From: a virus
Length of the DNA: 49,810 nucleotides
Virus record (IMG/VR): IMGVR_UViG_3300048919_000090
Location: 1 to 49,810 of that record
Reading direction: 5' to 3' (one strand)
Shown: in pieces, positions 1 to 49,810 of the stretch
Layout of the letters: the number at the start of each line of letters is the position of its first letter
How positions within the stretch are numbered: the first letter of the stretch is position 1
Program-made: the position numbers and the translations under genes
The notes under the pieces: generated by a model
What the model saw: only the letters and a program-made list of their open reading frames with translations
Database searches by the model: none
What the model was told of the DNA's origin: nothing

Positions 1-127
1 AAGTTCGTAAACTCTGGTACAAGATGTTGGGACTGCTCCGTAGAGCGAAACAAACTAAAGTTCACTGTACCGATTGCACAAAGACAAGACCAGATTAACG
101 AACGATGTAAAGAGACTTCCACGCGGT
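1..127. repeat. Terminal direct repeat, left copy (assembly overlap of a circular genome)
   Basis: Bases 1-127 are identical to 49684-49810. The reading frame of the endonuclease gene continues through the join without a break, so this is the overlap of a circular map rather than two real copies. The length of 127 equals a common maximum k-mer of short-read assemblers, which suggests an assembly artefact and not packaging-generated terminal redundancy. The unique circular length is 49683 bp. Confidence 0.95.
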
Positions 128-771
128 TTTTGGGATGGTTGGGTAAGTATGACAACAATGAAAGTTTTATCAGGCTTGAATGTTCATTGCACGGTATTTT
201 TAACATCAAGTTTAGTAAATTTGTCTTATCGCGACAAGGTTGTGTGTCTTGCGGCAGAGAAAGACAAATTAAAAGTGCAATCTGCGACCGCCAGATTAGG
301 ATAAAATCAATAGAAAAGACCTGCGAAAACAGAGGTTACACTTTTGTAGAATGGGTTAAACCAACGGGAAAGTGTACTGACAGGTTATTGATAAACTGCC
401 CTCATCATGGCAACTGGTTAGTGAGTATATCTCATTTTCTCAACCATAAAACAGGTTGCCCCACATGTGGAGTCGGAGGCTTCAAAAGTAACAAGGCAGG
501 ATTCCTTTACCTTCTTGTTTCGGAATGTAGTGGCTACGTGAAGATAGGTATAAGTAATGATGTATCAAGAAGGTTCAGAGAACTGAAGTACAACACCCCG
601 TTCAATTTTGAAATACTCAGAGTTAAAAAATTTGAATCAGGGGAAGACGCAAAGAGGTGGGAAATGTTGTTTCATTCTATTTTCGAAAACGCCAACATGA
701 AGAATTTCGATGGCGCTACAGAGTGGGTAAAGTGGAACGGTGAAATACCACTTTGGTTCGACTTTATTTAG
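1..771 (+). CDS. GIY-YIG (T5orf172/MUG113-type) homing-like endonuclease with treble-clef repeats, C-terminal part
   Basis: This is the 3' 256 codons of a 310-residue protein whose start lies at 49522. It has Cys/His treble-clef-like repeats (C-x2-HG ... C-x2-C); the repeats ending CVSC and CPTC lie wholly here. The C-terminal domain has the pattern '[17 protein letters not shown]' followed by R-rich and '[12 protein letters not shown]' segments, as in T5orf172/MUG113 GIY-YIG nucleases. Such proteins are free-standing mobile endonucleases in phages. Its end overlaps the stop of the DUF4054 gene on the opposite strand by 4 bases. It shares its C-terminal domain with the minus-strand gene at 41808-42527. 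Nuclease activity and target site are inferred. Confidence 0.8.
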
Positions 772-1184
772 AGGGCAATAGCTCCCATCCCGGCTCGGCG
801 GCGAAGTCTGAAGAAAGCCTGTCCGTATGCCGTGAAGGTGAGGAAGTCCGTACCGGCGTCAACCATCTGTGCGACACGATATGTGATTGACTCATCACCT
901 ACGGACTTGCTGGAGACGTTAAGGCGCGCATCACCACTTACACCACCTGCGACACCATCGGGATAGAAGGTGGTGAGCCAGCCTGCAGCATAGAGCCACA
1001 TACCGCGCTGTTTCATGTTATGACACTCGTTTTCATAAGTACCCCAGCCACGACCACCGGTTTCTGTGTCAGCTTCACACAGTGCATACTGAATAAGGCT
1101 ATCAGGATATTTAGTAACATCAGTGAAAGCAGCACCGAGAGGTGACATGCGAAATGATGCAATAACAAAGGCGTCGATAATCAC
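768..1184 (-). CDS. Head-tail connector / head completion protein (DUF4054)
   Basis: A 138-residue protein with the DUF4054 pattern: an N-terminal 'F....[14 protein letters not shown]' segment, a central '[15 protein letters not shown]' segment, and a C-terminal '[13 protein letters not shown]' segment. In myoviruses these proteins sit at the portal-proximal neck and complete the head before tail joining. The start is GTG at 1184, chosen because GGGAGA lies seven bases upstream. It is the last gene of the head block, directly after the acidic 110-residue protein. Its 3' end meets the endonuclease gene tail to tail with no terminator between them. Confidence 0.75.
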
Positions 1185-1208
1185 TTGTCATTCTCCCGGT
1201 GCAGGCTG

Positions 1209-1541
1209 TTACTTAGGTGCCTTGGCTTCGTCAATTTCTTTCTGCAGACGCTCAGCTTTCCAGCGTTTGTCAATCTCGATACCCAGTGACTGTGCTTCCA
1301 GACGCAGAGTATTCAGACGTTCGTCTTCTTCTTCGTCTTTACCTTTAACAGGCTCTTCGTAACCTTTAACAATCAGGTCACCAGAATCAATCAGGCTCTG
1401 TACGAACTTAGTCTTAACAACTTCATTCGGTACTTCCACGAACTGGCTATTGTCGCCGTTCGGGATAATTTCATATTTCTTGTCACCGTGGTTAATGGTG
1501 ATAGGGCGTGCGGTGCGACCGCCTGCTTTAGCCTGTGCCAT
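1209..1541 (-). CDS. Putative virion-associated head protein, acidic C-terminus
   Basis: A 110-residue protein. Residues 12-60 look like a small beta-rich fold ('RPITINHGDKKYEIIPNG'). They are followed by an acidic KGKDEEEDER linker and a C-terminal 'LRLEAQSLGIEIDKRWKAERLQKEI' segment that resembles the short helix-extended-helix modules of phage head accessory proteins. It lies between the major capsid and DUF4054 genes, so a head role is inferred from position. The ATG has GAGG nine bases upstream. A fair promoter (TTTTAC, 17 bp, TATACT) lies upstream on the minus strand. Confidence 0.6.
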   Translation of the reverse strand: MAQAKAGGRTARPITINHGDKKYEIIPNGDNSQFVEVPNEVVKTKFVQSLIDSGDLIVKGYEEPVKGKDEEEDERLNTLRLEAQSLGIEIDKRWKAERLQKEIDEAKAPK

Positions 1542-1607
1542 TTGTTAAATCCTCAACGTTTGGTTTGGACTACAAGTATACAGCAGGAGAAGAATAAGTA
1601 AAAGGTG

Positions 1608-1636
1608 TTGACGAGTACGTCAGGTTGCGATAGGGT
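1608..1636 (+). promoter_or_regulatory. Early-class promoter with overlapping operator (site 1)
   Basis: TTGACG at 1608-1613, 17 bp spacer, TAGGGT at 1631-1636. The dyad TGACGAGTACGTCA at 1609-1622 overlaps the -35. It drives the plus-strand cassette 1677-3499. Confidence 0.8.
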
Positions 1637-1676
1637 AGTGGTGTAGCAGGTAAACAATTACATAAGGGGTAAAAGA

Positions 1677-2105
1677 ATGAGCAATATTAAGAGGCTGACT
1701 GAGCAAGCCAATAAATATGGCAGCATCACGGTGACGCTGGATGTTAATGAAGTTATGACTCTTCTGAAAGAGCGTGACGCGCTGGCGGTGGAATGCGGCG
1801 CTCTGAAGAAGCAAGCCGTTTTCATTTTTAATGCTGGTTACAGCCGGGGTCATGAATCCACGGTTGAGGGTAATTACGTGCATGTCTACCAATCCGATAT
1901 TGATAGCTTTCACGAAGAGGACGTGGCAGAGATTATGAATGAAAACACCCCAGCCACCGAGGCCTACCTCAACGCTTTACGGGCTGAAGGGTTAAAGATG
2001 GCAATAGACCACATGAACAACCAGACATCTGACAATTGTGCGGATGTAACCGTGTTGCCGGTAATTGAAATGTACAACCAACTCCGCGCAGGAGAGCCAT
2101 CATGA
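1677..2105 (+). CDS. Ea22-like hypothetical early protein
   Basis: A 142-residue protein and the first gene of a plus-strand early cassette. The middle and C-terminal part ('ATEAYLNALRAEGLKMAIDHM') matches the module seen in Ea22-like accessory proteins of enterobacterial phages. The N-terminal half has a heptad-like region around 'LLKERDALAVECGALKKQAV', a likely short coiled coil. The start has AAGGGG seven bases upstream. It overlaps the next gene by 4 bases (ATGA). The biochemical function is unknown. Confidence 0.7.
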   Translation: MSNIKRLTEQANKYGSITVTLDVNEVMTLLKERDALAVECGALKKQAVFIFNAGYSRGHESTVEGNYVHVYQSDIDSFHEEDVAEIMNENTPATEAYLNALRAEGLKMAIDHMNNQTSDNCADVTVLPVIEMYNQLRAGEPS

Positions 2106-2527
2106 CCGAACAGCATAAGCAGGAGCTGATTGACTGGTTGAAAGAAGGAATCGAGTTGCGGGAAGAATATGGCTTCAATGGGAACTTGCTGGCATCAATG
2201 CGAATCGCCCTGTCCGCCCTGAATGCGCAGCCGGTTGCGTACCTGACTTGGCATCAAGGCTTTCGTTCACCGGATGATTGCGAGGATTACTTAGTTGTCG
2301 CATCTAATGGTGATAAGTCTTGCGACGGGTCGGAAGCATTCCCTGTATTCACCCGGGCCGCGCCCACCGCTGACTTGGCTGATTTGGTGCCGGATGAAAT
2401 GACATGGAATCAGGCTCACTCTTTGCTTGATATAAACCAGTGCGGTGAGGACAGATTTTCTGCGTTCATGATGGGGGCTAACTACAATCGCTCCGCCATC
2501 CTGCGCAACATCGAGGAGGCGAAATGA
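2102..2527 (+). CDS. Hypothetical early protein with enterobacterial 'AQPVAYLTWH' module
   Basis: A 141-residue protein. Its central segment 'ALSALNAQPVAYLTWHQG' with 'AFPVFTRA' downstream is a recurrent module in Enterobacterales phage accessory proteins of unknown function. It is translationally coupled to the gene before (ATGA) and the gene after (ATGA at 2524). No catalytic motif was seen. The module is one of the main hints that the host is an enteric bacterium. Confidence 0.7.
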   Translation: MTEQHKQELIDWLKEGIELREEYGFNGNLLASMRIALSALNAQPVAYLTWHQGFRSPDDCEDYLVVASNGDKSCDGSEAFPVFTRAAPTADLADLVPDEMTWNQAHSLLDINQCGEDRFSAFMMGANYNRSAILRNIEEAK

Positions 2528-2787
2528 AACAGCAGGTACTTTTTGAGGGCGGCAAAGCTTCAATTGCCATGGTCGACGACAGTAAAGGCAAAACACATTA
2601 CTTCAGGCTGGATGAGGTAAGTGCAATTTCTCACTCCTGCTACTCACTTGACGATAACCTTGAATCTGTGGAGGTTGTGTGTAATGGCGTATTCCATAAC
2701 TTCCTCCTTAATTGCGACCTCACCGATGACCTTTTGCGGGCTTGGTTTTTCGTAAGCGGAGACAACCGCCCAGCCAGTAAGTTTTGA
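2524..2787 (+). CDS. Small hypothetical early protein
   Basis: An 87-residue soluble protein, not recognised. Beta-rich with alternating charged and hydrophobic residues ('KASIAMVDDSKGKTHYFRLDEV'), and single cysteines in the second half. It is coupled to the upstream gene by an ATGA overlap, which supports expression. Confidence 0.6.
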   Translation: MKQQVLFEGGKASIAMVDDSKGKTHYFRLDEVSAISHSCYSLDDNLESVEVVCNGVFHNFLLNCDLTDDLLRAWFFVSGDNRPASKF

Positions 2788-2801
2788 TTATGGAGGAACC
2801 T

Positions 2802-2948
2802 ATGCAGACTGGTAACCGTGTGAAAATGAAGGAAGGTGTGATTGAAGGTACCATCATAAACATTCTGTGGCTGGGTAAATATTACATCGAATGGGATGAC
2901 GGCTGCTACACTGTGGTACATCTGAAAGACATTGAGAGGGTAGGGTGA
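2802..2948 (+). CDS. Small hypothetical early protein (48 aa)
   Basis: Frame MQTGNRVKMKEGVIEGTIIN... ending in HLKDIERVG. A strong GGAGG at 2793-2797 precedes the ATG, and the stop overlaps the next start as GTGA. The short barrel-like pattern 'V.G.I....G..Y.I.WDDG...VV...DI' resembles small SH3-like or KOW-like folds. The function is not recognised. Spacing and coupling make it a real gene despite its length. Confidence 0.6.
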   Translation: MQTGNRVKMKEGVIEGTIINILWLGKYYIEWDDGCYTVVHLKDIERVG

Positions 2949-3130
2949 AAGAATCATATAAACAATTGTGCGCAGCAAACCGTGAAAACCAGATGGTTAT
3001 AACCGTGAACGTGGGAATCCTTAAAGCCGCTATGGCTGAAATAAAATCCCATGTGGCAGTCAACGGAAAAGGCGCAATGACAGACATGGTTCTGAATTCG
3101 CTAAAGGCAGCGATAGAGAGGGCGTCATGA
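2945..3130 (+). CDS. Small hypothetical early protein (61 aa)
   Basis: Starts with GTG overlapping the previous stop (GTGA) and has GAGAGGG upstream. A mostly helical soluble protein; no motif recognised. Its end overlaps the next start by 4 bases (ATGA). Confidence 0.55.
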   Translation: MKESYKQLCAANRENQMVITVNVGILKAAMAEIKSHVAVNGKGAMTDMVLNSLKAAIERAS

Positions 3131-3306
3131 AAATTATCAAATGGTTCTTGTGGCGCAGATGGCTTTTTCGTCACTGGCTAAAATCAATGACTGTTTCTGA
3201 TGCGCTGATGCATAACTGCCACAAATGCAATATTGCAGGCTGTGCAGAACAGCCATTAATCCGAAAAGACATGGTGAGGATTATTAAGAATGCGTGTACC
3301 ACGTGA
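3127..3306 (+). CDS. Small basic protein with possible zinc knuckle (59 aa)
   Basis: Frame MKIIKWFLWRRWLFRHWLKS..., with an aromatic, basic N-terminus that could bind membrane or nucleic acid, then 'CHKCNIAGC' (C-x2-C-x4-C), a possible metal site. It starts at an ATGA overlap with the upstream gene and overlaps the next gene's start by 17 bases. Not recognised. Confidence 0.5.
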   Translation: MKIIKWFLWRRWLFRHWLKSMTVSDALMHNCHKCNIAGCAEQPLIRKDMVRIIKNACTT

Positions 3307-3499
3307 CAAAATTGAATCAGTTATTCGCAAACGATATGTAGGTGATGCGATTGTGACTGAACGTCAGATTGAAAATATGATTGCAAAAGTTCAGGACGTA
3401 CTGGACGTAACGGAGTCAATGCCGGGATGGTCTGCTGCTGAGATTCACGGTGTTGCATCAGCTGCGTGTCAGTTGCAGATTTATGAAGAGAGCAGGTAA
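3290..3499 (+). CDS. Small hypothetical early protein (69 aa)
   Basis: The last gene of the 1.7-3.5 kb cassette. A helical, charged protein ('DKIESVIRKRYVGDAIVTERQIENMIAKVQDVLDV'). The start has GTGAGG ten bases upstream. It ends just before the hairpin that also terminates the opposing capsid operon. No function recognised. Confidence 0.55.
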   Translation: MRVPRDKIESVIRKRYVGDAIVTERQIENMIAKVQDVLDVTESMPGWSAAEIHGVASAACQLQIYEESR

Positions 3500-3524
3500 A
3501 AAAAAAGCCCTCCGAAGAGGGCTT
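3498..3524 (-). terminator. Strong rho-independent terminator of the capsid transcript
   Basis: Perfect 8-bp stem AAGCCCTC/GAGGGCTT (3505-3512 and 3517-3524). On the minus strand the loop is a UUCG-type tetraloop and about nine U residues follow. On the plus strand there is no U tract. It is therefore directed at minus-strand late transcription ending after the capsid gene. Confidence 0.85.
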
Positions 3525-3530
3525 ACTAAT

Positions 3531-4529
3531 TTATGCACCGTTGCCTTCGTTGACCACGTCGCGATATGCTGCAGACAGTGGATAACGGAACTCAACGCCA
3601 GAGATTTTATATTCACACGGAATCTCAAGACGCAGAGCGGTAGCCTGTGGAGGCAGTGAACGCCATGGAATCGGCATACGCATAGTCAGGTTGTCAGCAT
3701 TCTTCTCATATGCAACCATACGAGGAGTACCACCAACACCTGCATCTTCCAGCCACTGTACAGCACGTACATCCAGAGGCTGACGCGTAACACCGGTATA
3801 CGTGTTGTTACGCAGGAAGAACTCCAGCACAGTTGTATCAGTACCGGTATCCATACGCTTGCTGGCAGCAATTGCCCACAGACTTGGCGGCAGAAGCAGG
3901 GTGTTTGGAGTGTGACGCTGCAGAGTCTGATTCCACACTTTGGTAATCAGGCTGTTCATGTCAGCGACAATCTCAGCACCGGTTGCAGTGGTCCAGTCCA
4001 GCGCGGAGTTGTCCAGCGGTACGTTCGGGTGGTTGAACAGACCGAACATATTGCGCTGTGCGTCACCGAAGAATGCAACCTGCTGTGAGTGCTGACGTGC
4101 ACCACGGAATGCCAGACGCGCTTTGGTTGCATCCAGAGGCATACGCAGGGCAGCAGCCTTACGCAGTTCTTCCAGAGAATAACCGTAGCTGTTACCGGCA
4201 TAACCTACAGGGATGTAAGAGATAGCGGCGTCGATGTCATTCTGTGGCAGGTCACGACCGTTAGCAGCAATGAATTTACCCATTGTCGCGCCGTTGAATG
4301 ACAGGTAAGCAACCTGGTCAATCCACTCAGGGTCAGAGGTATCCACGGGTACCAGTTCATCAAAGATGATGTCCGGATACAGTGTTTCATACACCTTTGA
4401 CTCAAGGTTGGTCAGCTGGCTGATGTAAAAGCCCACACCGGCGTCAGCCACCTGCATGTTCTGATACATGTTAGCGTCCATCTGGAAAGAGAAACCAGTC
4501 TGGCTGTCTGTTACAGTTACGATATTCAT
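3531..4529 (-). CDS. Major capsid protein (DUF2184)
   Basis: A 332-residue protein that forms the head shell. It matches the DUF2184 capsid family: an N-terminal 'YISQLTNLESKVYETLYPDIIFDELVPVDT', then 'SYGYSLEELRKAA' with 'KARLAFRGARQHSQQVAFFGD' (the E-loop/P-domain region), and a C-terminal 'PCEYKISGVEFRYPLSAAYRDVV'. GGGGG lies seven bases before the ATG. It follows the DUF2213 protease/scaffold and cement genes in the usual order and is followed by a strong terminator. HK97 fold is expected for the family. Confidence 0.9.
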   Translation of the reverse strand: MNIVTVTDSQTGFSFQMDANMYQNMQVADAGVGFYISQLTNLESKVYETLYPDIIFDELVPVDTSDPEWIDQVAYLSFNGATMGKFIAANGRDLPQNDIDAAISYIPVGYAGNSYGYSLEELRKAAALRMPLDATKARLAFRGARQHSQQVAFFGDAQRNMFGLFNHPNVPLDNSALDWTTATGAEIVADMNSLITKVWNQTLQRHTPNTLLLPPSLWAIAASKRMDTGTDTTVLEFFLRNNTYTGVTRQPLDVRAVQWLEDAGVGGTPRMVAYEKNADNLTMRMPIPWRSLPPQATALRLEIPCEYKISGVEFRYPLSAAYRDVVNEGNGA

Positions 4530-4532
4530 TTA

Positions 4533-5009
4533 TTAGCCCCCAACAACCAGAGAAACTTTAGCCAGTGCACCGGCTGCAGCAGTTGAAACAAACTTAGCAT
4601 TCGGAATCAGCACGTTAGTGGTGCCAGCTACGTTGGTAAGCGTACCATTCGAAAGGATGACGTAAACCGGGTCATCTTTGGCTACAGCTACAGCAGGTTT
4701 AACCCAGATGACACCCAGTGTGAACACAGTAGAGTCATACTTAGGAATCGCACCGATACCGCCAGTTGCTTCAGCAGTGGTATATGCACGGGTCAGTTCA
4801 CGCATTGTGATACCGATGAACTGTGCAGCAGTAGAACCGGTAACAGGCAGCTTCATACCATCGTCGCCATCTGTGAATACAGCGCGACCGAATGGGATGA
4901 CTGATGTACCTTTGTTCAGTTTTGAAACGGTGTTGTACGCTTCCATGTCAGCTTTCATACCTTCAAAAGCCTCACCCATGTAACGCTGATAGCTAGTCTG
5001 TACAGCCAT
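4533..5009 (-). CDS. Capsid cement / decoration protein
   Basis: A 158-residue Gly/Ala/Thr/Val-rich beta protein lying between the DUF2213 gene and the capsid gene. Segments 'SVIPFGRAVFTDGDDGMKLP' and 'FIGITMRELTRAYTTAEATG' followed by 'PVYVILSNGTLTNVAG' match structural cement proteins of DUF2184-capsid phages (P22 gp24-like or DUF2190-like beta folds). It probably stabilises the mature shell from outside. GGAGG lies eight bases before the start. Confidence 0.75.
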   Translation of the reverse strand: MAVQTSYQRYMGEAFEGMKADMEAYNTVSKLNKGTSVIPFGRAVFTDGDDGMKLPVTGSTAAQFIGITMRELTRAYTTAEATGGIGAIPKYDSTVFTLGVIWVKPAVAVAKDDPVYVILSNGTLTNVAGTTNVLIPNAKFVSTAAAGALAKVSLVVGG

Positions 5010-5011
5010 GA

Positions 5012-6130
5012 TTATTTACCTCCAAGGTGAGCATTTGCAGTCTTGCGCTTAAAGGCATCATAAGCTGCGTTAGGAAGGGTAGGGGTTTTTGCTGCATCCT
5101 GCGCCAGCTGAGAATAGACATGGGCAGAGTCTTTACTGTCTTTCTTCTCTTCTTCGTCATCTTCTTCTGCAGCCATGTCGAACGCAGCCTGAATATAGTC
5201 GGCAGACTTATCAGAGAAATCACGTTTAGGCTTAGCAGCGGCCAGAGCAGCACGCATGATATCGGTCGCATTCACGCTGTCGCAGGCAAATGAATCACCG
5301 GCTACTTTACGCGCCTTGGCTTGTACCTGTGCAATTTGTTCCACACGGGTTTTGATTGCTTCATCACTGGATGCCAGAGTGGCGGTCTCCAGCTTGGCTT
5401 TCAGGTCATCAACTTTCGCGTTGCTACCATCCAGCAGGGCCTGTACTGATTTAGCGGCAGCTTCTGCATCATTGACACGCTTATTAAGGCGGTCGAATGC
5501 ATCTGCTACAGCAGCATCAGCGACTTCGAGGACTCGCCCCGTGTCAGTTGTGATTTGATGCATTGCTTTATCTCCAGTGGTTTTAGTATCAAAAATACGT
5601 GCCGAAGAGCCAGCGCGGGCGCGGTCCACAACTGCGACGTGATTGATTCGGATGTTTGTCTGACGGAACTGATAAGGCGTACCATCCGGTGCGGTACCGG
5701 GTGTGTCGTCATACGTGGCGGTATAGCCTGCAGAAAGTTCACATGTGCCAGCCATAATCGCATCAACTGCGTCTTTGGCTTTCACAATGAGGTTGCACTG
5801 TACCCAGTCATCATCGGTACGGACACCCGGACCGCGCACAACACCTTTGACAGTTCTGGAGTAGTTGGAGCTGTCCACCAGTGTGTCAGGGTGCTGCAGT
5901 GTGATGTCCGAGCTGTCGTATGATGCCAGAGAGTCAGCAGCAAACACTTCTTCTTCAGGACGGTACACGTTCACAATGCGGTTAGGGTCACCATCAAGGC
6001 CAAGTTCACACGCCAGATATTGCTGGATACCGGTACGTGCTACTTTGCCCGGTACACGTAAGAATCCCTCATCCGTGAACTCACGTTGAGTGATTTTATA
6101 TGTCTGTCGGTCTTGTACGGTAATCTGCAT
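5012..6130 (-). CDS. DUF2213 prohead protease / scaffold
   Basis: Taken from ATG 6130 (372 aa). The family begins close to this methionine, with 'TDEGFLRVPGKVARTGIQQYLACELGLDG' near the N-terminus. The N-terminal half is the DUF2213 domain with 'LQHPDTLVDSSNYS', 'DLTVKAKDAVDAI'-like and 'CELSAGYTATYDD' segments, where His and Ser are likely protease residues. The C-terminal half is a long Ala/Asp/Lys helical region (from about residue 200) that looks like a scaffold. No good Shine-Dalgarno precedes 6130. The early operator at 6139-6152 overlaps the leader, so plus- and minus-strand expression may interfere. Longer in-frame starts up to 6238 exist but add a non-family extension. Confidence 0.8.
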   Translation of the reverse strand: MQITVQDRQTYKITQREFTDEGFLRVPGKVARTGIQQYLACELGLDGDPNRIVNVYRPEEEVFAADSLASYDSSDITLQHPDTLVDSSNYSRTVKGVVRGPGVRTDDDWVQCNLIVKAKDAVDAIMAGTCELSAGYTATYDDTPGTAPDGTPYQFRQTNIRINHVAVVDRARAGSSARIFDTKTTGDKAMHQITTDTGRVLEVADAAVADAFDRLNKRVNDAEAAAKSVQALLDGSNAKVDDLKAKLETATLASSDEAIKTRVEQIAQVQAKARKVAGDSFACDSVNATDIMRAALAAAKPKRDFSDKSADYIQAAFDMAAEEDDEEEKKDSKDSAHVYSQLAQDAAKTPTLPNAAYDAFKRKTANAHLGGK

Positions 6131-6137
6131 AATTGTG

Positions 6138-6166
6138 TTGACGTACCCGTCAGTAGATGATAACTT
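6138..6166 (+). promoter_or_regulatory. Early-class promoter with overlapping operator (site 2)
   Basis: TTGACG 6138-6143, 17 bp, TAACTT 6161-6166. The dyad TGACGTACCCGTCA is at 6139-6152. It drives the cassette 6210-7675. On the opposite strand TATCAT (6157-6162) could be a late -10 for the DUF2213 gene. Confidence 0.75.
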
Positions 6167-6209
6167 ACTAATGAGACATATCATACAGTTAATTTTAAAG
6201 GTGAGCAAC

Positions 6210-6422
6210 ATGTGGGTGATAGTCGATGAGTGTGACAACCTTGACGGGTATGTGTTGAACGAAGAAGAATGCAGCGGTGAAGAAGGTCGATGTGTTTACA
6301 GACTTTTTGATAATCAGTTGGACGCCGCAAAACATGCTCTTGGTACTTTTGGTCTAAGTCCAAATGCTCGTGTTGTGGAAGTCAACATTACACGAACTGA
6401 CAATGGTGAAATTAAATTTTAA
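6210..6422 (+). CDS. Small acidic early protein (70 aa)
   Basis: Begins MWVIVDECDNLDGYVLNEEEC. The start is fixed by the leader AAAGGTGAGCAAC directly before the ATG; the same leader recurs before the next gene. Acidic and soluble. Contains 'QLDAAKHALGTFG', a likely helix. Not recognised. Confidence 0.6.
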   Translation: MWVIVDECDNLDGYVLNEEECSGEEGRCVYRLFDNQLDAAKHALGTFGLSPNARVVEVNITRTDNGEIKF

Positions 6423-6434
6423 AGGTGAGCAACT

Positions 6435-6902
6435 ATGAGCAACGGTCACAATATTCTTCCTACTGTCACATGGGAATCGTCACACGATGATGGCAATGAC
6501 CCACAACTGGCGTTGACGTATTCACTGCGCGGCTTTGAGATGGTTGCTGACCCCGATGGTGAATGGGTAAAGGTCAGTAAGTATCGTTATCAAAAGTTGC
6601 ACAAGATGGACAACCTGCAAAGCCGTGTGAACGACGCAAATCTGGGTGACGCACTGAAGGAGATGTTCAGAGATGTGCCGGCTGCTGAAAAATATGACAA
6701 GTACAATCGTCCATGCAAAGGCGTGACCATTGATGTTTACGATGTGCTGGTTGCATTCAATGTCACAAACCCGGCATTACAACATTTGATTAAAAAGGCT
6801 TTGGCGGTTGGTCAGCGTGGTCACAAGGATAAGAACGAAGACCTGAATGACATTCTGGCAAGTGCTAAGCGCGCTATTGAGCTGGAGGAGCGTAACAAAT
6901 GA
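6435..6902 (+). CDS. Conserved phage hypothetical protein (155 aa)
   Basis: The C-terminal half 'GVTIDVYDVLVAFNVTNPALQHLIKKALAVGQRGHKDKNEDLNDIL' is a recognisable small-phage-protein module with a conserved 'AFNVTxPAxQHxxKK' core. Its function is unknown to me. It carries the same AAAGGTGAGCAAC-type leader as the gene before, and its stop overlaps the next start (ATGA). It probably belongs to host take-over or DNA metabolism by context only. Confidence 0.65.
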   Translation: MSNGHNILPTVTWESSHDDGNDPQLALTYSLRGFEMVADPDGEWVKVSKYRYQKLHKMDNLQSRVNDANLGDALKEMFRDVPAAEKYDKYNRPCKGVTIDVYDVLVAFNVTNPALQHLIKKALAVGQRGHKDKNEDLNDILASAKRAIELEERNK

Positions 6903-7084
6903 AACTGTTATCCATTATCGGTCGTATTGTACTGACACCCGTGTTCTTACCGGTCGTTGCATGGGAGGCACTATGGACATTTCTGGACCACGTGTCGTTC
7001 AGCACAATGCGAAAAGCAGTCAAACTGCGAATCAGATTTATGGCGTTTGTCAATAAACATCTGCCTCTGGAGGTGCGGAAATGA
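6899..7084 (+). CDS. Small membrane protein (61 aa)
   Basis: The N-terminal hydrophobic segment 'LLSIIGRIVLTPVFLPVVAWEALW' is a probable membrane helix, followed by a basic amphipathic tail. ATGA overlap with the upstream gene, GGAGG upstream of the start and ATGA overlap downstream. Likely inner membrane; function unknown. Confidence 0.6.
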   Translation: MKLLSIIGRIVLTPVFLPVVAWEALWTFLDHVSFSTMRKAVKLRIRFMAFVNKHLPLEVRK

Positions 7085-7302
7085 ATGTTTATTTAGTTGT
7101 GAAAGACGACAGTATGATTAACGAACCCACGGGCGGTATGGTTCATCCTGTTGCTGTTTTCCTTACTGAAGAAACTGCACAACACTGGATTGACTCACAA
7201 GGTATTACAGCTTCGGATACGTGGGAAGAAAACACTTACAATCCAGAATATTACCCCTTCCCTTATTCAATCCGGGAAATGGAGGTCGAAGATGCTGATT
7301 GA
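7081..7302 (+). CDS. Small hypothetical early protein (73 aa)
   Basis: An acidic soluble protein with pattern 'VYLVVKDDS...HPVAVFLTEETAQHWIDS', reminiscent of small phage proteins with an alpha/beta core. The start has CTGGAGG upstream. Its end overlaps the 22-residue peptide gene. Not recognised. Confidence 0.55.
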   Translation: MNVYLVVKDDSMINEPTGGMVHPVAVFLTEETAQHWIDSQGITASDTWEENTYNPEYYPFPYSIREMEVEDAD

Positions 7303-7360
7303 CCTGTTACTGCTTGGAGCGGGTGTACTGTGCTGGGTCATGCTGGCGGGGAGGTTGTGA
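7292..7360 (+). CDS. 22-residue hydrophobic membrane peptide
   Basis: Peptide MLIDLLLLGAGVLCWVMLAG plus RL: a single membrane helix. A GGAGG-type site lies six bases before the ATG, inside the end of the upstream gene, and the next gene follows at once. Very short, so confidence rests on ribosome-site quality and packing in the operon. Confidence 0.4.
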   Translation: MLIDLLLLGAGVLCWVMLAGRL

Positions 7361-7361
7361 G

Positions 7362-7460
7362 ATGATACTACACACCGGCTGGCAGAGATTTCGATACTGG
7401 CGTGAATGGATTGGATTTGAACGTGCTTATTATAAACTGAAGAAGGAGACGGATAAATGA
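7362..7460 (+). CDS. Small basic aromatic peptide (32 aa)
   Basis: Frame MILHTGWQRFRYWREWIGFE..., rich in Trp, Arg and Lys. GGAGG lies seven bases upstream. The stop overlaps the following start as ATGA. Possibly membrane- or nucleic-acid-associated; no family recognised. Confidence 0.4.
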   Translation: MILHTGWQRFRYWREWIGFERAYYKLKKETDK

Positions 7461-7675
7461 AACAAAGTTATATCAGTTACTATGAAGGTTATGATAAAGA
7501 CGGACTTTGCATATTCAACGGTAACCACGCGGCCAAGGCTGAAAATGAAGATGGACAAGAACCTGTCGATGGTGATGAGTTGCTGACAAGTTGCCTTGAT
7601 TATATTCTGCAATATGCACAAGATAAAAACCCGAAAGTCACCCGTGTGGTGATTAAAGGGCTATTCAGGATTTAA
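7457..7675 (+). CDS. Small acidic early protein (72 aa)
   Basis: The last gene of the 6.2-7.7 kb cassette. Starts at an ATGA overlap with AAGGAG upstream. Its 3' end overlaps the end of the MuF gene on the other strand by 11 bases, with no terminator in between, so early and late transcripts would run into each other. Function unknown. Confidence 0.55.
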   Translation: MKQSYISYYEGYDKDGLCIFNGNHAAKAENEDGQEPVDGDELLTSCLDYILQYAQDKNPKVTRVVIKGLFRI

Positions 7676-8537
7676 ACTTACGATTCCGCTCCACCTGTGC
7701 TTGTGTGACCGGCACAGCTACGCAACGACACCGGACGGGTTGTCCACAGAACGTGGGTACTCCGTCCACAATCGGTAAATCATCCCAACGAAATACACCC
7801 GGGCCATACCCTACATCGCGCTTACCTACAGCAACATGCGAAGGGCGCACGCGCTCATCATGTGCAGTAACCCAGCGAAAAAACTGAATCCCTGAATTAA
7901 CTTGACGTATTTTATTAATTTCCCCCTGAATTTTACCAAACTGGTCGGTAGCAATTAGCTTAGCCCGGCGCTGGGTGACACCGAACTGCTTGACCAGTGC
8001 CTCCTCGATGTAGCTGGGGCGCATACCCTGACGCATGTTACCAATGACAATGTTGCTCACCTGTTCCAGATACTGAGAGGGGATGGAGGTGATGAGTGCG
8101 GCGTTCTGGTCAGCAGCAGCTTTGAGATAGTCAATCAGCTGGTCATTACCGCCGTACAGGTCAATACCAACTGTCTTACGCATTGCCCGTGTGGAAGCAT
8201 CGGTCACAAAGCTGCCCGCAATCTCACGCGACTGCTGACGTGCAAAAGGGCTGGTCCAGCGTGAGACAAGACGTTGCAGTGCAGCAGCTATGACATCACT
8301 CCAAGAGTCTTTGAACAGCTGGTTTCCTTTCGGTATCCAGTCATCAGCAAGAGTCAAATCTGTTTCAGGATTTGCATCACCCACGTATTCAACATTCAAT
8401 TGATGTCCGTCCTGCTGCACATACTCAGGCACAGACTGCTTGATAGCTGGTACAAGTTCTGCATCGATGTCAGCCCGTACCAGTTTAACAATCTGTTGCA
8501 GCTTGCGGTTGTATGCGATTTCAGTCTGTGTTGCCAC
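7665..8537 (-). CDS. MuF-like head morphogenesis protein
   Basis: A 290-residue minor head protein of the Mu gpF family. The diagnostic C-terminal motif is present: 'WVTAHDERVRPSHVAVGKRD' then 'CGQPVRCRCVAVPV'. The N-terminal half is helical, and 'TQRRAKLIATDQFGKIQGEIN' is the typical pre-motif helix. MuF proteins act in head assembly next to the portal. In this genome it is separated from the portal gene by an antisense early cassette. AGGAGA lies upstream of the ATG. Confidence 0.9.
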   Translation of the reverse strand: MATQTEIAYNRKLQQIVKLVRADIDAELVPAIKQSVPEYVQQDGHQLNVEYVGDANPETDLTLADDWIPKGNQLFKDSWSDVIAAALQRLVSRWTSPFARQQSREIAGSFVTDASTRAMRKTVGIDLYGGNDQLIDYLKAAADQNAALITSIPSQYLEQVSNIVIGNMRQGMRPSYIEEALVKQFGVTQRRAKLIATDQFGKIQGEINKIRQVNSGIQFFRWVTAHDERVRPSHVAVGKRDVGYGPGVFRWDDLPIVDGVPTFCGQPVRCRCVAVPVTQAQVERNRKFKS

Positions 8538-8563
8538 GGCTCATCTCCTGTAGGTGAGGTGAT

Positions 8564-8572
8564 AGTGTAACA
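8564..8572 (-). promoter_or_regulatory. Candidate late promoter for MuF (extended -10)
   Basis: On the minus strand TGTTACACT, an extended -10, about 30 bases before the MuF start. It belongs to the loose TRTGnTAnnnT set seen before other late blocks. Confidence 0.4.
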
Positions 8573-8595
8573 TGAAAATAATTTTGCGATAACTG

Positions 8596-8624
8596 TTGAC
8601 GAGTCCGTCAATGGGGAGTATATT
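8596..8624 (+). promoter_or_regulatory. Early-class promoter with overlapping operator (site 3)
   Basis: TTGACG 8596-8601, exactly 17 bp, TATATT 8619-8624: the best -10 in the set. The dyad TGACGAGTCCGTCA is at 8597-8610. It drives 8658-9201. Confidence 0.85.
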
Positions 8625-8657
8625 TACCACATAGACAACGAACTGAGGAAAACACAA

Positions 8658-8870
8658 ATGAAATTCAATAACGCAACCTACTATGTAATGAACGGTCACA
8701 CCTTCGGTTACATCTTCGACGAGCAGCCGGGTGTTCTGGGAGTTCTTGCAAGCAAACCTCAGTTGGGTGCTGATTGGTCAGAAGAACCGAAAGTGGTAAC
8801 TGACAACGATAAGCTGAAAGTTGCAACACTGAAAGATTTTGAGTTCTTCCGCGTACAGCCTCCGATGTAA
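8658..8870 (+). CDS. Small hypothetical early protein (70 aa)
   Basis: First gene behind a strong early promoter. GAGG lies nine bases before the ATG. Soluble, beta-rich ('ATYYVMNGHTFGYIFDEQPGVLGVL'). Not recognised. The strong promoter suggests an abundant early product. Confidence 0.6.
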   Translation: MKFNNATYYVMNGHTFGYIFDEQPGVLGVLASKPQLGADWSEEPKVVTDNDKLKVATLKDFEFFRVQPPM

Positions 8871-8895
8871 ATTAAAAGCCCGGTGAAAGCCGGGC
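8871..8895 (-). terminator. Hairpin with minus-strand U tract
   Basis: Stem GCCCGG/CCGGGC (8878-8883, 8890-8895). Reading on the minus strand it is followed by TTTTAATTT. On the plus strand it has no U tract. It would stop minus-strand transcription coming from the portal gene. Confidence 0.6.
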
Positions 8896-8910
8896 AACAA
8901 AGGAACAATC

Positions 8911-9201
8911 ATGAGTGAACAAAAAATTGACGAAATGATTAAGATTCTTCGTTCATTAAAAACTGATATTAAAAAACTTAACAAATTGAGTAGTAAAGAC
9001 CTGACACAAATGACTCAACGTCAGATTAGTAATAGAAATGCCGATGCTGGATTTATCGGAATGTCTCGGATCAAAAAGGAGCATGAGTTACACGCGCTGG
9101 CAGTTGAATTAGGTTTTTCTCCACGGCGGGAAAGTTATGATGAAGTCAATTTAACCGATGGTTGGCAACGTTACAGTTATAAACCACGAGAACCAAAATA
9201 A
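8911..9201 (+). CDS. Small basic hypothetical early protein (96 aa)
   Basis: The N-terminal 40 residues are a Lys/Ile/Leu-rich helix ('MIKILRSLKTDIKKLNKLSSKDL') with possible coiled-coil character. The tail ends YKPREPK. AAAGGAACAATC precedes the ATG. Convergent with the portal gene. Not recognised. Confidence 0.6.
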   Translation: MSEQKIDEMIKILRSLKTDIKKLNKLSSKDLTQMTQRQISNRNADAGFIGMSRIKKEHELHALAVELGFSPRRESYDEVNLTDGWQRYSYKPREPK

Positions 9202-9224
9202 ACACTCGCCCTCATGGGGCGAGT
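9195..9224 (-). terminator. Hairpin between convergent genes
   Basis: Stem ACTCGCCC/GGGCGAGT (9204-9211, 9217-9224). On the minus strand GTTTATTTT follows, so it can end the terminase-portal transcript. The portal stop codon lies in the loop. Confidence 0.6.
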
Positions 9225-10627
9225 TGCTCCATTGCTTCATCGTGTGACAGCCCGTCCCGTGTCAGTGCAACATAACGGTCAAGAAACTGGTCACCTTCCT
9301 GCTCCTGTTGCGTATCCGTTTCATCGCGCGGCGTAACAATAACATCCGTCTCGGCTGCTTCCTGTGCTTCAATGTCCTCATCATCAAACTGATACTGTTC
9401 GGACGACTGCAGGTTACGCTGAATCTGTGACGGTCGGATAATCCCTTCACCGAGATACAGCATGTCCGTATCTGCACGTGTCTTGGCCGCCTGTGCCAGC
9501 TGTAACTCATCAGGCTGTGCAAGTGGTGCCCACACGTAGTTGTAATCGTCCGGCCAGTGACCCAGTGCGCTGCGAACCATCACCTCATCCAGATAGCGCA
9601 TACCGGGGTCAAGGCGGGTCAGCTGCTTCGAGCGGATGGAGTTGAAGTAGTTCTTCAGGTCTCCTTCACCCGTGGCATTCAGACCCTTAGCAGATGTACC
9701 AAACAGGCGGGTGAGGGGAATCTGTGCAGCGCCACTAATCCACGTCATGAACAGTTCAATAACCGGTGCAACGCCGCCCAAATCGAGCGTCTTGCGGTCG
9801 TACGTCTCGTCCTTATCCAGCAGGGCCATCTGCACCACAGACTTCATCTGACTGAACAGCGCGTAGCGACGCGTAATAGCTTCGTCCTGGTCAGTTGCCA
9901 GTTCATCACTCAGACCTTCACGGGTAATGATGTCAACGTTGGCTTCCTGCATCAGTTCAGCAATACCGTCCTTTGAAGCGACCATATCCATGATGTCATC
10001 AAGACACTTGCGTAACTCTGAATCACCCCATCCCTGAGTCTGCAGCATCTGACGGCGGGGCAGGCGGGTACCATTGAAACGGGCAAAGTGTGACCAGTGA
10101 ATCTGCTGTCCACCACCAGTAATGGTGTAGAACTCTGGTGCAAGATAGTTCGGTGCAAGTACGTTCCACGTGTTAAGCGTCATGGCAGACATGTCGTAAC
10201 GGTCAAACACCACCAGACGCTCCAGACTGCCTTTACGGATACGGTTCACGTTTAACGGCTTCTGCAGGTCCTGTCCGGTGAGCATGAGAATGCCGCCACC
10301 TCCGTACAGGTTACCCCACGTTGTGGCTTCCTGTACGCACATGGGCAGCATGAGACGGTCTTCTTCGATACGGATAGCGTCTGCATCTTTGGACTTGATG
10401 ATGCGCCACTCACGACACATGTCCTCAGCAGGGATATCCACGATGGCGCGTGCCAGCCAGTTGGTCTGATATGCCGCGTCCATCTGTTGCCAGTCCTGCA
10501 GCGTGGCGTAGCTGAAGAAGTTGTGAGAGCGTTTAGCCTTGGCGGTACCAAGTCCAGATACAACGTTGACCAGACCATCGCGTACAGCCGGTGCACTGTG
10601 TAAGTTTGGTTGTTTAGCCTTGGGCAT
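9212..10627 (-). CDS. Portal protein (DUF1073)
   Basis: A 471-residue protein that forms the dodecameric portal at the head vertex. DUF1073 features: 'HNFFSYATLQDWQQMDAAYQ' near the start, 'NWLARAIVDIPAEDMCREWR', 'WGNLYGGGGILMLTG', and in the C-terminal half 'IPLTRLFGTSAKGLNATGEGD.KNYFN' where DNA-channel helices are expected. The C-terminus is acidic. It follows TerL by 2 bases. It fits the head gene order TerS-TerL-portal. Confidence 0.9.
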   Translation of the reverse strand: MPKAKQPNLHSAPAVRDGLVNVVSGLGTAKAKRSHNFFSYATLQDWQQMDAAYQTNWLARAIVDIPAEDMCREWRIIKSKDADAIRIEEDRLMLPMCVQEATTWGNLYGGGGILMLTGQDLQKPLNVNRIRKGSLERLVVFDRYDMSAMTLNTWNVLAPNYLAPEFYTITGGGQQIHWSHFARFNGTRLPRRQMLQTQGWGDSELRKCLDDIMDMVASKDGIAELMQEANVDIITREGLSDELATDQDEAITRRYALFSQMKSVVQMALLDKDETYDRKTLDLGGVAPVIELFMTWISGAAQIPLTRLFGTSAKGLNATGEGDLKNYFNSIRSKQLTRLDPGMRYLDEVMVRSALGHWPDDYNYVWAPLAQPDELQLAQAAKTRADTDMLYLGEGIIRPSQIQRNLQSSEQYQFDDEDIEAQEAAETDVIVTPRDETDTQQEQEGDQFLDRYVALTRDGLSHDEAMEQLAP

Positions 10628-10629
10628 AG

Positions 10630-12084
10630 TCAGAGCATCTCCGCAATACTTGCTTTGTTGTTGTGAAGCATCTGACTGATGGCGTCACACATTGGGTCAA
10701 TCTGGTCATCGTGGGCGTGGGTATCATCTGCTGTGAATGACTCACATTCTTTCACAAAATCATACACCCAGTCAGCTTCTTTCGGTATTTTAACATAACC
10801 TGATTCAATGTAACCCTGTACGTCCATAACACGTGTCAGCTTGTTCGCAGCAGGTCCGCGTGGGATTTCCCGGACAGGGATGACAGGTTTAACAAGACGG
10901 CGAATCTTCTGAATCAGTTCGGTACCGGATGATTTATCTTCCACGGCCATGAAGCGTAAACGACCGTTTTTATTGTTACGCTTACTGTTCCAGAACTCAG
11001 GAATACGCGTCTCAAGTTCATACGCTTCAAACTTGGCGCGTAATACATCAATCAGGTACAGATATCCATCTTCACCAAGACCCCATTCTTCAGCAACCTG
11101 ATAGTCATTATGCTGTTTAGCTTTCTGTGCGGTGTCGATGAAGATGGCGCGATACTTAAGGGGTGGCAGAACATCATACCTGCCAAACCATGAACCTTTC
11201 AGAATACCGCCACCAAGCGGAGCAGGGCGCTGCTGCATCTGACTGGCAAACATGTATGAGTTCTTCTTGCGCATTGCTTTCAGGGCTTCCAGAGAATGCT
11301 TCTGCGGCCACAATGCACGTTCAGTCGGTAAATCTTCATCTACGATGGCAGGAAGTACCAGCTGCCGGAATTTATATTCACTGTCCTTGAGCAGCATCCC
11401 ACAGAAATCGTTCTCGTGGATGCGCTGCATAATCACGATGCAGGGTGTCTTGGCACTGTTGAAACGTGATTTGATGGTTTCATCCCAGCGGCGGTTAACA
11501 GCGTTACGTTTCGGGTCAGAATATGCATCATCTGGTTTTAACGGGTCATCGATAATAATTGCGCCACCAAAACCGTTATTACCCTTGAAGTCGTCAATCT
11601 TACCTGCACCAAAACCGGTAATTGGACCACCTGCGGCAGTTGCGTAAAATACGCCTCCTTCTTCAGTACCCCATGCCTTTTTAGAATCTTTATTTGCCTT
11701 AATAGCGAAATCAGGCCATAGCTGAATAAACTCGGTGGACTTTAAAATCTGTTTAATTGTGTCTGAGTTATCAAGTGCGAGAATATCTGCATAACTCAGG
11801 TGAATAAATTCACAACGTGGGTTCTTAACGAAACACCACGCGGGGAACATCTTCACCGCTAATTCAGTTTTTGAATAACGTGGCGGGATGTTAATCATCA
11901 GGTGAGTGGTTCGCCCGTAAAAAACATCCATCAGAGCATCACATATTTCATCGTGATGCTCGCTGAATACAAATTTGGTTCCCTTGAGTGCTTTGAAAAA
12001 GTAGCGAGTAAAGAACTTGAAATCCTCTTCACAACGCTCTCTGAGGCGTTCAACAAGGTGAGCAGGGGTAAGGCTAGTACTCAT
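10630..12084 (-). CDS. Terminase large subunit
   Basis: A 484-residue packaging motor ATPase and nuclease. The ATPase domain has the Walker A-like 'IPPRYSKTE' at about residues 66-74 and Walker B 'GAIIIDDPLK' at about 173-182. The nuclease domain begins near residue 310 with 'IFIDTAQKAKQHNDYQ', then 'AVEDKSSGTELIQ' and a late 'HDDQIDPMCDA' acidic site. The length is typical. It overlaps TerS by 11 bases and is coupled to it. The packaging mode cannot be assigned by reading alone. Confidence 0.93.
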   Translation of the reverse strand: MSTSLTPAHLVERLRERCEEDFKFFTRYFFKALKGTKFVFSEHHDEICDALMDVFYGRTTHLMINIPPRYSKTELAVKMFPAWCFVKNPRCEFIHLSYADILALDNSDTIKQILKSTEFIQLWPDFAIKANKDSKKAWGTEEGGVFYATAAGGPITGFGAGKIDDFKGNNGFGGAIIIDDPLKPDDAYSDPKRNAVNRRWDETIKSRFNSAKTPCIVIMQRIHENDFCGMLLKDSEYKFRQLVLPAIVDEDLPTERALWPQKHSLEALKAMRKKNSYMFASQMQQRPAPLGGGILKGSWFGRYDVLPPLKYRAIFIDTAQKAKQHNDYQVAEEWGLGEDGYLYLIDVLRAKFEAYELETRIPEFWNSKRNNKNGRLRFMAVEDKSSGTELIQKIRRLVKPVIPVREIPRGPAANKLTRVMDVQGYIESGYVKIPKEADWVYDFVKECESFTADDTHAHDDQIDPMCDAISQMLHNNKASIAEML

Positions 12085-12517
12085 CGTCTAAAGCCTTATC
12101 AAGGGCCGCACGCTGCGAATTTGACAGGGTTACGTTAAGACTGCCTGACATCTCAATCAACTGCTTATCCAGACCGGTCAATTTAGCCTTACCCATCACA
12201 GCCTGCACAGCTGCGGAAGACTGCGGAGTTTCAGCAGAGAGAGCAATCTTTTTAATTTCTTCCAGTTCTGCAACAAGTGAATCGACTGTCACGTTGTGTC
12301 GTTTAGCAACCTTGTTGCGCAACTGGCCAACCCTTGACGCAATCTTGACGTGTTCCTTGCAGTCATGCGCTTTACGATTCACAGATGCCGCGTTCATGTT
12401 GGATGTGTCATAAGCCCGACGATATGCCTCAGAAGCATCGCCTGTTTCCACGAATGCCTGAGCGAACTTTTCCTGTTTACCGGTCAGTCCGAATTCATTC
12501 AGCTTTTCGCGTGCCAT
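12074..12517 (-). CDS. Terminase small subunit (Terminase_2-like)
   Basis: A 147-residue DNA-recognition subunit. The N-terminal HTH region 'LTGKQEKFAQAFVETGDASEAYRRAYD' is diagnostic for Terminase_2, followed by a helical oligomerisation region ('VDSLVAELEEIKKIA') and a C-terminal tail that would contact TerL. It is the first gene of the late head block. Upstream lies an extended -10 (TGTGGTATCAT) and then the duplicated non-coding module. GGGGAG precedes the ATG. Confidence 0.88.
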   Translation of the reverse strand: MAREKLNEFGLTGKQEKFAQAFVETGDASEAYRRAYDTSNMNAASVNRKAHDCKEHVKIASRVGQLRNKVAKRHNVTVDSLVAELEEIKKIALSAETPQSSAAVQAVMGKAKLTGLDKQLIEMSGSLNVTLSNSQRAALDKALDDEY

Positions 12518-12581
12518 ATTCAGTAAACTCCCCAGTCTTCTTCGTGTCGCATAGTGTTTAGTCCTCTCGTGCGTTTAACAC

Positions 12582-12593
12582 ATGATACCACAC
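12582..12593 (-). promoter_or_regulatory. Candidate late promoter for the terminase operon
   Basis: The minus strand reads GTGTGGTATCAT: an extended -10 (TGnTATCAT) about 65 bases before the TerS start. The surrounding 16 bases match the element upstream of the neck operon (45665-45673) at 13 positions. No clear -35. Confidence 0.55.
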
Positions 12594-12623
12594 GCATCAA
12601 TGCCGATGCTACTTACCCACTAG

Positions 12624-12879
12624 TACCCCGTATCAAATGGCATACGGGGTATGATTTTCGGTTAAGCTAACTTACTGTTTTACTTACTATTACTACTACT
12701 TTTACCTTAATACCCTGATAAAATCTTATTTAATAAGAAAGGGAATTAACAAGATACATACAATAAAAATATACATACTTATAAGAAGAGTAGGGAGGAG
12801 TAGGGAGGAGTATCGGGGTACGGGGTAAGAAGTGCCTTTTTGCTATTCGAAACAGTAAGTTACGTTAACCGAAAATATT
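12624..12879. repeat. Duplicated non-coding module, copy A, with long inverted repeat
   Basis: No gene lies in 12518-12949. This stretch holds a hairpin TACCCCGTAT/ATACGGGGTA (12624-12633, 12642-12651). It has 26-base inverted arms at 12655-12680 and 12850-12875 with two mismatches, and an AT-rich core. It contains several CGGGGTA elements and a GGAGTAGG tandem at about 12789-12809. Blocks such as TACTATTACTACTACTTTTA and ATACATACTTATAAGAAGAG recur at 45.75-45.87 kb. It lies between divergent late and early units. Origin or regulatory switch is an inference. Confidence 0.8.
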
Positions 12880-12891
12880 CAGGTACTCCAA

Positions 12892-12920
12892 TTGATTCGA
12901 CAAACTTATCAACGTATAAT
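12892..12920 (+). promoter_or_regulatory. Sigma70-like promoter for the 12.95 kb early genes
   Basis: TTGATT 12892-12897, 17 bp, consensus TATAAT 12915-12920, transcribing to the right. It lacks the TGACG-N4-CGTCA dyad, so it is probably controlled differently from the other early promoters. Confidence 0.75.
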
Positions 12921-12949
12921 TGTATCTCTGTATAGTAATGAGGTGATTC

Positions 12950-13462
12950 ATGGAATTATATCGAACTGGTGAAAATAACCATAATTTTAAAACGCTCTTA
13001 ACCAATGGTCGCGACTCAGATAATCCACTCTGGCAGAAGGTGCTGGACGGTCTTCGCAACGGTAACAACGAGTGGAAAGTTGTACCAAAGGAGATAAAAG
13101 CGTGTCGTCATCCCGGCGTAAGGGACAAGGGAAACCGCTGCGTATTCTGCCTGATTGAGAAGTATGACAGCGCACAGAAGCGCATGACTCAGAGTGTGGA
13201 AAGTGCCAAAGAGGACCATCTGAAACAGCTTTACGGACGTGCATCAGAGTTCGATATGCAGGCGGCAATGCTCCGTGTGGAAGCGATGGAGATTGAGTCC
13301 GGCAAGCGTGAGTGGCCTCCACGGGGGACTTCTGTTCTGTCACGTCAGGATGCTATCGCGCAGGGTAAAAAATGGTATCTGCCCATGACCCCGTGTAAGC
13401 ATTGCGGCGTTACTGCAGAACGTTATGTACCTAATGGGAGGTGCAGAAACTGTGGGAAATAA
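12950..13462 (+). CDS. Early zinc-ribbon protein (170 aa)
   Basis: Two Cys clusters are visible: 'CRHPGVRDKGNRCVFC' in the first half and a C-terminal four-Cys ribbon 'CKHCGVTAERYVPNGRCRNC'. A charged helical region lies between them ('YDSAQKRMTQSVESAKEDHLKQLYG'). Zinc binding is likely; nucleic-acid binding is inferred. It is the first rightward gene behind a strong promoter next to the duplicated module, a place where regulators often sit. Not assigned to a family. Confidence 0.6.
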   Translation: MELYRTGENNHNFKTLLTNGRDSDNPLWQKVLDGLRNGNNEWKVVPKEIKACRHPGVRDKGNRCVFCLIEKYDSAQKRMTQSVESAKEDHLKQLYGRASEFDMQAAMLRVEAMEIESGKREWPPRGTSVLSRQDAIAQGKKWYLPMTPCKHCGVTAERYVPNGRCRNCGK

Positions 13463-13700
13463 ACCTTTCAGGAGATTCTGGAAAGAGTCGGACATTATCC
13501 AGATAATTGGAACAATTAATAATAGACCATACGATTACGTTGCTACCACATGGAAAATAAGTTTCGAAATAAGTGATAGTCATAACAGGAAAGGTAACCA
13601 TACTGCAGAAGTAAGACAGCATCTGTTGGAAATGGAAGAAAGCGGATTGCTAAAGCAGGGAAGAGACAGGTCTGGCAATCTCATATGGGAATTAACATAA
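13452..13700 (+). CDS. Putative winged-helix-like small protein (82 aa)
   Basis: Start taken at GTG 13452, inside the end of the previous gene, with GGAGG ten bases upstream. Longer in-frame ATGs at 13425 and 13434 are possible. The C-terminal part 'HTAEVRQHLLEMEESGLLKQGRDRSGNLIWEL' has the helix-wing pattern of small wHTH proteins. A regulatory role is possible but not shown. Confidence 0.5.
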   Translation: MGNKPFRRFWKESDIIQIIGTINNRPYDYVATTWKISFEISDSHNRKGNHTAEVRQHLLEMEESGLLKQGRDRSGNLIWELT

Positions 13701-13702
13701 AA

Positions 13703-13723
13703 CAAAAGCCCCGTAAGGGGCTT
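13703..13723. terminator. Terminator between convergent early operons
   Basis: Stem AAGCCCC/GGGGCTT (13706-13712, 13717-13723) with loop GTAA. The minus strand reads TTTTGTTTTATG after the hairpin; the plus strand has no U run. It mainly ends the leftward early operon. Confidence 0.75.
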
Positions 13724-13961
13724 AATGGTAAATCTTAAAAATACATGTATCAGTTTTCTGTTTAGATTCTTCTAACCTGTCTCGCGCTACAACCTCATCA
13801 CAATCAAACTCATCGCTGAGTAAATTACTTATTGGATACCATCTCGTACCAAAGAACAATAATCTCCACCACGGGCCATGTTTTTCTACTACAAGATTAC
13901 CTTTGGTTATTGCAACGGCGCGATATGTTGGCTTGAGCTTTTTAGGCTGATATCCACTCAC
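13722..13961 (-). CDS. Small hypothetical early protein (79 aa)
   Basis: The last gene of the leftward early operon. Start set at GTG 13961 because it overlaps the stop of the preceding frame as GTGA and has GAGGGG just upstream; a GTG at 13985 is possible. Contains 'KPTYRAVAITKGNLVVEKHGPWWRLLFFGTRWYP', a beta-rich aromatic segment. Not recognised. Confidence 0.5.
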   Translation of the reverse strand: MSGYQPKKLKPTYRAVAITKGNLVVEKHGPWWRLLFFGTRWYPISNLLSDEFDCDEVVARDRLEESKQKTDTCIFKIYH

Positions 13962-14062
13962 TTCACCCCTCCCCGCGCGTGCCACAGTGCAACACAGTCA
14001 ATGACGAACCAGAAGTGCCACATGAGCAGGTTGATACAGAAACGCTTCATTCTGTGCTGCAT
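13958..14062 (-). CDS. Small membrane peptide (34 aa)
   Basis: Frame MQHRMKRFCINLLMWHFWFV..., with a basic head and an aromatic hydrophobic helix. TGAGG lies eight bases before the ATG, and its stop overlaps the next GTG. Too short for family recognition; a membrane location is likely. Confidence 0.4.
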   Translation of the reverse strand: MQHRMKRFCINLLMWHFWFVIDCVALWHARGGVK

Positions 14063-14115
14063 GTGGTAGTCCTCATAATAACGCACATTACCAGCCAGCA
14101 TTGTATCAGTGTCAT
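14047..14115 (-). CDS. Possible 22-residue hydrophobic peptide
   Basis: Peptide MTLIQCWLVMCVIMRTTTCS plus TE. AGGAG lies eight bases before the ATG and its end overlaps the next small gene. Only ribosome-site quality and tight packing support it. Confidence 0.3.
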   Translation of the reverse strand: MTLIQCWLVMCVIMRTTTCSTE

Positions 14116-14157
14116 AGGGTGTACTCCTGCTTTAAGGGGATTACATTGTTCATGGTT

Positions 14158-14382
14158 TCAAAAGAGTTGTATTTTAATTTCACCCTTCACCGTTTCTCTA
14201 ATCAGTTCACCATCGACGTGCTCTGGGTATCCGCGCTCGTCCATTTTAACCCTGACGATTTCGCCGGCAATGTCGTCGGCACAAATGACATGCCACTGTT
14301 TAACACCATCCAGCCAGACATGGGCGCGCTCACATGGCGCGATAAGCTCACCGTGAATATCTTCGTCTATTGTAATTCTCAT
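14158..14382 (-). CDS. Small acidic early protein (74 aa)
   Basis: A beta-rich protein with 'ERAHVWLDGVKQWHVICADDIAGEIVRVKMDERG', possibly an SH3-like small barrel. GGAG lies upstream of the ATG and the frame follows the 14384 gene directly. Not recognised. Confidence 0.55.
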   Translation of the reverse strand: MRITIDEDIHGELIAPCERAHVWLDGVKQWHVICADDIAGEIVRVKMDERGYPEHVDGELIRETVKGEIKIQLF

Positions 14383-14383
14383 A

Positions 14384-14554
14384 TCACTGCTCTCCGTTCT
14401 GATTCGTGGGTTGCTCCCATAACACCAGCAACTTCTCCAGCGCCTGCTTATAATACTCTTCCTTCACCGACAGCTGACCACCTGTAGCAGCCTTAGCGTA
14501 CTGCAGTTCTTTAAGCAGCTGACGTGCTTTATCCTGCGTAAGTACCTGACTCAT
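14384..14554 (-). CDS. Small helical protein (56 aa)
   Basis: Frame MSQVLTQDKARQLLKELQYA... to EQPTNQNGEQ. Charged and helical. GAGGG lies seven bases before the start. It overlaps the previous gene's end by four bases and its stop adjoins the next start, so it is an integral operon member. Function unknown. Confidence 0.55.
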   Translation of the reverse strand: MSQVLTQDKARQLLKELQYAKAATGGQLSVKEEYYKQALEKLLVLWEQPTNQNGEQ

Positions 14555-14757
14555 CCGACAACCCTCATAATAACCACCAGTTGCACCATCTCATCATGGT
14601 CCAGTGACCACTCGATACCACGTGCCTTAAACAGTACCTTATGAGCCAGATGACGCAATTCACTCACCATACCCGGCTCACTGTCGTCGAAGTCGAGCAA
14701 TACACCGTTACGCAGCTGGTCAGCACGCACAGTTCGCCTGCGGATAATATCGTTCAT
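14551..14757 (-). CDS. Small hypothetical early protein (68 aa)
   Basis: 'MNDIIRRRTVRADQLRNGVLLDFDDSEPGMVSELRHLAHKVLF': an alternating charged protein with a putative strand-helix arrangement. GGGGT lies seven bases upstream. It sits directly after the secreted-protein gene. Not recognised. Confidence 0.5.
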   Translation of the reverse strand: MNDIIRRRTVRADQLRNGVLLDFDDSEPGMVSELRHLAHKVLFKARGIEWSLDHDEMVQLVVIMRVVG

Positions 14758-14758
14758 A

Positions 14759-15235
14759 TCAGTACCCCATTACATAGTCAGTGCAGTTACGGTATGTGCG
14801 TGCAACGTTATAACCGTAAGAGTGAGCCTTACGCAGAACCTGCTGCATGGTGACATTACCACCATAGCTGCTCACCAATTTCAGATAACCTTTACCATCA
14901 CCTGTGGCACCCAGCACGCACGCCTGATACGTGTCAGTTGCTTCATCGATGTTCACACCCTGAGCCGGAAGTGGTTGTGCAACTGCAGCAGGCATCTCAG
15001 GCTGCTTATTCAGCGCAACACGTGCCTGCTGCATGTTTACCGGACTGGAGCAGTATTTCTCCATCTGCTCATAAGTGCTGTCATTCATACGGTGAGCGGC
15101 TTTAACACCCCACATTACCTCACCAGTGCGACCGGACGTTGTGTACTCACACATGCCGATACCAAACTGTCCGGCCATTGCGCCTGATGAAGCGAGCAAT
15201 GCTGCTACACCCAGTAACACGTTTAACTTTTTCAT
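14759..15235 (-). CDS. Secreted periplasmic early protein of unknown function
   Basis: A 158-residue protein with a clear Sec signal peptide: 'MKKLNVLLGVAALLASSGAMA' with cleavage expected after AMA. The mature part has four cysteines ('GMCEY', 'KYCSS', 'QACVLG', 'RNCTDY'), enough for two disulfides, and a Pro/Ala linker around 'EMPAAVAQPLPAQG'. It is the first gene behind its own early-class promoter (15264-15292). Early export to the periplasm suggests an envelope role such as superinfection exclusion or enzyme inhibition; that is inference. No domain recognised. Confidence 0.65.
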   Translation of the reverse strand: MKKLNVLLGVAALLASSGAMAGQFGIGMCEYTTSGRTGEVMWGVKAAHRMNDSTYEQMEKYCSSPVNMQQARVALNKQPEMPAAVAQPLPAQGVNIDEATDTYQACVLGATGDGKGYLKLVSSYGGNVTMQQVLRKAHSYGYNVARTYRNCTDYVMGY

Positions 15236-15263
15236 ACATCACCTCTTCTGTTCCGATAAATTA

Positions 15264-15292
15264 AAGATACTCTCAACTGACGAGTCCGTCAA
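15264..15292 (-). promoter_or_regulatory. Early-class promoter with overlapping operator (site 4)
   Basis: Minus strand: TTGACG (15292-15287), 17 bp, TATCTT (15269-15264). The dyad is at 15278-15291. About 40 bases around it resemble site 5, which suggests a promoter duplication. It drives the secreted protein gene. Confidence 0.85.
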
Positions 15293-15301
15293 TACCAATG
15301 T

Positions 15302-15343
15302 AAAAAAAAGTCCCCGTGCGGGGACCGTCATAGACACGGGGAC
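15302..15343 (-). terminator. Terminator with an alternative longer hairpin
   Basis: Minus strand: stem GTCCCC/GGGGAC (15325-15320 with 15315-15310) followed by eight U. A third element CACGGGGAC (15335-15343) can instead pair with GTCCCCGTG (15310-15318) or compete with the first arm. It directly follows the RMF-like gene. Confidence 0.75.
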
Positions 15344-15498
15344 TAGCGAGGCAATGTACCCTTCAAAACCTGTAAGCCAGCCGTGTACCCGAGCAGCCAC
15401 GCGTGTCGCTGCACCGTGTCACCATAAGGACAATCTGCCGCATTACCACCATTGACCGCGTGGTCTCGTCCGGCTCGCCAGATATTATTAAGATTCAT
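15343..15498 (-). CDS. RMF-like (ribosome modulation factor / CrpP family) small protein
   Basis: A 51-residue protein from ATG 15498; an in-frame GTG at 15525 would add nine residues and neither has a strong ribosome site. The core 'AGRDHAVNGGNAADCPY' followed six residues later by 'RHAWLLGY' matches the RMF pattern G-x3-G...CPY...R-x2-WL-x-G. Key residues are C23-P24-Y25, R31, W34-L35 and G37. E. coli RMF inactivates ribosomes by 100S dimer formation; CrpP-like relatives occur on mobile elements. Here it lies between a triple-HTH protein and a terminator in an early operon. Ribosome targeting is inferred. Confidence 0.65.
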   Translation of the reverse strand: MNLNNIWRAGRDHAVNGGNAADCPYGDTVQRHAWLLGYTAGLQVLKGTLPR

Positions 15499-15533
15499 AG
15501 TCCCGTAACTATTGCAGTCCGGCACAGTCTAAG

Positions 15534-15995
15534 CTATCGGACATATCCTATACCGCGTCGGATATTGTTCTGTTTGATAACATTTTCCAGATTGCGTCTG
15601 GTACAACCCAGCTTCTCAGCAATGACAGGCAGTGATACCTTATTCTTACGCAGACGTGCAATACGTGCAATCTCTCTGCGTGTAGGCTGCCACGTGTGCT
15701 TACGGCACTCAGGGTTACAGCACCGGCGCACGTATGCCCTTACTGAGGCAGACGAACGTCCCAGTTCCCGCGCAATTTCTTCATATGTAAAATCGTGCAT
15801 CATTTCCTGTACCAGTTTTACTTCACGCTGCATCCAGGCTTTTTTCTGCGGCTTTGCTGTTATACCTATCAGATTCAGTTGTGAGACGATTGCGCCCTTG
15901 CTGCGCTCCAGTTTCTCTGCCAGTTCCGCAACTGTGTGAGTGGGTGCCAGTCCGGCAAGCCACCGCTGCTCTGATGTTGTCCACGCCTGTCGCAT
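15534..15995 (-). CDS. Triple helix-turn-helix DNA-binding protein
   Basis: 153 residues made of three successive HTH-like units: 'WTTSEQRWLAGL....TVAELAEKLERSKGAIVSQL' (4-45), 'WMQREVKLVQEMM...YEEIARELGRSSASVRAYV' (54-92) and 'PTRREIARIARLRK...LPVIAEKLGCTRRNLENVI' (105-142). The first two begin with the Trp expected of Myb/SANT-like or GcrA-like helices. A good AGAGGAG site precedes the ATG. It is a candidate regulator of the phage's early operators or of late transcription; target unknown. Confidence 0.65.
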   Translation of the reverse strand: MRQAWTTSEQRWLAGLAPTHTVAELAEKLERSKGAIVSQLNLIGITAKPQKKAWMQREVKLVQEMMHDFTYEEIARELGRSSASVRAYVRRCCNPECRKHTWQPTRREIARIARLRKNKVSLPVIAEKLGCTRRNLENVIKQNNIRRGIGYVR

Positions 15996-16010
15996 TGACC
16001 ATACTCCTCT

Positions 16011-16211
16011 CTAAATCTGTCCACCAGCACATACACGTACCTCCTCAATCATCCGACGCGTCCGCATGTGACGGTCGGTATCACTGGAGAGGATACGTAT
16101 CACCTTATGACCTTCACGCAGTGCGTCTGTTGTCAGCCTGTGCAGGAAGTTCTGCGCTTCCATTGTGGTCATCTCAGTTTCAAGTTTTAAACGTTTGTAT
16201 ACAGTTGTCAT
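16011..16211 (-). CDS. Small basic hypothetical protein (66 aa)
   Basis: Arg- and Thr-rich ('MTTVYKRLKLETEMTTMEAQNFLHRLTTDAL...HMRTRRMIEEVR'). GGGG lies upstream, immediately after the 16215 gene. No motif recognised; nucleic-acid binding is possible from its charge. Confidence 0.5.
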   Translation of the reverse strand: MTTVYKRLKLETEMTTMEAQNFLHRLTTDALREGHKVIRILSSDTDRHMRTRRMIEEVRVCAGGQI

Positions 16212-16214
16212 TTT

Positions 16215-16361
16215 TCAGTCCCCACGGGCTAATTTAAGATAAAGGTCACGTTGTCCGAACGACTGATAAGCTTCAGCCATCCGTCCTGCTTTCTTACGGC
16301 GCATACCGGTATGGTGAGCAATACGCGCTTCGTCAATAAAATGTTTAGTGTGCCAGCTCAT
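16215..16361 (-). CDS. Small basic protein (48 aa)
   Basis: Frame MSWHTKHFIDEARIAHHTGM... to LYLKLARGD. AGGGGAG precedes the ATG and the next gene follows within three bases. Basic and helical; not recognised. Confidence 0.5.
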   Translation of the reverse strand: MSWHTKHFIDEARIAHHTGMRRKKAGRMAEAYQSFGQRDLYLKLARGD

Positions 16362-16397
16362 ATTGCTCCCCTGTGTTATACGGCTTTACGGTGTCAC

Positions 16398-16577
16398 TCA
16401 CAATCTGAACTTTGCTAACAGCTCAGGTGTAACTATCTCGTTAAAATCCATCTCTTCAAGCAGCTTCACGAAGTCATCCTCGCTAAGCTCTTCATCCTTG
16501 CAAAAAGCAATGAACCGGCTGCTATTTTCAATTACAAAAGCCCTGACCATTAGTTGGGTCATACCCTTTAGATGCAT
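16398..16577 (-). CDS. Small acidic helical protein (59 aa)
   Basis: Start set at ATG 16577, six bases after AGGAG; an upstream in-frame extension to 16661 lacks a ribosome site. Sequence 'FIAFCKDEELSEDDFVKLLEEMDFNEIVTPELLAKF' is helical and acidic. Function unknown. Confidence 0.5.
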   Translation of the reverse strand: MHLKGMTQLMVRAFVIENSSRFIAFCKDEELSEDDFVKLLEEMDFNEIVTPELLAKFRL

Positions 16578-16597
16578 CCTCTTCTCCTGTTCAGTGG

Positions 16598-16903
16598 TTA
16601 CTGGCCCAATGCCTTGGCAATGGCGGCGCGTGCAAGTGCCATTGGATGGCTCGGTTCGCATTCATCGTGAGATTCGCAATGCGTATCCTCAACATAATCG
16701 TGAAGTTGCCGAACAGCTTCGAGCAATTCAGGCGCAGCGGCTATTAGTTTGGCGTTTGCTTCAGCCTCCTTTAGCCATGACCTCCTCGCCACAACGTGCG
16801 CCAAGTTAAGACTGATGCCTTCATCGTTATGTCTGATATCAATCAGGTCGCCACGCATTTCACTTACACGCCACGGCCCTTTTGTTCCCTTAAATTCATG
16901 CAT
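16598..16903 (-). CDS. Conserved phage hypothetical protein with 'NAKLIAAAPELLEA' motif
   Basis: 101 residues from ATG 16903, with a perfect AGGAGG six bases before it. 'TKGPWRVSEM' near the N-terminus and 'EAEANAKLIAAAPELLEAVRQL' in the middle are hallmarks of a very common family of small proteins in Gram-negative phages and prophages, function unknown. First gene behind early promoter site 5. Confidence 0.7.
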   Translation of the reverse strand: MHEFKGTKGPWRVSEMRGDLIDIRHNDEGISLNLAHVVARRSWLKEAEANAKLIAAAPELLEAVRQLHDYVEDTHCESHDECEPSHPMALARAAIAKALGQ

Positions 16904-16952
16904 CTTCAACCTCCTGCTATAAACCCCAGCACTATTGCTGTTCGATAAGTTA

Positions 16953-16981
16953 AAGATACTCTCAGTTGACGAATCCGTCAA
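16953..16981 (-). promoter_or_regulatory. Early-class promoter with overlapping operator (site 5)
   Basis: Minus strand: TTGACG (16981-16976), 17 bp, TATCTT (16958-16953). The dyad is at 16967-16980. It restarts transcription right after the primase-helicase terminator. Confidence 0.85.
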
Positions 16982-16990
16982 TACTAATTA

Positions 16991-17014
16991 CAAAAAAAAG
17001 TGCCCGAAGGCACT
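16991..17014 (-). terminator. Terminator after the primase-helicase gene
   Basis: Minus strand: AGTGCC-TTCG-GGCACT followed by eight U (stem 17014-17009 with 17004-16999). UUCG loop and long U tract make it strong. Confidence 0.88.
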
Positions 17015-19304
17015 AACCCTGCATCTGAAGGCCCATACTCATATCACCCTGCGCCTGCTGGTAATGGCGGGCAATCTCTGCAGCACCCTGCAGGTTGGCG
17101 TGGATGTGACCCAGCTTGATATAGAGACGCGGTTTGCCGCCATCAATCATAATGACGTTATTCACACGCCCATCTTTCAGCCCCGGATGCCAGTCATAAC
17201 CCAGTGAACGCATCATGTCACGGCGGCGGGCAGGGGGTACCTGACGTTCTGCACGCATCTGCTTTAGCAGGTTATCCAGTGCCTTACTGCTCACCCAGCC
17301 ACCCATAAAGCCCTGACGACCTTCTTCGATAGCTTCCAGTACTTCCTGCTCAACGGTACCCAGTGACGCAGTGATAGCCAGTGCGGTACTGCTTGTCTCT
17401 GGTGCGCGGTTAGGATGGTGCGCTACCTGCCGGGCGTGGAAGTAATACCGCATATAGGACGCACTGAGCGGATTACGCATGAAGTGGTCCAGTGCAGCAT
17501 AATAGGTTTCGTCCATACCATCACGCAGGATATCGTCAGCACTCTCATGAGGCGTAATGAATGTTGCATAACGGCGGTCATCTTTCGTCTTTATAACAGC
17601 GTCCCGGTGGTTACTGGTGATGATAATACCCAGCATGTTACGGCACGTATCTGTTTCAACACCTTTCTTCTGGAAGGGAATAGTGCGGTCAGTGATGATG
17701 GGCTTCAGAATTTCAATCACGTCCCGCTTGTCACCCACTTTGAAGTCATTGATGACCGCAAAGGTATTACCGTGTACCCAGCCGTTAAATTTGTTGTCCA
17801 CGTCAGATGACTGTACGACGGTCGAGTGACGCTTACCCATAACCAGCATCATAGCGTCAGCAATCGTGGTTTTACCGTTACCCGGCGCACCGACGATGAC
17901 AGGTGCCCAGCGCATACATTCACCGGGGTTCTGCACTTTCCACGCCATCCAGTCCAGCAGGATGTGATGGTCAAGCGGGCACAGTTTCTTAACGTGATTG
18001 ATAAACACAGACACATCTCCTTCAATACCCGTGTCAGTGGTCGGTTTGAACGCATTAACATACTTCACTTCGTCTTCCTGAGTAATAGAGCCAAACGGCG
18101 TGTCAGGGTCGTAAGTAATGTCTTCAACCTTACTGAAGGTGTACAGCTGCGATTCGGTGAACGCTTCCCACGCTTTACGGGTTGTCTTCTCGTTCGACTC
18201 ATCCAGTGTGAAGGTGTACCCGCCCCACAGGGTGTTAAATTGCTCCGACTTGTACATCATGCCATTGGGTGCAAGGATACTGTGGTACTTGGCAATGTAC
18301 ACACACCCACGGAACATATCGACCAGCTGCGTACCACCGATGAACTGGAAACCAGAGCGTACAACCGGTTCAGCTGCTTCCACAATGCGTTCCTGTGAGA
18401 CAGTCTCAATGGGTGCACCCACACTGTACCAGTTGGTCTGACGGGACACAGCACCAAGGATGGTACGCTGCATATAGCTCTTGTGGTTATCCCACTTGTC
18501 ACGCTTGAGTGCGCTCTTGCGCATCAGGCTTTCAATGCGTTCACAGTTATTGCCGGTCCAGAACGCCAGATGCTGAGCCAGTGCTGCATCTGCGCTTGAA
18601 GCGTCACCATCATAGGCGTCTGTATTACCGTGCCACAGGTCTTTAAAGGTACCGCGTGCGCCAAACACACCAGCAGCACTCGTAGCTGCACAGGCTTTAG
18701 CAATCAGCTTCTCATCGTCCACAATCGGGCAGGACTGAGGCACATGTGTGGTTGTCCATTCAGCAGCGGTGGTCTGCTCCTGCGCTGGGAAGTAGCGCGA
18801 CACGACCGCATTCAGTGGAGCAGCAGCGTTAAAGAACATGTCACCCTGTCCGCACTGACCAAGACAGATAAAGCGGTTATCACTGTACAGTTCAATATGC
18901 AGCGGGACATTCTTTGACGCGTGTGGCGGAATAGATGCACTGTAACCGAAGATGTGCAGACCCTTACCAGACTGCGATACCTCGACGTAACAGCCTGCAA
19001 ACGTAGCGCATAACTCACTCGCCAGACCTGACCATGAATTGTCAGCCTGTAAAGCACCATCAATATCAAGGCACCAGCGTCCATCACCATCAATGATGAC
19101 ACCGGCACGGTAATTGGCACCCAGACCAGATGCAGTTTGCTGCGCCTGTTCAAGTGTCATACGGTCAGCCGTGTGGAGGCTGGTTACGATACCCTGAGCA
19201 TTGCAGGGCATTTTTTCAGTGCGGTCACCGCGTTGCTCAAGCTTACAAACGATAAATTTGGAGTGAGTAAAACCCACCCCTCCGACAGAGGGGATTGTGT
19301 TCAT
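17013..19304 (-). CDS. Primase-helicase (AEP prim-pol plus SF3/D5-like helicase)
   Basis: 763 residues. The N-terminal archaeo-eukaryotic primase-polymerase domain shows 'RWCLDIDGAL' (catalytic D80, D82), 'SQSGKGLHIFG' (S110, H117) and 'HIELYSDNRFICLGQ' (136-150). A linker leads to a C-terminal AAA+ helicase of the DUF5906/D5 type. It has Walker A 'VGAPGNGKTT' (471-480), Walker B region 'TFAVINDF' (D520) and a sensor segment 'MLGIIITSNHRDAVIKTKDDRRYA'. It would prime and unwind DNA for the phage polymerase. AGGGA precedes the start. Coupled to the TetR-like HTH gene upstream and ended by a strong terminator. Confidence 0.9.
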   Translation of the reverse strand: MNTIPSVGGVGFTHSKFIVCKLEQRGDRTEKMPCNAQGIVTSLHTADRMTLEQAQQTASGLGANYRAGVIIDGDGRWCLDIDGALQADNSWSGLASELCATFAGCYVEVSQSGKGLHIFGYSASIPPHASKNVPLHIELYSDNRFICLGQCGQGDMFFNAAAPLNAVVSRYFPAQEQTTAAEWTTTHVPQSCPIVDDEKLIAKACAATSAAGVFGARGTFKDLWHGNTDAYDGDASSADAALAQHLAFWTGNNCERIESLMRKSALKRDKWDNHKSYMQRTILGAVSRQTNWYSVGAPIETVSQERIVEAAEPVVRSGFQFIGGTQLVDMFRGCVYIAKYHSILAPNGMMYKSEQFNTLWGGYTFTLDESNEKTTRKAWEAFTESQLYTFSKVEDITYDPDTPFGSITQEDEVKYVNAFKPTTDTGIEGDVSVFINHVKKLCPLDHHILLDWMAWKVQNPGECMRWAPVIVGAPGNGKTTIADAMMLVMGKRHSTVVQSSDVDNKFNGWVHGNTFAVINDFKVGDKRDVIEILKPIITDRTIPFQKKGVETDTCRNMLGIIITSNHRDAVIKTKDDRRYATFITPHESADDILRDGMDETYYAALDHFMRNPLSASYMRYYFHARQVAHHPNRAPETSSTALAITASLGTVEQEVLEAIEEGRQGFMGGWVSSKALDNLLKQMRAERQVPPARRRDMMRSLGYDWHPGLKDGRVNNVIMIDGGKPRLYIKLGHIHANLQGAAEIARHYQQAQGDMSMGLQMQG

Positions 19305-19329
19305 CTGTTATCCCTGTATTATTAGAGTG

Positions 19330-19608
19330 TTAGGCGAGGCTGCTTAAGGCTTTCACGCGTAGTTCATGGGGAGCAGACTGAGCCACCTCGTTGTCACACG
19401 CGATACCCTGAGCAATCAGCTTAAGGTCTTCCATCTCCACAGCGCGCTTCATCACCTCAGTGCGCAGGTTCTCGATGGTCTTAAAGTGGTGGTTAATGGC
19501 ACCTTTGGAAACGTATGCACCTGCTGCTACCGCATCACGCGTGAGGCAATCCAGACCATCAACTACCGCCATTTTATATGCTGCTTCTAAAATCTTATCT
19601 CTGGTCAT
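19330..19608 (-). CDS. TetR-like HTH regulator, DNA-binding domain only
   Basis: 92 residues. 'ILEAAYKMAVVDGLDCLTRDAVAAGAYVSKGAINHHFKTIENLRTEVM' is a TetR-type N-terminal HTH: helix 1, then 'TRDAVAA' positioning helix and 'SKGAINHHF' recognition helix. The large ligand domain of TetR proteins is missing; only about 40 residues follow. It lies right behind operator-promoter site 6 and ahead of the primase gene, as an autoregulated phage repressor would. It is the prime candidate to bind TGACG-N4-CGTCA; untested. Confidence 0.7.
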   Translation of the reverse strand: MTRDKILEAAYKMAVVDGLDCLTRDAVAAGAYVSKGAINHHFKTIENLRTEVMKRAVEMEDLKLIAQGIACDNEVAQSAPHELRVKALSSLA

Positions 19609-19633
19609 CTCAATAGCCCTGTAATATGTATCA

Positions 19634-20581
19634 TCAAATGGTACACGCCGTTGACTGACTCGTCAACACCCTTTGACATGCTATAGAGTAATAATCACTA
19701 TTCAACTCAATACCCGTGAATTTCCTACCCATTGATAAAGCAGCAACACCGGTGCTACCGCTACCCATTGTAAAGTCAAGTATGGTGTCGCCTTCATTGG
19801 TATAAGTGAAAATTAAGTCCTGCAAAAGTGCGACAGGTTTTTGCGTAGGGTGATGATTCTCTGAATCTTTACTGTATTTAAGAATGTTTTTTTTATGCTT
19901 CTGACCTTCAGGTATGTTGAATATCTTAGGGAATCGATGAGCCTGATAACCTTTGAAACATTCGTTAATCATCACGATATAGTCATATGACCAGTTAAAG
20001 CCACCTGTCAGAACCTGTATTTCCTTCAGTCTTTCTTCCGATGGGATGCGAAAAACCTTACCGGTTGTAAAGTGGTGAATGGCACCCGATTTACCCAGTG
20101 CGGTGGCAAGCTGATTCGGTTTCATGCCTACCCGCTCCAGTTCATCCATGAACATTTTCTGCAAGGGGTTTTCCGAATAGTCTGTGTCCGCTTTAAAATA
20201 CACACAGATGTCTTCAGTGATGTTCACGGGGGCTTTAGCACTTATCATAGCGTTAGCAAAGTGATTCTTTTCCCACACATACCGATAAGTAAACGGTAGG
20301 TTTCCGTGACCATTAGTGATAATTTCAGTGGTATAAGGGTCTTGAGAGAAAAGGCACATTGTTCCCTTTGGTCGCAGGATACGGTGACACTCTTTCATCA
20401 TTAATTTAGTATCCAGCGGCTTATCCCAGTCACTACCGGACATAGACCCCTTACTGATTGTCTTAATGGTTCCGTAAGGCGGGTCAGTCAATATCAGGTC
20501 CACACTGTTGTCCGGCAATTCTTTCATCCGCTCCATACAGTCACCAAACATCAGGTTAAATGTCTCCGTCTTAAGGTCCAT
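19634..20581 (-). CDS. DNA adenine N6-methyltransferase (beta-type order), with HTH-like insert
   Basis: 315 residues. The catalytic motif 'LTDPPYGT' (DPPY at 33-36) precedes the SAM-binding motif 'DFTMGSGSTG' (about 269-278), the order of beta-class amino-methyltransferases. 'HPTQKPVALLQDLI' is the usual motif before the SAM site. Between them, roughly residues 140-190, lies 'ELERVGMKPNQLATALGKSGAIHHFTTGKVFRIPSEERLKEI', which reads like a Cro/XRE-type HTH and may form target recognition. It probably methylates phage DNA against host restriction or regulates promoters. No partner restriction gene is nearby. Confidence 0.88.
   Translation of the reverse strand: MDLKTETFNLMFGDCMERMKELPDNSVDLILTDPPYGTIKTISKGSMSGSDWDKPLDTKLMMKECHRILRPKGTMCLFSQDPYTTEIITNGHGNLPFTYRYVWEKNHFANAMISAKAPVNITEDICVYFKADTDYSENPLQKMFMDELERVGMKPNQLATALGKSGAIHHFTTGKVFRIPSEERLKEIQVLTGGFNWSYDYIVMINECFKGYQAHRFPKIFNIPEGQKHKKNILKYSKDSENHHPTQKPVALLQDLIFTYTNEGDTILDFTMGSGSTGVAALSMGRKFTGIELNSDYYSIACQRVLTSQSTACTI
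19638..19666 (-). promoter_or_regulatory. Early-class promoter with overlapping operator (site 6)
   Basis: Minus strand: TTGACG (19666-19661), 17 bp, TACCAT (19643-19638). The dyad TGACGAGTCAGTCA spans 19652-19665 with one imperfect half. It lies inside the last codons of the methyltransferase gene and drives the TetR-like gene and primase. Confidence 0.75.
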
Positions 20582-20634
20582 TACTGTAAGCCACCTTTAG
20601 TCATTATCTCTAATCCAGTAGTAAAATATGATGC

Positions 20635-20664
20635 AGTATGACACGTGTTTGACGGTGTGGTCAA
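20635..20664 (-). promoter_or_regulatory. Variant operator-promoter for the methyltransferase
   Basis: TTGACGGTGTGGTCAA (20649-20664) is a TTGAC-N6-GTCAA dyad with wider spacing than the main operator. On the minus strand TTGACC, 18 bp, CATACT (20640-20635) could be a weak promoter for the methyltransferase gene. Confidence 0.4.
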
Positions 20665-20850
20665 CTATTCATGCGGTACAGAGTACCATTCAGCGCGACA
20701 TTTACGACAACGATATTTAAATTTTGCACCAAGCCAGTCCACAAGTTGTACTTGTTCGCTATTGCAGGTTTTACATGGGTGACACAGGCTCATCGCCCTG
20801 TCACGCCGCTTCACATTTCTCATCAACCGTTGTTCAAAGAGGTCACTCAT
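20665..20850 (-). CDS. Small zinc-ribbon protein (61 aa)
   Basis: Four-Cys ribbon: 'CHPCKTC' and 'YRCRKCRAEWYSVPHE', with a basic N-terminus. Zinc and nucleic-acid binding are likely. GGTGAG lies seven bases before the ATG. It follows the membrane protein gene by 3 bases. Confidence 0.6.
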   Translation of the reverse strand: MSDLFEQRLMRNVKRRDRAMSLCHPCKTCNSEQVQLVDWLGAKFKYRCRKCRAEWYSVPHE

Positions 20851-20853
20851 AAC

Positions 20854-21042
20854 TTATCTCACCCATTCGATATCTTTGCGTTCTTGCTCTTCCTTTTCGC
20901 GCTCGTAATGTTCTGCAATTTCATCAGTAATGGATTGTCTTGAGTCGTCATATGCTCTCACCAGCACCCACGCAATACCAAAATAAAGAAATACGAAAGA
21001 AATTATAAGCACTGTCACTTGTCCCATTTCCAGACCATTCAT
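20854..21042 (-). CDS. Small single-pass membrane protein with charged tail (62 aa)
   Basis: Start at ATG 21042, nine bases after AGGGG; a longer frame from 21087 has no ribosome site. Hydrophobic 'VTVLIISFVFLYFGIAWVLV' is a membrane helix, followed by a highly charged tail 'EIAEHYEREKEEQERKDIEW'. Likely inner membrane with a cytoplasmic coiled tail. Function unknown. Confidence 0.55.
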   Translation of the reverse strand: MNGLEMGQVTVLIISFVFLYFGIAWVLVRAYDDSRQSITDEIAEHYEREKEEQERKDIEWVR

Positions 21043-21046
21043 AACG

Positions 21047-21532
21047 TTAATCCCCTGTGACATCAGTAACGAACCGCCACCGACCACCGAGTGAAAGTAT
21101 CAGCTCTCCGCACGCCAGTTGTGCGCGCTCGTGCTCTGTACCTTTATATACCCAACCGGGTTTTTTCACCTCTTCCGAGTCGAATTGTCCAATCACTGTA
21201 CCTACCATTTCAGCGGTAATTAACAGTGGATAGATACCCACAAGGTCGGGACTGCGCAGCTTTTTACCCAGTGCAGGACTGTCATTGATTAACCCAAAAC
21301 GAACTGGCACGCCGCGCGCATCAGGCAGAACACCCTTATTATTGCGCCATAGCCTGCCGCCACGTTTAGACGCCATCAGGCGACGCTGATTCTGTACCTG
21401 TGCTTCACTGGTTAGCCCCGTGGAGGCGAGTATGTCAGTCGCCTTATCCACACCCATAATCTGCGCCAGTTCACTCAGCGCAGTGTGGGACACACCGTTA
21501 CGGCGCGCCCACTCGTGGATAGCGGGGGTCAT
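21047..21532 (-). CDS. VRR-NUC family nuclease
   Basis: 161 residues. The PD-(D/E)XK VRR-NUC pattern is visible: 'RGGRLWRNNKGVLPDARGVPVRFGL', 'KLRSPDLVGIYPLLI' (the Asp of the PD-like motif), 'IGQFDSEEVKKPGW' (E-x-K) and 'ERAQLACGELILSLGGRWRFV'. Such nucleases resolve branched DNA and are often next to SF2 helicases in phages, as here. An N-terminal helical extension of about 45 residues precedes the domain. Confidence 0.85.
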   Translation of the reverse strand: MTPAIHEWARRNGVSHTALSELAQIMGVDKATDILASTGLTSEAQVQNQRRLMASKRGGRLWRNNKGVLPDARGVPVRFGLINDSPALGKKLRSPDLVGIYPLLITAEMVGTVIGQFDSEEVKKPGWVYKGTEHERAQLACGELILSLGGRWRFVTDVTGD

Positions 21533-21690
21533 TTACTCACACCCATACCACAAAGAATGTCCAGTAAAGTCCCTTTAGCGTCGTTCGATGACTTGCAATT
21601 AACAGCAATCCTAACCCCGTGAAGGTAAGCTGACCATGTTCCGTTTTCTTCACGCTTAACTTCCCATCCTGTTATGCTTTTATTAGCCAT
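21529..21690 (-). CDS. Small hypothetical protein (53 aa)
   Basis: Frame MANKSITGWEVKREENGTWS... to LCGMGVSK. GGAG nine bases upstream, and ATGA overlap with the nuclease gene. The pattern 'GWEVKREENGTWSAYLHGVRIAV' recalls small integrase-arm-like or beta modules, but it is not assigned. Confidence 0.5.
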   Translation of the reverse strand: MANKSITGWEVKREENGTWSAYLHGVRIAVNCKSSNDAKGTLLDILCGMGVSK

Positions 21691-21802
21691 TACATGGTGC
21701 TCCTTCTTTTTCGCGCCATAACTGCGCGAGTTGTTGATAGTGATAAGCTGTCACGCCATCTGGCGCGTTGTCGCGCATTTTGATGCACCACTGGTAGCAC
21801 AT
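21683..21802 (-). CDS. Small hypothetical protein (39 aa)
   Basis: Frame MCYQWCIKMRDNAPDGVTAY... to GAPCNG. Its ATG overlaps the HNH stop as TAATG, GAGG lies ten bases upstream, and the end overlaps the next start by 8 bases. Probably translated; function unknown. Confidence 0.4.
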   Translation of the reverse strand: MCYQWCIKMRDNAPDGVTAYHYQQLAQLWREKEGAPCNG

Positions 21803-22374
21803 TATTTTTGGTCCTCTTTAATAAGTCCATGATTAACATGGAAACCATAAAATGTTTCAGCTTCTTTCCTTGCTTTAACTGCTTCCTCAAAGTCATCATG
21901 AAAACCCAGATGTCTTCTTTTACCATCAACTTCTATGCGTGCAGCCCATTTATTTTTACTTTTTATCCAGTGAACACCTACACACCCGGTTGTGTTTGCT
22001 TTACTCATCCTGACATTTCTACAGTTCCCTACTCTTTCGACACTCCTTAAATTTACAATCCGGTTATCTGTACCTATTCCGTTGATATGGTCAACTTCGA
22101 TAGGGTCAAATCCGTGGTACATTTTAAAAACAATCCGATGAACCATGAACTGCGGTTTAGAACCGTGCCCGGGTAAATTACACCTGTAATATGTCTTGCC
22201 TCGATATGAATGCTTTCTTCTTACTGGTCTTTTCGAATCAGTTATATACCACCTACCATCCAAACCAAGTAACGGTTTCCTGTATAAATCCCCGGTTTCA
22301 GAATTGTACGTGAAAAGACTGTTTAATAACTCAATAGAAGGTAATGGAATAGGCTTTTTGCTGTTACATCCCAT
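21802..22374 (-). CDS. HNH endonuclease with AP2-like DNA-binding domain
   Basis: 190 residues. The central HNH core 'MVHRIVFKMYHGFDPIEVDHINGIGTDNRIVNLRSV' has the His-Asp-His and Asn residues of HNH_3 homing nucleases. The C-terminal 'TGCVGVHWIKSKNKWAARIEVDGKRRHLGFHDDFEEAVKAR' is an AP2-like domain. This is a standard free-standing homing endonuclease of phages. It starts inside the last codons of the helicase gene and is more AT-rich than its neighbours, fitting a recent insertion. Confidence 0.9.
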   Translation of the reverse strand: MGCNSKKPIPLPSIELLNSLFTYNSETGDLYRKPLLGLDGRWYITDSKRPVRRKHSYRGKTYYRCNLPGHGSKPQFMVHRIVFKMYHGFDPIEVDHINGIGTDNRIVNLRSVERVGNCRNVRMSKANTTGCVGVHWIKSKNKWAARIEVDGKRRHLGFHDDFEEAVKARKEAETFYGFHVNHGLIKEDQK

Positions 22375-24013
22375 TTTCTACTTTCTCTTTAAGTTTCAAA
22401 GCTTCACCTTTTTTTAATGATTGAGAAGATAACCAGTCGATACCGAAAGTAATGAAAAACTTACGAAAAATCTCACTATCACTTAAGCCTTCAGCACGTC
22501 GGTATCCGGCCCACTTGGCTAATGTTACATCCAGTTGGAGTAGTTCGTCAATACGTTCTTTTTGCCTTTTTACATTAGCAAGCACTCCTAACTGTGGCAC
22601 ACCCATTCCGGTCAGCCTGTCACGCATTGCCTCGGGTGTCTCACGCGCTCCCACAACCTCAGCACGCATCTGTGCCAGTGTCTCGGCATCCAGCTCCAGC
22701 AGGTCTCCGTCCACATACTCGGGACCGCTACGCACCCCAGGCTTCGGTACAGGCTCACCACAGTCCGGACATGCATCAAGATAACGCTCATACACAGCGG
22801 TGCACGCTGTACACACCCGGACAGTGCTTGGTTCACTCTTACCGGTACGTCGCTCACGGCGGTCAAGACTCCATTCACGTGGTGCATCAGGCAGCCCGTG
22901 GCGCAGTACATTGGATACCGCGTCGATGATAATGGCGTGACTCTTACCCTCAAACACACGCAGCGCACGACCAAACATCTGCGCATACAGCGCATAACTC
23001 TGTGTCGGTCTGGCGAAAGACACGACTTCTACTGCGGGAATATCAACGCCCTCGCCTATCAATGAGTCGTTAACGATTTGCAGAATCTTTCCAGACTTCA
23101 AATCACGGATAGCCTGTACACGTTCCGCATCAGCATTACGACCCGACAGGGCAATAGCGGGTACACCACGTTTACGGTATTCCTCCGCCACTTCCTCAGC
23201 TGTGTCCACGCCGACAGTGAAGGTGATGCCACGTTTACCCGGACAGATTTTGAGGTAATGACTCACAATGTCACCCACGATGTGAGAGCGACCAATTTCC
23301 GCTTTCAGCTCCTTCTCTTTATAATCCCCCGTGGACTTACTGGTTTCCACTCGCTCCAGATGCAGGTCAGTGGGAGGGCAGTAAATTTTATATTTACTCA
23401 GATAACCGTTGTTAATGAGCCAGCCCATTTCGGGACCCAGCACCATCGCATCACCGTAACCATCTGTCTCACGTGATAAACCCTGACCATCAGCGCGCAT
23501 TGGTGTAGCTGTGGGACCAAGTCCACGCGCTCCCGCATCCATCAGAGGGGTCAGTACGCCACCCCATGTCTTTGACTTCTTCGTTGCATGGTGCGCTTCA
23601 TCCTGTACAACCGTAAGACGGCTACCCAACTGCGCCAGTTCTGCCACCTTTGCCGGGCGCATTGACTGCACGCTGGCAACAATGACTCGCGAGTTTGGGT
23701 CATAGAAGTTACGGTTGTAATTCTCCATATGCAGGCGTGTAGCAAACTTAATTGCAGACTGAGCAGCAATTATACCGTGGTGAATCTCCATGCGCGCCAT
23801 CGTGTCACTAAGCTGCGTAATAAGCTCCTGACGGTGTGCAAGCACCAGAACGTACTGACCACGGTCACGCTCCATACGTACCAGTTCAGTCAGCGTCATT
23901 GATTTACCACTGCCGGTAGCACTCACCATGACCACATACTGTTTACCTGCGTTCCACTCTGCGTAAACGTCAGTGATGAGTTGTTTCTGATAGGGTCGTA
24001 GCTCTGGAATCAT
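22364..24013 (-). CDS. SF2 DEAH-box DNA helicase (UvsW/RecG-like role)
   Basis: 549 residues from ATG 24013, which overlaps the preceding stop as ATGA. Motif Q/N-terminal 'LRPYQKQLITDVY', Walker A 'SATGSGKS' (31-38), DEAH box (138-141), motif III 'GPTATPMR' (167-173), and motifs V/VI 'GEGVDIPAVEVVSF' with 'QMFGRALRV'. A C-terminal zinc finger 'CTACTAVYERYLDACPDCG' follows. It probably remodels replication or recombination intermediates together with the VRR-NUC nuclease. An HNH gene is inserted directly downstream. Confidence 0.92.
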   Translation of the reverse strand: MIPELRPYQKQLITDVYAEWNAGKQYVVMVSATGSGKSMTLTELVRMERDRGQYVLVLAHRQELITQLSDTMARMEIHHGIIAAQSAIKFATRLHMENYNRNFYDPNSRVIVASVQSMRPAKVAELAQLGSRLTVVQDEAHHATKKSKTWGGVLTPLMDAGARGLGPTATPMRADGQGLSRETDGYGDAMVLGPEMGWLINNGYLSKYKIYCPPTDLHLERVETSKSTGDYKEKELKAEIGRSHIVGDIVSHYLKICPGKRGITFTVGVDTAEEVAEEYRKRGVPAIALSGRNADAERVQAIRDLKSGKILQIVNDSLIGEGVDIPAVEVVSFARPTQSYALYAQMFGRALRVFEGKSHAIIIDAVSNVLRHGLPDAPREWSLDRRERRTGKSEPSTVRVCTACTAVYERYLDACPDCGEPVPKPGVRSGPEYVDGDLLELDAETLAQMRAEVVGARETPEAMRDRLTGMGVPQLGVLANVKRQKERIDELLQLDVTLAKWAGYRRAEGLSDSEIFRKFFITFGIDWLSSQSLKKGEALKLKEKVENGM

Positions 24014-24189
24014 TTGCAGCACCCGCAACATTTACACATAGGTGGAACTTTTGGACCTTTTGCGGGTTCAAATTTTTTGACTTCAACAGCCTGAACTTTA
24101 CTTGGATGACACGTACATTGCTGCCATATTTGTTCAACATGTGTTATGTGTTTTCCACACCTGCGACATATCCAGTACGTTTTGTCCAT
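24010..24189 (-). CDS. Small zinc-binding protein (59 aa)
   Basis: Begins MDKTYWICRRCGKHITHVEQ and ends with a Cys-rich 'CKCCGCC' tail. CRRC and CTC pairs with His make a zinc ribbon likely. ATG 24189 overlaps the upstream stop (TGATG); GTG 24192 is an alternative. The end overlaps the helicase start, so the two are coupled. Confidence 0.55.
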   Translation of the reverse strand: MDKTYWICRRCGKHITHVEQIWQQCTCHPSKVQAVEVKKFEPAKGPKVPPMCKCCGCCK

Positions 24190-24563
24190 CACTCATCACC
24201 CCACTTAAATTCATCAGGCATCACGCCAGCATTTTGATTTTTAATCCATGATTTCATAACTTTAATTTTCTGCTGTGCTTTGGCAAAAGACTTTTTAGCA
24301 TGAGCAAGATGTAACAACTTATCTTGTTTCTTATCATCCAGCGCCATCTGCCGCAGGTGTGCTTTCTCTGTTGCCAATATGCGCAGCTCCTTCAGTTCCT
24401 TTTCCATCTCTTTAATCATCTCTGACTGGTTGAGAATGGTTTCGCGCTGTTTAGCTATAATCTGCGACTTCGTTTCAGTCTTCACGCGCATGTTATGACG
24501 TAACTCTATGCCCGCATCGATAACTTTTTCCAGACGCTCCGTATGTGTACGTATCACACCCAT
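24189..24563 (-). CDS. Coiled-coil hypothetical protein (124 aa)
   Basis: Almost fully helical, Lys/Glu-rich, with heptads from about residue 30 to 115 ('SQIIAKQRETILNQSEMIKEMEKELKELRIL'). Start at ATG 24563 eight bases after GGGAG; GTG 24572 is possible. Early operon member before the zinc protein and helicase. Function unknown. Confidence 0.6.
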   Translation of the reverse strand: MGVIRTHTERLEKVIDAGIELRHNMRVKTETKSQIIAKQRETILNQSEMIKEMEKELKELRILATEKAHLRQMALDDKKQDKLLHLAHAKKSFAKAQQKIKVMKSWIKNQNAGVMPDEFKWGDE

Positions 24564-24564
24564 C

Positions 24565-24747
24565 TCACTCACTCCCTAACACGTAAATCTTGCGGCACAC
24601 GTTTGACTCGATGCAACGTGCGTTACGAATGAACTTAGCAGCCACGTAAGGCGGCACTGCCACGCCATTGACATAGAACTTATCTTTCTTACTGATGGAG
24701 TTTGCCCAGCCGTAACTGGGACGGTGCAGTTGTTTAATGGTTATCAT
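24565..24747 (-). CDS. Small hypothetical protein (60 aa)
   Basis: From ATG 24747 with GGAG ten bases upstream. 'KFYVNGVAVPPYVAAKFIRNARCIESNVCRKIYVLGSE'; contains two Cys. Starts inside the end of the 24734 gene. Not recognised. Confidence 0.5.
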   Translation of the reverse strand: MITIKQLHRPSYGWANSISKKDKFYVNGVAVPPYVAAKFIRNARCIESNVCRKIYVLGSE

Positions 24748-24898
24748 TCTTGGACATCTCCCATGCAGTTTTCCAAGCTTCAAAACATTTCCAAACTATT
24801 TCATCTACATAACCAAGACTGTCGGTCTTAAATAATTCCTCTTTTCTGGTCAGACACGATTCGTTGTTGAAATACCACTTCTCAAATGCTTCTCTCAT
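24734..24898 (-). CDS. Small phage protein of the 'REAFEKWY...AW' type (54 aa)
   Basis: Frame MREAFEKWYFNNESCLTRKE... to EMSKNDNH. The 'FEKWY' start and 'CFEAWKTAW' end are typical of small enterobacterial phage proteins of unknown function. GAGG lies eight bases upstream. First gene of the leftward early operon. Confidence 0.6.
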   Translation of the reverse strand: MREAFEKWYFNNESCLTRKEELFKTDSLGYVDEIVWKCFEAWKTAWEMSKNDNH

Positions 24899-24916
24899 TT
24901 TCTTTTCCTCAGTGTG

Positions 24917-24960
24917 TTGACGACAGCGTCAGATTACGTCACAATCCTACCTATAGTCAA
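24917..24960. promoter_or_regulatory. Divergent early promoters sharing one operator (site 7)
   Basis: Rightward: TTGACG 24917-24922, 17 bp, CACAAT 24940-24945. Leftward: TTGACT (24960-24955), 18 bp, TAATCT (24936-24931). The dyad TGACGACAGCGTCA (24918-24931) covers the rightward -35 and touches the leftward -10, so one bound regulator could block both early operons. Confidence 0.7.
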
Positions 24961-24978
24961 CCACAAGAGAGCAAGTAA

Positions 24979-26034
24979 ATGATTAAAATTAGTGTCCCAA
25001 ATGATGACAGTGCAGCGCTTTTCCACTTAGGCAAATCGCTGATTGACCTTTCTTCCACAGTTGAAGGTTCACCGGGTTGGGTGGTGATTACTCAGGAAAA
25101 ATACAATTCGCTCCAAGCCTGCGACAGCGTGGAAATTGGACCGGTCACACGTTCACAGGAAGCTATGTCCGACCTGATGCAGGCTGCTCCGGCAATGTTG
25201 CGCGAGAACGATGTGGATGGTTCGATTGAGATTCACGGTAAACGTAAAGAGGTCGAACCAGACACTACTTCGAAACAGGTTGAATCACTTTCAAGTGTAA
25301 TAAATCGCGAGGTCCATTTCGATAATCCCGCACCACAAGTAAGTGACTCCACCACTGACTCAAACGGCACACCGTGGGACGAGCGTATCCATTCTGCCAG
25401 CAAAGCACTGAACAGTGACGGTACGTGGCGTCTGCGTCGCAAGCCAAAGGATATGACAGACGACGAATGGACCATGTACGTTAACGATGTGAAAGTTGAA
25501 ATTTCCGAATCCCAACGCGAGAGTGATGAAGACGATGACACCCTACAGTCGCCCCTGTACGAGGTGTGTCCCGGGCATATTGGTGTAATGGAAACTGAAC
25601 CACCTGTAGCAGCAAAAGGCGATAACTCCGAATCCCAACGCGAGAGTGAAGAGTTATGTATTGATGAAGGTTGCAATCATCACGGAACACCTCATGTGTG
25701 CATCACTCCAGAACCACCTGTAGCAGCAAAAGGTGATGATTTCCACGTGGATGCAGGTGAAGTGACCGAGCAGCAGATTGCATCTATTCCGGTACCCCCG
25801 TTGCCGCCTGTACCACAGGTAGAAGAGAAAACAGCACCAGATGGTCACGAGTACGCACACATGACCTTCCCACAGGTGATGCAGTTCCTTACCGAGCGTC
25901 ATGGTCGTATCACCAGCGCACAGGTGGATGACATTATTGCCGATATGGGTCTGAACCGCATTATGGACCTGAATACACAGCCGGAACACACCGGTCCGTT
26001 TATTGCACGCGTTAAAGCGCTGCTGGGGGAGTGA
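24979..26034 (+). CDS. Early protein with internal repeats and a 'PWDERIH' motif (351 aa)
   Basis: First gene of the rightward replication operon. The N-terminal 100 residues look globular. 'GTPWDERIHSASKALNSDGTWRLRRKPKDM' (about 130-160) is a motif widespread in phage replication/recombination proteins. The middle is low complexity with duplicated units 'SESQRES' and 'EPPVAAKGD', and a conserved C-terminal domain starts at 'HMTFPQVMQFLTERHGRI'. Its position ahead of DUF2800, DUF2815 and polymerase suggests a replisome or recombination accessory. Precise role unknown. Confidence 0.65.
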   Translation: MIKISVPNDDSAALFHLGKSLIDLSSTVEGSPGWVVITQEKYNSLQACDSVEIGPVTRSQEAMSDLMQAAPAMLRENDVDGSIEIHGKRKEVEPDTTSKQVESLSSVINREVHFDNPAPQVSDSTTDSNGTPWDERIHSASKALNSDGTWRLRRKPKDMTDDEWTMYVNDVKVEISESQRESDEDDDTLQSPLYEVCPGHIGVMETEPPVAAKGDNSESQRESEELCIDEGCNHHGTPHVCITPEPPVAAKGDDFHVDAGEVTEQQIASIPVPPLPPVPQVEEKTAPDGHEYAHMTFPQVMQFLTERHGRITSAQVDDIIADMGLNRIMDLNTQPEHTGPFIARVKALLGE

Positions 26035-26038
26035 GACG

Positions 26039-26320
26039 ATGCGATTAAAAAGAGCACTATTCAACCAGAAAGAATATAAATCCTTAAGTTGGTGGGAAAA
26101 CTTCATGTCTGGACACGTAAATATCGGTCCGGCAACTATTTACGGTGAAAACGCAATGCACTGGGCGGTCAATATCCGAACCAAACGTTGGGGGTACATT
26201 TGTTTCCGATTACCACTGCGTTGCTTTGGTCGTTGGTGGCCTCTGTATTTCTATACATCCCCCAATGGTACACCCGGCAAAGCAACGTACTGTATTCCTA
26301 AGAATTATAAGGATTACTGA
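26039..26320 (+). CDS. Conserved phage hypothetical protein (93 aa)
   Basis: 'HWAVNIRTKRWGYICFRLPLRCFGRWWPLYFYTSPNGTPGKATYCI' is a recurrent aromatic-rich phage protein of unknown function. GGGAG lies seven bases before ATG 26039, and the end overlaps the DUF2800 start. Confidence 0.65.
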   Translation: MRLKRALFNQKEYKSLSWWENFMSGHVNIGPATIYGENAMHWAVNIRTKRWGYICFRLPLRCFGRWWPLYFYTSPNGTPGKATYCIPKNYKDY

Positions 26321-27456
26321 TGACCACTGTACAACTACCCAAAGCATCCGACGCTAACGTGTGGATGAAGTGCCACGGCTCCCACGCTGCACAGCAATTA
26401 CACCCCGGTACGCCGGGGGAATTATCCATAATCAAGCTTGAGGGACGAGCCTGTCACGAAGTGGCGCAAAAGCTGTTCCGTAATGAACCGTTTGGTGACA
26501 TCGTGGGCAGTCTGTCGCAGGACGGTATTGTTATCACGCAGGAACTGTTTGAAGCAGCACGTGAGTATTACAACGACGTGTGGGGCTACTGTAACAGTCA
26601 TGGTATATCGCGCAGTGAGATGCAGGTTGAGAAGCCTGTGTCACTTGAGCACCATTTACCGGGCTGGTTCGGTATTCCTGACGTAGCGGTACGTAACACC
26701 AGTCTCAATCATCTCATCATCTGGGATGGTAAGTTTGGTCACTCGCTGGTTGAGGTGTACGAGCACTGGCCGATGATTCTCTACGCTGGTGCACTCATCC
26801 AGAACGGTGACGGATTTGAGCCTGATGTGATTGAGTTGCGTATTGTACAGCCGCGTGGCTTCCACAGTGAAGGTACGGTGCGTAAGTGGTGTCTCACTAT
26901 GGATGAACTGGCGCACTACCTGACACAGATTGATGAAGCACTAAAGGGTGTCATGTCAGACTCACCCGTCTGCACCCCCGGACCACAATGTAAGACCTGT
27001 ACCGCACGTGCAGGCTGTGACGCATTGCAGCGCACCAGCTATGACAACATCGACTATGTGAACAGTCTCAGCACGCACACGCTGACCGGTCATAGCCTTG
27101 GCGTGGAGTTAAAGCTGTTACAGCGTGCGCAGGAGATGATTAAGATGCGTCTCAGTGGGCTGGAGGAGCAGGCACTGCACGAGATTAAACAGGGGCAACA
27201 GGTGCCATATTTTGCAGCTAAACCCAAATATGGTCACAAGCGGTGGAAGAAAGGGATACCGATTGAGCAGGTGATTATGATGGGTGACATCATGGGTAAA
27301 GACCTGCGTAAGCCGGTGCAACTGGACACGCCTGCACAGTGTATCAAGAAAGGTATCGACCCTGCCGTGGTGGAGCAGTACGCCGAAACACCCACTACAG
27401 GTGTGAAACTGGAGCCGGTGACAGAACGTGGAATAAAAAGTGTATTTAGTCGTTGA
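26320..27456 (+). CDS. DUF2800 Cas4/RecB-like nuclease
   Basis: 378 residues. The PD-(D/E)XK core is visible: 'ACHEVAQKLF' (H46), 'MQVEKPVSL' (E104), 'GIPDVAVR' (D121) and 'IIWDGKFGH' (D136, K138). C-terminal cysteines in 'CTPGPQCKTCTARAGC' may hold a Fe-S cluster as in Cas4/AddB proteins. DUF2800 is regularly next to DUF2815 and a phage DNA polymerase, as here. It probably processes DNA ends in replication-recombination. The stop codon lies inside operator site 8. Confidence 0.85.
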   Translation: MTTVQLPKASDANVWMKCHGSHAAQQLHPGTPGELSIIKLEGRACHEVAQKLFRNEPFGDIVGSLSQDGIVITQELFEAAREYYNDVWGYCNSHGISRSEMQVEKPVSLEHHLPGWFGIPDVAVRNTSLNHLIIWDGKFGHSLVEVYEHWPMILYAGALIQNGDGFEPDVIELRIVQPRGFHSEGTVRKWCLTMDELAHYLTQIDEALKGVMSDSPVCTPGPQCKTCTARAGCDALQRTSYDNIDYVNSLSTHTLTGHSLGVELKLLQRAQEMIKMRLSGLEEQALHEIKQGQQVPYFAAKPKYGHKRWKKGIPIEQVIMMGDIMGKDLRKPVQLDTPAQCIKKGIDPAVVEQYAETPTTGVKLEPVTERGIKSVFSR

Positions 27457-27482
27457 CGAGTACGTCAGAGTTGTATTAGTAT
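27453..27482 (+). promoter_or_regulatory. Early-class promoter with overlapping operator (site 8)
   Basis: TTGACG 27453-27458, 18 bp, TAGTAT 27477-27482. The dyad TGACGAGTACGTCA is at 27454-27467 and contains the DUF2800 stop codon. It gives the DUF2815 gene its own promoter. A small CCGG hairpin lies in the leader near 27490-27507. Confidence 0.75.
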
Positions 27483-27537
27483 CTATCTCACCGGAACAGA
27501 CCGGTTTAATGTGTGAATAATTGATGAGGTTTTAAAA

Positions 27538-28344
27538 ATGATTGAGATTACTTTCCCGGAAGGTCGTATCGTTTCAGGTCACCCAATGAAGGGTTTCACG
27601 CCGACTGACGACAAGACCAAATTACCAAAAATGAAAAAAGATGGCATCACTAAGGTCGTTGAGTGGAGTTTTGGTGTGGCCATTCCTAAAGCCGGAACCA
27701 CTGACTGGCGTCAGACTCCATGGGGTGCGCAGGTTAATCAGGCTGCACAGGATGCTGTTGAAGGTTACACGCTCGCTGAAACACAGTCTAAATTCTTCAG
27801 TTGGAAGATTGTTGATGGTGACTCGACTGAACCAAACCGTAAGGGTAATAAACCGTGTGACCAGGAAGGTTATCCGGGACACTGGGTTGTGTTCATGAGC
27901 ACACAGTTTGCAGCGCCTAAGTGTTTCCACAAAGACAAATACGACCCGCTGCAGCAGATTCAGAACGATGCTGAAATTGATAAAGGCGATTACGTTCGTG
28001 TCCACTGCAGCGTTCGTGGTAATAAGCCGTCTCAGACTGCGGGGGTGTACATCAACCCGGGCATGGTGTCACTGGAACGTAAAGGTACCGCGATTGTTTC
28101 AGCTAACGCTGGTCCATCTGCGGCGTCAGTATTTGGTGCCGCACCATCCGCACCTGCACCGGTTGCGGCACCAGCGGCACCGGGAGTACCAGTACCACCA
28201 CCGGCGACTGACCTACTGGTGACTCCACCTGCACCACCCGTGGAAGAAAAGTACAACGTGAACGGTGCGGTTTACACCAAAGCACAGTTGCTCGGATTCC
28301 CCGGCTTCACTGAAGAAGTAATTGCCACGTTGACACGCGCTTAA
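27538..28344 (+). CDS. DUF2815 single-stranded DNA-binding protein
   Basis: 268 residues. The N-terminal 190 residues match DUF2815 (an OB-fold ssDNA-binding protein): 'WSFGVAIPKAGTTDWRQTPWGAQVNQAA', 'GHWVVFMSTQFAAPKCF' and 'GDYVRVHCSVRGNKPSQTAGVYINPGMVSL'. A Pro/Ala linker (200-240) leads to a short conserved tail 'YNVNGAVYTKAQLLGFPGF'. It coats ssDNA for the phage polymerase. Separate promoter and good ribosome site (GAGG) suggest high expression. Confidence 0.85.
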   Translation: MIEITFPEGRIVSGHPMKGFTPTDDKTKLPKMKKDGITKVVEWSFGVAIPKAGTTDWRQTPWGAQVNQAAQDAVEGYTLAETQSKFFSWKIVDGDSTEPNRKGNKPCDQEGYPGHWVVFMSTQFAAPKCFHKDKYDPLQQIQNDAEIDKGDYVRVHCSVRGNKPSQTAGVYINPGMVSLERKGTAIVSANAGPSAASVFGAAPSAPAPVAAPAAPGVPVPPPATDLLVTPPAPPVEEKYNVNGAVYTKAQLLGFPGFTEEVIATLTRA

Positions 28345-28390
28345 CCACAATGCCCCGGTGTGAGCCGGGGTAACACTGGAGATGATTTCT

Positions 28391-28690
28391 ATGATTGTCA
28401 AGCCTGAAAATAAACAAAAACATGACGGTTCAGTAGATACTATGACCTCGGACGATGCTCGCTTCATTGTTATGCGTGGAGATTATACCGCAGAGCAAAT
28501 CTTGGACGCGGCTGTGGAGAAAGGAGAAATTGAACTAGAAGATAAAGAAGACTGGTCTCACGCTCGTTATTACCAGTCTTGGTACAAGACGTCACCCCTT
28601 GGTGGTCAGGATGGTTATTCACGCTGGAATCACCCTCGCGACACACCATGCCGCGGTGCATATTTCGCATCAGTATTGTGCTGGGAGTAA
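28391..28690 (+). CDS. Small hypothetical protein (99 aa)
   Basis: From ATG 28391, nine bases after CTGGAG; the ATG at 28382 is too close to that site. Acidic with 'GDYTAEQILDAAVEKGEIELEDKEDWSHARYYQSWYKTSP'. Not recognised. A GC-rich hairpin without U tract precedes it. Confidence 0.55.
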   Translation: MIVKPENKQKHDGSVDTMTSDDARFIVMRGDYTAEQILDAAVEKGEIELEDKEDWSHARYYQSWYKTSPLGGQDGYSRWNHPRDTPCRGAYFASVLCWE

Positions 28691-28694
28691 CTAT

Positions 28695-28853
28695 ATGGTC
28701 CAGTTTAACCAACACACGCAGAAGCTGAATGAGTTTGACCAGAAGCTGGCAGAGCTTGAGCGTGAGACACGTCAGACCGAAGAGCAGCGTCGCGAGTATG
28801 TCAATCGCAATAGTTTAAACAAACCAGTACGCGACGGTTATACGAAGGGGTGA
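28695..28853 (+). CDS. Small coiled-coil protein (52 aa)
   Basis: Frame MVQFNQHTQKLNEFDQKLAE... to DGYTKG. A charged helix over the first 35 residues. GGGAG lies seven bases before the ATG. Function unknown. Confidence 0.55.
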   Translation: MVQFNQHTQKLNEFDQKLAELERETRQTEEQRREYVNRNSLNKPVRDGYTKG

Positions 28854-28859
28854 GGTGAT

Positions 28860-29063
28860 ATGAGTTCGCACGTATGGGTTGTCAGAAAACACCCTATGAC
28901 TTCGAGATTCGCTTTCGGAACAGGTGCTTCTAAGTTTTTCGAAATTGAAGGTATTTATGATAACGGTGAAATTGCGAAAGGTGTTTGTTTAAAGTTTAAC
29001 AGCAATCCCAATACCCGGTATCACTATACGACCACACGAAAGATGATTAAAAATATTCCTTAA
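28860..29063 (+). CDS. Small basic protein (67 aa)
   Basis: 'SSHVWVVRKHPMTSRFAFGTGASKFFEIEGIYDNGEIAKGV': beta-rich, basic. GGGGTGAGGTGAT just upstream. Followed by a terminator that separates it from the polymerase gene. Not recognised. Confidence 0.55.
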   Translation: MSSHVWVVRKHPMTSRFAFGTGASKFFEIEGIYDNGEIAKGVCLKFNSNPNTRYHYTTTRKMIKNIP

Positions 29064-29081
29064 GCCCCTAACGGGGCTTTT
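29062..29081 (+). terminator. Terminator/attenuator before the polymerase gene
   Basis: Stem AAGCCCC/GGGGCTT (29062-29068, 29073-29079), loop TAAC, then TTAT. No new promoter was found between it and the polymerase start, so it probably attenuates rather than stops. Confidence 0.7.
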
Positions 29082-29100
29082 ATCTCTCTGAGAGGACCAC

Positions 29101-31269
29101 ATGAATTATCTATCAATGTGCGACCCTGTTAACGGTTGCGGCAAAACTTACCCTGCTGATTTAAACAAATGCCCACACTGTGGGGTTGACCACGCATTTT
29201 CCAGTCCTGCGCCGGTTGACCCTAAGTGGTGGACTTATGATATCGAAACGTATCCAAATATTTTCACATGTTGCCTGATTCATGTTGCGACAGGTATGGA
29301 ACTGGTCTATGAAATCTCCGACCGTAAGAATGAACAGGAGCAGTTCATACAGACTCTGTTCAACATTGGTCAGAGTAAAGGATGGGGTGTGGGGTTCAAT
29401 AATCAGTCGTTTGACTACCCGGTAATCCACTGGATTGCGCAAAATCCCGGCTGCACCGTACAGGAAATTTACGACAAGGCACAACGTACCATCAGCGCCA
29501 GTAACGGTAACCGCTGGTCTGTCATGGTGTGGGATAACGAACAGATATTCTCCCAGCTTGACCTGTTACTGCTGAACCACTACGACAACAAAGCACGCAT
29601 GACCAGCCTCAAGGCTATTGAAATTGCCATGCAGTCACCGATGGTTAAAGACCTGCCATACCCCGTAGGCATGACGCTTAACGATGAACAGAAAGATAAT
29701 CTGATTGTGTATAATCGTCACGACACACGTGAAACAACAAAGAAAATGATGCGCTGTATGTCAGCTATTGAGTTCCGTGAAGAACTGACACAAACACACG
29801 GGCGCAACTTTATGAACCATAACGACACTAAAATAGGTAAAGACTATTTCGTTATGGAGCTGGAAAAAAATGGCGTCCAGTGTTTCACTACCGTGCCCGG
29901 CCAGCGCAAGTCACCACGTCAGACACCACGTGAAAGCATTGCATTCAGGGATGTTATTTTTCCGTGGATACGCTTTGACCGTCCGGAATTTAATGAGATT
30001 CTGGAAAAGTTCCGCAGCAAGACCATCAGTAAGCGTGAGCTGGATGAGATGGAAAAAGCTGAAGGTAAAAAAGATACTCTGGTTACCAAAGGTGTGTTTA
30101 AAGACCTCAACTGTACCATCGGCGGTTACACTTTCGTATTCGGTGTGGGTGGTATCCACGGGTCTATAGAGTCAACAGTTGTGCAGACAACTGATACACA
30201 TCAGATTGTGGATGTGGATGTATCGTCAATGTATCCCAGCATTGCAATTGTTAACCGCATTTATCCTGAGCACCTCGGTGAAAAGTTTTGCGACATTAAC
30301 AAATACTTCTTCGATGAGCGCCTTCGTGTAGGTAAGAAAACCACAGCCGGTGCAGTGTATAAACTGGCAATGAACGGGGTGTACGGCGACAGTAACAATG
30401 CGTATGGACCATTCTATGACCCTAAATACACAATGACTGTCACGGTGAACGGTCAGCTGATGCTGGCGATGTTGTGTGAATGGTTGTTACGCGTACCGGG
30501 ACTGTCAATAATCCAGAGTAATACCGATGGGGTTACAATGGTATGTCCACGGGGTGAGCTGGAGTCAATGCGTGCCGTATGCAGACAGTGGGAAGTACTG
30601 ACCAAGCTGGAACTGGAAGAAGTGCTGTATCAGCGTATGCCCATCCGGGACGTTAATAATTACATGGCGCTGGATAACAAAGGCAATGTGAAACGTAAAG
30701 GGGCATACGAGTACGAGTATCAGGACCATCAGGACCCTTCTGCAATGATTGTACCAAAAGCAGCAGAAGCCGCACTGATTCGTGGCGAAGACATCCGAAC
30801 CTTTATCACGGCTCATAAAGATAAATTCGACTTCATGTTGCGTGCCAAGGTATCGCGTGCTGACCAGCTTTTAATGCGCTGGCCGGAATGGAACGCAGAG
30901 CAGGTCATGCAGAATACCACGCGCTACTTCATGAGTCGCAGCGGTGGTTACCTCATTAAAAAAATGGCACCCAAAGGCCAGCCCGGAACGTACAAGCGCA
31001 AGAACAGCTTGTCAGACGATTTCTACTATTCTGTACTGCGTGAGATTCAGGGTAAGGGCGGTGAGCGGATGGACGCAGCCGGTGTGCCGTATGATGAGCG
31101 CATTCACAACAAAAAAGGTACCATACACGAAGAGTTCAAAGAGTCCTCACTCTGCGCCGGTCACCGTGTCACAGAGTGTGCAGACGCTAATGACTTTGAC
31201 TGGTCAACACTCAATTACGAGTGGTACATTGCTGAAGCAGAGAAGTTAGTATTACCCCTCCTCAAATAG
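29101..31269 (+). CDS. Family B DNA polymerase with 3'-5' exonuclease
   Basis: 722 residues. An N-terminal zinc finger uses C7, C13, C24 and C27. The exonuclease has Exo I 'YDIETYP' (D47, E49), Exo II 'VGFNNQSFDYPVI' and Exo III 'YNRHDTRETTKK'. The polymerase has motif A 'DVDVSSMYPS' (371-380), motif B 'YKLAMNGVYGDS' (K421, Y428) and motif C 'QSNTDGV' (D476). The fingers between motifs A and B are only about 45 residues, and motif C has N in place of the first Asp. It replicates the phage genome. A DERIH motif near the C-terminus is shared with the 24979 gene. AGAGG precedes the start. Confidence 0.92.
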   Translation: MNYLSMCDPVNGCGKTYPADLNKCPHCGVDHAFSSPAPVDPKWWTYDIETYPNIFTCCLIHVATGMELVYEISDRKNEQEQFIQTLFNIGQSKGWGVGFNNQSFDYPVIHWIAQNPGCTVQEIYDKAQRTISASNGNRWSVMVWDNEQIFSQLDLLLLNHYDNKARMTSLKAIEIAMQSPMVKDLPYPVGMTLNDEQKDNLIVYNRHDTRETTKKMMRCMSAIEFREELTQTHGRNFMNHNDTKIGKDYFVMELEKNGVQCFTTVPGQRKSPRQTPRESIAFRDVIFPWIRFDRPEFNEILEKFRSKTISKRELDEMEKAEGKKDTLVTKGVFKDLNCTIGGYTFVFGVGGIHGSIESTVVQTTDTHQIVDVDVSSMYPSIAIVNRIYPEHLGEKFCDINKYFFDERLRVGKKTTAGAVYKLAMNGVYGDSNNAYGPFYDPKYTMTVTVNGQLMLAMLCEWLLRVPGLSIIQSNTDGVTMVCPRGELESMRAVCRQWEVLTKLELEEVLYQRMPIRDVNNYMALDNKGNVKRKGAYEYEYQDHQDPSAMIVPKAAEAALIRGEDIRTFITAHKDKFDFMLRAKVSRADQLLMRWPEWNAEQVMQNTTRYFMSRSGGYLIKKMAPKGQPGTYKRKNSLSDDFYYSVLREIQGKGGERMDAAGVPYDERIHNKKGTIHEEFKESSLCAGHRVTECADANDFDWSTLNYEWYIAEAEKLVLPLLK

Positions 31270-31287
31270 CCGCCTTGCGCGGCTTTA
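31268..31287 (+). terminator. Terminator after the polymerase gene
   Basis: Stem AGCCGC/GCGGCT (31268-31273, 31279-31284) with TTT at 31284-31286. It starts at the polymerase stop codon. Short U tract, so efficiency is uncertain. Confidence 0.65.
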
Positions 31288-31306
31288 TCTCTAAGATTAC
31301 TCCCAT

Positions 31307-31315
31307 TGCTATAAT
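31307..31315 (+). promoter_or_regulatory. Extended -10 promoter (TGCTATAAT)
   Basis: TGC plus consensus TATAAT at 31310-31315, with no clear -35. It lies between the polymerase terminator and the 31373 gene, which it probably drives. It lacks the early operator dyad. Confidence 0.6.
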
Positions 31316-31372
31316 TGGACTTGTACCCCATGATTAAGTTATTATTAACCATATTAATGGTAATTAAAAATC

Positions 31373-31825
31373 GTGGACAATATCACTGTGAGCGCTGATA
31401 AAATTGAAGCCTTAAGGGAAGACGTCAACGAGTTCCGTCAGGACATGCGGGCCATGTCGCAGGCTGTCCAGCAACTGCTTATCAGCCAGAATGAAAACCG
31501 TTTCACTAAAGAGCATGTTGAGCGTGTGGAAGTTGCTGTGACTACCGGCATTGAGAAAATCACACAGACTATCGCAATGCAGCAGACTCAGTTAAACGAA
31601 ATCAACCGCACGGTATTCCTGCATTCCAAAATCTGGACAGGTATCACCATTGCACTTGGTTTACTTTTTGCGCCAACACTGGGTTTACTGGGGTGGAATA
31701 ATTCTCAGATGGAAGCATTGAAGGAGCGTCAGGTTTCACAGAACGTTCGCCTGACGCTGATTGAACAGAAGCTTGAGCTTGACCCGCGTGAGCGAGACCG
31801 TACTAGTGTTTCTCCGCGCAATTAA
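31373..31825 (+). CDS. Coiled-coil / transmembrane protein (150 aa)
   Basis: Residues 1-85 form a charged coiled coil ('IEALREDVNEFRQDMRAMSQAVQQLL'). A membrane helix 'IWTGITIALGLLFAPTLGLLGW' follows, then a second charged helix. The layout resembles XhlA-like or holin-accessory proteins, but it is not a firm match. The start is GTG 31373, the only start after an in-frame stop apart from GTG 31388; it has no Shine-Dalgarno. An overlapping small frame (ATG 31331 to 31399) might couple translation. It converges on the o-spanin gene with a 23-base overlap. Confidence 0.55.
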   Translation: MDNITVSADKIEALREDVNEFRQDMRAMSQAVQQLLISQNENRFTKEHVERVEVAVTTGIEKITQTIAMQQTQLNEINRTVFLHSKIWTGITIALGLLFAPTLGLLGWNNSQMEALKERQVSQNVRLTLIEQKLELDPRERDRTSVSPRN

Positions 31826-32021
31826 CAGACCACTTCTCATCATGGGCTAACACAGCCCGCTTTGTCTGCATGTTCATTACCTGCACATCCTGCTCGGTCA
31901 GATAAATTGGCTGAACCCAGTTACACGCCGTATCCACAACTACGGGCTTAACGGGTCCATTTGTCGCGCAGCTGCTTATCAACATTACTATCGGAAGCAT
32001 TACTGACAGTCTGGTCAACAT
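31803..32021 (-). CDS. o-spanin (Rz1-like outer membrane lipoprotein)
   Basis: 72 residues from ATG 32021, with AGAGG six bases upstream. A signal peptide with lipobox 'LISSC' (C18) marks an outer-membrane lipoprotein. The tail 'WVQPIYLTEQDVQVMNMQTKRAVLAHDEKW' is typical of Rz1-like spanin subunits in enteric phages. It overlaps the i-spanin gene in another frame by 74 bases. Together they fuse inner and outer membranes in the last step of lysis. Confidence 0.8.
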   Translation of the reverse strand: MLTRLSVMLPIVMLISSCATNGPVKPVVVDTACNWVQPIYLTEQDVQVMNMQTKRAVLAHDEKWSVNCAEKH

Positions 32022-32202
32022 GTGCGGCCTCTTTACTTGTTGTTGTCTGACGCTCTGAGGCAGCTTCAACTGCAGCTACCCGTTCATCACTGGCTTTCTT
32101 CTCAGCTTTTGCTGTGGCTTTACTGTGTCCCAGCATATAAGTGCTGACGCCACCCACAATCACAGCAAGTAACGCCACACCCCATGTCACAAGGTCACTC
32201 AT
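31948..32202 (-). CDS. i-spanin (Rz-like inner membrane subunit)
   Basis: 84 residues from ATG 32202, with GGAG seven bases upstream. The N-terminal membrane helix 'LVTWGVALLAVIVGGVSTYML' is followed by an Ala/Lys/Glu-rich periplasmic coiled coil ('AEKKASDERVAAVEAASERQ'). Shorter than lambda Rz. Identified by the overlap with a lipoprotein gene and position after the holin. Confidence 0.7.
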   Translation of the reverse strand: MSDLVTWGVALLAVIVGGVSTYMLGHSKATAKAEKKASDERVAAVEAASERQTTTSKEAAHVDQTVSNASDSNVDKQLRDKWTR

Positions 32203-32536
32203 CTTTCTTCTCCAGTTCTTTACGTTGCTGGTCAAGTTTAGGCTGACGAATAAACTTTGAAATCACCCCCAGCGCAATCAGTGCGTAACTGATGTACTGT
32301 GCCACGTTAACCGGCAGCAAAGCTTTCAGGTCGGGTGGAAGCATCAGCCACGCCTGCACAAGTGCATCAGGTGCTGATGCGAGATAAACACCCAGCACCG
32401 TACCCGCACCAACCATCCACACTGACCATGTTTTCCACAACAGCTTAGCATGTGAAGCAAACTGTAACCGCGTATACTTCTGCACAATAAACAACACTAC
32501 GACAATCCCCACCACAAAGGCTAAAAAGTAATACAT
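32195..32536 (-). CDS. Holin
   Basis: 113 residues from ATG 32536, with GGAG seven bases upstream; the frame extends upstream to 32623 but without a start signal. Three hydrophobic segments (about 1-19, 41-58, 80-97) and a highly charged C-terminus 'RQPKLDQQRKELEKKDE' fit a class I holin. It lies between the endolysin and spanin genes. It would form the timed inner-membrane holes that release the endolysin. Confidence 0.75.
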   Translation of the reverse strand: MYYFLAFVVGIVVVLFIVQKYTRLQFASHAKLLWKTWSVWMVGAGTVLGVYLASAPDALVQAWLMLPPDLKALLPVNVAQYISYALIALGVISKFIRQPKLDQQRKELEKKDE

Positions 32537-32537
32537 A

Positions 32538-33053
32538 TTAAATCTCCACGCGTTGACCAATCCACCCATTAATCCATTTACGCTGAGACGGGTTGGCCTC
32601 AACGAGTTCGATGTAACGAACACCCTGCAGGCAGTTAAGAGCCTTTACCAGAATAGCCGACGCATTAGAACGTGACGCAAGGTACACGGCAACAGCATTA
32701 CGGGTAGCAGGTCCCATTTTACCATCAACCACCAGACCACTACCCTGCAACGCATTAATCGCACGCTGCAGGAATTTAGTAGCTGTAGCAGGCCCCATGT
32801 TCACACCGGTGTCAAACAGTTCAGTAGCAATCTCAGAAGGGAAGGTGCTGAAACCCGGTTTAACCAGATACTCGCTGCGGTAAATATCTTTAGCGGTCTG
32901 CAACGGAAGGTCACGCATCGGACCCATGTACCCATTAGCACGTGCTGTTGCCACAGTGATGCCGTAGTTAGTCTCCCCGCCCTTATCGGACGGGTCGTTC
33001 ACATAACCACCTTCAGCTTTCACTGTGGAATTAATGATATCGTCCAGTGTCAT
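32538..33053 (-). CDS. Endolysin, GH108 N-acetylmuramidase with peptidoglycan-binding domain
   Basis: 171 residues from ATG 33053, which overlaps the upstream stop as ATGA and follows GGAG; the GTG at 33074 has no ribosome site. The GH108 domain starts 'TLDDIINSTVKAEGGYVNDP' with catalytic Glu14 in the EGGY motif and 'GGETNYGIT'. A PG_binding_3 domain follows ('ELFDTGVNMGPATATKFLQRAINAL...VDGKMGPATRNAV'). No signal peptide, so release depends on the holin. It cleaves the glycan backbone of the host wall. Confidence 0.92.
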   Translation of the reverse strand: MTLDDIINSTVKAEGGYVNDPSDKGGETNYGITVATARANGYMGPMRDLPLQTAKDIYRSEYLVKPGFSTFPSEIATELFDTGVNMGPATATKFLQRAINALQGSGLVVDGKMGPATRNAVAVYLASRSNASAILVKALNCLQGVRYIELVEANPSQRKWINGWIGQRVEI

Positions 33054-33478
33054 GATGTAGGTTTCTCCGGCCACACGATTGCATAAGGGTCAGACGTATC
33101 AATTGCCTGGAGTTTCTTGTAATAAAGCATCCACATGGTAAGAGACGCTTTATCTTCATCACTAATCATGTCCAACAGTAATTGTGTTTGCCACGGACGT
33201 GTATAAGCATCAGCTTCCTGCATCAGAGATTTCTTATTTAAATTGGCCCTCTGAATCAGAGTTGCTTTATCAGGTTCAGGGATGTCCACCCACTTTGGTA
33301 AACCATCTTTACCTGCACCCAATATCTTATCTACAGGTTGCTGAGTAGGATGAAATTCTTTTGCCATTTCATCGCTTATCTCTACCACATCACTAGGCCA
33401 TGTCCCTGCTTTCAGGTATTCGTCATACAGGCTGTCGGAATAAATAGCAGGGTTAGAGGGTGAAAAAAACATAGTCAT
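33050..33478 (-). CDS. Tail fibre assembly chaperone (Caudo_TAP)
   Basis: 142 residues. The C-terminal 'PWQTQLLLDMISDEDKASLTMWMLYYKKLQAIDTSDP' is diagnostic of the Mu gpU / T4 gp38-like tail fibre assembly family. It lies directly behind the fibre gene whose trimerisation it would assist, and its end overlaps the endolysin start. Confidence 0.88.
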   Translation of the reverse strand: MTMFFSPSNPAIYSDSLYDEYLKAGTWPSDVVEISDEMAKEFHPTQQPVDKILGAGKDGLPKWVDIPEPDKATLIQRANLNKKSLMQEADAYTRPWQTQLLLDMISDEDKASLTMWMLYYKKLQAIDTSDPYAIVWPEKPTS

Positions 33479-33480
33479 GA

Positions 33481-34131
33481 TTAAAATCCCGTCGCAATGT
33501 AACCTACAGTTATACCCGAAACGCCGTTACCGTTACTGTTAACCACGTTGATATTGGCCTGTAACCTGTTTGAGGTATTTGCTACTACACTATATGAAGC
33601 GCCTAGTCCCGAATAAATAGCAGGAATGAGAGCAAGACATTGATTTGGAAAAGGGGTGGGGAAACTCTTCGTAAAACCACCTGATGCAGTGGCTCCCGTA
33701 TCCCATTGTACAATAATTCCAGTGGGGAGTTTAAAAGCACCGGTTACACCCAGAGAAAAAGAGCCTGCTGTAGGTAAGGTGGTCCCATCACCGGATGCTG
33801 TATATGTAGCAGCTGTACCCAATCCAAGATTGGTTCTTGCCGTTGACGCCGACTGCAAATCAGCCAGATTATTTGTTTTCTGTAATAAAAGACTGACGAG
33901 AGCATCATAAAGTTGACTGCTGCTACCATCGTCCACATTGCCATTGGGTGTAATTCCTGCCCGATTCAGAATTCTTGCAAAAAAACCATCCCAATCATTC
34001 GCCCAGTCTGCTTCAAGATATGAACCATCTTGTGCAGTAGGTGTTGTGCGGTTTTTAAATGCCCCCTGTGGTCGTGCCGTGGTGGTTGGCAGAAAACGAC
34101 CCGGATATTTGTTGCTTCTGTTTAACGCCAT
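33481..34131 (-). CDS. Tail fibre protein (short)
   Basis: 216 residues. 'NRAGITPNGNVDDGSSSQLYDALVSLL' and 'NLADLQSASTARTNLGLGTAAT' are common tail fibre modules. The C-terminal 100 residues form a Gly/Ser/Asn-rich beta region ending 'GVSGITVGYIATGF', likely the receptor-binding tip. Much shorter than typical fibres, so it may extend the baseplate tip only. It is paired with its chaperone downstream. Confidence 0.8.
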   Translation of the reverse strand: MALNRSNKYPGRFLPTTTARPQGAFKNRTTPTAQDGSYLEADWANDWDGFFARILNRAGITPNGNVDDGSSSQLYDALVSLLLQKTNNLADLQSASTARTNLGLGTAATYTASGDGTTLPTAGSFSLGVTGAFKLPTGIIVQWDTGATASGGFTKSFPTPFPNQCLALIPAIYSGLGASYSVVANTSNRLQANINVVNSNGNGVSGITVGYIATGF

Positions 34132-34136
34132 TTAAT

Positions 34137-34787
34137 CTATTCTCCGGCTATTGTTCCAACGAATTCGGCATATGTGTCACCAAACTGTTCCGTATCATCA
34201 CCCGCCTGAACATAGTCCAGACCCTCAAGGAAACCACCGAATCGCACCCCCTGCGGCTTTGGTACAAGTTGTGCATTCAGTACGGCATATCTTTCCAGTG
34301 GAGATATATTACCATAAAATTCCACGGTGAATGACATGTCTTCACCGTCAGTAATACGTAAAACTTCAGCATTAGGTAAAAGGAAATTCATACCATATAA
34401 AATCGATTCAGTAGTTGCATCTGAATTGTTCTTTATAATCTTTGACTTGATTATCAGACGATACAGGTCGTCGGTCATTTGCTCATCAGAATCAGACGAC
34501 AACGTACTGAACATAGCTGTATCATCGCCGAACTCACCGGGAGAGTTAGCAGGTGAAGCGAATTGCGGCGGTGTCATCGGAACGGGTTGGATGAAGTTAC
34601 GTGGTATAACCACAATACGTCCGAGAATGTCCAGCTGTTCACCTTCAGCTGTATCAATCTCATACATCACGCGTATAGCCTGAGTAGCATCAGCCAGCTG
34701 AGCAGCAAGACTGCGAGTGATATTATACCATGCGACAGCTTTAGGTTTGGTGCGATACTGCGCATAAATCCTGTCAGGTATATTCAT
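34137..34787 (-). CDS. Baseplate protein (DUF2612)
   Basis: 216 residues. DUF2612 features: 'QLADATQAIRVMYEIDTAEGEQLDILGRIV' and 'DDLYRLIIKSKIIKNNSDATTESILYGMNFL'. Located after the gpJ-like gene, as P2 gpI-like proteins usually are. It probably connects baseplate wedge to fibre. Confidence 0.82.
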   Translation of the reverse strand: MNIPDRIYAQYRTKPKAVAWYNITRSLAAQLADATQAIRVMYEIDTAEGEQLDILGRIVVIPRNFIQPVPMTPPQFASPANSPGEFGDDTAMFSTLSSDSDEQMTDDLYRLIIKSKIIKNNSDATTESILYGMNFLLPNAEVLRITDGEDMSFTVEFYGNISPLERYAVLNAQLVPKPQGVRFGGFLEGLDYVQAGDDTEQFGDTYAEFVGTIAGE

Positions 34788-36010
34788 GCGAAACTCACCG
34801 TAATGTTTGAGGTTGTCCAGCGTGAAAGTTGGTTATAATTAATGTTGATGTTAGTAGATGCACCATTCAGTGTCATGGACTGAATATATGAATTACCATA
34901 GGAGCCAATGACTTTGTTGACCGGCGTGAACATCGTGCTGTATGGAACATTTTCACCAATGTCAAACCCATCAATTTTAAACCCTACATCGGCAGGTATC
35001 AGGTCACCAGCTGAGAATTCGATAACAGCCTGCTGAATCAACCCCTGCAGTACTGTTAGAGATGGCAGTGTACCATCATTCTTAATGACCACATTCATGA
35101 TGATATCGACGTAAACAGGACGGCTAAATCTGATTAGTTTTACATTGTCAGGATAGGTCGGAGATGTGACATTCACAGCTACAGGTGTACCAGCCTGATA
35201 AAGCCGCACGCCGGGAGTCTTCTTCAGATAAATAGCCAGCGCAACATTTTCATTTGTACCACCATCAATCACAGGTGCAATACTGTGCGGTGGTAAGCCA
35301 AAGGGATTATCATCGCTTACAGCCGCACTGTTGGTATCATTCTCATAAACTTTCACACGGCGCGTGCCGTCTACCGCGTATAATTCACCCAGCATTGAGT
35401 CAATCTGATTGTTGCCAGGACGCCCCACAGCAGTTGCACGTTTGACGCGTAATGATGAATCAGATTCGATGCCCGTACCCATCGTCGCAGGCGTGGGGTT
35501 ATTGACAGCTGTCAAACCACCCACCGTATCCATAATCCTTGTGATGGTGTTGGCGTCAGCCTGTACAGGACCAACTGTAGCCGCAGTGAGTGAAACAATG
35601 GCTTTACCAGTTGCGTCAAGCGTCCAAGTCTGGTCAAGCGTCCACACTGTGCCAGTAGTTGCTGATTTAAATCTTGTCCCCGCTGGCACAATTGTGGTGA
35701 CCGGAACACCTGTAAGAATAGCCCCTGTAATCGTGGATGCGGTACCTTCACTCCGTGTAGTGCCGGTCAGTGCTGATATAATATCAAGGTCATAACCACT
35801 CGCTTTAGAAGGGTCTTTGGAGTTATAAGCCTGCTGGATTACCTCATCAAGCGCACTAAAGACTTCTGCATCGTGGGCAATTTTCAGACCGTCAGGTGTG
35901 GAAGGGTCAAGGTTCCAGTTCGGGTCAATATTTACATAAAGCTGTTTCTCTTCATCAAACCATTCGTTTTGTGTTTTGAGAAGATAACCTTTAGGTGTGA
36001 GTTCAGCCAT
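34784..36010 (-). CDS. Baseplate J-like wedge protein
   Basis: 408 residues. An N-terminal helical domain leads to 'SKASGYDLDIISALTGTTRSEGTAS' and 'VPAGTRFKSATTGTVWTLDQTWT', the hallmark of gpJ-like proteins. 'SDSSLRVKRATAVGRPGNNQID' and the C-terminal 'IPADVGFKIDGFDIGENVPYSTM' complete the family pattern. It forms baseplate wedges with the gp25-like and DUF2612 proteins. Confidence 0.9.
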   Translation of the reverse strand: MAELTPKGYLLKTQNEWFDEEKQLYVNIDPNWNLDPSTPDGLKIAHDAEVFSALDEVIQQAYNSKDPSKASGYDLDIISALTGTTRSEGTASTITGAILTGVPVTTIVPAGTRFKSATTGTVWTLDQTWTLDATGKAIVSLTAATVGPVQADANTITRIMDTVGGLTAVNNPTPATMGTGIESDSSLRVKRATAVGRPGNNQIDSMLGELYAVDGTRRVKVYENDTNSAAVSDDNPFGLPPHSIAPVIDGGTNENVALAIYLKKTPGVRLYQAGTPVAVNVTSPTYPDNVKLIRFSRPVYVDIIMNVVIKNDGTLPSLTVLQGLIQQAVIEFSAGDLIPADVGFKIDGFDIGENVPYSTMFTPVNKVIGSYGNSYIQSMTLNGASTNININYNQLSRWTTSNITVSFA

Positions 36011-36356
36011 TTGTTTCAGTCACCGTAGCAATTCCATATTGGGTCAGGACACTCGCCGTGACCGTGAGTACCCGCGCATTAACATCCGGGAAATCTAACT
36101 TAAAAGAGGTGAGACGTATAACGCCCGGTGTAGCGGCAATCCGGTTACGCAACACAGCCTCGCGTGCCGACATGTTAACGCCTTTACCGAGTATCTGTTC
36201 AAACCAAGGTGTGCCATCGGTAATGTCACGGAAATACTCACCAAGGAACAACCGAAGACGGGTCCGAATGGTTTGTTCTATTTCCAGTTGAGCGCCAACA
36301 AACATTACACCGCTGGTAACGATATCACCGCTTTCATCAAGTAACCGTACGGTCAT
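36003..36356 (-). CDS. Baseplate wedge protein, gp25-like
   Basis: 117 residues. 'IRTRLRLFLGEYFRDITDGTPWFEQILGKG' is the conserved core of gp25/W-like wedge proteins, followed by 'LRNRIAATPGVIRLTSFKLDF'. It overlaps neighbours on both sides by a few bases, in the usual spike - gp25-like - gpJ order. Confidence 0.82.
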   Translation of the reverse strand: MTVRLLDESGDIVTSGVMFVGAQLEIEQTIRTRLRLFLGEYFRDITDGTPWFEQILGKGVNMSAREAVLRNRIAATPGVIRLTSFKLDFPDVNARVLTVTASVLTQYGIATVTETNG

Positions 36357-37075
36357 GTGCGTGGGGTCCCTGTAATGTTGCCATTCTCATCGTGGCGGTG
36401 TGATTCGTATGGTATACCGGTAGAGCCAGTAAAGCCGCCACCAGCAGGAGCAATGATTTTACCCTGTGGCGTGAACACTACACCGTTAATAACAGCGTTA
36501 CCATTGGCAAGTAACTGAATAGAGCCGGACGCATTAAGCAGGTTAATCAGACCGTCCATACTGATGTTTACACTGGCCTGAGCATTACCCACCGCAACCG
36601 AACCGTCATTCTTAAGCCATGCATACTGACTACCATCTTCATTACGTAACTTAATACCGTTGTTACTGAATGACTTGATGACATTTGGCAAAGAACGAAT
36701 GCCCGGTACAAAAACAGCATCCTGTTGATTGTGAAAGCGTGCGGCAGGGTTATCAGCTGTACCACCTGTTTGCTTCCACGCGTCAATACACCGCTGACTG
36801 AAATGAACAAGCCCTTCACAACCAACATCAATCTGGAACTCGACAGTAAAGCCATCACCCGGAAAAGATACGGGGACATCTACAATGGGAGCAGGCACCC
36901 ATGCAACACCATTGATGTCCACGCGCTGGATACCAATCTGAATCTGAGCGCGTTGTGTCTTCGGGTCGAACGCCAGCACGTGTCCCGGAATGGAGGTGTA
37001 AACAGTTTTCATACTCTCAGCAAATGCGGTACGTTGCACCTGTGAGCCTGACGCTCGTTTAGTGTTGCTGGTCAT
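36353..37075 (-). CDS. Baseplate central spike (Gp138/gpV-like)
   Basis: 240 residues. The N-terminal OB-like domain 'TSIPGHVLAFDPKTQRAQIQIGIQ...VPVSFPGDGFTVEF' matches Gp138-type spikes. A beta-helix-like Asn/Gly/Ser region follows. The end 'GIPYESHRHDENGNITGTP' has the H-x-H of metal-binding spike tips. It would puncture the outer membrane during tail contraction. Upstream on this strand lies the non-coding RNA region. Confidence 0.85.
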   Translation of the reverse strand: MTSNTKRASGSQVQRTAFAESMKTVYTSIPGHVLAFDPKTQRAQIQIGIQRVDINGVAWVPAPIVDVPVSFPGDGFTVEFQIDVGCEGLVHFSQRCIDAWKQTGGTADNPAARFHNQQDAVFVPGIRSLPNVIKSFSNNGIKLRNEDGSQYAWLKNDGSVAVGNAQASVNISMDGLINLLNASGSIQLLANGNAVINGVVFTPQGKIIAPAGGGFTGSTGIPYESHRHDENGNITGTPRT

Positions 37076-37122
37076 AACAACCCCGGAATACTGACAATGG
37101 TGAAATAATACAGGAATGACGG

Positions 37123-37152
37123 TTGACAGTCACGTCAAAAGTGCGATAGGAT
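37123..37152 (+). promoter_or_regulatory. Early-class promoter with overlapping operator (site 9), upstream of the ncRNA
   Basis: TTGACA 37123-37128, 18 bp, TAGGAT 37147-37152. The dyad TGACAGTCACGTCA is at 37124-37137, with one imperfect half. It reads right, away from the spike gene, with no protein gene downstream before the terminator. Confidence 0.7.
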
Positions 37153-37158
37153 TTATCT

Positions 37159-37396
37159 TAAGGGTGAGTTCCACTAAGCACATGTGGGTCACGTTGTTAG
37201 CTGTGAAGCTCCTTGTCACGTTGTAGCGCAACGATAAATGACATAATGTGTCAGCCTCCTTCATGACAGGATACGCACTGTGGCGATAAGCGTTGGCGTC
37301 CGGGAAGAGACCGGAGTATTGATGTGAGATGTGCTGACATGAATACCTGCTGTGCCGTTATCGTTGCTTTTGCCCCTTAACCGGGGCATTTTTTTT
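37159..37396 (+). ncRNA. Putative structured phage small RNA
   Basis: About 238 nt from an early-class promoter to a strong terminator, with no gene in it; 37076-37394 is otherwise unexplained. Nested complementary segments: GCAACGATAA (37228-37237) with TTATCGTTGC (37358-37367); TGTCAGC (37249-37255) with GCTGACA (37333-37339); TCCGG/CCGGA hairpin (37299-37315). Also AGCT-GTGA-AGCT with a GNRA-type loop near 37199-37210, and a direct repeat GTCACGTTGT (37188 and 37215). A 14-codon frame at 37182-37226 (MWVTLLAVKLLVTL) has only a distant AGGG site. No Rfam family recognised by eye. Transcription is inferred. Confidence 0.65.
37371..37396 (+). terminator. Strong terminator of the putative small RNA
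   Basis: Stem TGCCCC/GGGGCA (37371-37376, 37383-37388) followed by eight T. Oriented for plus-strand transcription; it ends exactly at the stop codon of the convergent hub gene. Confidence 0.88.
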
Positions 37397-38780
37397 ATTT
37401 AGCGTATTGCTGTCCACGCCTGAGAGAATCATTAACACGTGCCACAGCTTCACCACGAGTAATCTTTCCGTCATAATTTACATCCAATCCGGAATTGGAG
37501 TTATAGACACTGGAAGGAGAGGTGGCAATCACATAACTATCTGGTTTACCAATAGCAACCGGCCAGAACACAGCCATATAGCAATCGCCTAAATTATTAA
37601 TTTTACCTTTGTACTGGTTAAAATACTTTTCCACGTAGTCAAGCTGCTGCACTGCCGTCATGCGTGCAAGTTGTGTCGTGCTGGTGCCCATTGATTTAGC
37701 CGTAGAACTCACAAACTGAATAAGTCCTGTTGCACTACTTCCGGGATTCTTAATGGACGGAGAGAATGTGTAGCCAGTTTCAAAGCCCATGACCGACATA
37801 AGCCATGATGGGTCAATGTTCAGATTTGTTCCAATCTCCCGCACTCTCACACGAAATTCTTGAGAAACACGAGCGCCCCACGCGAGAGCACCTGTAGACA
37901 TGGCTCCCGGTAGTGGGGCAGAGTTGGCCCGCAGTCCATCAATTTCAGTTACCCATAAATTCCCATGAGAGTCACCGCGATGACGTAGTTCAAAAATGTT
38001 GTATTCGCCTGTCGCGCGCGCGTCACCTGCCAGACCTACGACAAAAAGGTTACCAGCATTGAAACTCTGGAATTCTGATTTAATGTTGATGCGACCATTG
38101 ATGCGGAAATAAGGATTTAACCTATTGATAACATAAACCCCAAGTCCGTTCGGTCCGCGTGTCACTTCAGGTACACCAACCATACCTGTGAACTGTGAAA
38201 TTTCAGTGATAGCTGTTGTACGTGCCGCAGTGCGTCGTGTAATGACTAGCCGTCCCCTGTCCTGCACCCAGTCAAAGTTATAGGCCTGCGCAAGCTGGTT
38301 CAGTTCCTGTGGTATATCACCATCCACCATATATCCACTGGTGAGAGCGATATCGGCAAACTGAGACTCATCAATATCTAACGGACGCGGCCACTGCTTA
38401 GCAATATCTTTCAGCACGTCAAGTAACTGCACGCCCTGACTGTACGATGAGTTGAGTGAGCCTCTGTCTCTCACCGGGTCGCCAGACTTGCAAAGAAAAC
38501 GTTGCACCGTGGAGGCACCATCACGCTCTCTGAATGTGTTAGTGACATAACCTTTAAAAATAGTGTCAACCTGATTTGTGTAACCGGCACGAAACTCAAT
38601 AGAGGAGCCTGCATCAACCGTGGAAGTTTTTGCAAGGTTATATATACGGAAGTCACCAAAAGCCAGTGTCTCACCCGGTTTGATGTCAATGTCAAAAACA
38701 ACACGGAACTGATACGCGTCACTTTCGCTGATGTACATTTCACCATTTATGATGACACTGTAAAGACGGCGGTCTGTCAT
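37395..38780 (-). CDS. Baseplate hub fused to lytic transglycosylase with EF-hand loop
   Basis: 461 residues. The N-terminal 270 residues are a gp44/gpD-like hub ('AGYTNQVDTIFKGYVTNTF', 'LLDVLKDIAKQWPRPLDID', 'FDWVQDRGRLVITRR'). From about residue 310 an SLT-like muramidase follows: 'SWLMSVMGFETGYTFSPSIKN' with the catalytic-type Glu and 'ATGLIQFVSSTAKSMGT'. Residues 433-444 'DVNYDGKITRGE' are a perfect EF-hand/dockerin loop. It would open peptidoglycan during infection. Its end abuts the ncRNA terminator. Confidence 0.85.
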   Translation of the reverse strand: MTDRRLYSVIINGEMYISESDAYQFRVVFDIDIKPGETLAFGDFRIYNLAKTSTVDAGSSIEFRAGYTNQVDTIFKGYVTNTFRERDGASTVQRFLCKSGDPVRDRGSLNSSYSQGVQLLDVLKDIAKQWPRPLDIDESQFADIALTSGYMVDGDIPQELNQLAQAYNFDWVQDRGRLVITRRTAARTTAITEISQFTGMVGVPEVTRGPNGLGVYVINRLNPYFRINGRINIKSEFQSFNAGNLFVVGLAGDARATGEYNIFELRHRGDSHGNLWVTEIDGLRANSAPLPGAMSTGALAWGARVSQEFRVRVREIGTNLNIDPSWLMSVMGFETGYTFSPSIKNPGSSATGLIQFVSSTAKSMGTSTTQLARMTAVQQLDYVEKYFNQYKGKINNLGDCYMAVFWPVAIGKPDSYVIATSPSSVYNSNSGLDVNYDGKITRGEAVARVNDSLRRGQQYAK

Positions 38781-39073
38781 TCAGATACCCACACAAGGTG
38801 ATTGTTAAGTCCGAGGTTATCAAGCGTTACTTCGTCGCCAACAAAGACGAATCGACCAATGTCAGCACGATAACCATCAATGACGTCTGCACCCGGTACA
38901 AACATTGCACCAAGCACAAGCGGTGTTCCGTCCCGGTAAATATCTAATGACCACGCTGGTACATCTGTATATGAAATATAATTGACTTCAAAATCCAGAT
39001 AGTTATCCCCCAGCTGCAAACTGAATTGCTGGTGTGCATTTGACGGACCGTTGCTCAGTGGTATTTCCTGCAT
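38777..39073 (-). CDS. Baseplate plug protein
   Basis: 98 residues. 'NAHQQFSLQLGDNYLDFEVNYISYTDVPAWSLDIYRDGTPLVLG' matches the small phage baseplate plug family (Pam3-type). Placed between the Dit-like protein and hub, with 4-base and 1-base overlaps to the neighbours. It likely closes the hub channel. Confidence 0.78.
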   Translation of the reverse strand: MQEIPLSNGPSNAHQQFSLQLGDNYLDFEVNYISYTDVPAWSLDIYRDGTPLVLGAMFVPGADVIDGYRADIGRFVFVGDEVTLDNLGLNNHLVWVSE

Positions 39074-39729
39074 CAGAATATCCCATCCAGTACGTTATTA
39101 ACCGAGGTACTCACCGTATCATTAACATCTTTAGCAATCTGCTGACCCTTCTTAACAACTGATGCGAGTGCTGACTTTGTCGGGTCACCGTCACGGAGTT
39201 GCATTTGCGAAGGCTGTCCGAGTGTCTGCAACCGGTCAAGGGTAATCAGTTCCTGCATCTCACAGACGAAAATTAACCCTGATTCATTAGAAATATCTTT
39301 GGTGCGACCGATGCGGCTGATGACCATATTCTGTAACTGAATATCACCTGCATCAATAGCAAAAGGCTCACCAGAACGCATCAGAGTGATTAGAAACTCA
39401 AGCGTAGTGGATGCACGTGTCTGGTCACTACCGGCAAGAAAACCTGCAGCAAGACCCGCTACGGCGGCAACATAAGGATTATTTGTGAGGTTTGACAATC
39501 CACCGGCAAGAAAGTCGGTCAGCTGCACTTTCAGCGGATTGTTACTGACCGCACCGGTCATGGTCCAGCGGACAGGCTGGATGATGCGATGGTCATTCAC
39601 ATTCACGCCGGATTCCACGGGGTACATGGTCCACTCTACAGATACGTCCAGCGTATCTTCCAGCACTGCATCAAACTGGTAACCGGCAATGGTGGGTGCC
39701 TGACGGGTGAATAAACTGATAATGCTCAT
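39073..39729 (-). CDS. Dit-like tail tip / hub adaptor
   Basis: 218 residues. 'IAGYQFDAVLEDTLDVSVEWTMYPVESGVNVNDHRI' is the start of the Dit-like phage tail protein family. A Gly/Ala-rich stretch (81-101) may be a flexible or hydrophobic loop. It connects tail tube to baseplate hub. Confidence 0.78.
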   Translation of the reverse strand: MSIISLFTRQAPTIAGYQFDAVLEDTLDVSVEWTMYPVESGVNVNDHRIIQPVRWTMTGAVSNNPLKVQLTDFLAGGLSNLTNNPYVAAVAGLAAGFLAGSDQTRASTTLEFLITLMRSGEPFAIDAGDIQLQNMVISRIGRTKDISNESGLIFVCEMQELITLDRLQTLGQPSQMQLRDGDPTKSALASVVKKGQQIAKDVNDTVSTSVNNVLDGIF

Positions 39730-39730
39730 A

Positions 39731-41218
39731 TTACCTCGCCGTTGTGGATTGCATATCGTCTACCGTCATTTGATTGTTGCGTTGCTGAACTTCGGTAATT
39801 TTGCTGTCCAGCGCACGACCATCCAGTTCAACACGCATGTCAACATTGTTAGTCACTGTGGCTTTAAGTGGTACAGCGTATAGTTTTTCAGCAACAGCCT
39901 GACCCACAGCCGCAGCCGAATTATAATCATTCACCTGTGCCTCTGGTGCATAATTACTGGTATCGATATATGCACGCTTTTGCGATTCGTAATCCTGATT
40001 GAGAGCGTCACCCGCATCCCATGTTTGGGGTCTGGCTTTATCTGGTGAATTATTATTCTGACCACCTATGTTTTTTTCAAAAAGCCAGCCGGGTAATTCA
40101 TAGCCTGTCTTTTCTTTAACGCTGGACTGGTCAGCATTCCAGATACTTTTTGCGACATCATAACCTTTACCCAACAGCGAATCACTGTGAATCATCCCAC
40201 CTGCCATATCACCTTGTGACTCATCGAAAACTTTTTTATCCCATAACCACGATGGTAATTCAGCACCGGTCAGATTCTGCACATCCTGTTGATTCATATT
40301 CCACGCCAGCGTACCAGCGCCTGCGAGCGCCACTGGTGGTGCAACTGCACCGGCAAGCGCACCTACGCCACCCAGTCCTGCTGCACCAAGCAGAGGAGCC
40401 GCCACACTTCCTGCAATGCCTGCGCCCAGCATTGACAGCCCCGCGCCTGTGGCAACAGGGTCACGCTCAGCCATCGGTGCAACAACATTACTCAGAATGT
40501 CAGAGCCTTTGTTAATGATGTCGGTCATACCCGGCAGTACTGCACTGCTGATAGTATTTGCAACGCCTTCCCAGCGGTTCTGTGCTTCACCAATCGCAGC
40601 ATTATACTGGCGTGACTTCTCAATCAGGTCATCACTTAATCCGGCAACCTCGTGAACGTGATTCAGAACATCACGGTAACCATCAGAACCTTTACGCAGT
40701 AATTCCACAGTGGCGGGAGATAAGCCGAGTGTATTAGCGACGCCCTGTTGCTGGTCCCGGTTCAGTCCGGGGAACTGCTCGGACAGTCTTTCCATAAACT
40801 GACCACCTGATTCAGCATCCTTCAGTGGGTCAATCTGCACACCGTAATAAGCAAGGTCCGTAAACGCCGACGCGTCACCTTTGTTACGCAGGTTGTTAAT
40901 GGCTGTCTCAACACGGGTAATCTCACTCACAGCATCTGTGGCATTACCACCGAGCGAGCGAAGAGCATTACCGTAGTCGTTAACGTACTGCGTGGACGTG
41001 TAAAGCTGGTTTGTGTTCAGACGCAGGTTATTGACACGCTCTGCCGTCTGCGATGCTGTGGCACCAACACCAATGAATGCGGCACTAAGCGCAGCACCAG
41101 TGGTGCCAGCCAGCGATTTAACACCCTCCATAGAGGTACTGATTTCACGCTCACCCCTACGAAGCTCGGAAACGTCGTACCCTATACCAACCAAAAACGA
41201 TGTAATTACATTAGCCAT
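39731..41218 (-). CDS. Tape measure protein (short)
   Basis: 495 residues. N-terminal helices ('VSELRRGEREISTSMEGVKSL'), a Gly/Ala hydrophobic region (about 265-315) likely to insert in membrane, and helical C-terminus. Located after the frameshifted chaperone, as tape measures are. At roughly 1.5 angstrom per residue the tail would be about 70-75 nm. AGAGG precedes the start. Confidence 0.82.
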   Translation of the reverse strand: MANVITSFLVGIGYDVSELRRGEREISTSMEGVKSLAGTTGAALSAAFIGVGATASQTAERVNNLRLNTNQLYTSTQYVNDYGNALRSLGGNATDAVSEITRVETAINNLRNKGDASAFTDLAYYGVQIDPLKDAESGGQFMERLSEQFPGLNRDQQQGVANTLGLSPATVELLRKGSDGYRDVLNHVHEVAGLSDDLIEKSRQYNAAIGEAQNRWEGVANTISSAVLPGMTDIINKGSDILSNVVAPMAERDPVATGAGLSMLGAGIAGSVAAPLLGAAGLGGVGALAGAVAPPVALAGAGTLAWNMNQQDVQNLTGAELPSWLWDKKVFDESQGDMAGGMIHSDSLLGKGYDVAKSIWNADQSSVKEKTGYELPGWLFEKNIGGQNNNSPDKARPQTWDAGDALNQDYESQKRAYIDTSNYAPEAQVNDYNSAAAVGQAVAEKLYAVPLKATVTNNVDMRVELDGRALDSKITEVQQRNNQMTVDDMQSTTAR

Positions 41219-41764
41219 TTGTTGCCTCTAACATTTCATCCATCGCCTGATTGAACATTTCAACATCAGCAAGCGAGTAGGTACCGTCGTTAAGTTGTGC
41301 CCATGTGCAGAAGGGCGGACACAACCCGTTGATGCCGGTACAGGGTCGCATCAGAAACCAGTTTATACTGCTTGTTCTTCCTGAGCTGGACTGACGCTTC
41401 TTACGGCGTCGTCCAGCCATGAGAAAAAACCCTCCAGATTCCACAGAATTAACTGTGACAGAAGAGTGTTCCACTCAATCATTTTACCGCTGAAATCCTT
41501 AACGCTGACCGGTGTTTCACTGCCTGCGATAACAACGCGCTCGGTCAGTAAACTCACAACCTGCTTCTTAAGCTGCTGTGGCATTGACAGAAAGAATGGC
41601 ACCAGAATCTTATCGCCCATACTTGCACCAAGTTGATTAGCGGTGGCAGCACGTGACAGCAGTGAGGCAGAGAGCAGTGACAGCAGTTCATCCTGCTGCA
41701 CAGCAGAAGCCATCGCAGCATTAACGGTCAGATTACCAGCGGTAAATTGTTTTACATGTGACAT
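41211..41764 (-). CDS. Tail assembly chaperone, frameshifted long form
   Basis: Joined product of 41764-41423 and 41423-41211 by a -1 shift on the slippery heptamer T-TTT-TTC (41429-41423). The zero-frame codons GGT TTT TTC fit the X-XXY-YYZ rule. The shifted frame continues 'LMAGRRRKKRQSSSGRTSS' and ends 'DGTYSLADVEMFNQAMDEML', giving about 184 residues. This matches the lambda G/GT arrangement just before the tape measure gene. The long form recruits tube protein to the tape measure. Confidence 0.82.
41363..41764 (-). CDS. Tail assembly chaperone, short form
   Basis: 133 residues, the zero-frame product ending 'SVSPAQEEQAV'. Helical, with 'LSLLSASLLSRAATANQLGASMGDKILVPFFLSMPQQL' and 'SGKMIEWNTLLSQLILWNLEGFFSWL' typical of tail chaperones. 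The slippery site lies in the GFF codons. An extended -10 promoter lies 30-40 bases upstream. Confidence 0.8.
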   Translation of the reverse strand: MSHVKQFTAGNLTVNAAMASAVQQDELLSLLSASLLSRAATANQLGASMGDKILVPFFLSMPQQLKKQVVSLLTERVVIAGSETPVSVKDFSGKMIEWNTLLSQLILWNLEGFFSWLDDAVRSVSPAQEEQAV

Positions 41765-41792
41765 GCAGAGTCCCCTTGTTTCAATGGGTAAT

Positions 41793-41801
41793 ATGATAAC
41801 A
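41793..41801 (-). promoter_or_regulatory. Candidate late promoter for the chaperone-tape measure block
   Basis: Minus strand TGTGTTATCAT: extended -10, same form as the elements before TerS and the fibre gene. It restores transcription downstream of the inserted endonuclease gene. Confidence 0.5.
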
Positions 41802-41807
41802 CAGTGT

Positions 41808-42527
41808 TCAGAGAAATCTAAACCAGCCCTGTATCTCAGGTCGCCATTTTAACCACTCGGTACAACCATCAAAACCTTTAAAATTTGCCGATTCGAAAGA
41901 CTTGTGAAAGCTCCTCTCCATCAAAAAGGCATCGATGCCTTTTTGCATTTTAATAACTTCTACGATTTCAAAGTCAAAAGGTGTGGCCTTTTTGAGTTGA
42001 TAAAATCTGGTATCAGGTTTGTTGCTGATACCCACCTTGATGTACGAACCACACGAGGACCTCAATGCGTATAAATACCCAATCTTTTCGGGGTTAAAAC
42101 CAGTAGTTTTGCAGCCAGGACACTTACGATTGTTATCAACAAAGTTATTTATATTAACTACATAAGGTCCATGCTGGGAGCATGTTATTATTATTTTGGA
42201 TTTTCTATTTTTGTATTCTGTAAGGAAGCCTTCAAATTTGTAATCATGCTCTTCACATTTGTTGTTTATCTTTAGGAGTACAATTGATATTAATTGAGAC
42301 TTTTTTGTCCTTGTGGCGACTCTACCACACGCGGGACAACCTGATGCTTTTGTTGTTATGTGACGGATAGCCGCAGTCCACTCACCATGCATATCACACG
42401 ATATAACAACTTTACCACGACTATTGACATAGGGTTCTTCCAAACGTACGAAATTGTACTTCGCTGGAAGCACTTCTTGTATTTTAGATATGACTAAATC
42501 TTTGCTTGTGGGTATAGTAGAAAACAC
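41808..42527 (-). CDS. GIY-YIG homing-like endonuclease with two treble-clef repeats
   Basis: 239 residues, GTG start 42527 with AAAGGTGA upstream. Two Cys/His repeats ('CDMHGEW...CPAC', 'CSQHGPY...CPGC') precede a T5orf172/MUG113-type nuclease domain ('GYLYALRSSCGSYIKVGISNKPDTRFYQL', 'ERSFHKSFESANFKGFDG'). The last 100 residues are clearly paralogous to the junction-spanning endonuclease. Markedly AT-rich and inserted between the tail tube and chaperone genes. Likely selfish element. Confidence 0.85.
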   Translation of the reverse strand: MFSTIPTSKDLVISKIQEVLPAKYNFVRLEEPYVNSRGKVVISCDMHGEWTAAIRHITTKASGCPACGRVATRTKKSQLISIVLLKINNKCEEHDYKFEGFLTEYKNRKSKIIITCSQHGPYVVNINNFVDNNRKCPGCKTTGFNPEKIGYLYALRSSCGSYIKVGISNKPDTRFYQLKKATPFDFEIVEVIKMQKGIDAFLMERSFHKSFESANFKGFDGCTEWLKWRPEIQGWFRFL

Positions 42528-42564
42528 TGTTTTGATTCACCTTTGTCACGGTTGTCTTGAAGTG

Positions 42565-42614
42565 GTGCGGCAGGCAATGACAAGTTGCTCTTCGACTGGC
42601 CGGTCTAGCCGCAC
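42565..42614. other. Branched dyad in the leader of the inserted endonuclease
   Basis: Arms GTGCGGC (42565-42571) and GCCGCAC (42608-42614) enclose GCAA...TTGC and ACTGGCCGGT sub-dyads, giving a compact three-way structure on either strand. No U tract follows, so it is not an obvious terminator. It may hide a promoter or protect RNA, or mark the insertion site. No gene lies in 42528-42635. Confidence 0.5.
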
Positions 42615-42635
42615 TGGTGATTCTATCTGTTAATA

Positions 42636-43055
42636 TTAAGCCGGTCCACCCCTCTGGGAACTCCAGCTATTGAACTCAAGAATAAACTGGTCATCACTGA
42701 TGGTGTTAGCGCCAGCACGCTCACGACGACCATCGTTGACAATAACACCTTCCGCACCTACAGCAGCATCCAGCGTACCAATCTGTGTGTAAGTCAGTTC
42801 AATATTCGCACCGCTATTCATCAGACCCTGCATGTAAGCACTGTCAGCTGAGCCGGGGTTAAGGTTAATTGTCACACGGCGGCCGGGACTCTGACGGTCC
42901 AGACGTACAGCGTTCCGGCCCTGACCACGACGGAGCGTTGATACCGGGTCAATCGGTTCATCAGCGTATGGTGCGGCACTGTCGCCCCAGTCTGATAAAG
43001 CACGTCCGTTCACTGTGACAACGGTATTAGCATTACTGAAATTATACAAAGCCAT
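42636..43055 (-). CDS. Tail tube protein (DUF3277)
   Basis: 139 residues. 'TVVTVNGRALSDWGDSAAP' near the start and 'GRRVTINLNPGSADSAYMQGLMNSG' match DUF3277 tube proteins of small myoviruses. 'ISDDQFILEFNSW' is the closing strand. It forms the inner tube rings under the sheath. GGGG lies nine bases before the ATG. Confidence 0.85.
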   Translation of the reverse strand: MALYNFSNANTVVTVNGRALSDWGDSAAPYADEPIDPVSTLRRGQGRNAVRLDRQSPGRRVTINLNPGSADSAYMQGLMNSGANIELTYTQIGTLDAAVGAEGVIVNDGRRERAGANTISDDQFILEFNSWSSQRGGPA

Positions 43056-43071
43056 TTATCTAATCCCCGTA

Positions 43072-44214
43072 TCAATAAACGTCAACTGAAACGTCAACGA
43101 AATGGATCGCGCCAGAGCGGAACACGCGCACACGAATTGGTGCGGCAAGGCGCGCAGCACGGTCAGCATCTGACAGGTCGAGAATATCTTCAGCCTTAGT
43201 CAGAATCTCATAACCCACCGTGTAAGCATCCAGCCCGGTATCCGGGTCGGTGTAGTTGCGCGGTCCCAGATAGTTGTTACGCACGAACTGCTCACAGATA
43301 CGCTTAGCGGCACCAATCAGAACAGCCTGACCCACAGGAGTCTGTGGTAGTTTGGTCGTCTGGTTAAATAATGCATTGAACAGACCCACACGCAGGAAGT
43401 TTACGAACGCATCAAGGTTAACCACGTCATCAATGTACTCACCGTAAGTGGAGTGACTGATGGTGTTTAACCAGCGCCCATTGTCTTTAGACCCCTGCAA
43501 ATCCAGTACGCTGTAGAAGGTTGCCTTTTTAGTTGCGCGCTTCATGGTGCTGTATGCGGTATCTGATAAGTCTTCAGCCGCAACACCCGGAGATTTTTTA
43601 CCTTCGCCAGTAATAGTGGAGCGGTCAGCAGAGTAGTTAACGCCTGCGAAGTGTTTAGCGAGTGCGGTACCGGCGTATGCATCTGTTGCGTGAGCAGCTG
43701 TATACACGTGGCGGTAACCCAGCGTGGTCAGTTGTGTTGCGATGTCGCTGGTGCTTGACGGGTCACGGATTGCAGTCGCTGCAGCACCGGTCTGGTTGTC
43801 GATGAACATCACGTTGTTATTTTCAGCCCATGATGCAATCAGCAGCACGTCAGCAGCAACAGCGAGCACATCAGAGGTGAACAGAGTCCAGTACCACCAG
43901 TTCATGTCAAACGCTTTATCCAGCGTGTCAGTCACTGAGGTGTCATCGGAGTCAGTACCCCACACAGTCAGTGAAGGAACAGCAGGAGTAGAGCCAAGCC
44001 ATTTTGCACCGGCTTTGTAAGTCTCGGTAGTGGCGGGGAAGTCCTGAGCAAGAGCAGCAACGGAACTGTACGTGCGGTAGCTGTCTGCGGCGAACCCGGT
44101 TGGCAACTCATCGCCTTTGGCGAATAACATTGCACTACCAAAATTAGCCGTCAGTAATCCAGCCGGACTAATCCGGGTATTAATCCGGATAATATTACTA
44201 ACGTCATATGACAT
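43072..44214 (-). CDS. Contractile tail sheath protein (DUF3383)
   Basis: 380 residues. DUF3383 features: N-terminal 'VSNIIRINTRISPAGLLTANFGSAMLFA', 'YSSVAALAQDFPATTETYKAGAKWLGS', and a C-terminal domain with 'GAAKRICEQFVRNNYLGPRNYTDPDTG' and 'APIRVRVFRSGAIHFVDVSVDVY'. The presence of a sheath defines the phage as a myovirus. GAGG lies eight bases upstream of the ATG. Confidence 0.9.
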   Translation of the reverse strand: MSYDVSNIIRINTRISPAGLLTANFGSAMLFAKGDELPTGFAADSYRTYSSVAALAQDFPATTETYKAGAKWLGSTPAVPSLTVWGTDSDDTSVTDTLDKAFDMNWWYWTLFTSDVLAVAADVLLIASWAENNNVMFIDNQTGAAATAIRDPSSTSDIATQLTTLGYRHVYTAAHATDAYAGTALAKHFAGVNYSADRSTITGEGKKSPGVAAEDLSDTAYSTMKRATKKATFYSVLDLQGSKDNGRWLNTISHSTYGEYIDDVVNLDAFVNFLRVGLFNALFNQTTKLPQTPVGQAVLIGAAKRICEQFVRNNYLGPRNYTDPDTGLDAYTVGYEILTKAEDILDLSDADRAARLAAPIRVRVFRSGAIHFVDVSVDVY

Positions 44215-44256
44215 GTTTAAAGCCTCGTGGTTTGTGTATACACCGGCAAAATTTTA

Positions 44257-44790
44257 TCACGATGAGATAGTTACGTCCACGGATTGTAACTGTGTGCCTT
44301 TTTCATCGGCAACCGTGGCAGTAACACGCTCGATACGATTCACATCCGCAATGTCGGTCGCTTCGTAATACAGGTGAAGCGTAATCTGCGCACGCTGCTC
44401 AAAGTTACCGGACTGGAGTGCGGTAAGGTTATTGATAGCTTCTGTACCCGCCCAGCCCAGACGGTTACGGAACAGTATCCATGGCACGTCAGGACGTTTG
44501 TGGCACTCCTTCAGTTTCTCAGCATACTGCATTGCTTCACCGCGCCAGAACTCAATGTTCACATCACAGATAATCTGTGTGCGCATGTCGTAGCGCACCT
44601 GACGCGTTACAGGCAGGTCAATAGTGCGTACATGCGCCTGTCCATACTCTTTAACCGACTGGCGCACACGGATGCTGGCGTAGGGTCCGAGCGGTGCCTT
44701 TGCGTTAGGGTCTGCAAAGATACATTCCGGAACACCCGTAACGGTCATGACAATGGTGCGCAGGATTTTAAATATTTCAAGGCTGGTCAT
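44257..44790 (-). CDS. Tail terminator / neck protein
   Basis: 177 residues. 'KAPLGPYASIRVRQSVKEYGQ' and 'TRQVRYDMRTQIICDVNIEFWRGEAMQYAEKLKECHKRPD' match the LIC_12616-type phage neck terminator family. It caps the tail before head joining. It overlaps the preceding neck gene by 14 bases. TGATAAAAT at 44251-44259 on the minus strand, across its stop codon, could be a -10 for the sheath gene. Confidence 0.78.
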   Translation of the reverse strand: MTSLEIFKILRTIVMTVTGVPECIFADPNAKAPLGPYASIRVRQSVKEYGQAHVRTIDLPVTRQVRYDMRTQIICDVNIEFWRGEAMQYAEKLKECHKRPDVPWILFRNRLGWAGTEAINNLTALQSGNFEQRAQITLHLYYEATDIADVNRIERVTATVADEKGTQLQSVDVTISS

Positions 44791-45136
44791 CGTATCGGTC
44801 CACCGTGACTTTGCAGTATTTGCGCCATGGGCGATTGTCTGTGCGGACTACTTTCCATTGCTGACCGAGAAAGAGCCACATTCCGTCCAGAGTGATAGCG
44901 TCCAGATTACCATTATTCACGTATATTTTACGTGGGTCTAAGATGCGTTCACCACCGCGCTGCAGGAAATCCAGTTCCTTATCATTCAGCGGCTGAACGT
45001 TTACCACAAAACCACTGACAGGCTCCATAGCTACAGGTATCCACACGCCGTCAATGTATGAACCACCGGCAGGAATGAACGTGGCATCAACAGATTTAAA
45101 CACCGCATCGATGTGGCCGGACATACTGAGCGACAT
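44777..45136 (-). CDS. Neck / head-tail joining protein
   Basis: 119 residues. 'VVNVQPLNDKELDFLQRGGERILDPRKIYVNNG' is typical of minor neck proteins in small myoviruses. It lies between the gp10-like and terminator genes. Good GAGGAAGG site. Exact role inferred from synteny. Confidence 0.7.
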   Translation of the reverse strand: MSLSMSGHIDAVFKSVDATFIPAGGSYIDGVWIPVAMEPVSGFVVNVQPLNDKELDFLQRGGERILDPRKIYVNNGNLDAITLDGMWLFLGQQWKVVRTDNRPWRKYCKVTVDRYDDQP

Positions 45137-45645
45137 TAAATACCTTCCTCGGGTTTATCTTTTGTGACTTTGTATGTGACGCTGGCACGTAATGCACCTG
45201 TGTCAATGAGAGGATTGGATGAGCCTTTCTTTTCAATCGTGTACGCGGCGTTTGGCGGCGTTTTAAGGTCGGTCATGTACTGTTGCACGCCACCTGCTGC
45301 AAACGCGCCGATAGTATTCAGCGTTTCATCCAGTGTCGCACCACGCTCTATTGCTTCAATCACAGCATCTTTGATGTCCTGCTGTGCTGATTCCACACCG
45401 GGGATGAGGAATGGTCGGGCAGGTACAGGAGCAGGGTGTCCATCGAGCGTGTTGTGGGGGTTTCCATAGTTGTTCAGCGCCGCAACCTGCGCCATTGGTA
45501 CAGCTTCGGAACCCGGGTCAGAAGATTGGTGCATTCCTGCATCTTCATGCACACCCACCGTCACGAACTTCCCACCCATGAAATGGCGTAGATGTCGCTC
45601 AATATCAGCTTTAGCAATCTGGAAGTTCTTAACAGTAACGCCCAT
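45136..45645 (-). CDS. Tail completion / neck protein (HK97 gp10-like)
   Basis: 169 residues from ATG 45645, seven bases after AGGAGG; an upstream frame to 45738 lacks a start signal. 'VAALNNYGNPHNTLDGHPAPVPARPFLIPG' and 'NPLIDTGALRASVTYKV' are the conserved elements of HK97-gp10-like neck proteins. First gene of the tail block behind a late promoter. Confidence 0.82.
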   Translation of the reverse strand: MGVTVKNFQIAKADIERHLRHFMGGKFVTVGVHEDAGMHQSSDPGSEAVPMAQVAALNNYGNPHNTLDGHPAPVPARPFLIPGVESAQQDIKDAVIEAIERGATLDETLNTIGAFAAGGVQQYMTDLKTPPNAAYTIEKKGSSNPLIDTGALRASVTYKVTKDKPEEGI

Positions 45646-45664
45646 TGGTACACCTCCTGTACGC

Positions 45665-45675
45665 ATATTACCACA
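45665..45675 (-). promoter_or_regulatory. Candidate late promoter for the tail operon
   Basis: Minus strand TGTGGTAATAT, extended -10, about 20 bases before the gp10-like start. Thirteen of 16 bases around it match the terminase promoter element. Confidence 0.55.
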
Positions 45676-45738
45676 CGGGCGGGAGGTGTAGCCAGCATAC
45701 CCCGGAACCCCGAAGGAAAGTGATACAGGGTAGACCAT

Positions 45739-45955
45739 CGGGGTATTACTTAACTTACTGTTTCTATTACTATTACTACTACTTTTACCTTAATACCCTT
45801 AAAGAATATTAATTAAGATAGAAGAGAGAACATATAGGATGTATGTATACATACTTATAAGAAGAGCAGGAAAGAATAGGAAAAAGTATCGGGGTATGGG
45901 GTAAAAATGCTGTAAGTGCATGACAGATATAAGGAATAGCTTAACCGAAAATATT
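45739..45955. repeat. Duplicated non-coding module, copy B
   Basis: No gene lies in 45646-46030. Conserved blocks shared with copy A: AACTTACTGTTT with TACTATTACTACTACTTTTA and ACCTTAATACCC (45752-45799), ATACATACTTATAAGAAGAG (45847-45866), AGTATCGGGGTAYGGGGTAA (45885-45904), TTAACCGAAAATATT (45941-45955). CGGGGTA elements recur, but the long inverted arms are degraded. Like copy A it sits between a leftward late unit and a rightward early unit. Confidence 0.8.
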
Positions 45956-45968
45956 TTGTGTGAGAGTA

Positions 45969-45997
45969 TTGACGAGTGCGTCAACTGCGAGTATCTT
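45969..45997 (+). promoter_or_regulatory. Early-class promoter with overlapping operator (site 10)
   Basis: TTGACG 45969-45974, 17 bp, TATCTT 45992-45997. The dyad TGACGAGTGCGTCA is at 45970-45983. It drives the cassette ending with dut. Confidence 0.85.
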
Positions 45998-46030
45998 TAA
46001 CTCATCGGCAAATGATGAGGAATACAGAGA

Positions 46031-46240
46031 ATGCGTAAATTTAAATTCATAGGATTTGGTTCAAAGGGTACTTGTTTCGGTGAGGGAGTTTTCACTTTAA
46101 ATAAAGTTTATACAGTCACTAAAGTATATTTAGGTGACGGTGATAATCAGCCATGTCTTCGTGCCATTGACGACACAGGACTTCGTATGTGGGAAGAGCT
46201 TTATGCTTTCGAAGAGGTTAATGACTATGACACTGAATGA
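46031..46240 (+). CDS. Small hypothetical early protein (69 aa)
   Basis: 'FKFIGFGSKGTCFGEGVFTLNKVYTVTKVYLGDGDNQPCLRAIDDTG' looks like a small beta-barrel. A similar 'F..G..Y.V' logic is seen in the 46555 protein of the same cassette, so they may be distant paralogues. First gene behind operator site 10. Confidence 0.55.
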   Translation: MRKFKFIGFGSKGTCFGEGVFTLNKVYTVTKVYLGDGDNQPCLRAIDDTGLRMWEELYAFEEVNDYDTE

Positions 46241-46310
46241 AAAAGTCTGGTACAGCGTGTTCGGTCTATGCGGCATCTTCTGGTGTGGGGTTTCAATATG
46301 CTCACTGTGA
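46227..46310 (+). CDS. 27-residue membrane peptide
   Basis: Frame MTLNEKVWYSVFGLCGIFWC... to SICSL. GAGG nine bases before the ATG. It overlaps the genes on both sides. A single hydrophobic helix. Confidence 0.4.
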   Translation: MTLNEKVWYSVFGLCGIFWCGVSICSL

Positions 46311-46558
46311 ATGAAATGCGTAACAAACACTGGTCAGGTCGTAACACACTCTGGCCGCGTACAACGGTAGTGTGTCAGGTGCGATTTGACTGGCAGGGAT
46401 TACAAATCAACCGCAAGGCGCTGATGGTTGCACAGGATGAAGCACGCGATGCCGTTACCACAGGTGAGCAGAAGTACTGGAACCGGGCAAATTATTTCTT
46501 AACTGCAGCATACATGGGTGACAGCCGTCACGATGAATTTTGGGGACAATTCTTATGA
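46298..46558 (+). CDS. Small basic hypothetical protein (86 aa)
   Basis: From ATG 46298, seven bases after GGGG. 'MRNKHWSGRNTLWPRTTVVCQVRFDWQGLQINRKALMVAQDEARDA'. Basic, possibly nucleic-acid binding. Not recognised. Confidence 0.5.
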   Translation: MLTVNEMRNKHWSGRNTLWPRTTVVCQVRFDWQGLQINRKALMVAQDEARDAVTTGEQKYWNRANYFLTAAYMGDSRHDEFWGQFL

Positions 46559-46776
46559 AGAAAGGTAAAAAGGTTCGCTGTTTATTCACTCAATTTGATA
46601 TTGGTGTGACAAAGGGTCAAATATATGAAGTTGTGGCAGGCGAAGGCGATTTCGGTCGAGATTCAAATAGAATTCTGGTGAACAATGAATTTGAATTTAT
46701 TGATGACGATGGAGATTTTAGTTATGACCTTTTTCCTCGCAGGCTCTCTAACAACAAATGGGAGATTATAGAATGA
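46555..46776 (+). CDS. Small hypothetical early protein (73 aa)
   Basis: From ATG 46555 (ATGA overlap). 'KKVRCLFTQFDIGVTKGQIYEVVAGEGDFGRDSNRILVNNEFEFIDDDGDF': small beta-barrel-like, acidic C-terminal half. Function unknown. Confidence 0.55.
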   Translation: MKKGKKVRCLFTQFDIGVTKGQIYEVVAGEGDFGRDSNRILVNNEFEFIDDDGDFSYDLFPRRLSNNKWEIIE

Positions 46777-46949
46777 ACGAACAATACGATTTTGAAGAAC
46801 ATCTGGAACTGTACAAATCTTTGTACATTTCTGAGAAGTTTACCGCAGAAGATGCCGAGGAACTTGCTCTGAGTCTGATGCGCGCGTGTGGAGTTAAGAC
46901 GGAGCCATTCTATGAAGAATATTCCAGAAATCGGAAAAGTGTACACTGA
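46773..46949 (+). CDS. Small acidic protein (58 aa)
   Basis: Frame MNEQYDFEEHLELYKSLYIS..., very acidic and helical. Starts as an ATGA overlap with GGGAG upstream. DNA-mimic behaviour is conceivable from charge but unsupported. Confidence 0.5.
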   Translation: MNEQYDFEEHLELYKSLYISEKFTAEDAEELALSLMRACGVKTEPFYEEYSRNRKSVH

Positions 46950-47118
46950 CCGTCACGGGTTCAGTGTGAAAGTAACAGATGTGGTGCGTTCAGGCGGTGG
47001 TAAAGCGTTCGGCGGTGATGAGCGTAAAAGTAAACTAACCGGACATACTGTCACAGCAGAGCGCAAAGGCGTTTCATATAAATTCGGTGGTCAGGCATTT
47101 GAGCGCAGATTCATGTGA
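46912..47118 (+). CDS. Small basic protein (68 aa)
   Basis: From ATG 46912, seven bases after GGAG, overlapping the previous gene by 38 bases. 'IGKVYTDRHGFSVKVTDVVRSGGGKAFGGDERKSKLTGHTVTAERKGVSYKFGGQAF': a Gly/Lys-rich beta fold. Not recognised. Confidence 0.5.
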   Translation: MKNIPEIGKVYTDRHGFSVKVTDVVRSGGGKAFGGDERKSKLTGHTVTAERKGVSYKFGGQAFERRFM

Positions 47119-47426
47119 TTTATTTTCCCGTAACATACATGGCAACACAGCGCGTTGAGGAACGTCCTGAAGCGGTTGCAACAGTGCGTGAACTGCTTGA
47201 AGCAATTGTAACCCTCAAGCTGTGTGAGAAAGAGGGTGGCAGTGTGCGTAAATGCTGTGTGACACTTGCTGCACGTATGACGCAACGACCGGTAGTGGAG
47301 TTTCTGCGTAAGACTGCGGCACTGCCGGTACCTTCTGCACGCGTTCACAGAAAGTGGAAAGAGATGATAGCCGCTGAAGCAGCTACGGCTGAGATGATTA
47401 AAGAGGAGGGTGATTTAGAGTGTTAA
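47115..47426 (+). CDS. Hypothetical early protein (103 aa)
   Basis: Starts GTG 47115 overlapping the previous stop; ATG 47139 is an alternative. Helical: 'RPEAVATVRELLEAIVTLKLCEKEGGSVRKCCVTLAARM'. Function unknown. Confidence 0.5.
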   Translation: MIYFPVTYMATQRVEERPEAVATVRELLEAIVTLKLCEKEGGSVRKCCVTLAARMTQRPVVEFLRKTAALPVPSARVHRKWKEMIAAEAATAEMIKEEGDLEC

Positions 47427-47605
47427 GAGAAATGATAGCTCTTTCTTTATCGTTAATCATTGGGCTACCCCTTTGGGTTGGATTCATGTCCTTTGTGCTA
47501 TGGAAGAATGAATTTAAAAACATGTGGAAACCTTTAGCCAGAATGATTGTTGGTTTCTTGGCTCTAATCTGGATTGTTTATCCTTTCACAATAGGTAACC
47601 TATGA
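47420..47605 (+). CDS. Small two-helix membrane protein (61 aa)
   Basis: Two hydrophobic segments 'IALSLSLIIGLPLWVGFMSFVLW' and 'MIVGFLALIWIVYPFTI' with basic residues between. GTG start with GGAGGG nine bases upstream. Inner membrane; function unknown. Coupled to dut. Confidence 0.55.
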   Translation: MLREMIALSLSLIIGLPLWVGFMSFVLWKNEFKNMWKPLARMIVGFLALIWIVYPFTIGNL

Positions 47606-48051
47606 AACTTGGCGTTAAACGTATTCACCCCGGCGCACGTATTCCCACGTATGCGACATCAGGCGCAGCGTGCTTCGATTTGTACGCCGTATCTGACATA
47701 CCGCACGAGTTGTATCAGGGTACCTCCGTAGTGATTCCTACGGGGCTTATTTTTGACATCCCGGAAGGCTATGTGTTACTGGTCTATTCACGCAGCGGTC
47801 ACGGTTTTAACTATGACGTGCGGCTGAGTAACTGCGTGGGAATTATCGACAGCGATTACCGTGGTGAACTTAAGGTAAAACTTACACGTGATGCTTCACC
47901 CGGCAGCTGGTTTAATCAGTTCCACATCGGACAGGGTGACCGTATTGCACAGGCTATGTTGATGCCGGTTGAGCAGGTAGAGATTGAGGAAGTGGAAGAA
48001 GTTGAAGCGACAGTACGTGGTAATGGTGGAATGGGGAGTACTGGTAAATAG
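47602..48051 (+). CDS. dut: dUTP pyrophosphatase (dUTPase)
   Basis: 149 residues with all five dUTPase motifs. I: 'SGAACFDLYA' (20-29). II: 'YSRSGHG' (62-68). III: 'VGIIDSDYRGELKV' (79-92, with D83). IV: 'GDRIAQAML'. V: 'GNGGMGSTGK' at the C-terminus. It hydrolyses dUTP to dUMP, keeping uracil out of phage DNA and feeding dTMP synthesis. An acidic insert 'EIEEVEEVEA' lies before motif V. Last gene of its cassette, overlapping the membrane gene by 4 bases. Confidence 0.95.
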   Translation: MKLGVKRIHPGARIPTYATSGAACFDLYAVSDIPHELYQGTSVVIPTGLIFDIPEGYVLLVYSRSGHGFNYDVRLSNCVGIIDSDYRGELKVKLTRDASPGSWFNQFHIGQGDRIAQAMLMPVEQVEIEEVEEVEATVRGNGGMGSTGK

Positions 48052-48070
48052 CCCCATTCATGGGGCTTTA
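48050..48070 (+). terminator. Terminator after dut
   Basis: Stem AGCCCC/GGGGCT (48050-48055, 48062-48067) with TTTAA. It includes the dut stop codon and separates dut from the convergent fibre gene. Confidence 0.65.
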
Positions 48071-48075
48071 ACACA

Positions 48076-49368
48076 TCAGTTACCAATCACCAGCACACGG
48101 AAAGTAACTCCCGCTGCTGCGTTTTCAAACGGTCCACTTGTCAGCAGTAACGTACCGCGTGACTGCATCGCTGTAAAACTACACCCTGTCCGTGTAATGC
48201 TACCCGCCCCACCTGTAATCATTTGTGTTCCATTCCATTGCGGAATTGGAATGACAACCGGTGGGGCAGAGTAGGTCTTAGTAAATGTTAGTGCGACCGG
48301 TGTACCTGCCGTAACCACAGTTCCACTCAGTGTCTCCATTACAGAGTTTGTACCTGCTGGACCCTGTGGACCCACTGCACCCGTATCACCTTTCGAGCCT
48401 GTCGCGCCAGTATCCCCACGGGGTAGCGTAAGATTCAGTGACTGAGCAGGGGAGGTACCTGATAATGTCGCAGCTGCCGTAGGCCCCGTGGAAACATTTC
48501 CGATGCTCAATGTATTAGCGGGACCTGCCGGACCAGTATCGCCTTTTGGTCCTGTATCGCCTTTTGGTCCTGCGGGACCAGTACTGCCAGTTTCTCCCTT
48601 AGGTCCCTGTGGTCCAATCCCACCCTGGGCACCCATATTACCTTGCGGTCCCTGAGGACCAGCCGGACCAATTGCACCTGTAGCACCGACCGGACCAGTG
48701 GGTCCTGTATTGCCGGGATTACCTTGTGGGCCTGTTGGTCCGGGTAAACCCTGTGTACCCGCAGGACCCGTGTCACCAGTAGGGCCTGCTTCACCTTTTG
48801 GTCCCTGTGGTCCTGCGGGTCCGACAGGTCCGGCAAGGTCAGCCAGTCCAATCAGCGTGGTCCACTCTGTGTCACTAGAGCGTTTCCACTGGATGGCACT
48901 GTTACTTACACGCATGTCAGCAGATGCACCCTGCAGATTACTCAGAGAGATAAGATTCTGCCACGCCATATCCGTTGTGTACTTCCACTGGATATTTCCA
49001 TTAGCAACCTGAATCTCCGGTGTCTTTCCATTGGCACCGTTCTGACCGCTCATATTAAAAGGCTGAATCTTTCCCATCACCTGAAAAAGTGACGAGTTGT
49101 ACACAACAGGTGTTCCCACAGGCTGTGCTTCAGCCAGCATACCACTGACAAGTGATGAGAACGTTTCAATATTGGGAGAGGAGACAATGCGGTAATCTGT
49201 GACAGTACCGATGTCCAGCGTGCCGGTACCTACAGCCTGACAGTACGAGGTTCCACGATAAAACATACCGTAGACAACCACGCTGCCGGTTGCCTGTCTG
49301 GTACGGACTTTAGCCTGTAAATCAGACGCGCTGGAGCCAACCAGTAATTCATATTTAGACAGGGACAT
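48076..49368 (-). CDS. Collagen-like tail or head fibre protein
   Basis: 430 residues. The N-terminal 'YELLVGSSASDLQAKVRTR' resembles a DUF1737 module. Two repeats follow: 'VANGNIQWKYTTDMAWQNLISLSNL' and 'VSNSAIQWKRSSDTEWTTLIGLADL'. Then come two collagen-like Gly-X-Y tracts (about 180-285 and 317-345) and a beta-rich C-terminal domain 'SAPPVVIPIPQWNGTQMITGG'. Collagen tracts trimerise phage fibres. It sits between head and tail blocks, so it may be a head or tail fibre. GGAG lies in the base of a leader hairpin. Confidence 0.85.
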   Translation of the reverse strand: MSLSKYELLVGSSASDLQAKVRTRQATGSVVVYGMFYRGTSYCQAVGTGTLDIGTVTDYRIVSSPNIETFSSLVSGMLAEAQPVGTPVVYNSSLFQVMGKIQPFNMSGQNGANGKTPEIQVANGNIQWKYTTDMAWQNLISLSNLQGASADMRVSNSAIQWKRSSDTEWTTLIGLADLAGPVGPAGPQGPKGEAGPTGDTGPAGTQGLPGPTGPQGNPGNTGPTGPVGATGAIGPAGPQGPQGNMGAQGGIGPQGPKGETGSTGPAGPKGDTGPKGDTGPAGPANTLSIGNVSTGPTAAATLSGTSPAQSLNLTLPRGDTGATGSKGDTGAVGPQGPAGTNSVMETLSGTVVTAGTPVALTFTKTYSAPPVVIPIPQWNGTQMITGGAGSITRTGCSFTAMQSRGTLLLTSGPFENAAAGVTFRVLVIGN

Positions 49369-49376
49369 GATAATAC

Positions 49377-49402
49377 TCCGGATATTATTGGATTAATCCG
49401 GA
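49377..49402 (-). promoter_or_regulatory. Leader hairpin covering the fibre ribosome site
   Basis: Arms TCCGGAT/ATCCGGA (49377-49383, 49396-49402) with a 12-base loop. The downstream arm on the minus strand includes part of the GGAG site of the fibre gene. Confidence 0.45.
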
Positions 49403-49406
49403 TTTG

Positions 49407-49417
49407 AACATAACACA
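49407..49417 (-). promoter_or_regulatory. Candidate late promoter for the fibre gene
   Basis: Minus strand TGTGTTATGTT, extended -10, about 40 bases before the start. The likely RNA start (about 49400) falls in the first arm of the leader hairpin. Confidence 0.45.
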
Positions 49418-49457
49418 TTAGAGCCGCTGATTAAATCGGATGAGTACGTAAAAGGTG

Positions 49458-49486
49458 TTGACGAGTTCGTCAGAGTGGGGTAGATT
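49458..49486 (+). promoter_or_regulatory. Early-class promoter with overlapping operator (site 11)
   Basis: TTGACG 49458-49463, 17 bp, TAGATT 49481-49486. The dyad TGACGAGTTCGTCA is at 49459-49472. The upstream bases AAAAGGTG are shared with site 1. It drives the junction-spanning endonuclease. Confidence 0.82.
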
Positions 49487-49521
49487 GATACAAGATACAT
49501 CCTAAGATGAGGTTATTTCAA

Positions 49522-49810
49522 ATGGTACGTAAGGTGTCCCAAGAAGAAAGAGAAAACCAGATACGTAAATTGTGTCAAGGTACTCACTATTCTTTTGTCG
49601 GGTGGGACGGGGAATATAAAATTGGCAGGTCTAAATTCTTTTGTAAATGTCACCTACATGGTGAGTGGTCGACAAGTAGTGAAAAGTTCGTAAACTCTGG
49701 TACAAGATGTTGGGACTGCTCCGTAGAGCGAAACAAACTAAAGTTCACTGTACCGATTGCACAAAGACAAGACCAGATTAACGAACGATGTAAAGAGACT
49801 TCCACGCGGT
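49522..49810 (+). CDS. GIY-YIG homing-like endonuclease, N-terminal part
   Basis: Begins MVRKVSQEERENQIRKLCQG at ATG 49522, with GAGG upstream. It holds the first treble-clef-like repeat 'CKCHLHGEW...CWDC'. The frame continues without a break at base 1 through 771 on the circular map, giving 310 residues with three such repeats plus the nuclease domain. Unlike its paralogue at 41808-42527 it is behind an early operator promoter. Confidence 0.8.
   Translation, partial: MVRKVSQEERENQIRKLCQGTHYSFVGWDGEYKIGRSKFFCKCHLHGEWSTSSEKFVNSGTRCWDCSVERNKLKFTVPIAQRQDQINERCKETSTR
49684..49810. repeat. Terminal direct repeat, right copy
   Basis: Identical to 1-127. Remove one copy when circularising. It lies within the endonuclease coding sequence. 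Confidence 0.95.

Follow-up and report, generated by a model that had tools for sequence, protein, structure and literature searches.

The baseplate genes of the phage described here are separated at one point by a gap of 319 bp, raising the question of what this gap encodes and what its product could do for the phage. The window (i.e., the whole stretch of DNA analyzed, an IMG/VR record of 49,810 bases) has identical ends (bases 1 to 127 and 49684 to 49810), reflecting either terminal redundancy or circular assembly overlap, and, among annotated phages, Pantoea phage vB_PagM_AAM22 (AAM22) is the most closely related to it. The minus strand carries the head, tail, and baseplate genes, with replication genes in between. 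Elsewhere in the window, two diverged copies (83 to 85%) of an AT- and purine-rich segment lie at 12668-12831 and 45751-45907, the former with 27-nt inverted arms at 12654-12680/12850-12876. As for the gap, positions 37159-37396 of the plus strand almost certainly constitute an RNA gene, belonging to a mosaic phage RNA family that is not in Rfam.

Promoter, operator, and terminator in the spike-hub gap

A sequence-only reading of the locus had placed in this gap, antisense to the baseplate genes, a copy of the phage's operator-promoter, no plausible open reading frame, and an eight-U terminator. We recovered each of these, as well as the gap itself, which contains no plus-strand frame of at least 40 aa. 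The elements are located as follows:

36353-37075, minus strand: spike gene
37076-37394: spike-hub gap, 319 bp
37395-38780, minus strand: hub/transglycosylase gene
37123-37152, plus strand: operator-promoter (TTGACAGTCACGTCAA operator, -35 TTGACA, 18-bp spacer, -10 TAGGAT)
37159-37396, plus strand: RNA transcript of ~238 nt, as predicted from promoter and terminator (5′ end set by the position of the -10 element)
37371-37396, plus strand: intrinsic terminator, TGCCCC-TTAACC-GGGGCA (six pairs) followed by eight T

The RNA gene is fully antisense to the late operon. Its promoter is of the sigma-70 type (10/12 matches) and overlaps the 16-nt operator, which is identical in all eight window-type copies of the locus and follows the pattern TTGAC-N6-GTCA(A/G), seen about a dozen times across the window. 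Because several of these operator copies directly precede the primase, methyltransferase, and ssDNA-binding genes, early expression of the RNA is to be expected, with a repressor presumably binding at the operator. Operator-like inverted repeats, which in most copies overlap the promoter, are also found in 57 of 68 distinct regions upstream of related RNAs that carry the same conserved core (TTACC-GGTAA type in 43, TTGAC-N6-GTCA in 12, and another repeat in 2), and the record of phage epsilon15 marks a lysogeny-repressor site, with a repeat of like kind, beside the promoter of its RNA. On these grounds, many phages appear to silence the RNA during lysogeny and to express it in lytic growth, and early or repressor control is very probable.

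Conserved fold of the RNA

In an alignment of the eight window-type sequences, the core is conserved and the arm variable, with the following plus-strand elements:

37179-37250: P1 helix, CACAT (37179-37183) with ATGTG (37246-37250)
37188-37242: branched inner domain, with P2, P3, P4, and a loop
37188-37191/37239-37242: P2
37192-37197/37228-37233: P3
37200-37206 with 37225-37227 and 37216-37219: P4
37207-37215: inner-domain loop, AGCTCCTTG, of a TCCTT type that recurs across clades
37266-37293: H-type pseudoknot, with stems S1 and S2 and a linker
37266-37269/37278-37281: S1, ACAG/CTGT
37273-37276/37290-37293: S2, ACGC/GCGT
37282-37289: pseudoknot linker, GGCGATAA, which is GGCGAUAA-like
37299-37315: hairpin E, TCCGG-GAAGAGA-CCGGA
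37316-37346: variable arm, GTATT...AATAC

Within the core of the eight window-type copies, 99.3% of cells over 35 pairs are paired (versus 89.5% in shuffled alignments), and two-sided changes occur in 14 of the 35 pairs (versus 6.6), amounting to 30 such cells (versus 8.4); sliding the partners destroys the pairing signal. In an alignment spanning two clades, pairing is 100%, with 36 two-sided-change cells against 12.7 in shuffles. Covariation in aligned relatives, which the sequence-only reading had named as a check, is thus present in both alignments, in helices of the conserved core. P1 changes to CTCAT/ATGAG, CGGAT/ATCCG, and CGAAT/ATTCG, and the stem of hairpin E to CTTCG/CGAAG, CCTCG/CGAGG, CCTGG/CCAGG, and GCCGG/CCGGC, while most copies keep a GAAGAG(A/T) loop despite these stem changes. 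S1, which was no part of the model that gathered the 38 distinct pseudoknots, is fully paired (4/4) in 37 of them (shuffled mean, 17; maximum, 25). Among 72 distinct loci gathered with the P1-side motif only, the P1 partner is present in 71, S2 with the GGCG linker in 70, and S1 in 63; this set may partly overlap the earlier one, a few contigs having been returned by both patterns.

The TCCGG/CCGGA hairpin noted previously is the hairpin E of this fold, but the GNRA-type loop claimed alongside it is not: the loop of the conserved hairpin is the heptaloop GAAGAGA. P1 and the pseudoknot, both conserved, had been missed. Two nested long-range helices that had been put forward are indeed exact complementarities in the window, one of ten pairs (37228-37237/37358-37367) and one of seven (37249-37255/37333-37339). 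In relatives, however, both are poorly kept (69% of cells paired for the two together and 61% for the seven-pair helix), and the ten-pair helix excludes the covarying P3; we reject them as the conserved fold. The ten-pair helix, which is part of the minimum free energy (MFE) fold of the window, may be an alternative conformation. This single-sequence fold (-76.5 kcal/mol, versus -65.1 with the nested core forced) conflicts with the core, and the excess of folding energy is modest (z = -1.85 on the plus strand and -1.57 on the minus strand); energy alone would not have settled the conserved fold. That unremarkable energy is what could be said for an accidental complementarity, or a signal in the DNA itself, that has no function as RNA, an explanation rendered highly improbable by the two-sided compensatory changes, the conserved loops, the presence of promoter and terminator, and the homology detected by covariance models.

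The inner-domain loop, of UCCUU type and reading AGCUCCUUG in the window, suggests a base-pairing regulatory sRNA. Of 73 distinct cores, 42 have TCCTT in the inner domain (shuffles, 3.5). This motif matches the anti-Shine-Dalgarno core, such that the exposed loop could block the translation of host or phage mRNAs by pairing with their Shine-Dalgarno sequences. Its own promoter and a poly-U intrinsic terminator, by which Hfq-dependent sRNAs are recognized, are both present in the window, the terminator tail being a possible Hfq site. Nevertheless, the conserved pseudoknot and hairpin E exceed the needs of an sRNA acting through a seed loop, and the loop could instead form a tertiary contact within the RNA; as such, a base-pairing sRNA is a candidate reading only, and a somewhat unlikely one.

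Distribution among phages and exchangeable arms

The promoter, RNA, and terminator are syntenic in the same gap of AAM22 and of IMG/VR relatives. Conservation in relatives, on which the sequence-only reading had staked its claim, therefore holds for these phages but not for several others that share the spike gene and lack the RNA, from which it follows that the RNA is dispensable. In the spike gaps of two relatives (L016 and L073), the same promoter is accompanied by a protein gene in place of the RNA, and in that of a third (L017), almost only the terminator is left beyond the promoter, the RNA being nearly gone; these gaps look as they would for a swap site. Six marine relatives (L059, L060, L066, L077, L080, and L081) have a longer structured gap upstream of the spike gene with a shared GGGAGGTGATCC-like motif, in which the RNA orientation is apparently opposite and the core model has no match.

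Matches in other clades, together with the pair counts above, served as the cross-clade test; covariance-model E values are rough, owing to a short calibration. When window-type copies alone were used for training, the resulting model (R1) retrieved the cores of Klebsiella phage BUCT711, Enterobacter phage Tyrion, mEp390, and the Escherichia coli MS8320 prophage (E of ~1e-6) and gave no further hits across 193 kb; by R1, the core is thus carried by epsilon15-like and HK97-like phages and E. coli prophages. A model built from both groups of cores (R3) finds those of Jedunavirus, Pectobacterium phage PEAT2 (Peatvirus), and KsaM-C1 (4e-9 to 4e-14) and scores the window, a member of its training set, at 154.9 bits. 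The reverse search, with a model of Jedunavirus and epsilon15-type cores (R2), is weak, returning a single window-type copy (L009; E of 0.049) and not the window, and the link between the window and the other clades therefore rests on R1 and R3. P1, the pseudoknot with its GGCG linker, hairpin E with compensatory changes, and a promoter overlapping a phage operator are all found in the window. Synteny, covariation, model homology, and the Rfam scans strongly support the earlier proposal of a dedicated, structured phage RNA that is transcribed from an early-type promoter and belongs to no known family.

The core recurs, without annotation, in many phages and prophages of enteric bacteria. Its bearers come from different groups and carry it in differing genomic places: Jedunavirus has it in the spike gap, epsilon15 has it between terminase and portal with a 3′ part that looks truncated, and mEp390 has it downstream of, and in the same direction as, a LexA-like repressor gene. 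One core-bearing RNA has matches in 1,976 of 5,426 complete E. coli genomes, a maximum for the core itself, given that the query extends beyond it, and none of the places listed has an annotated feature. There was no match among 369 genomes sampled from the class to which a Pseudomonas genome belongs, a search without a positive control and hence uninformative, and the genome contigs contained no prophage with a close relative of the window's spike protein, only distant Pseudomonas relatives.

These placements bear on the proposition that the RNA is a cis element, that is, an antisense transcript that, early in infection, interferes with the baseplate mRNA made from the opposite strand or helps in its processing. 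Its fully antisense position, the retention of the promoter in L017, where little of the RNA is left, and the labeling of the region in the epsilon15 record as an RNase III mRNA-processing site would all suit such a role. With the core located elsewhere in other phages (between terminase and portal, or codirectional with a repressor gene) and the plus-strand fold conserved pair by pair, we consider it improbable.

In contrast to the core, the tip of the variable arm is replaced in relatives, by a tRNA-Leu-like cassette in AAM22 and by a AATGTTGTGAAACAT hairpin in L010. The AAM22 insert has tRNA-Leu-like features by eye, although neither Rfam nor ARAGORN calls it as a tRNA, and the arm shares 91% identity over 91 nt with Klebsiella phages Madison and Magnus (Ackermannviridae), where its counterpart forms the tip of a different stem. 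In Magnus (MN045230), this AAM22-like cassette and other shared modules lie within ~2 kb (~900-2800 of L223) of largely noncoding, hairpin-rich modules with only tiny ORFs annotated. A true tRNA-Arg lies beside or downstream of the RNA in some relatives, and a further relative has an HNH gene in its variable part; HK75 has modules without the core, between Q and holin. The RNA region of Escherichia phage CWW26 includes a 16S/18S rRNA-like segment (L002:3067-3113, plus strand) scoring 38.3 bits with the small-subunit rRNA model, below the cutoff of 50. A Jedunavirus module, GGAGGTGRTC, would be complementary to the 3′ end of 16S rRNA. The window copy has neither this module nor a tRNA-like arm, and any idea of the arms as bait therefore rests on the relatives.

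Possible function and comparison with known RNAs

The promoter/operator, terminator, core, exchangeable arms, and recurrence in unrelated phages are established computationally. The explanation that we favor, at slightly better than even odds (a probability of about 0.55), is a structured RNA that acts in trans, is expressed early under the control of a repressor, and combines a fixed core with bait arms that can be exchanged. It would be made early or on prophage induction, once the operator is free, and would exert its effect on the host in trans, the core by binding a common host factor and the arms, which include the tRNA-like or rRNA-like cassettes of relatives, by serving as interchangeable bait that occupies host machinery or a defense nuclease. 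Because of the fixed core, the swapped and partly tRNA-like tips, and the repressor control, we infer that a trans-acting decoy or host-takeover function fits better than a local antisense element, although we place that specific function somewhat below an even chance. More tentative still is the broader suggestion of a widespread, unnamed phage RNA class constituting a modular decoy platform, in which one fixed core would bear arms, swapped between unrelated phages, that supply mimics of tRNA or rRNA to counter host machinery or defenses aimed at tRNAs. Should expression prove to be early, such loci would amount to a large and as yet unstudied dimension of the conflict between phages and their hosts. 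For finding the RNA, the conserved core yields a covariance model, and the swappable arms offer a direct experimental handle on host or defense specificity.

The earlier impression that the RNA belongs to no known family agrees with Rfam 15, which has no matching family for the window RNA, and we found no description of this RNA family in the literature searched, in which few subscription papers were covered; a search of the literature on RNA decoys and anticodon nucleases returned nothing. svsR, a 77-nt hairpin at the 3′ end of cI, is unlike the window RNA and was set aside. Enterobacter phage CobraSix has an isrJ match (62.6 bits) close to its Q gene (L142:568-641).

With respect to tRNAs, the likeness is confined to relatives that have a true tRNA-Arg adjoining the RNA or degenerate tRNA-like cassettes inside it; the window RNA and the core are not tRNAs, and the AAM22 cassette fails both Rfam and ARAGORN. 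STnc100/PasD and other lambdoid prophage sRNAs (PMC13192938) resemble this RNA in being small RNAs from prophages of enteric bacteria. The STnc100 model has no match on the window or core in Rfam scans, and a subthreshold partial match (30.1 bits; cutoff, 47) falls in a downstream module of Pantoea phage AH07.

A parallel in style is offered by GOLLD and ROOL, ornate phage and prophage RNAs of unknown function with pseudoknots and a variable region that are found near tRNAs (PMC12286853). A similar function, in which the RNA would assemble into a particle and carry or shelter tRNAs or other cargo, is suggested by analogy with that description, the present RNAs being likewise phage borne, ornate, often beside or around tRNAs, and variable at their tips. 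We regard this as rather improbable: the window copy has no tRNA, its length of ~238 nt compares with lengths often above 800 nt for GOLLD members (PMC12286853), and neither Rfam model matches, whether in the window (at the gathering score, or at an E of ≤10 around the RNA) or in 12 core-bearing loci (at the gathering score). The family described here has no match to GOLLD or ROOL in sequence or structure in Rfam scans and differs in architecture, with a core of ~140 nt, while sharing with them phage and prophage origins, an elaborate pseudoknotted fold, a location near or around tRNAs, and a variable region.
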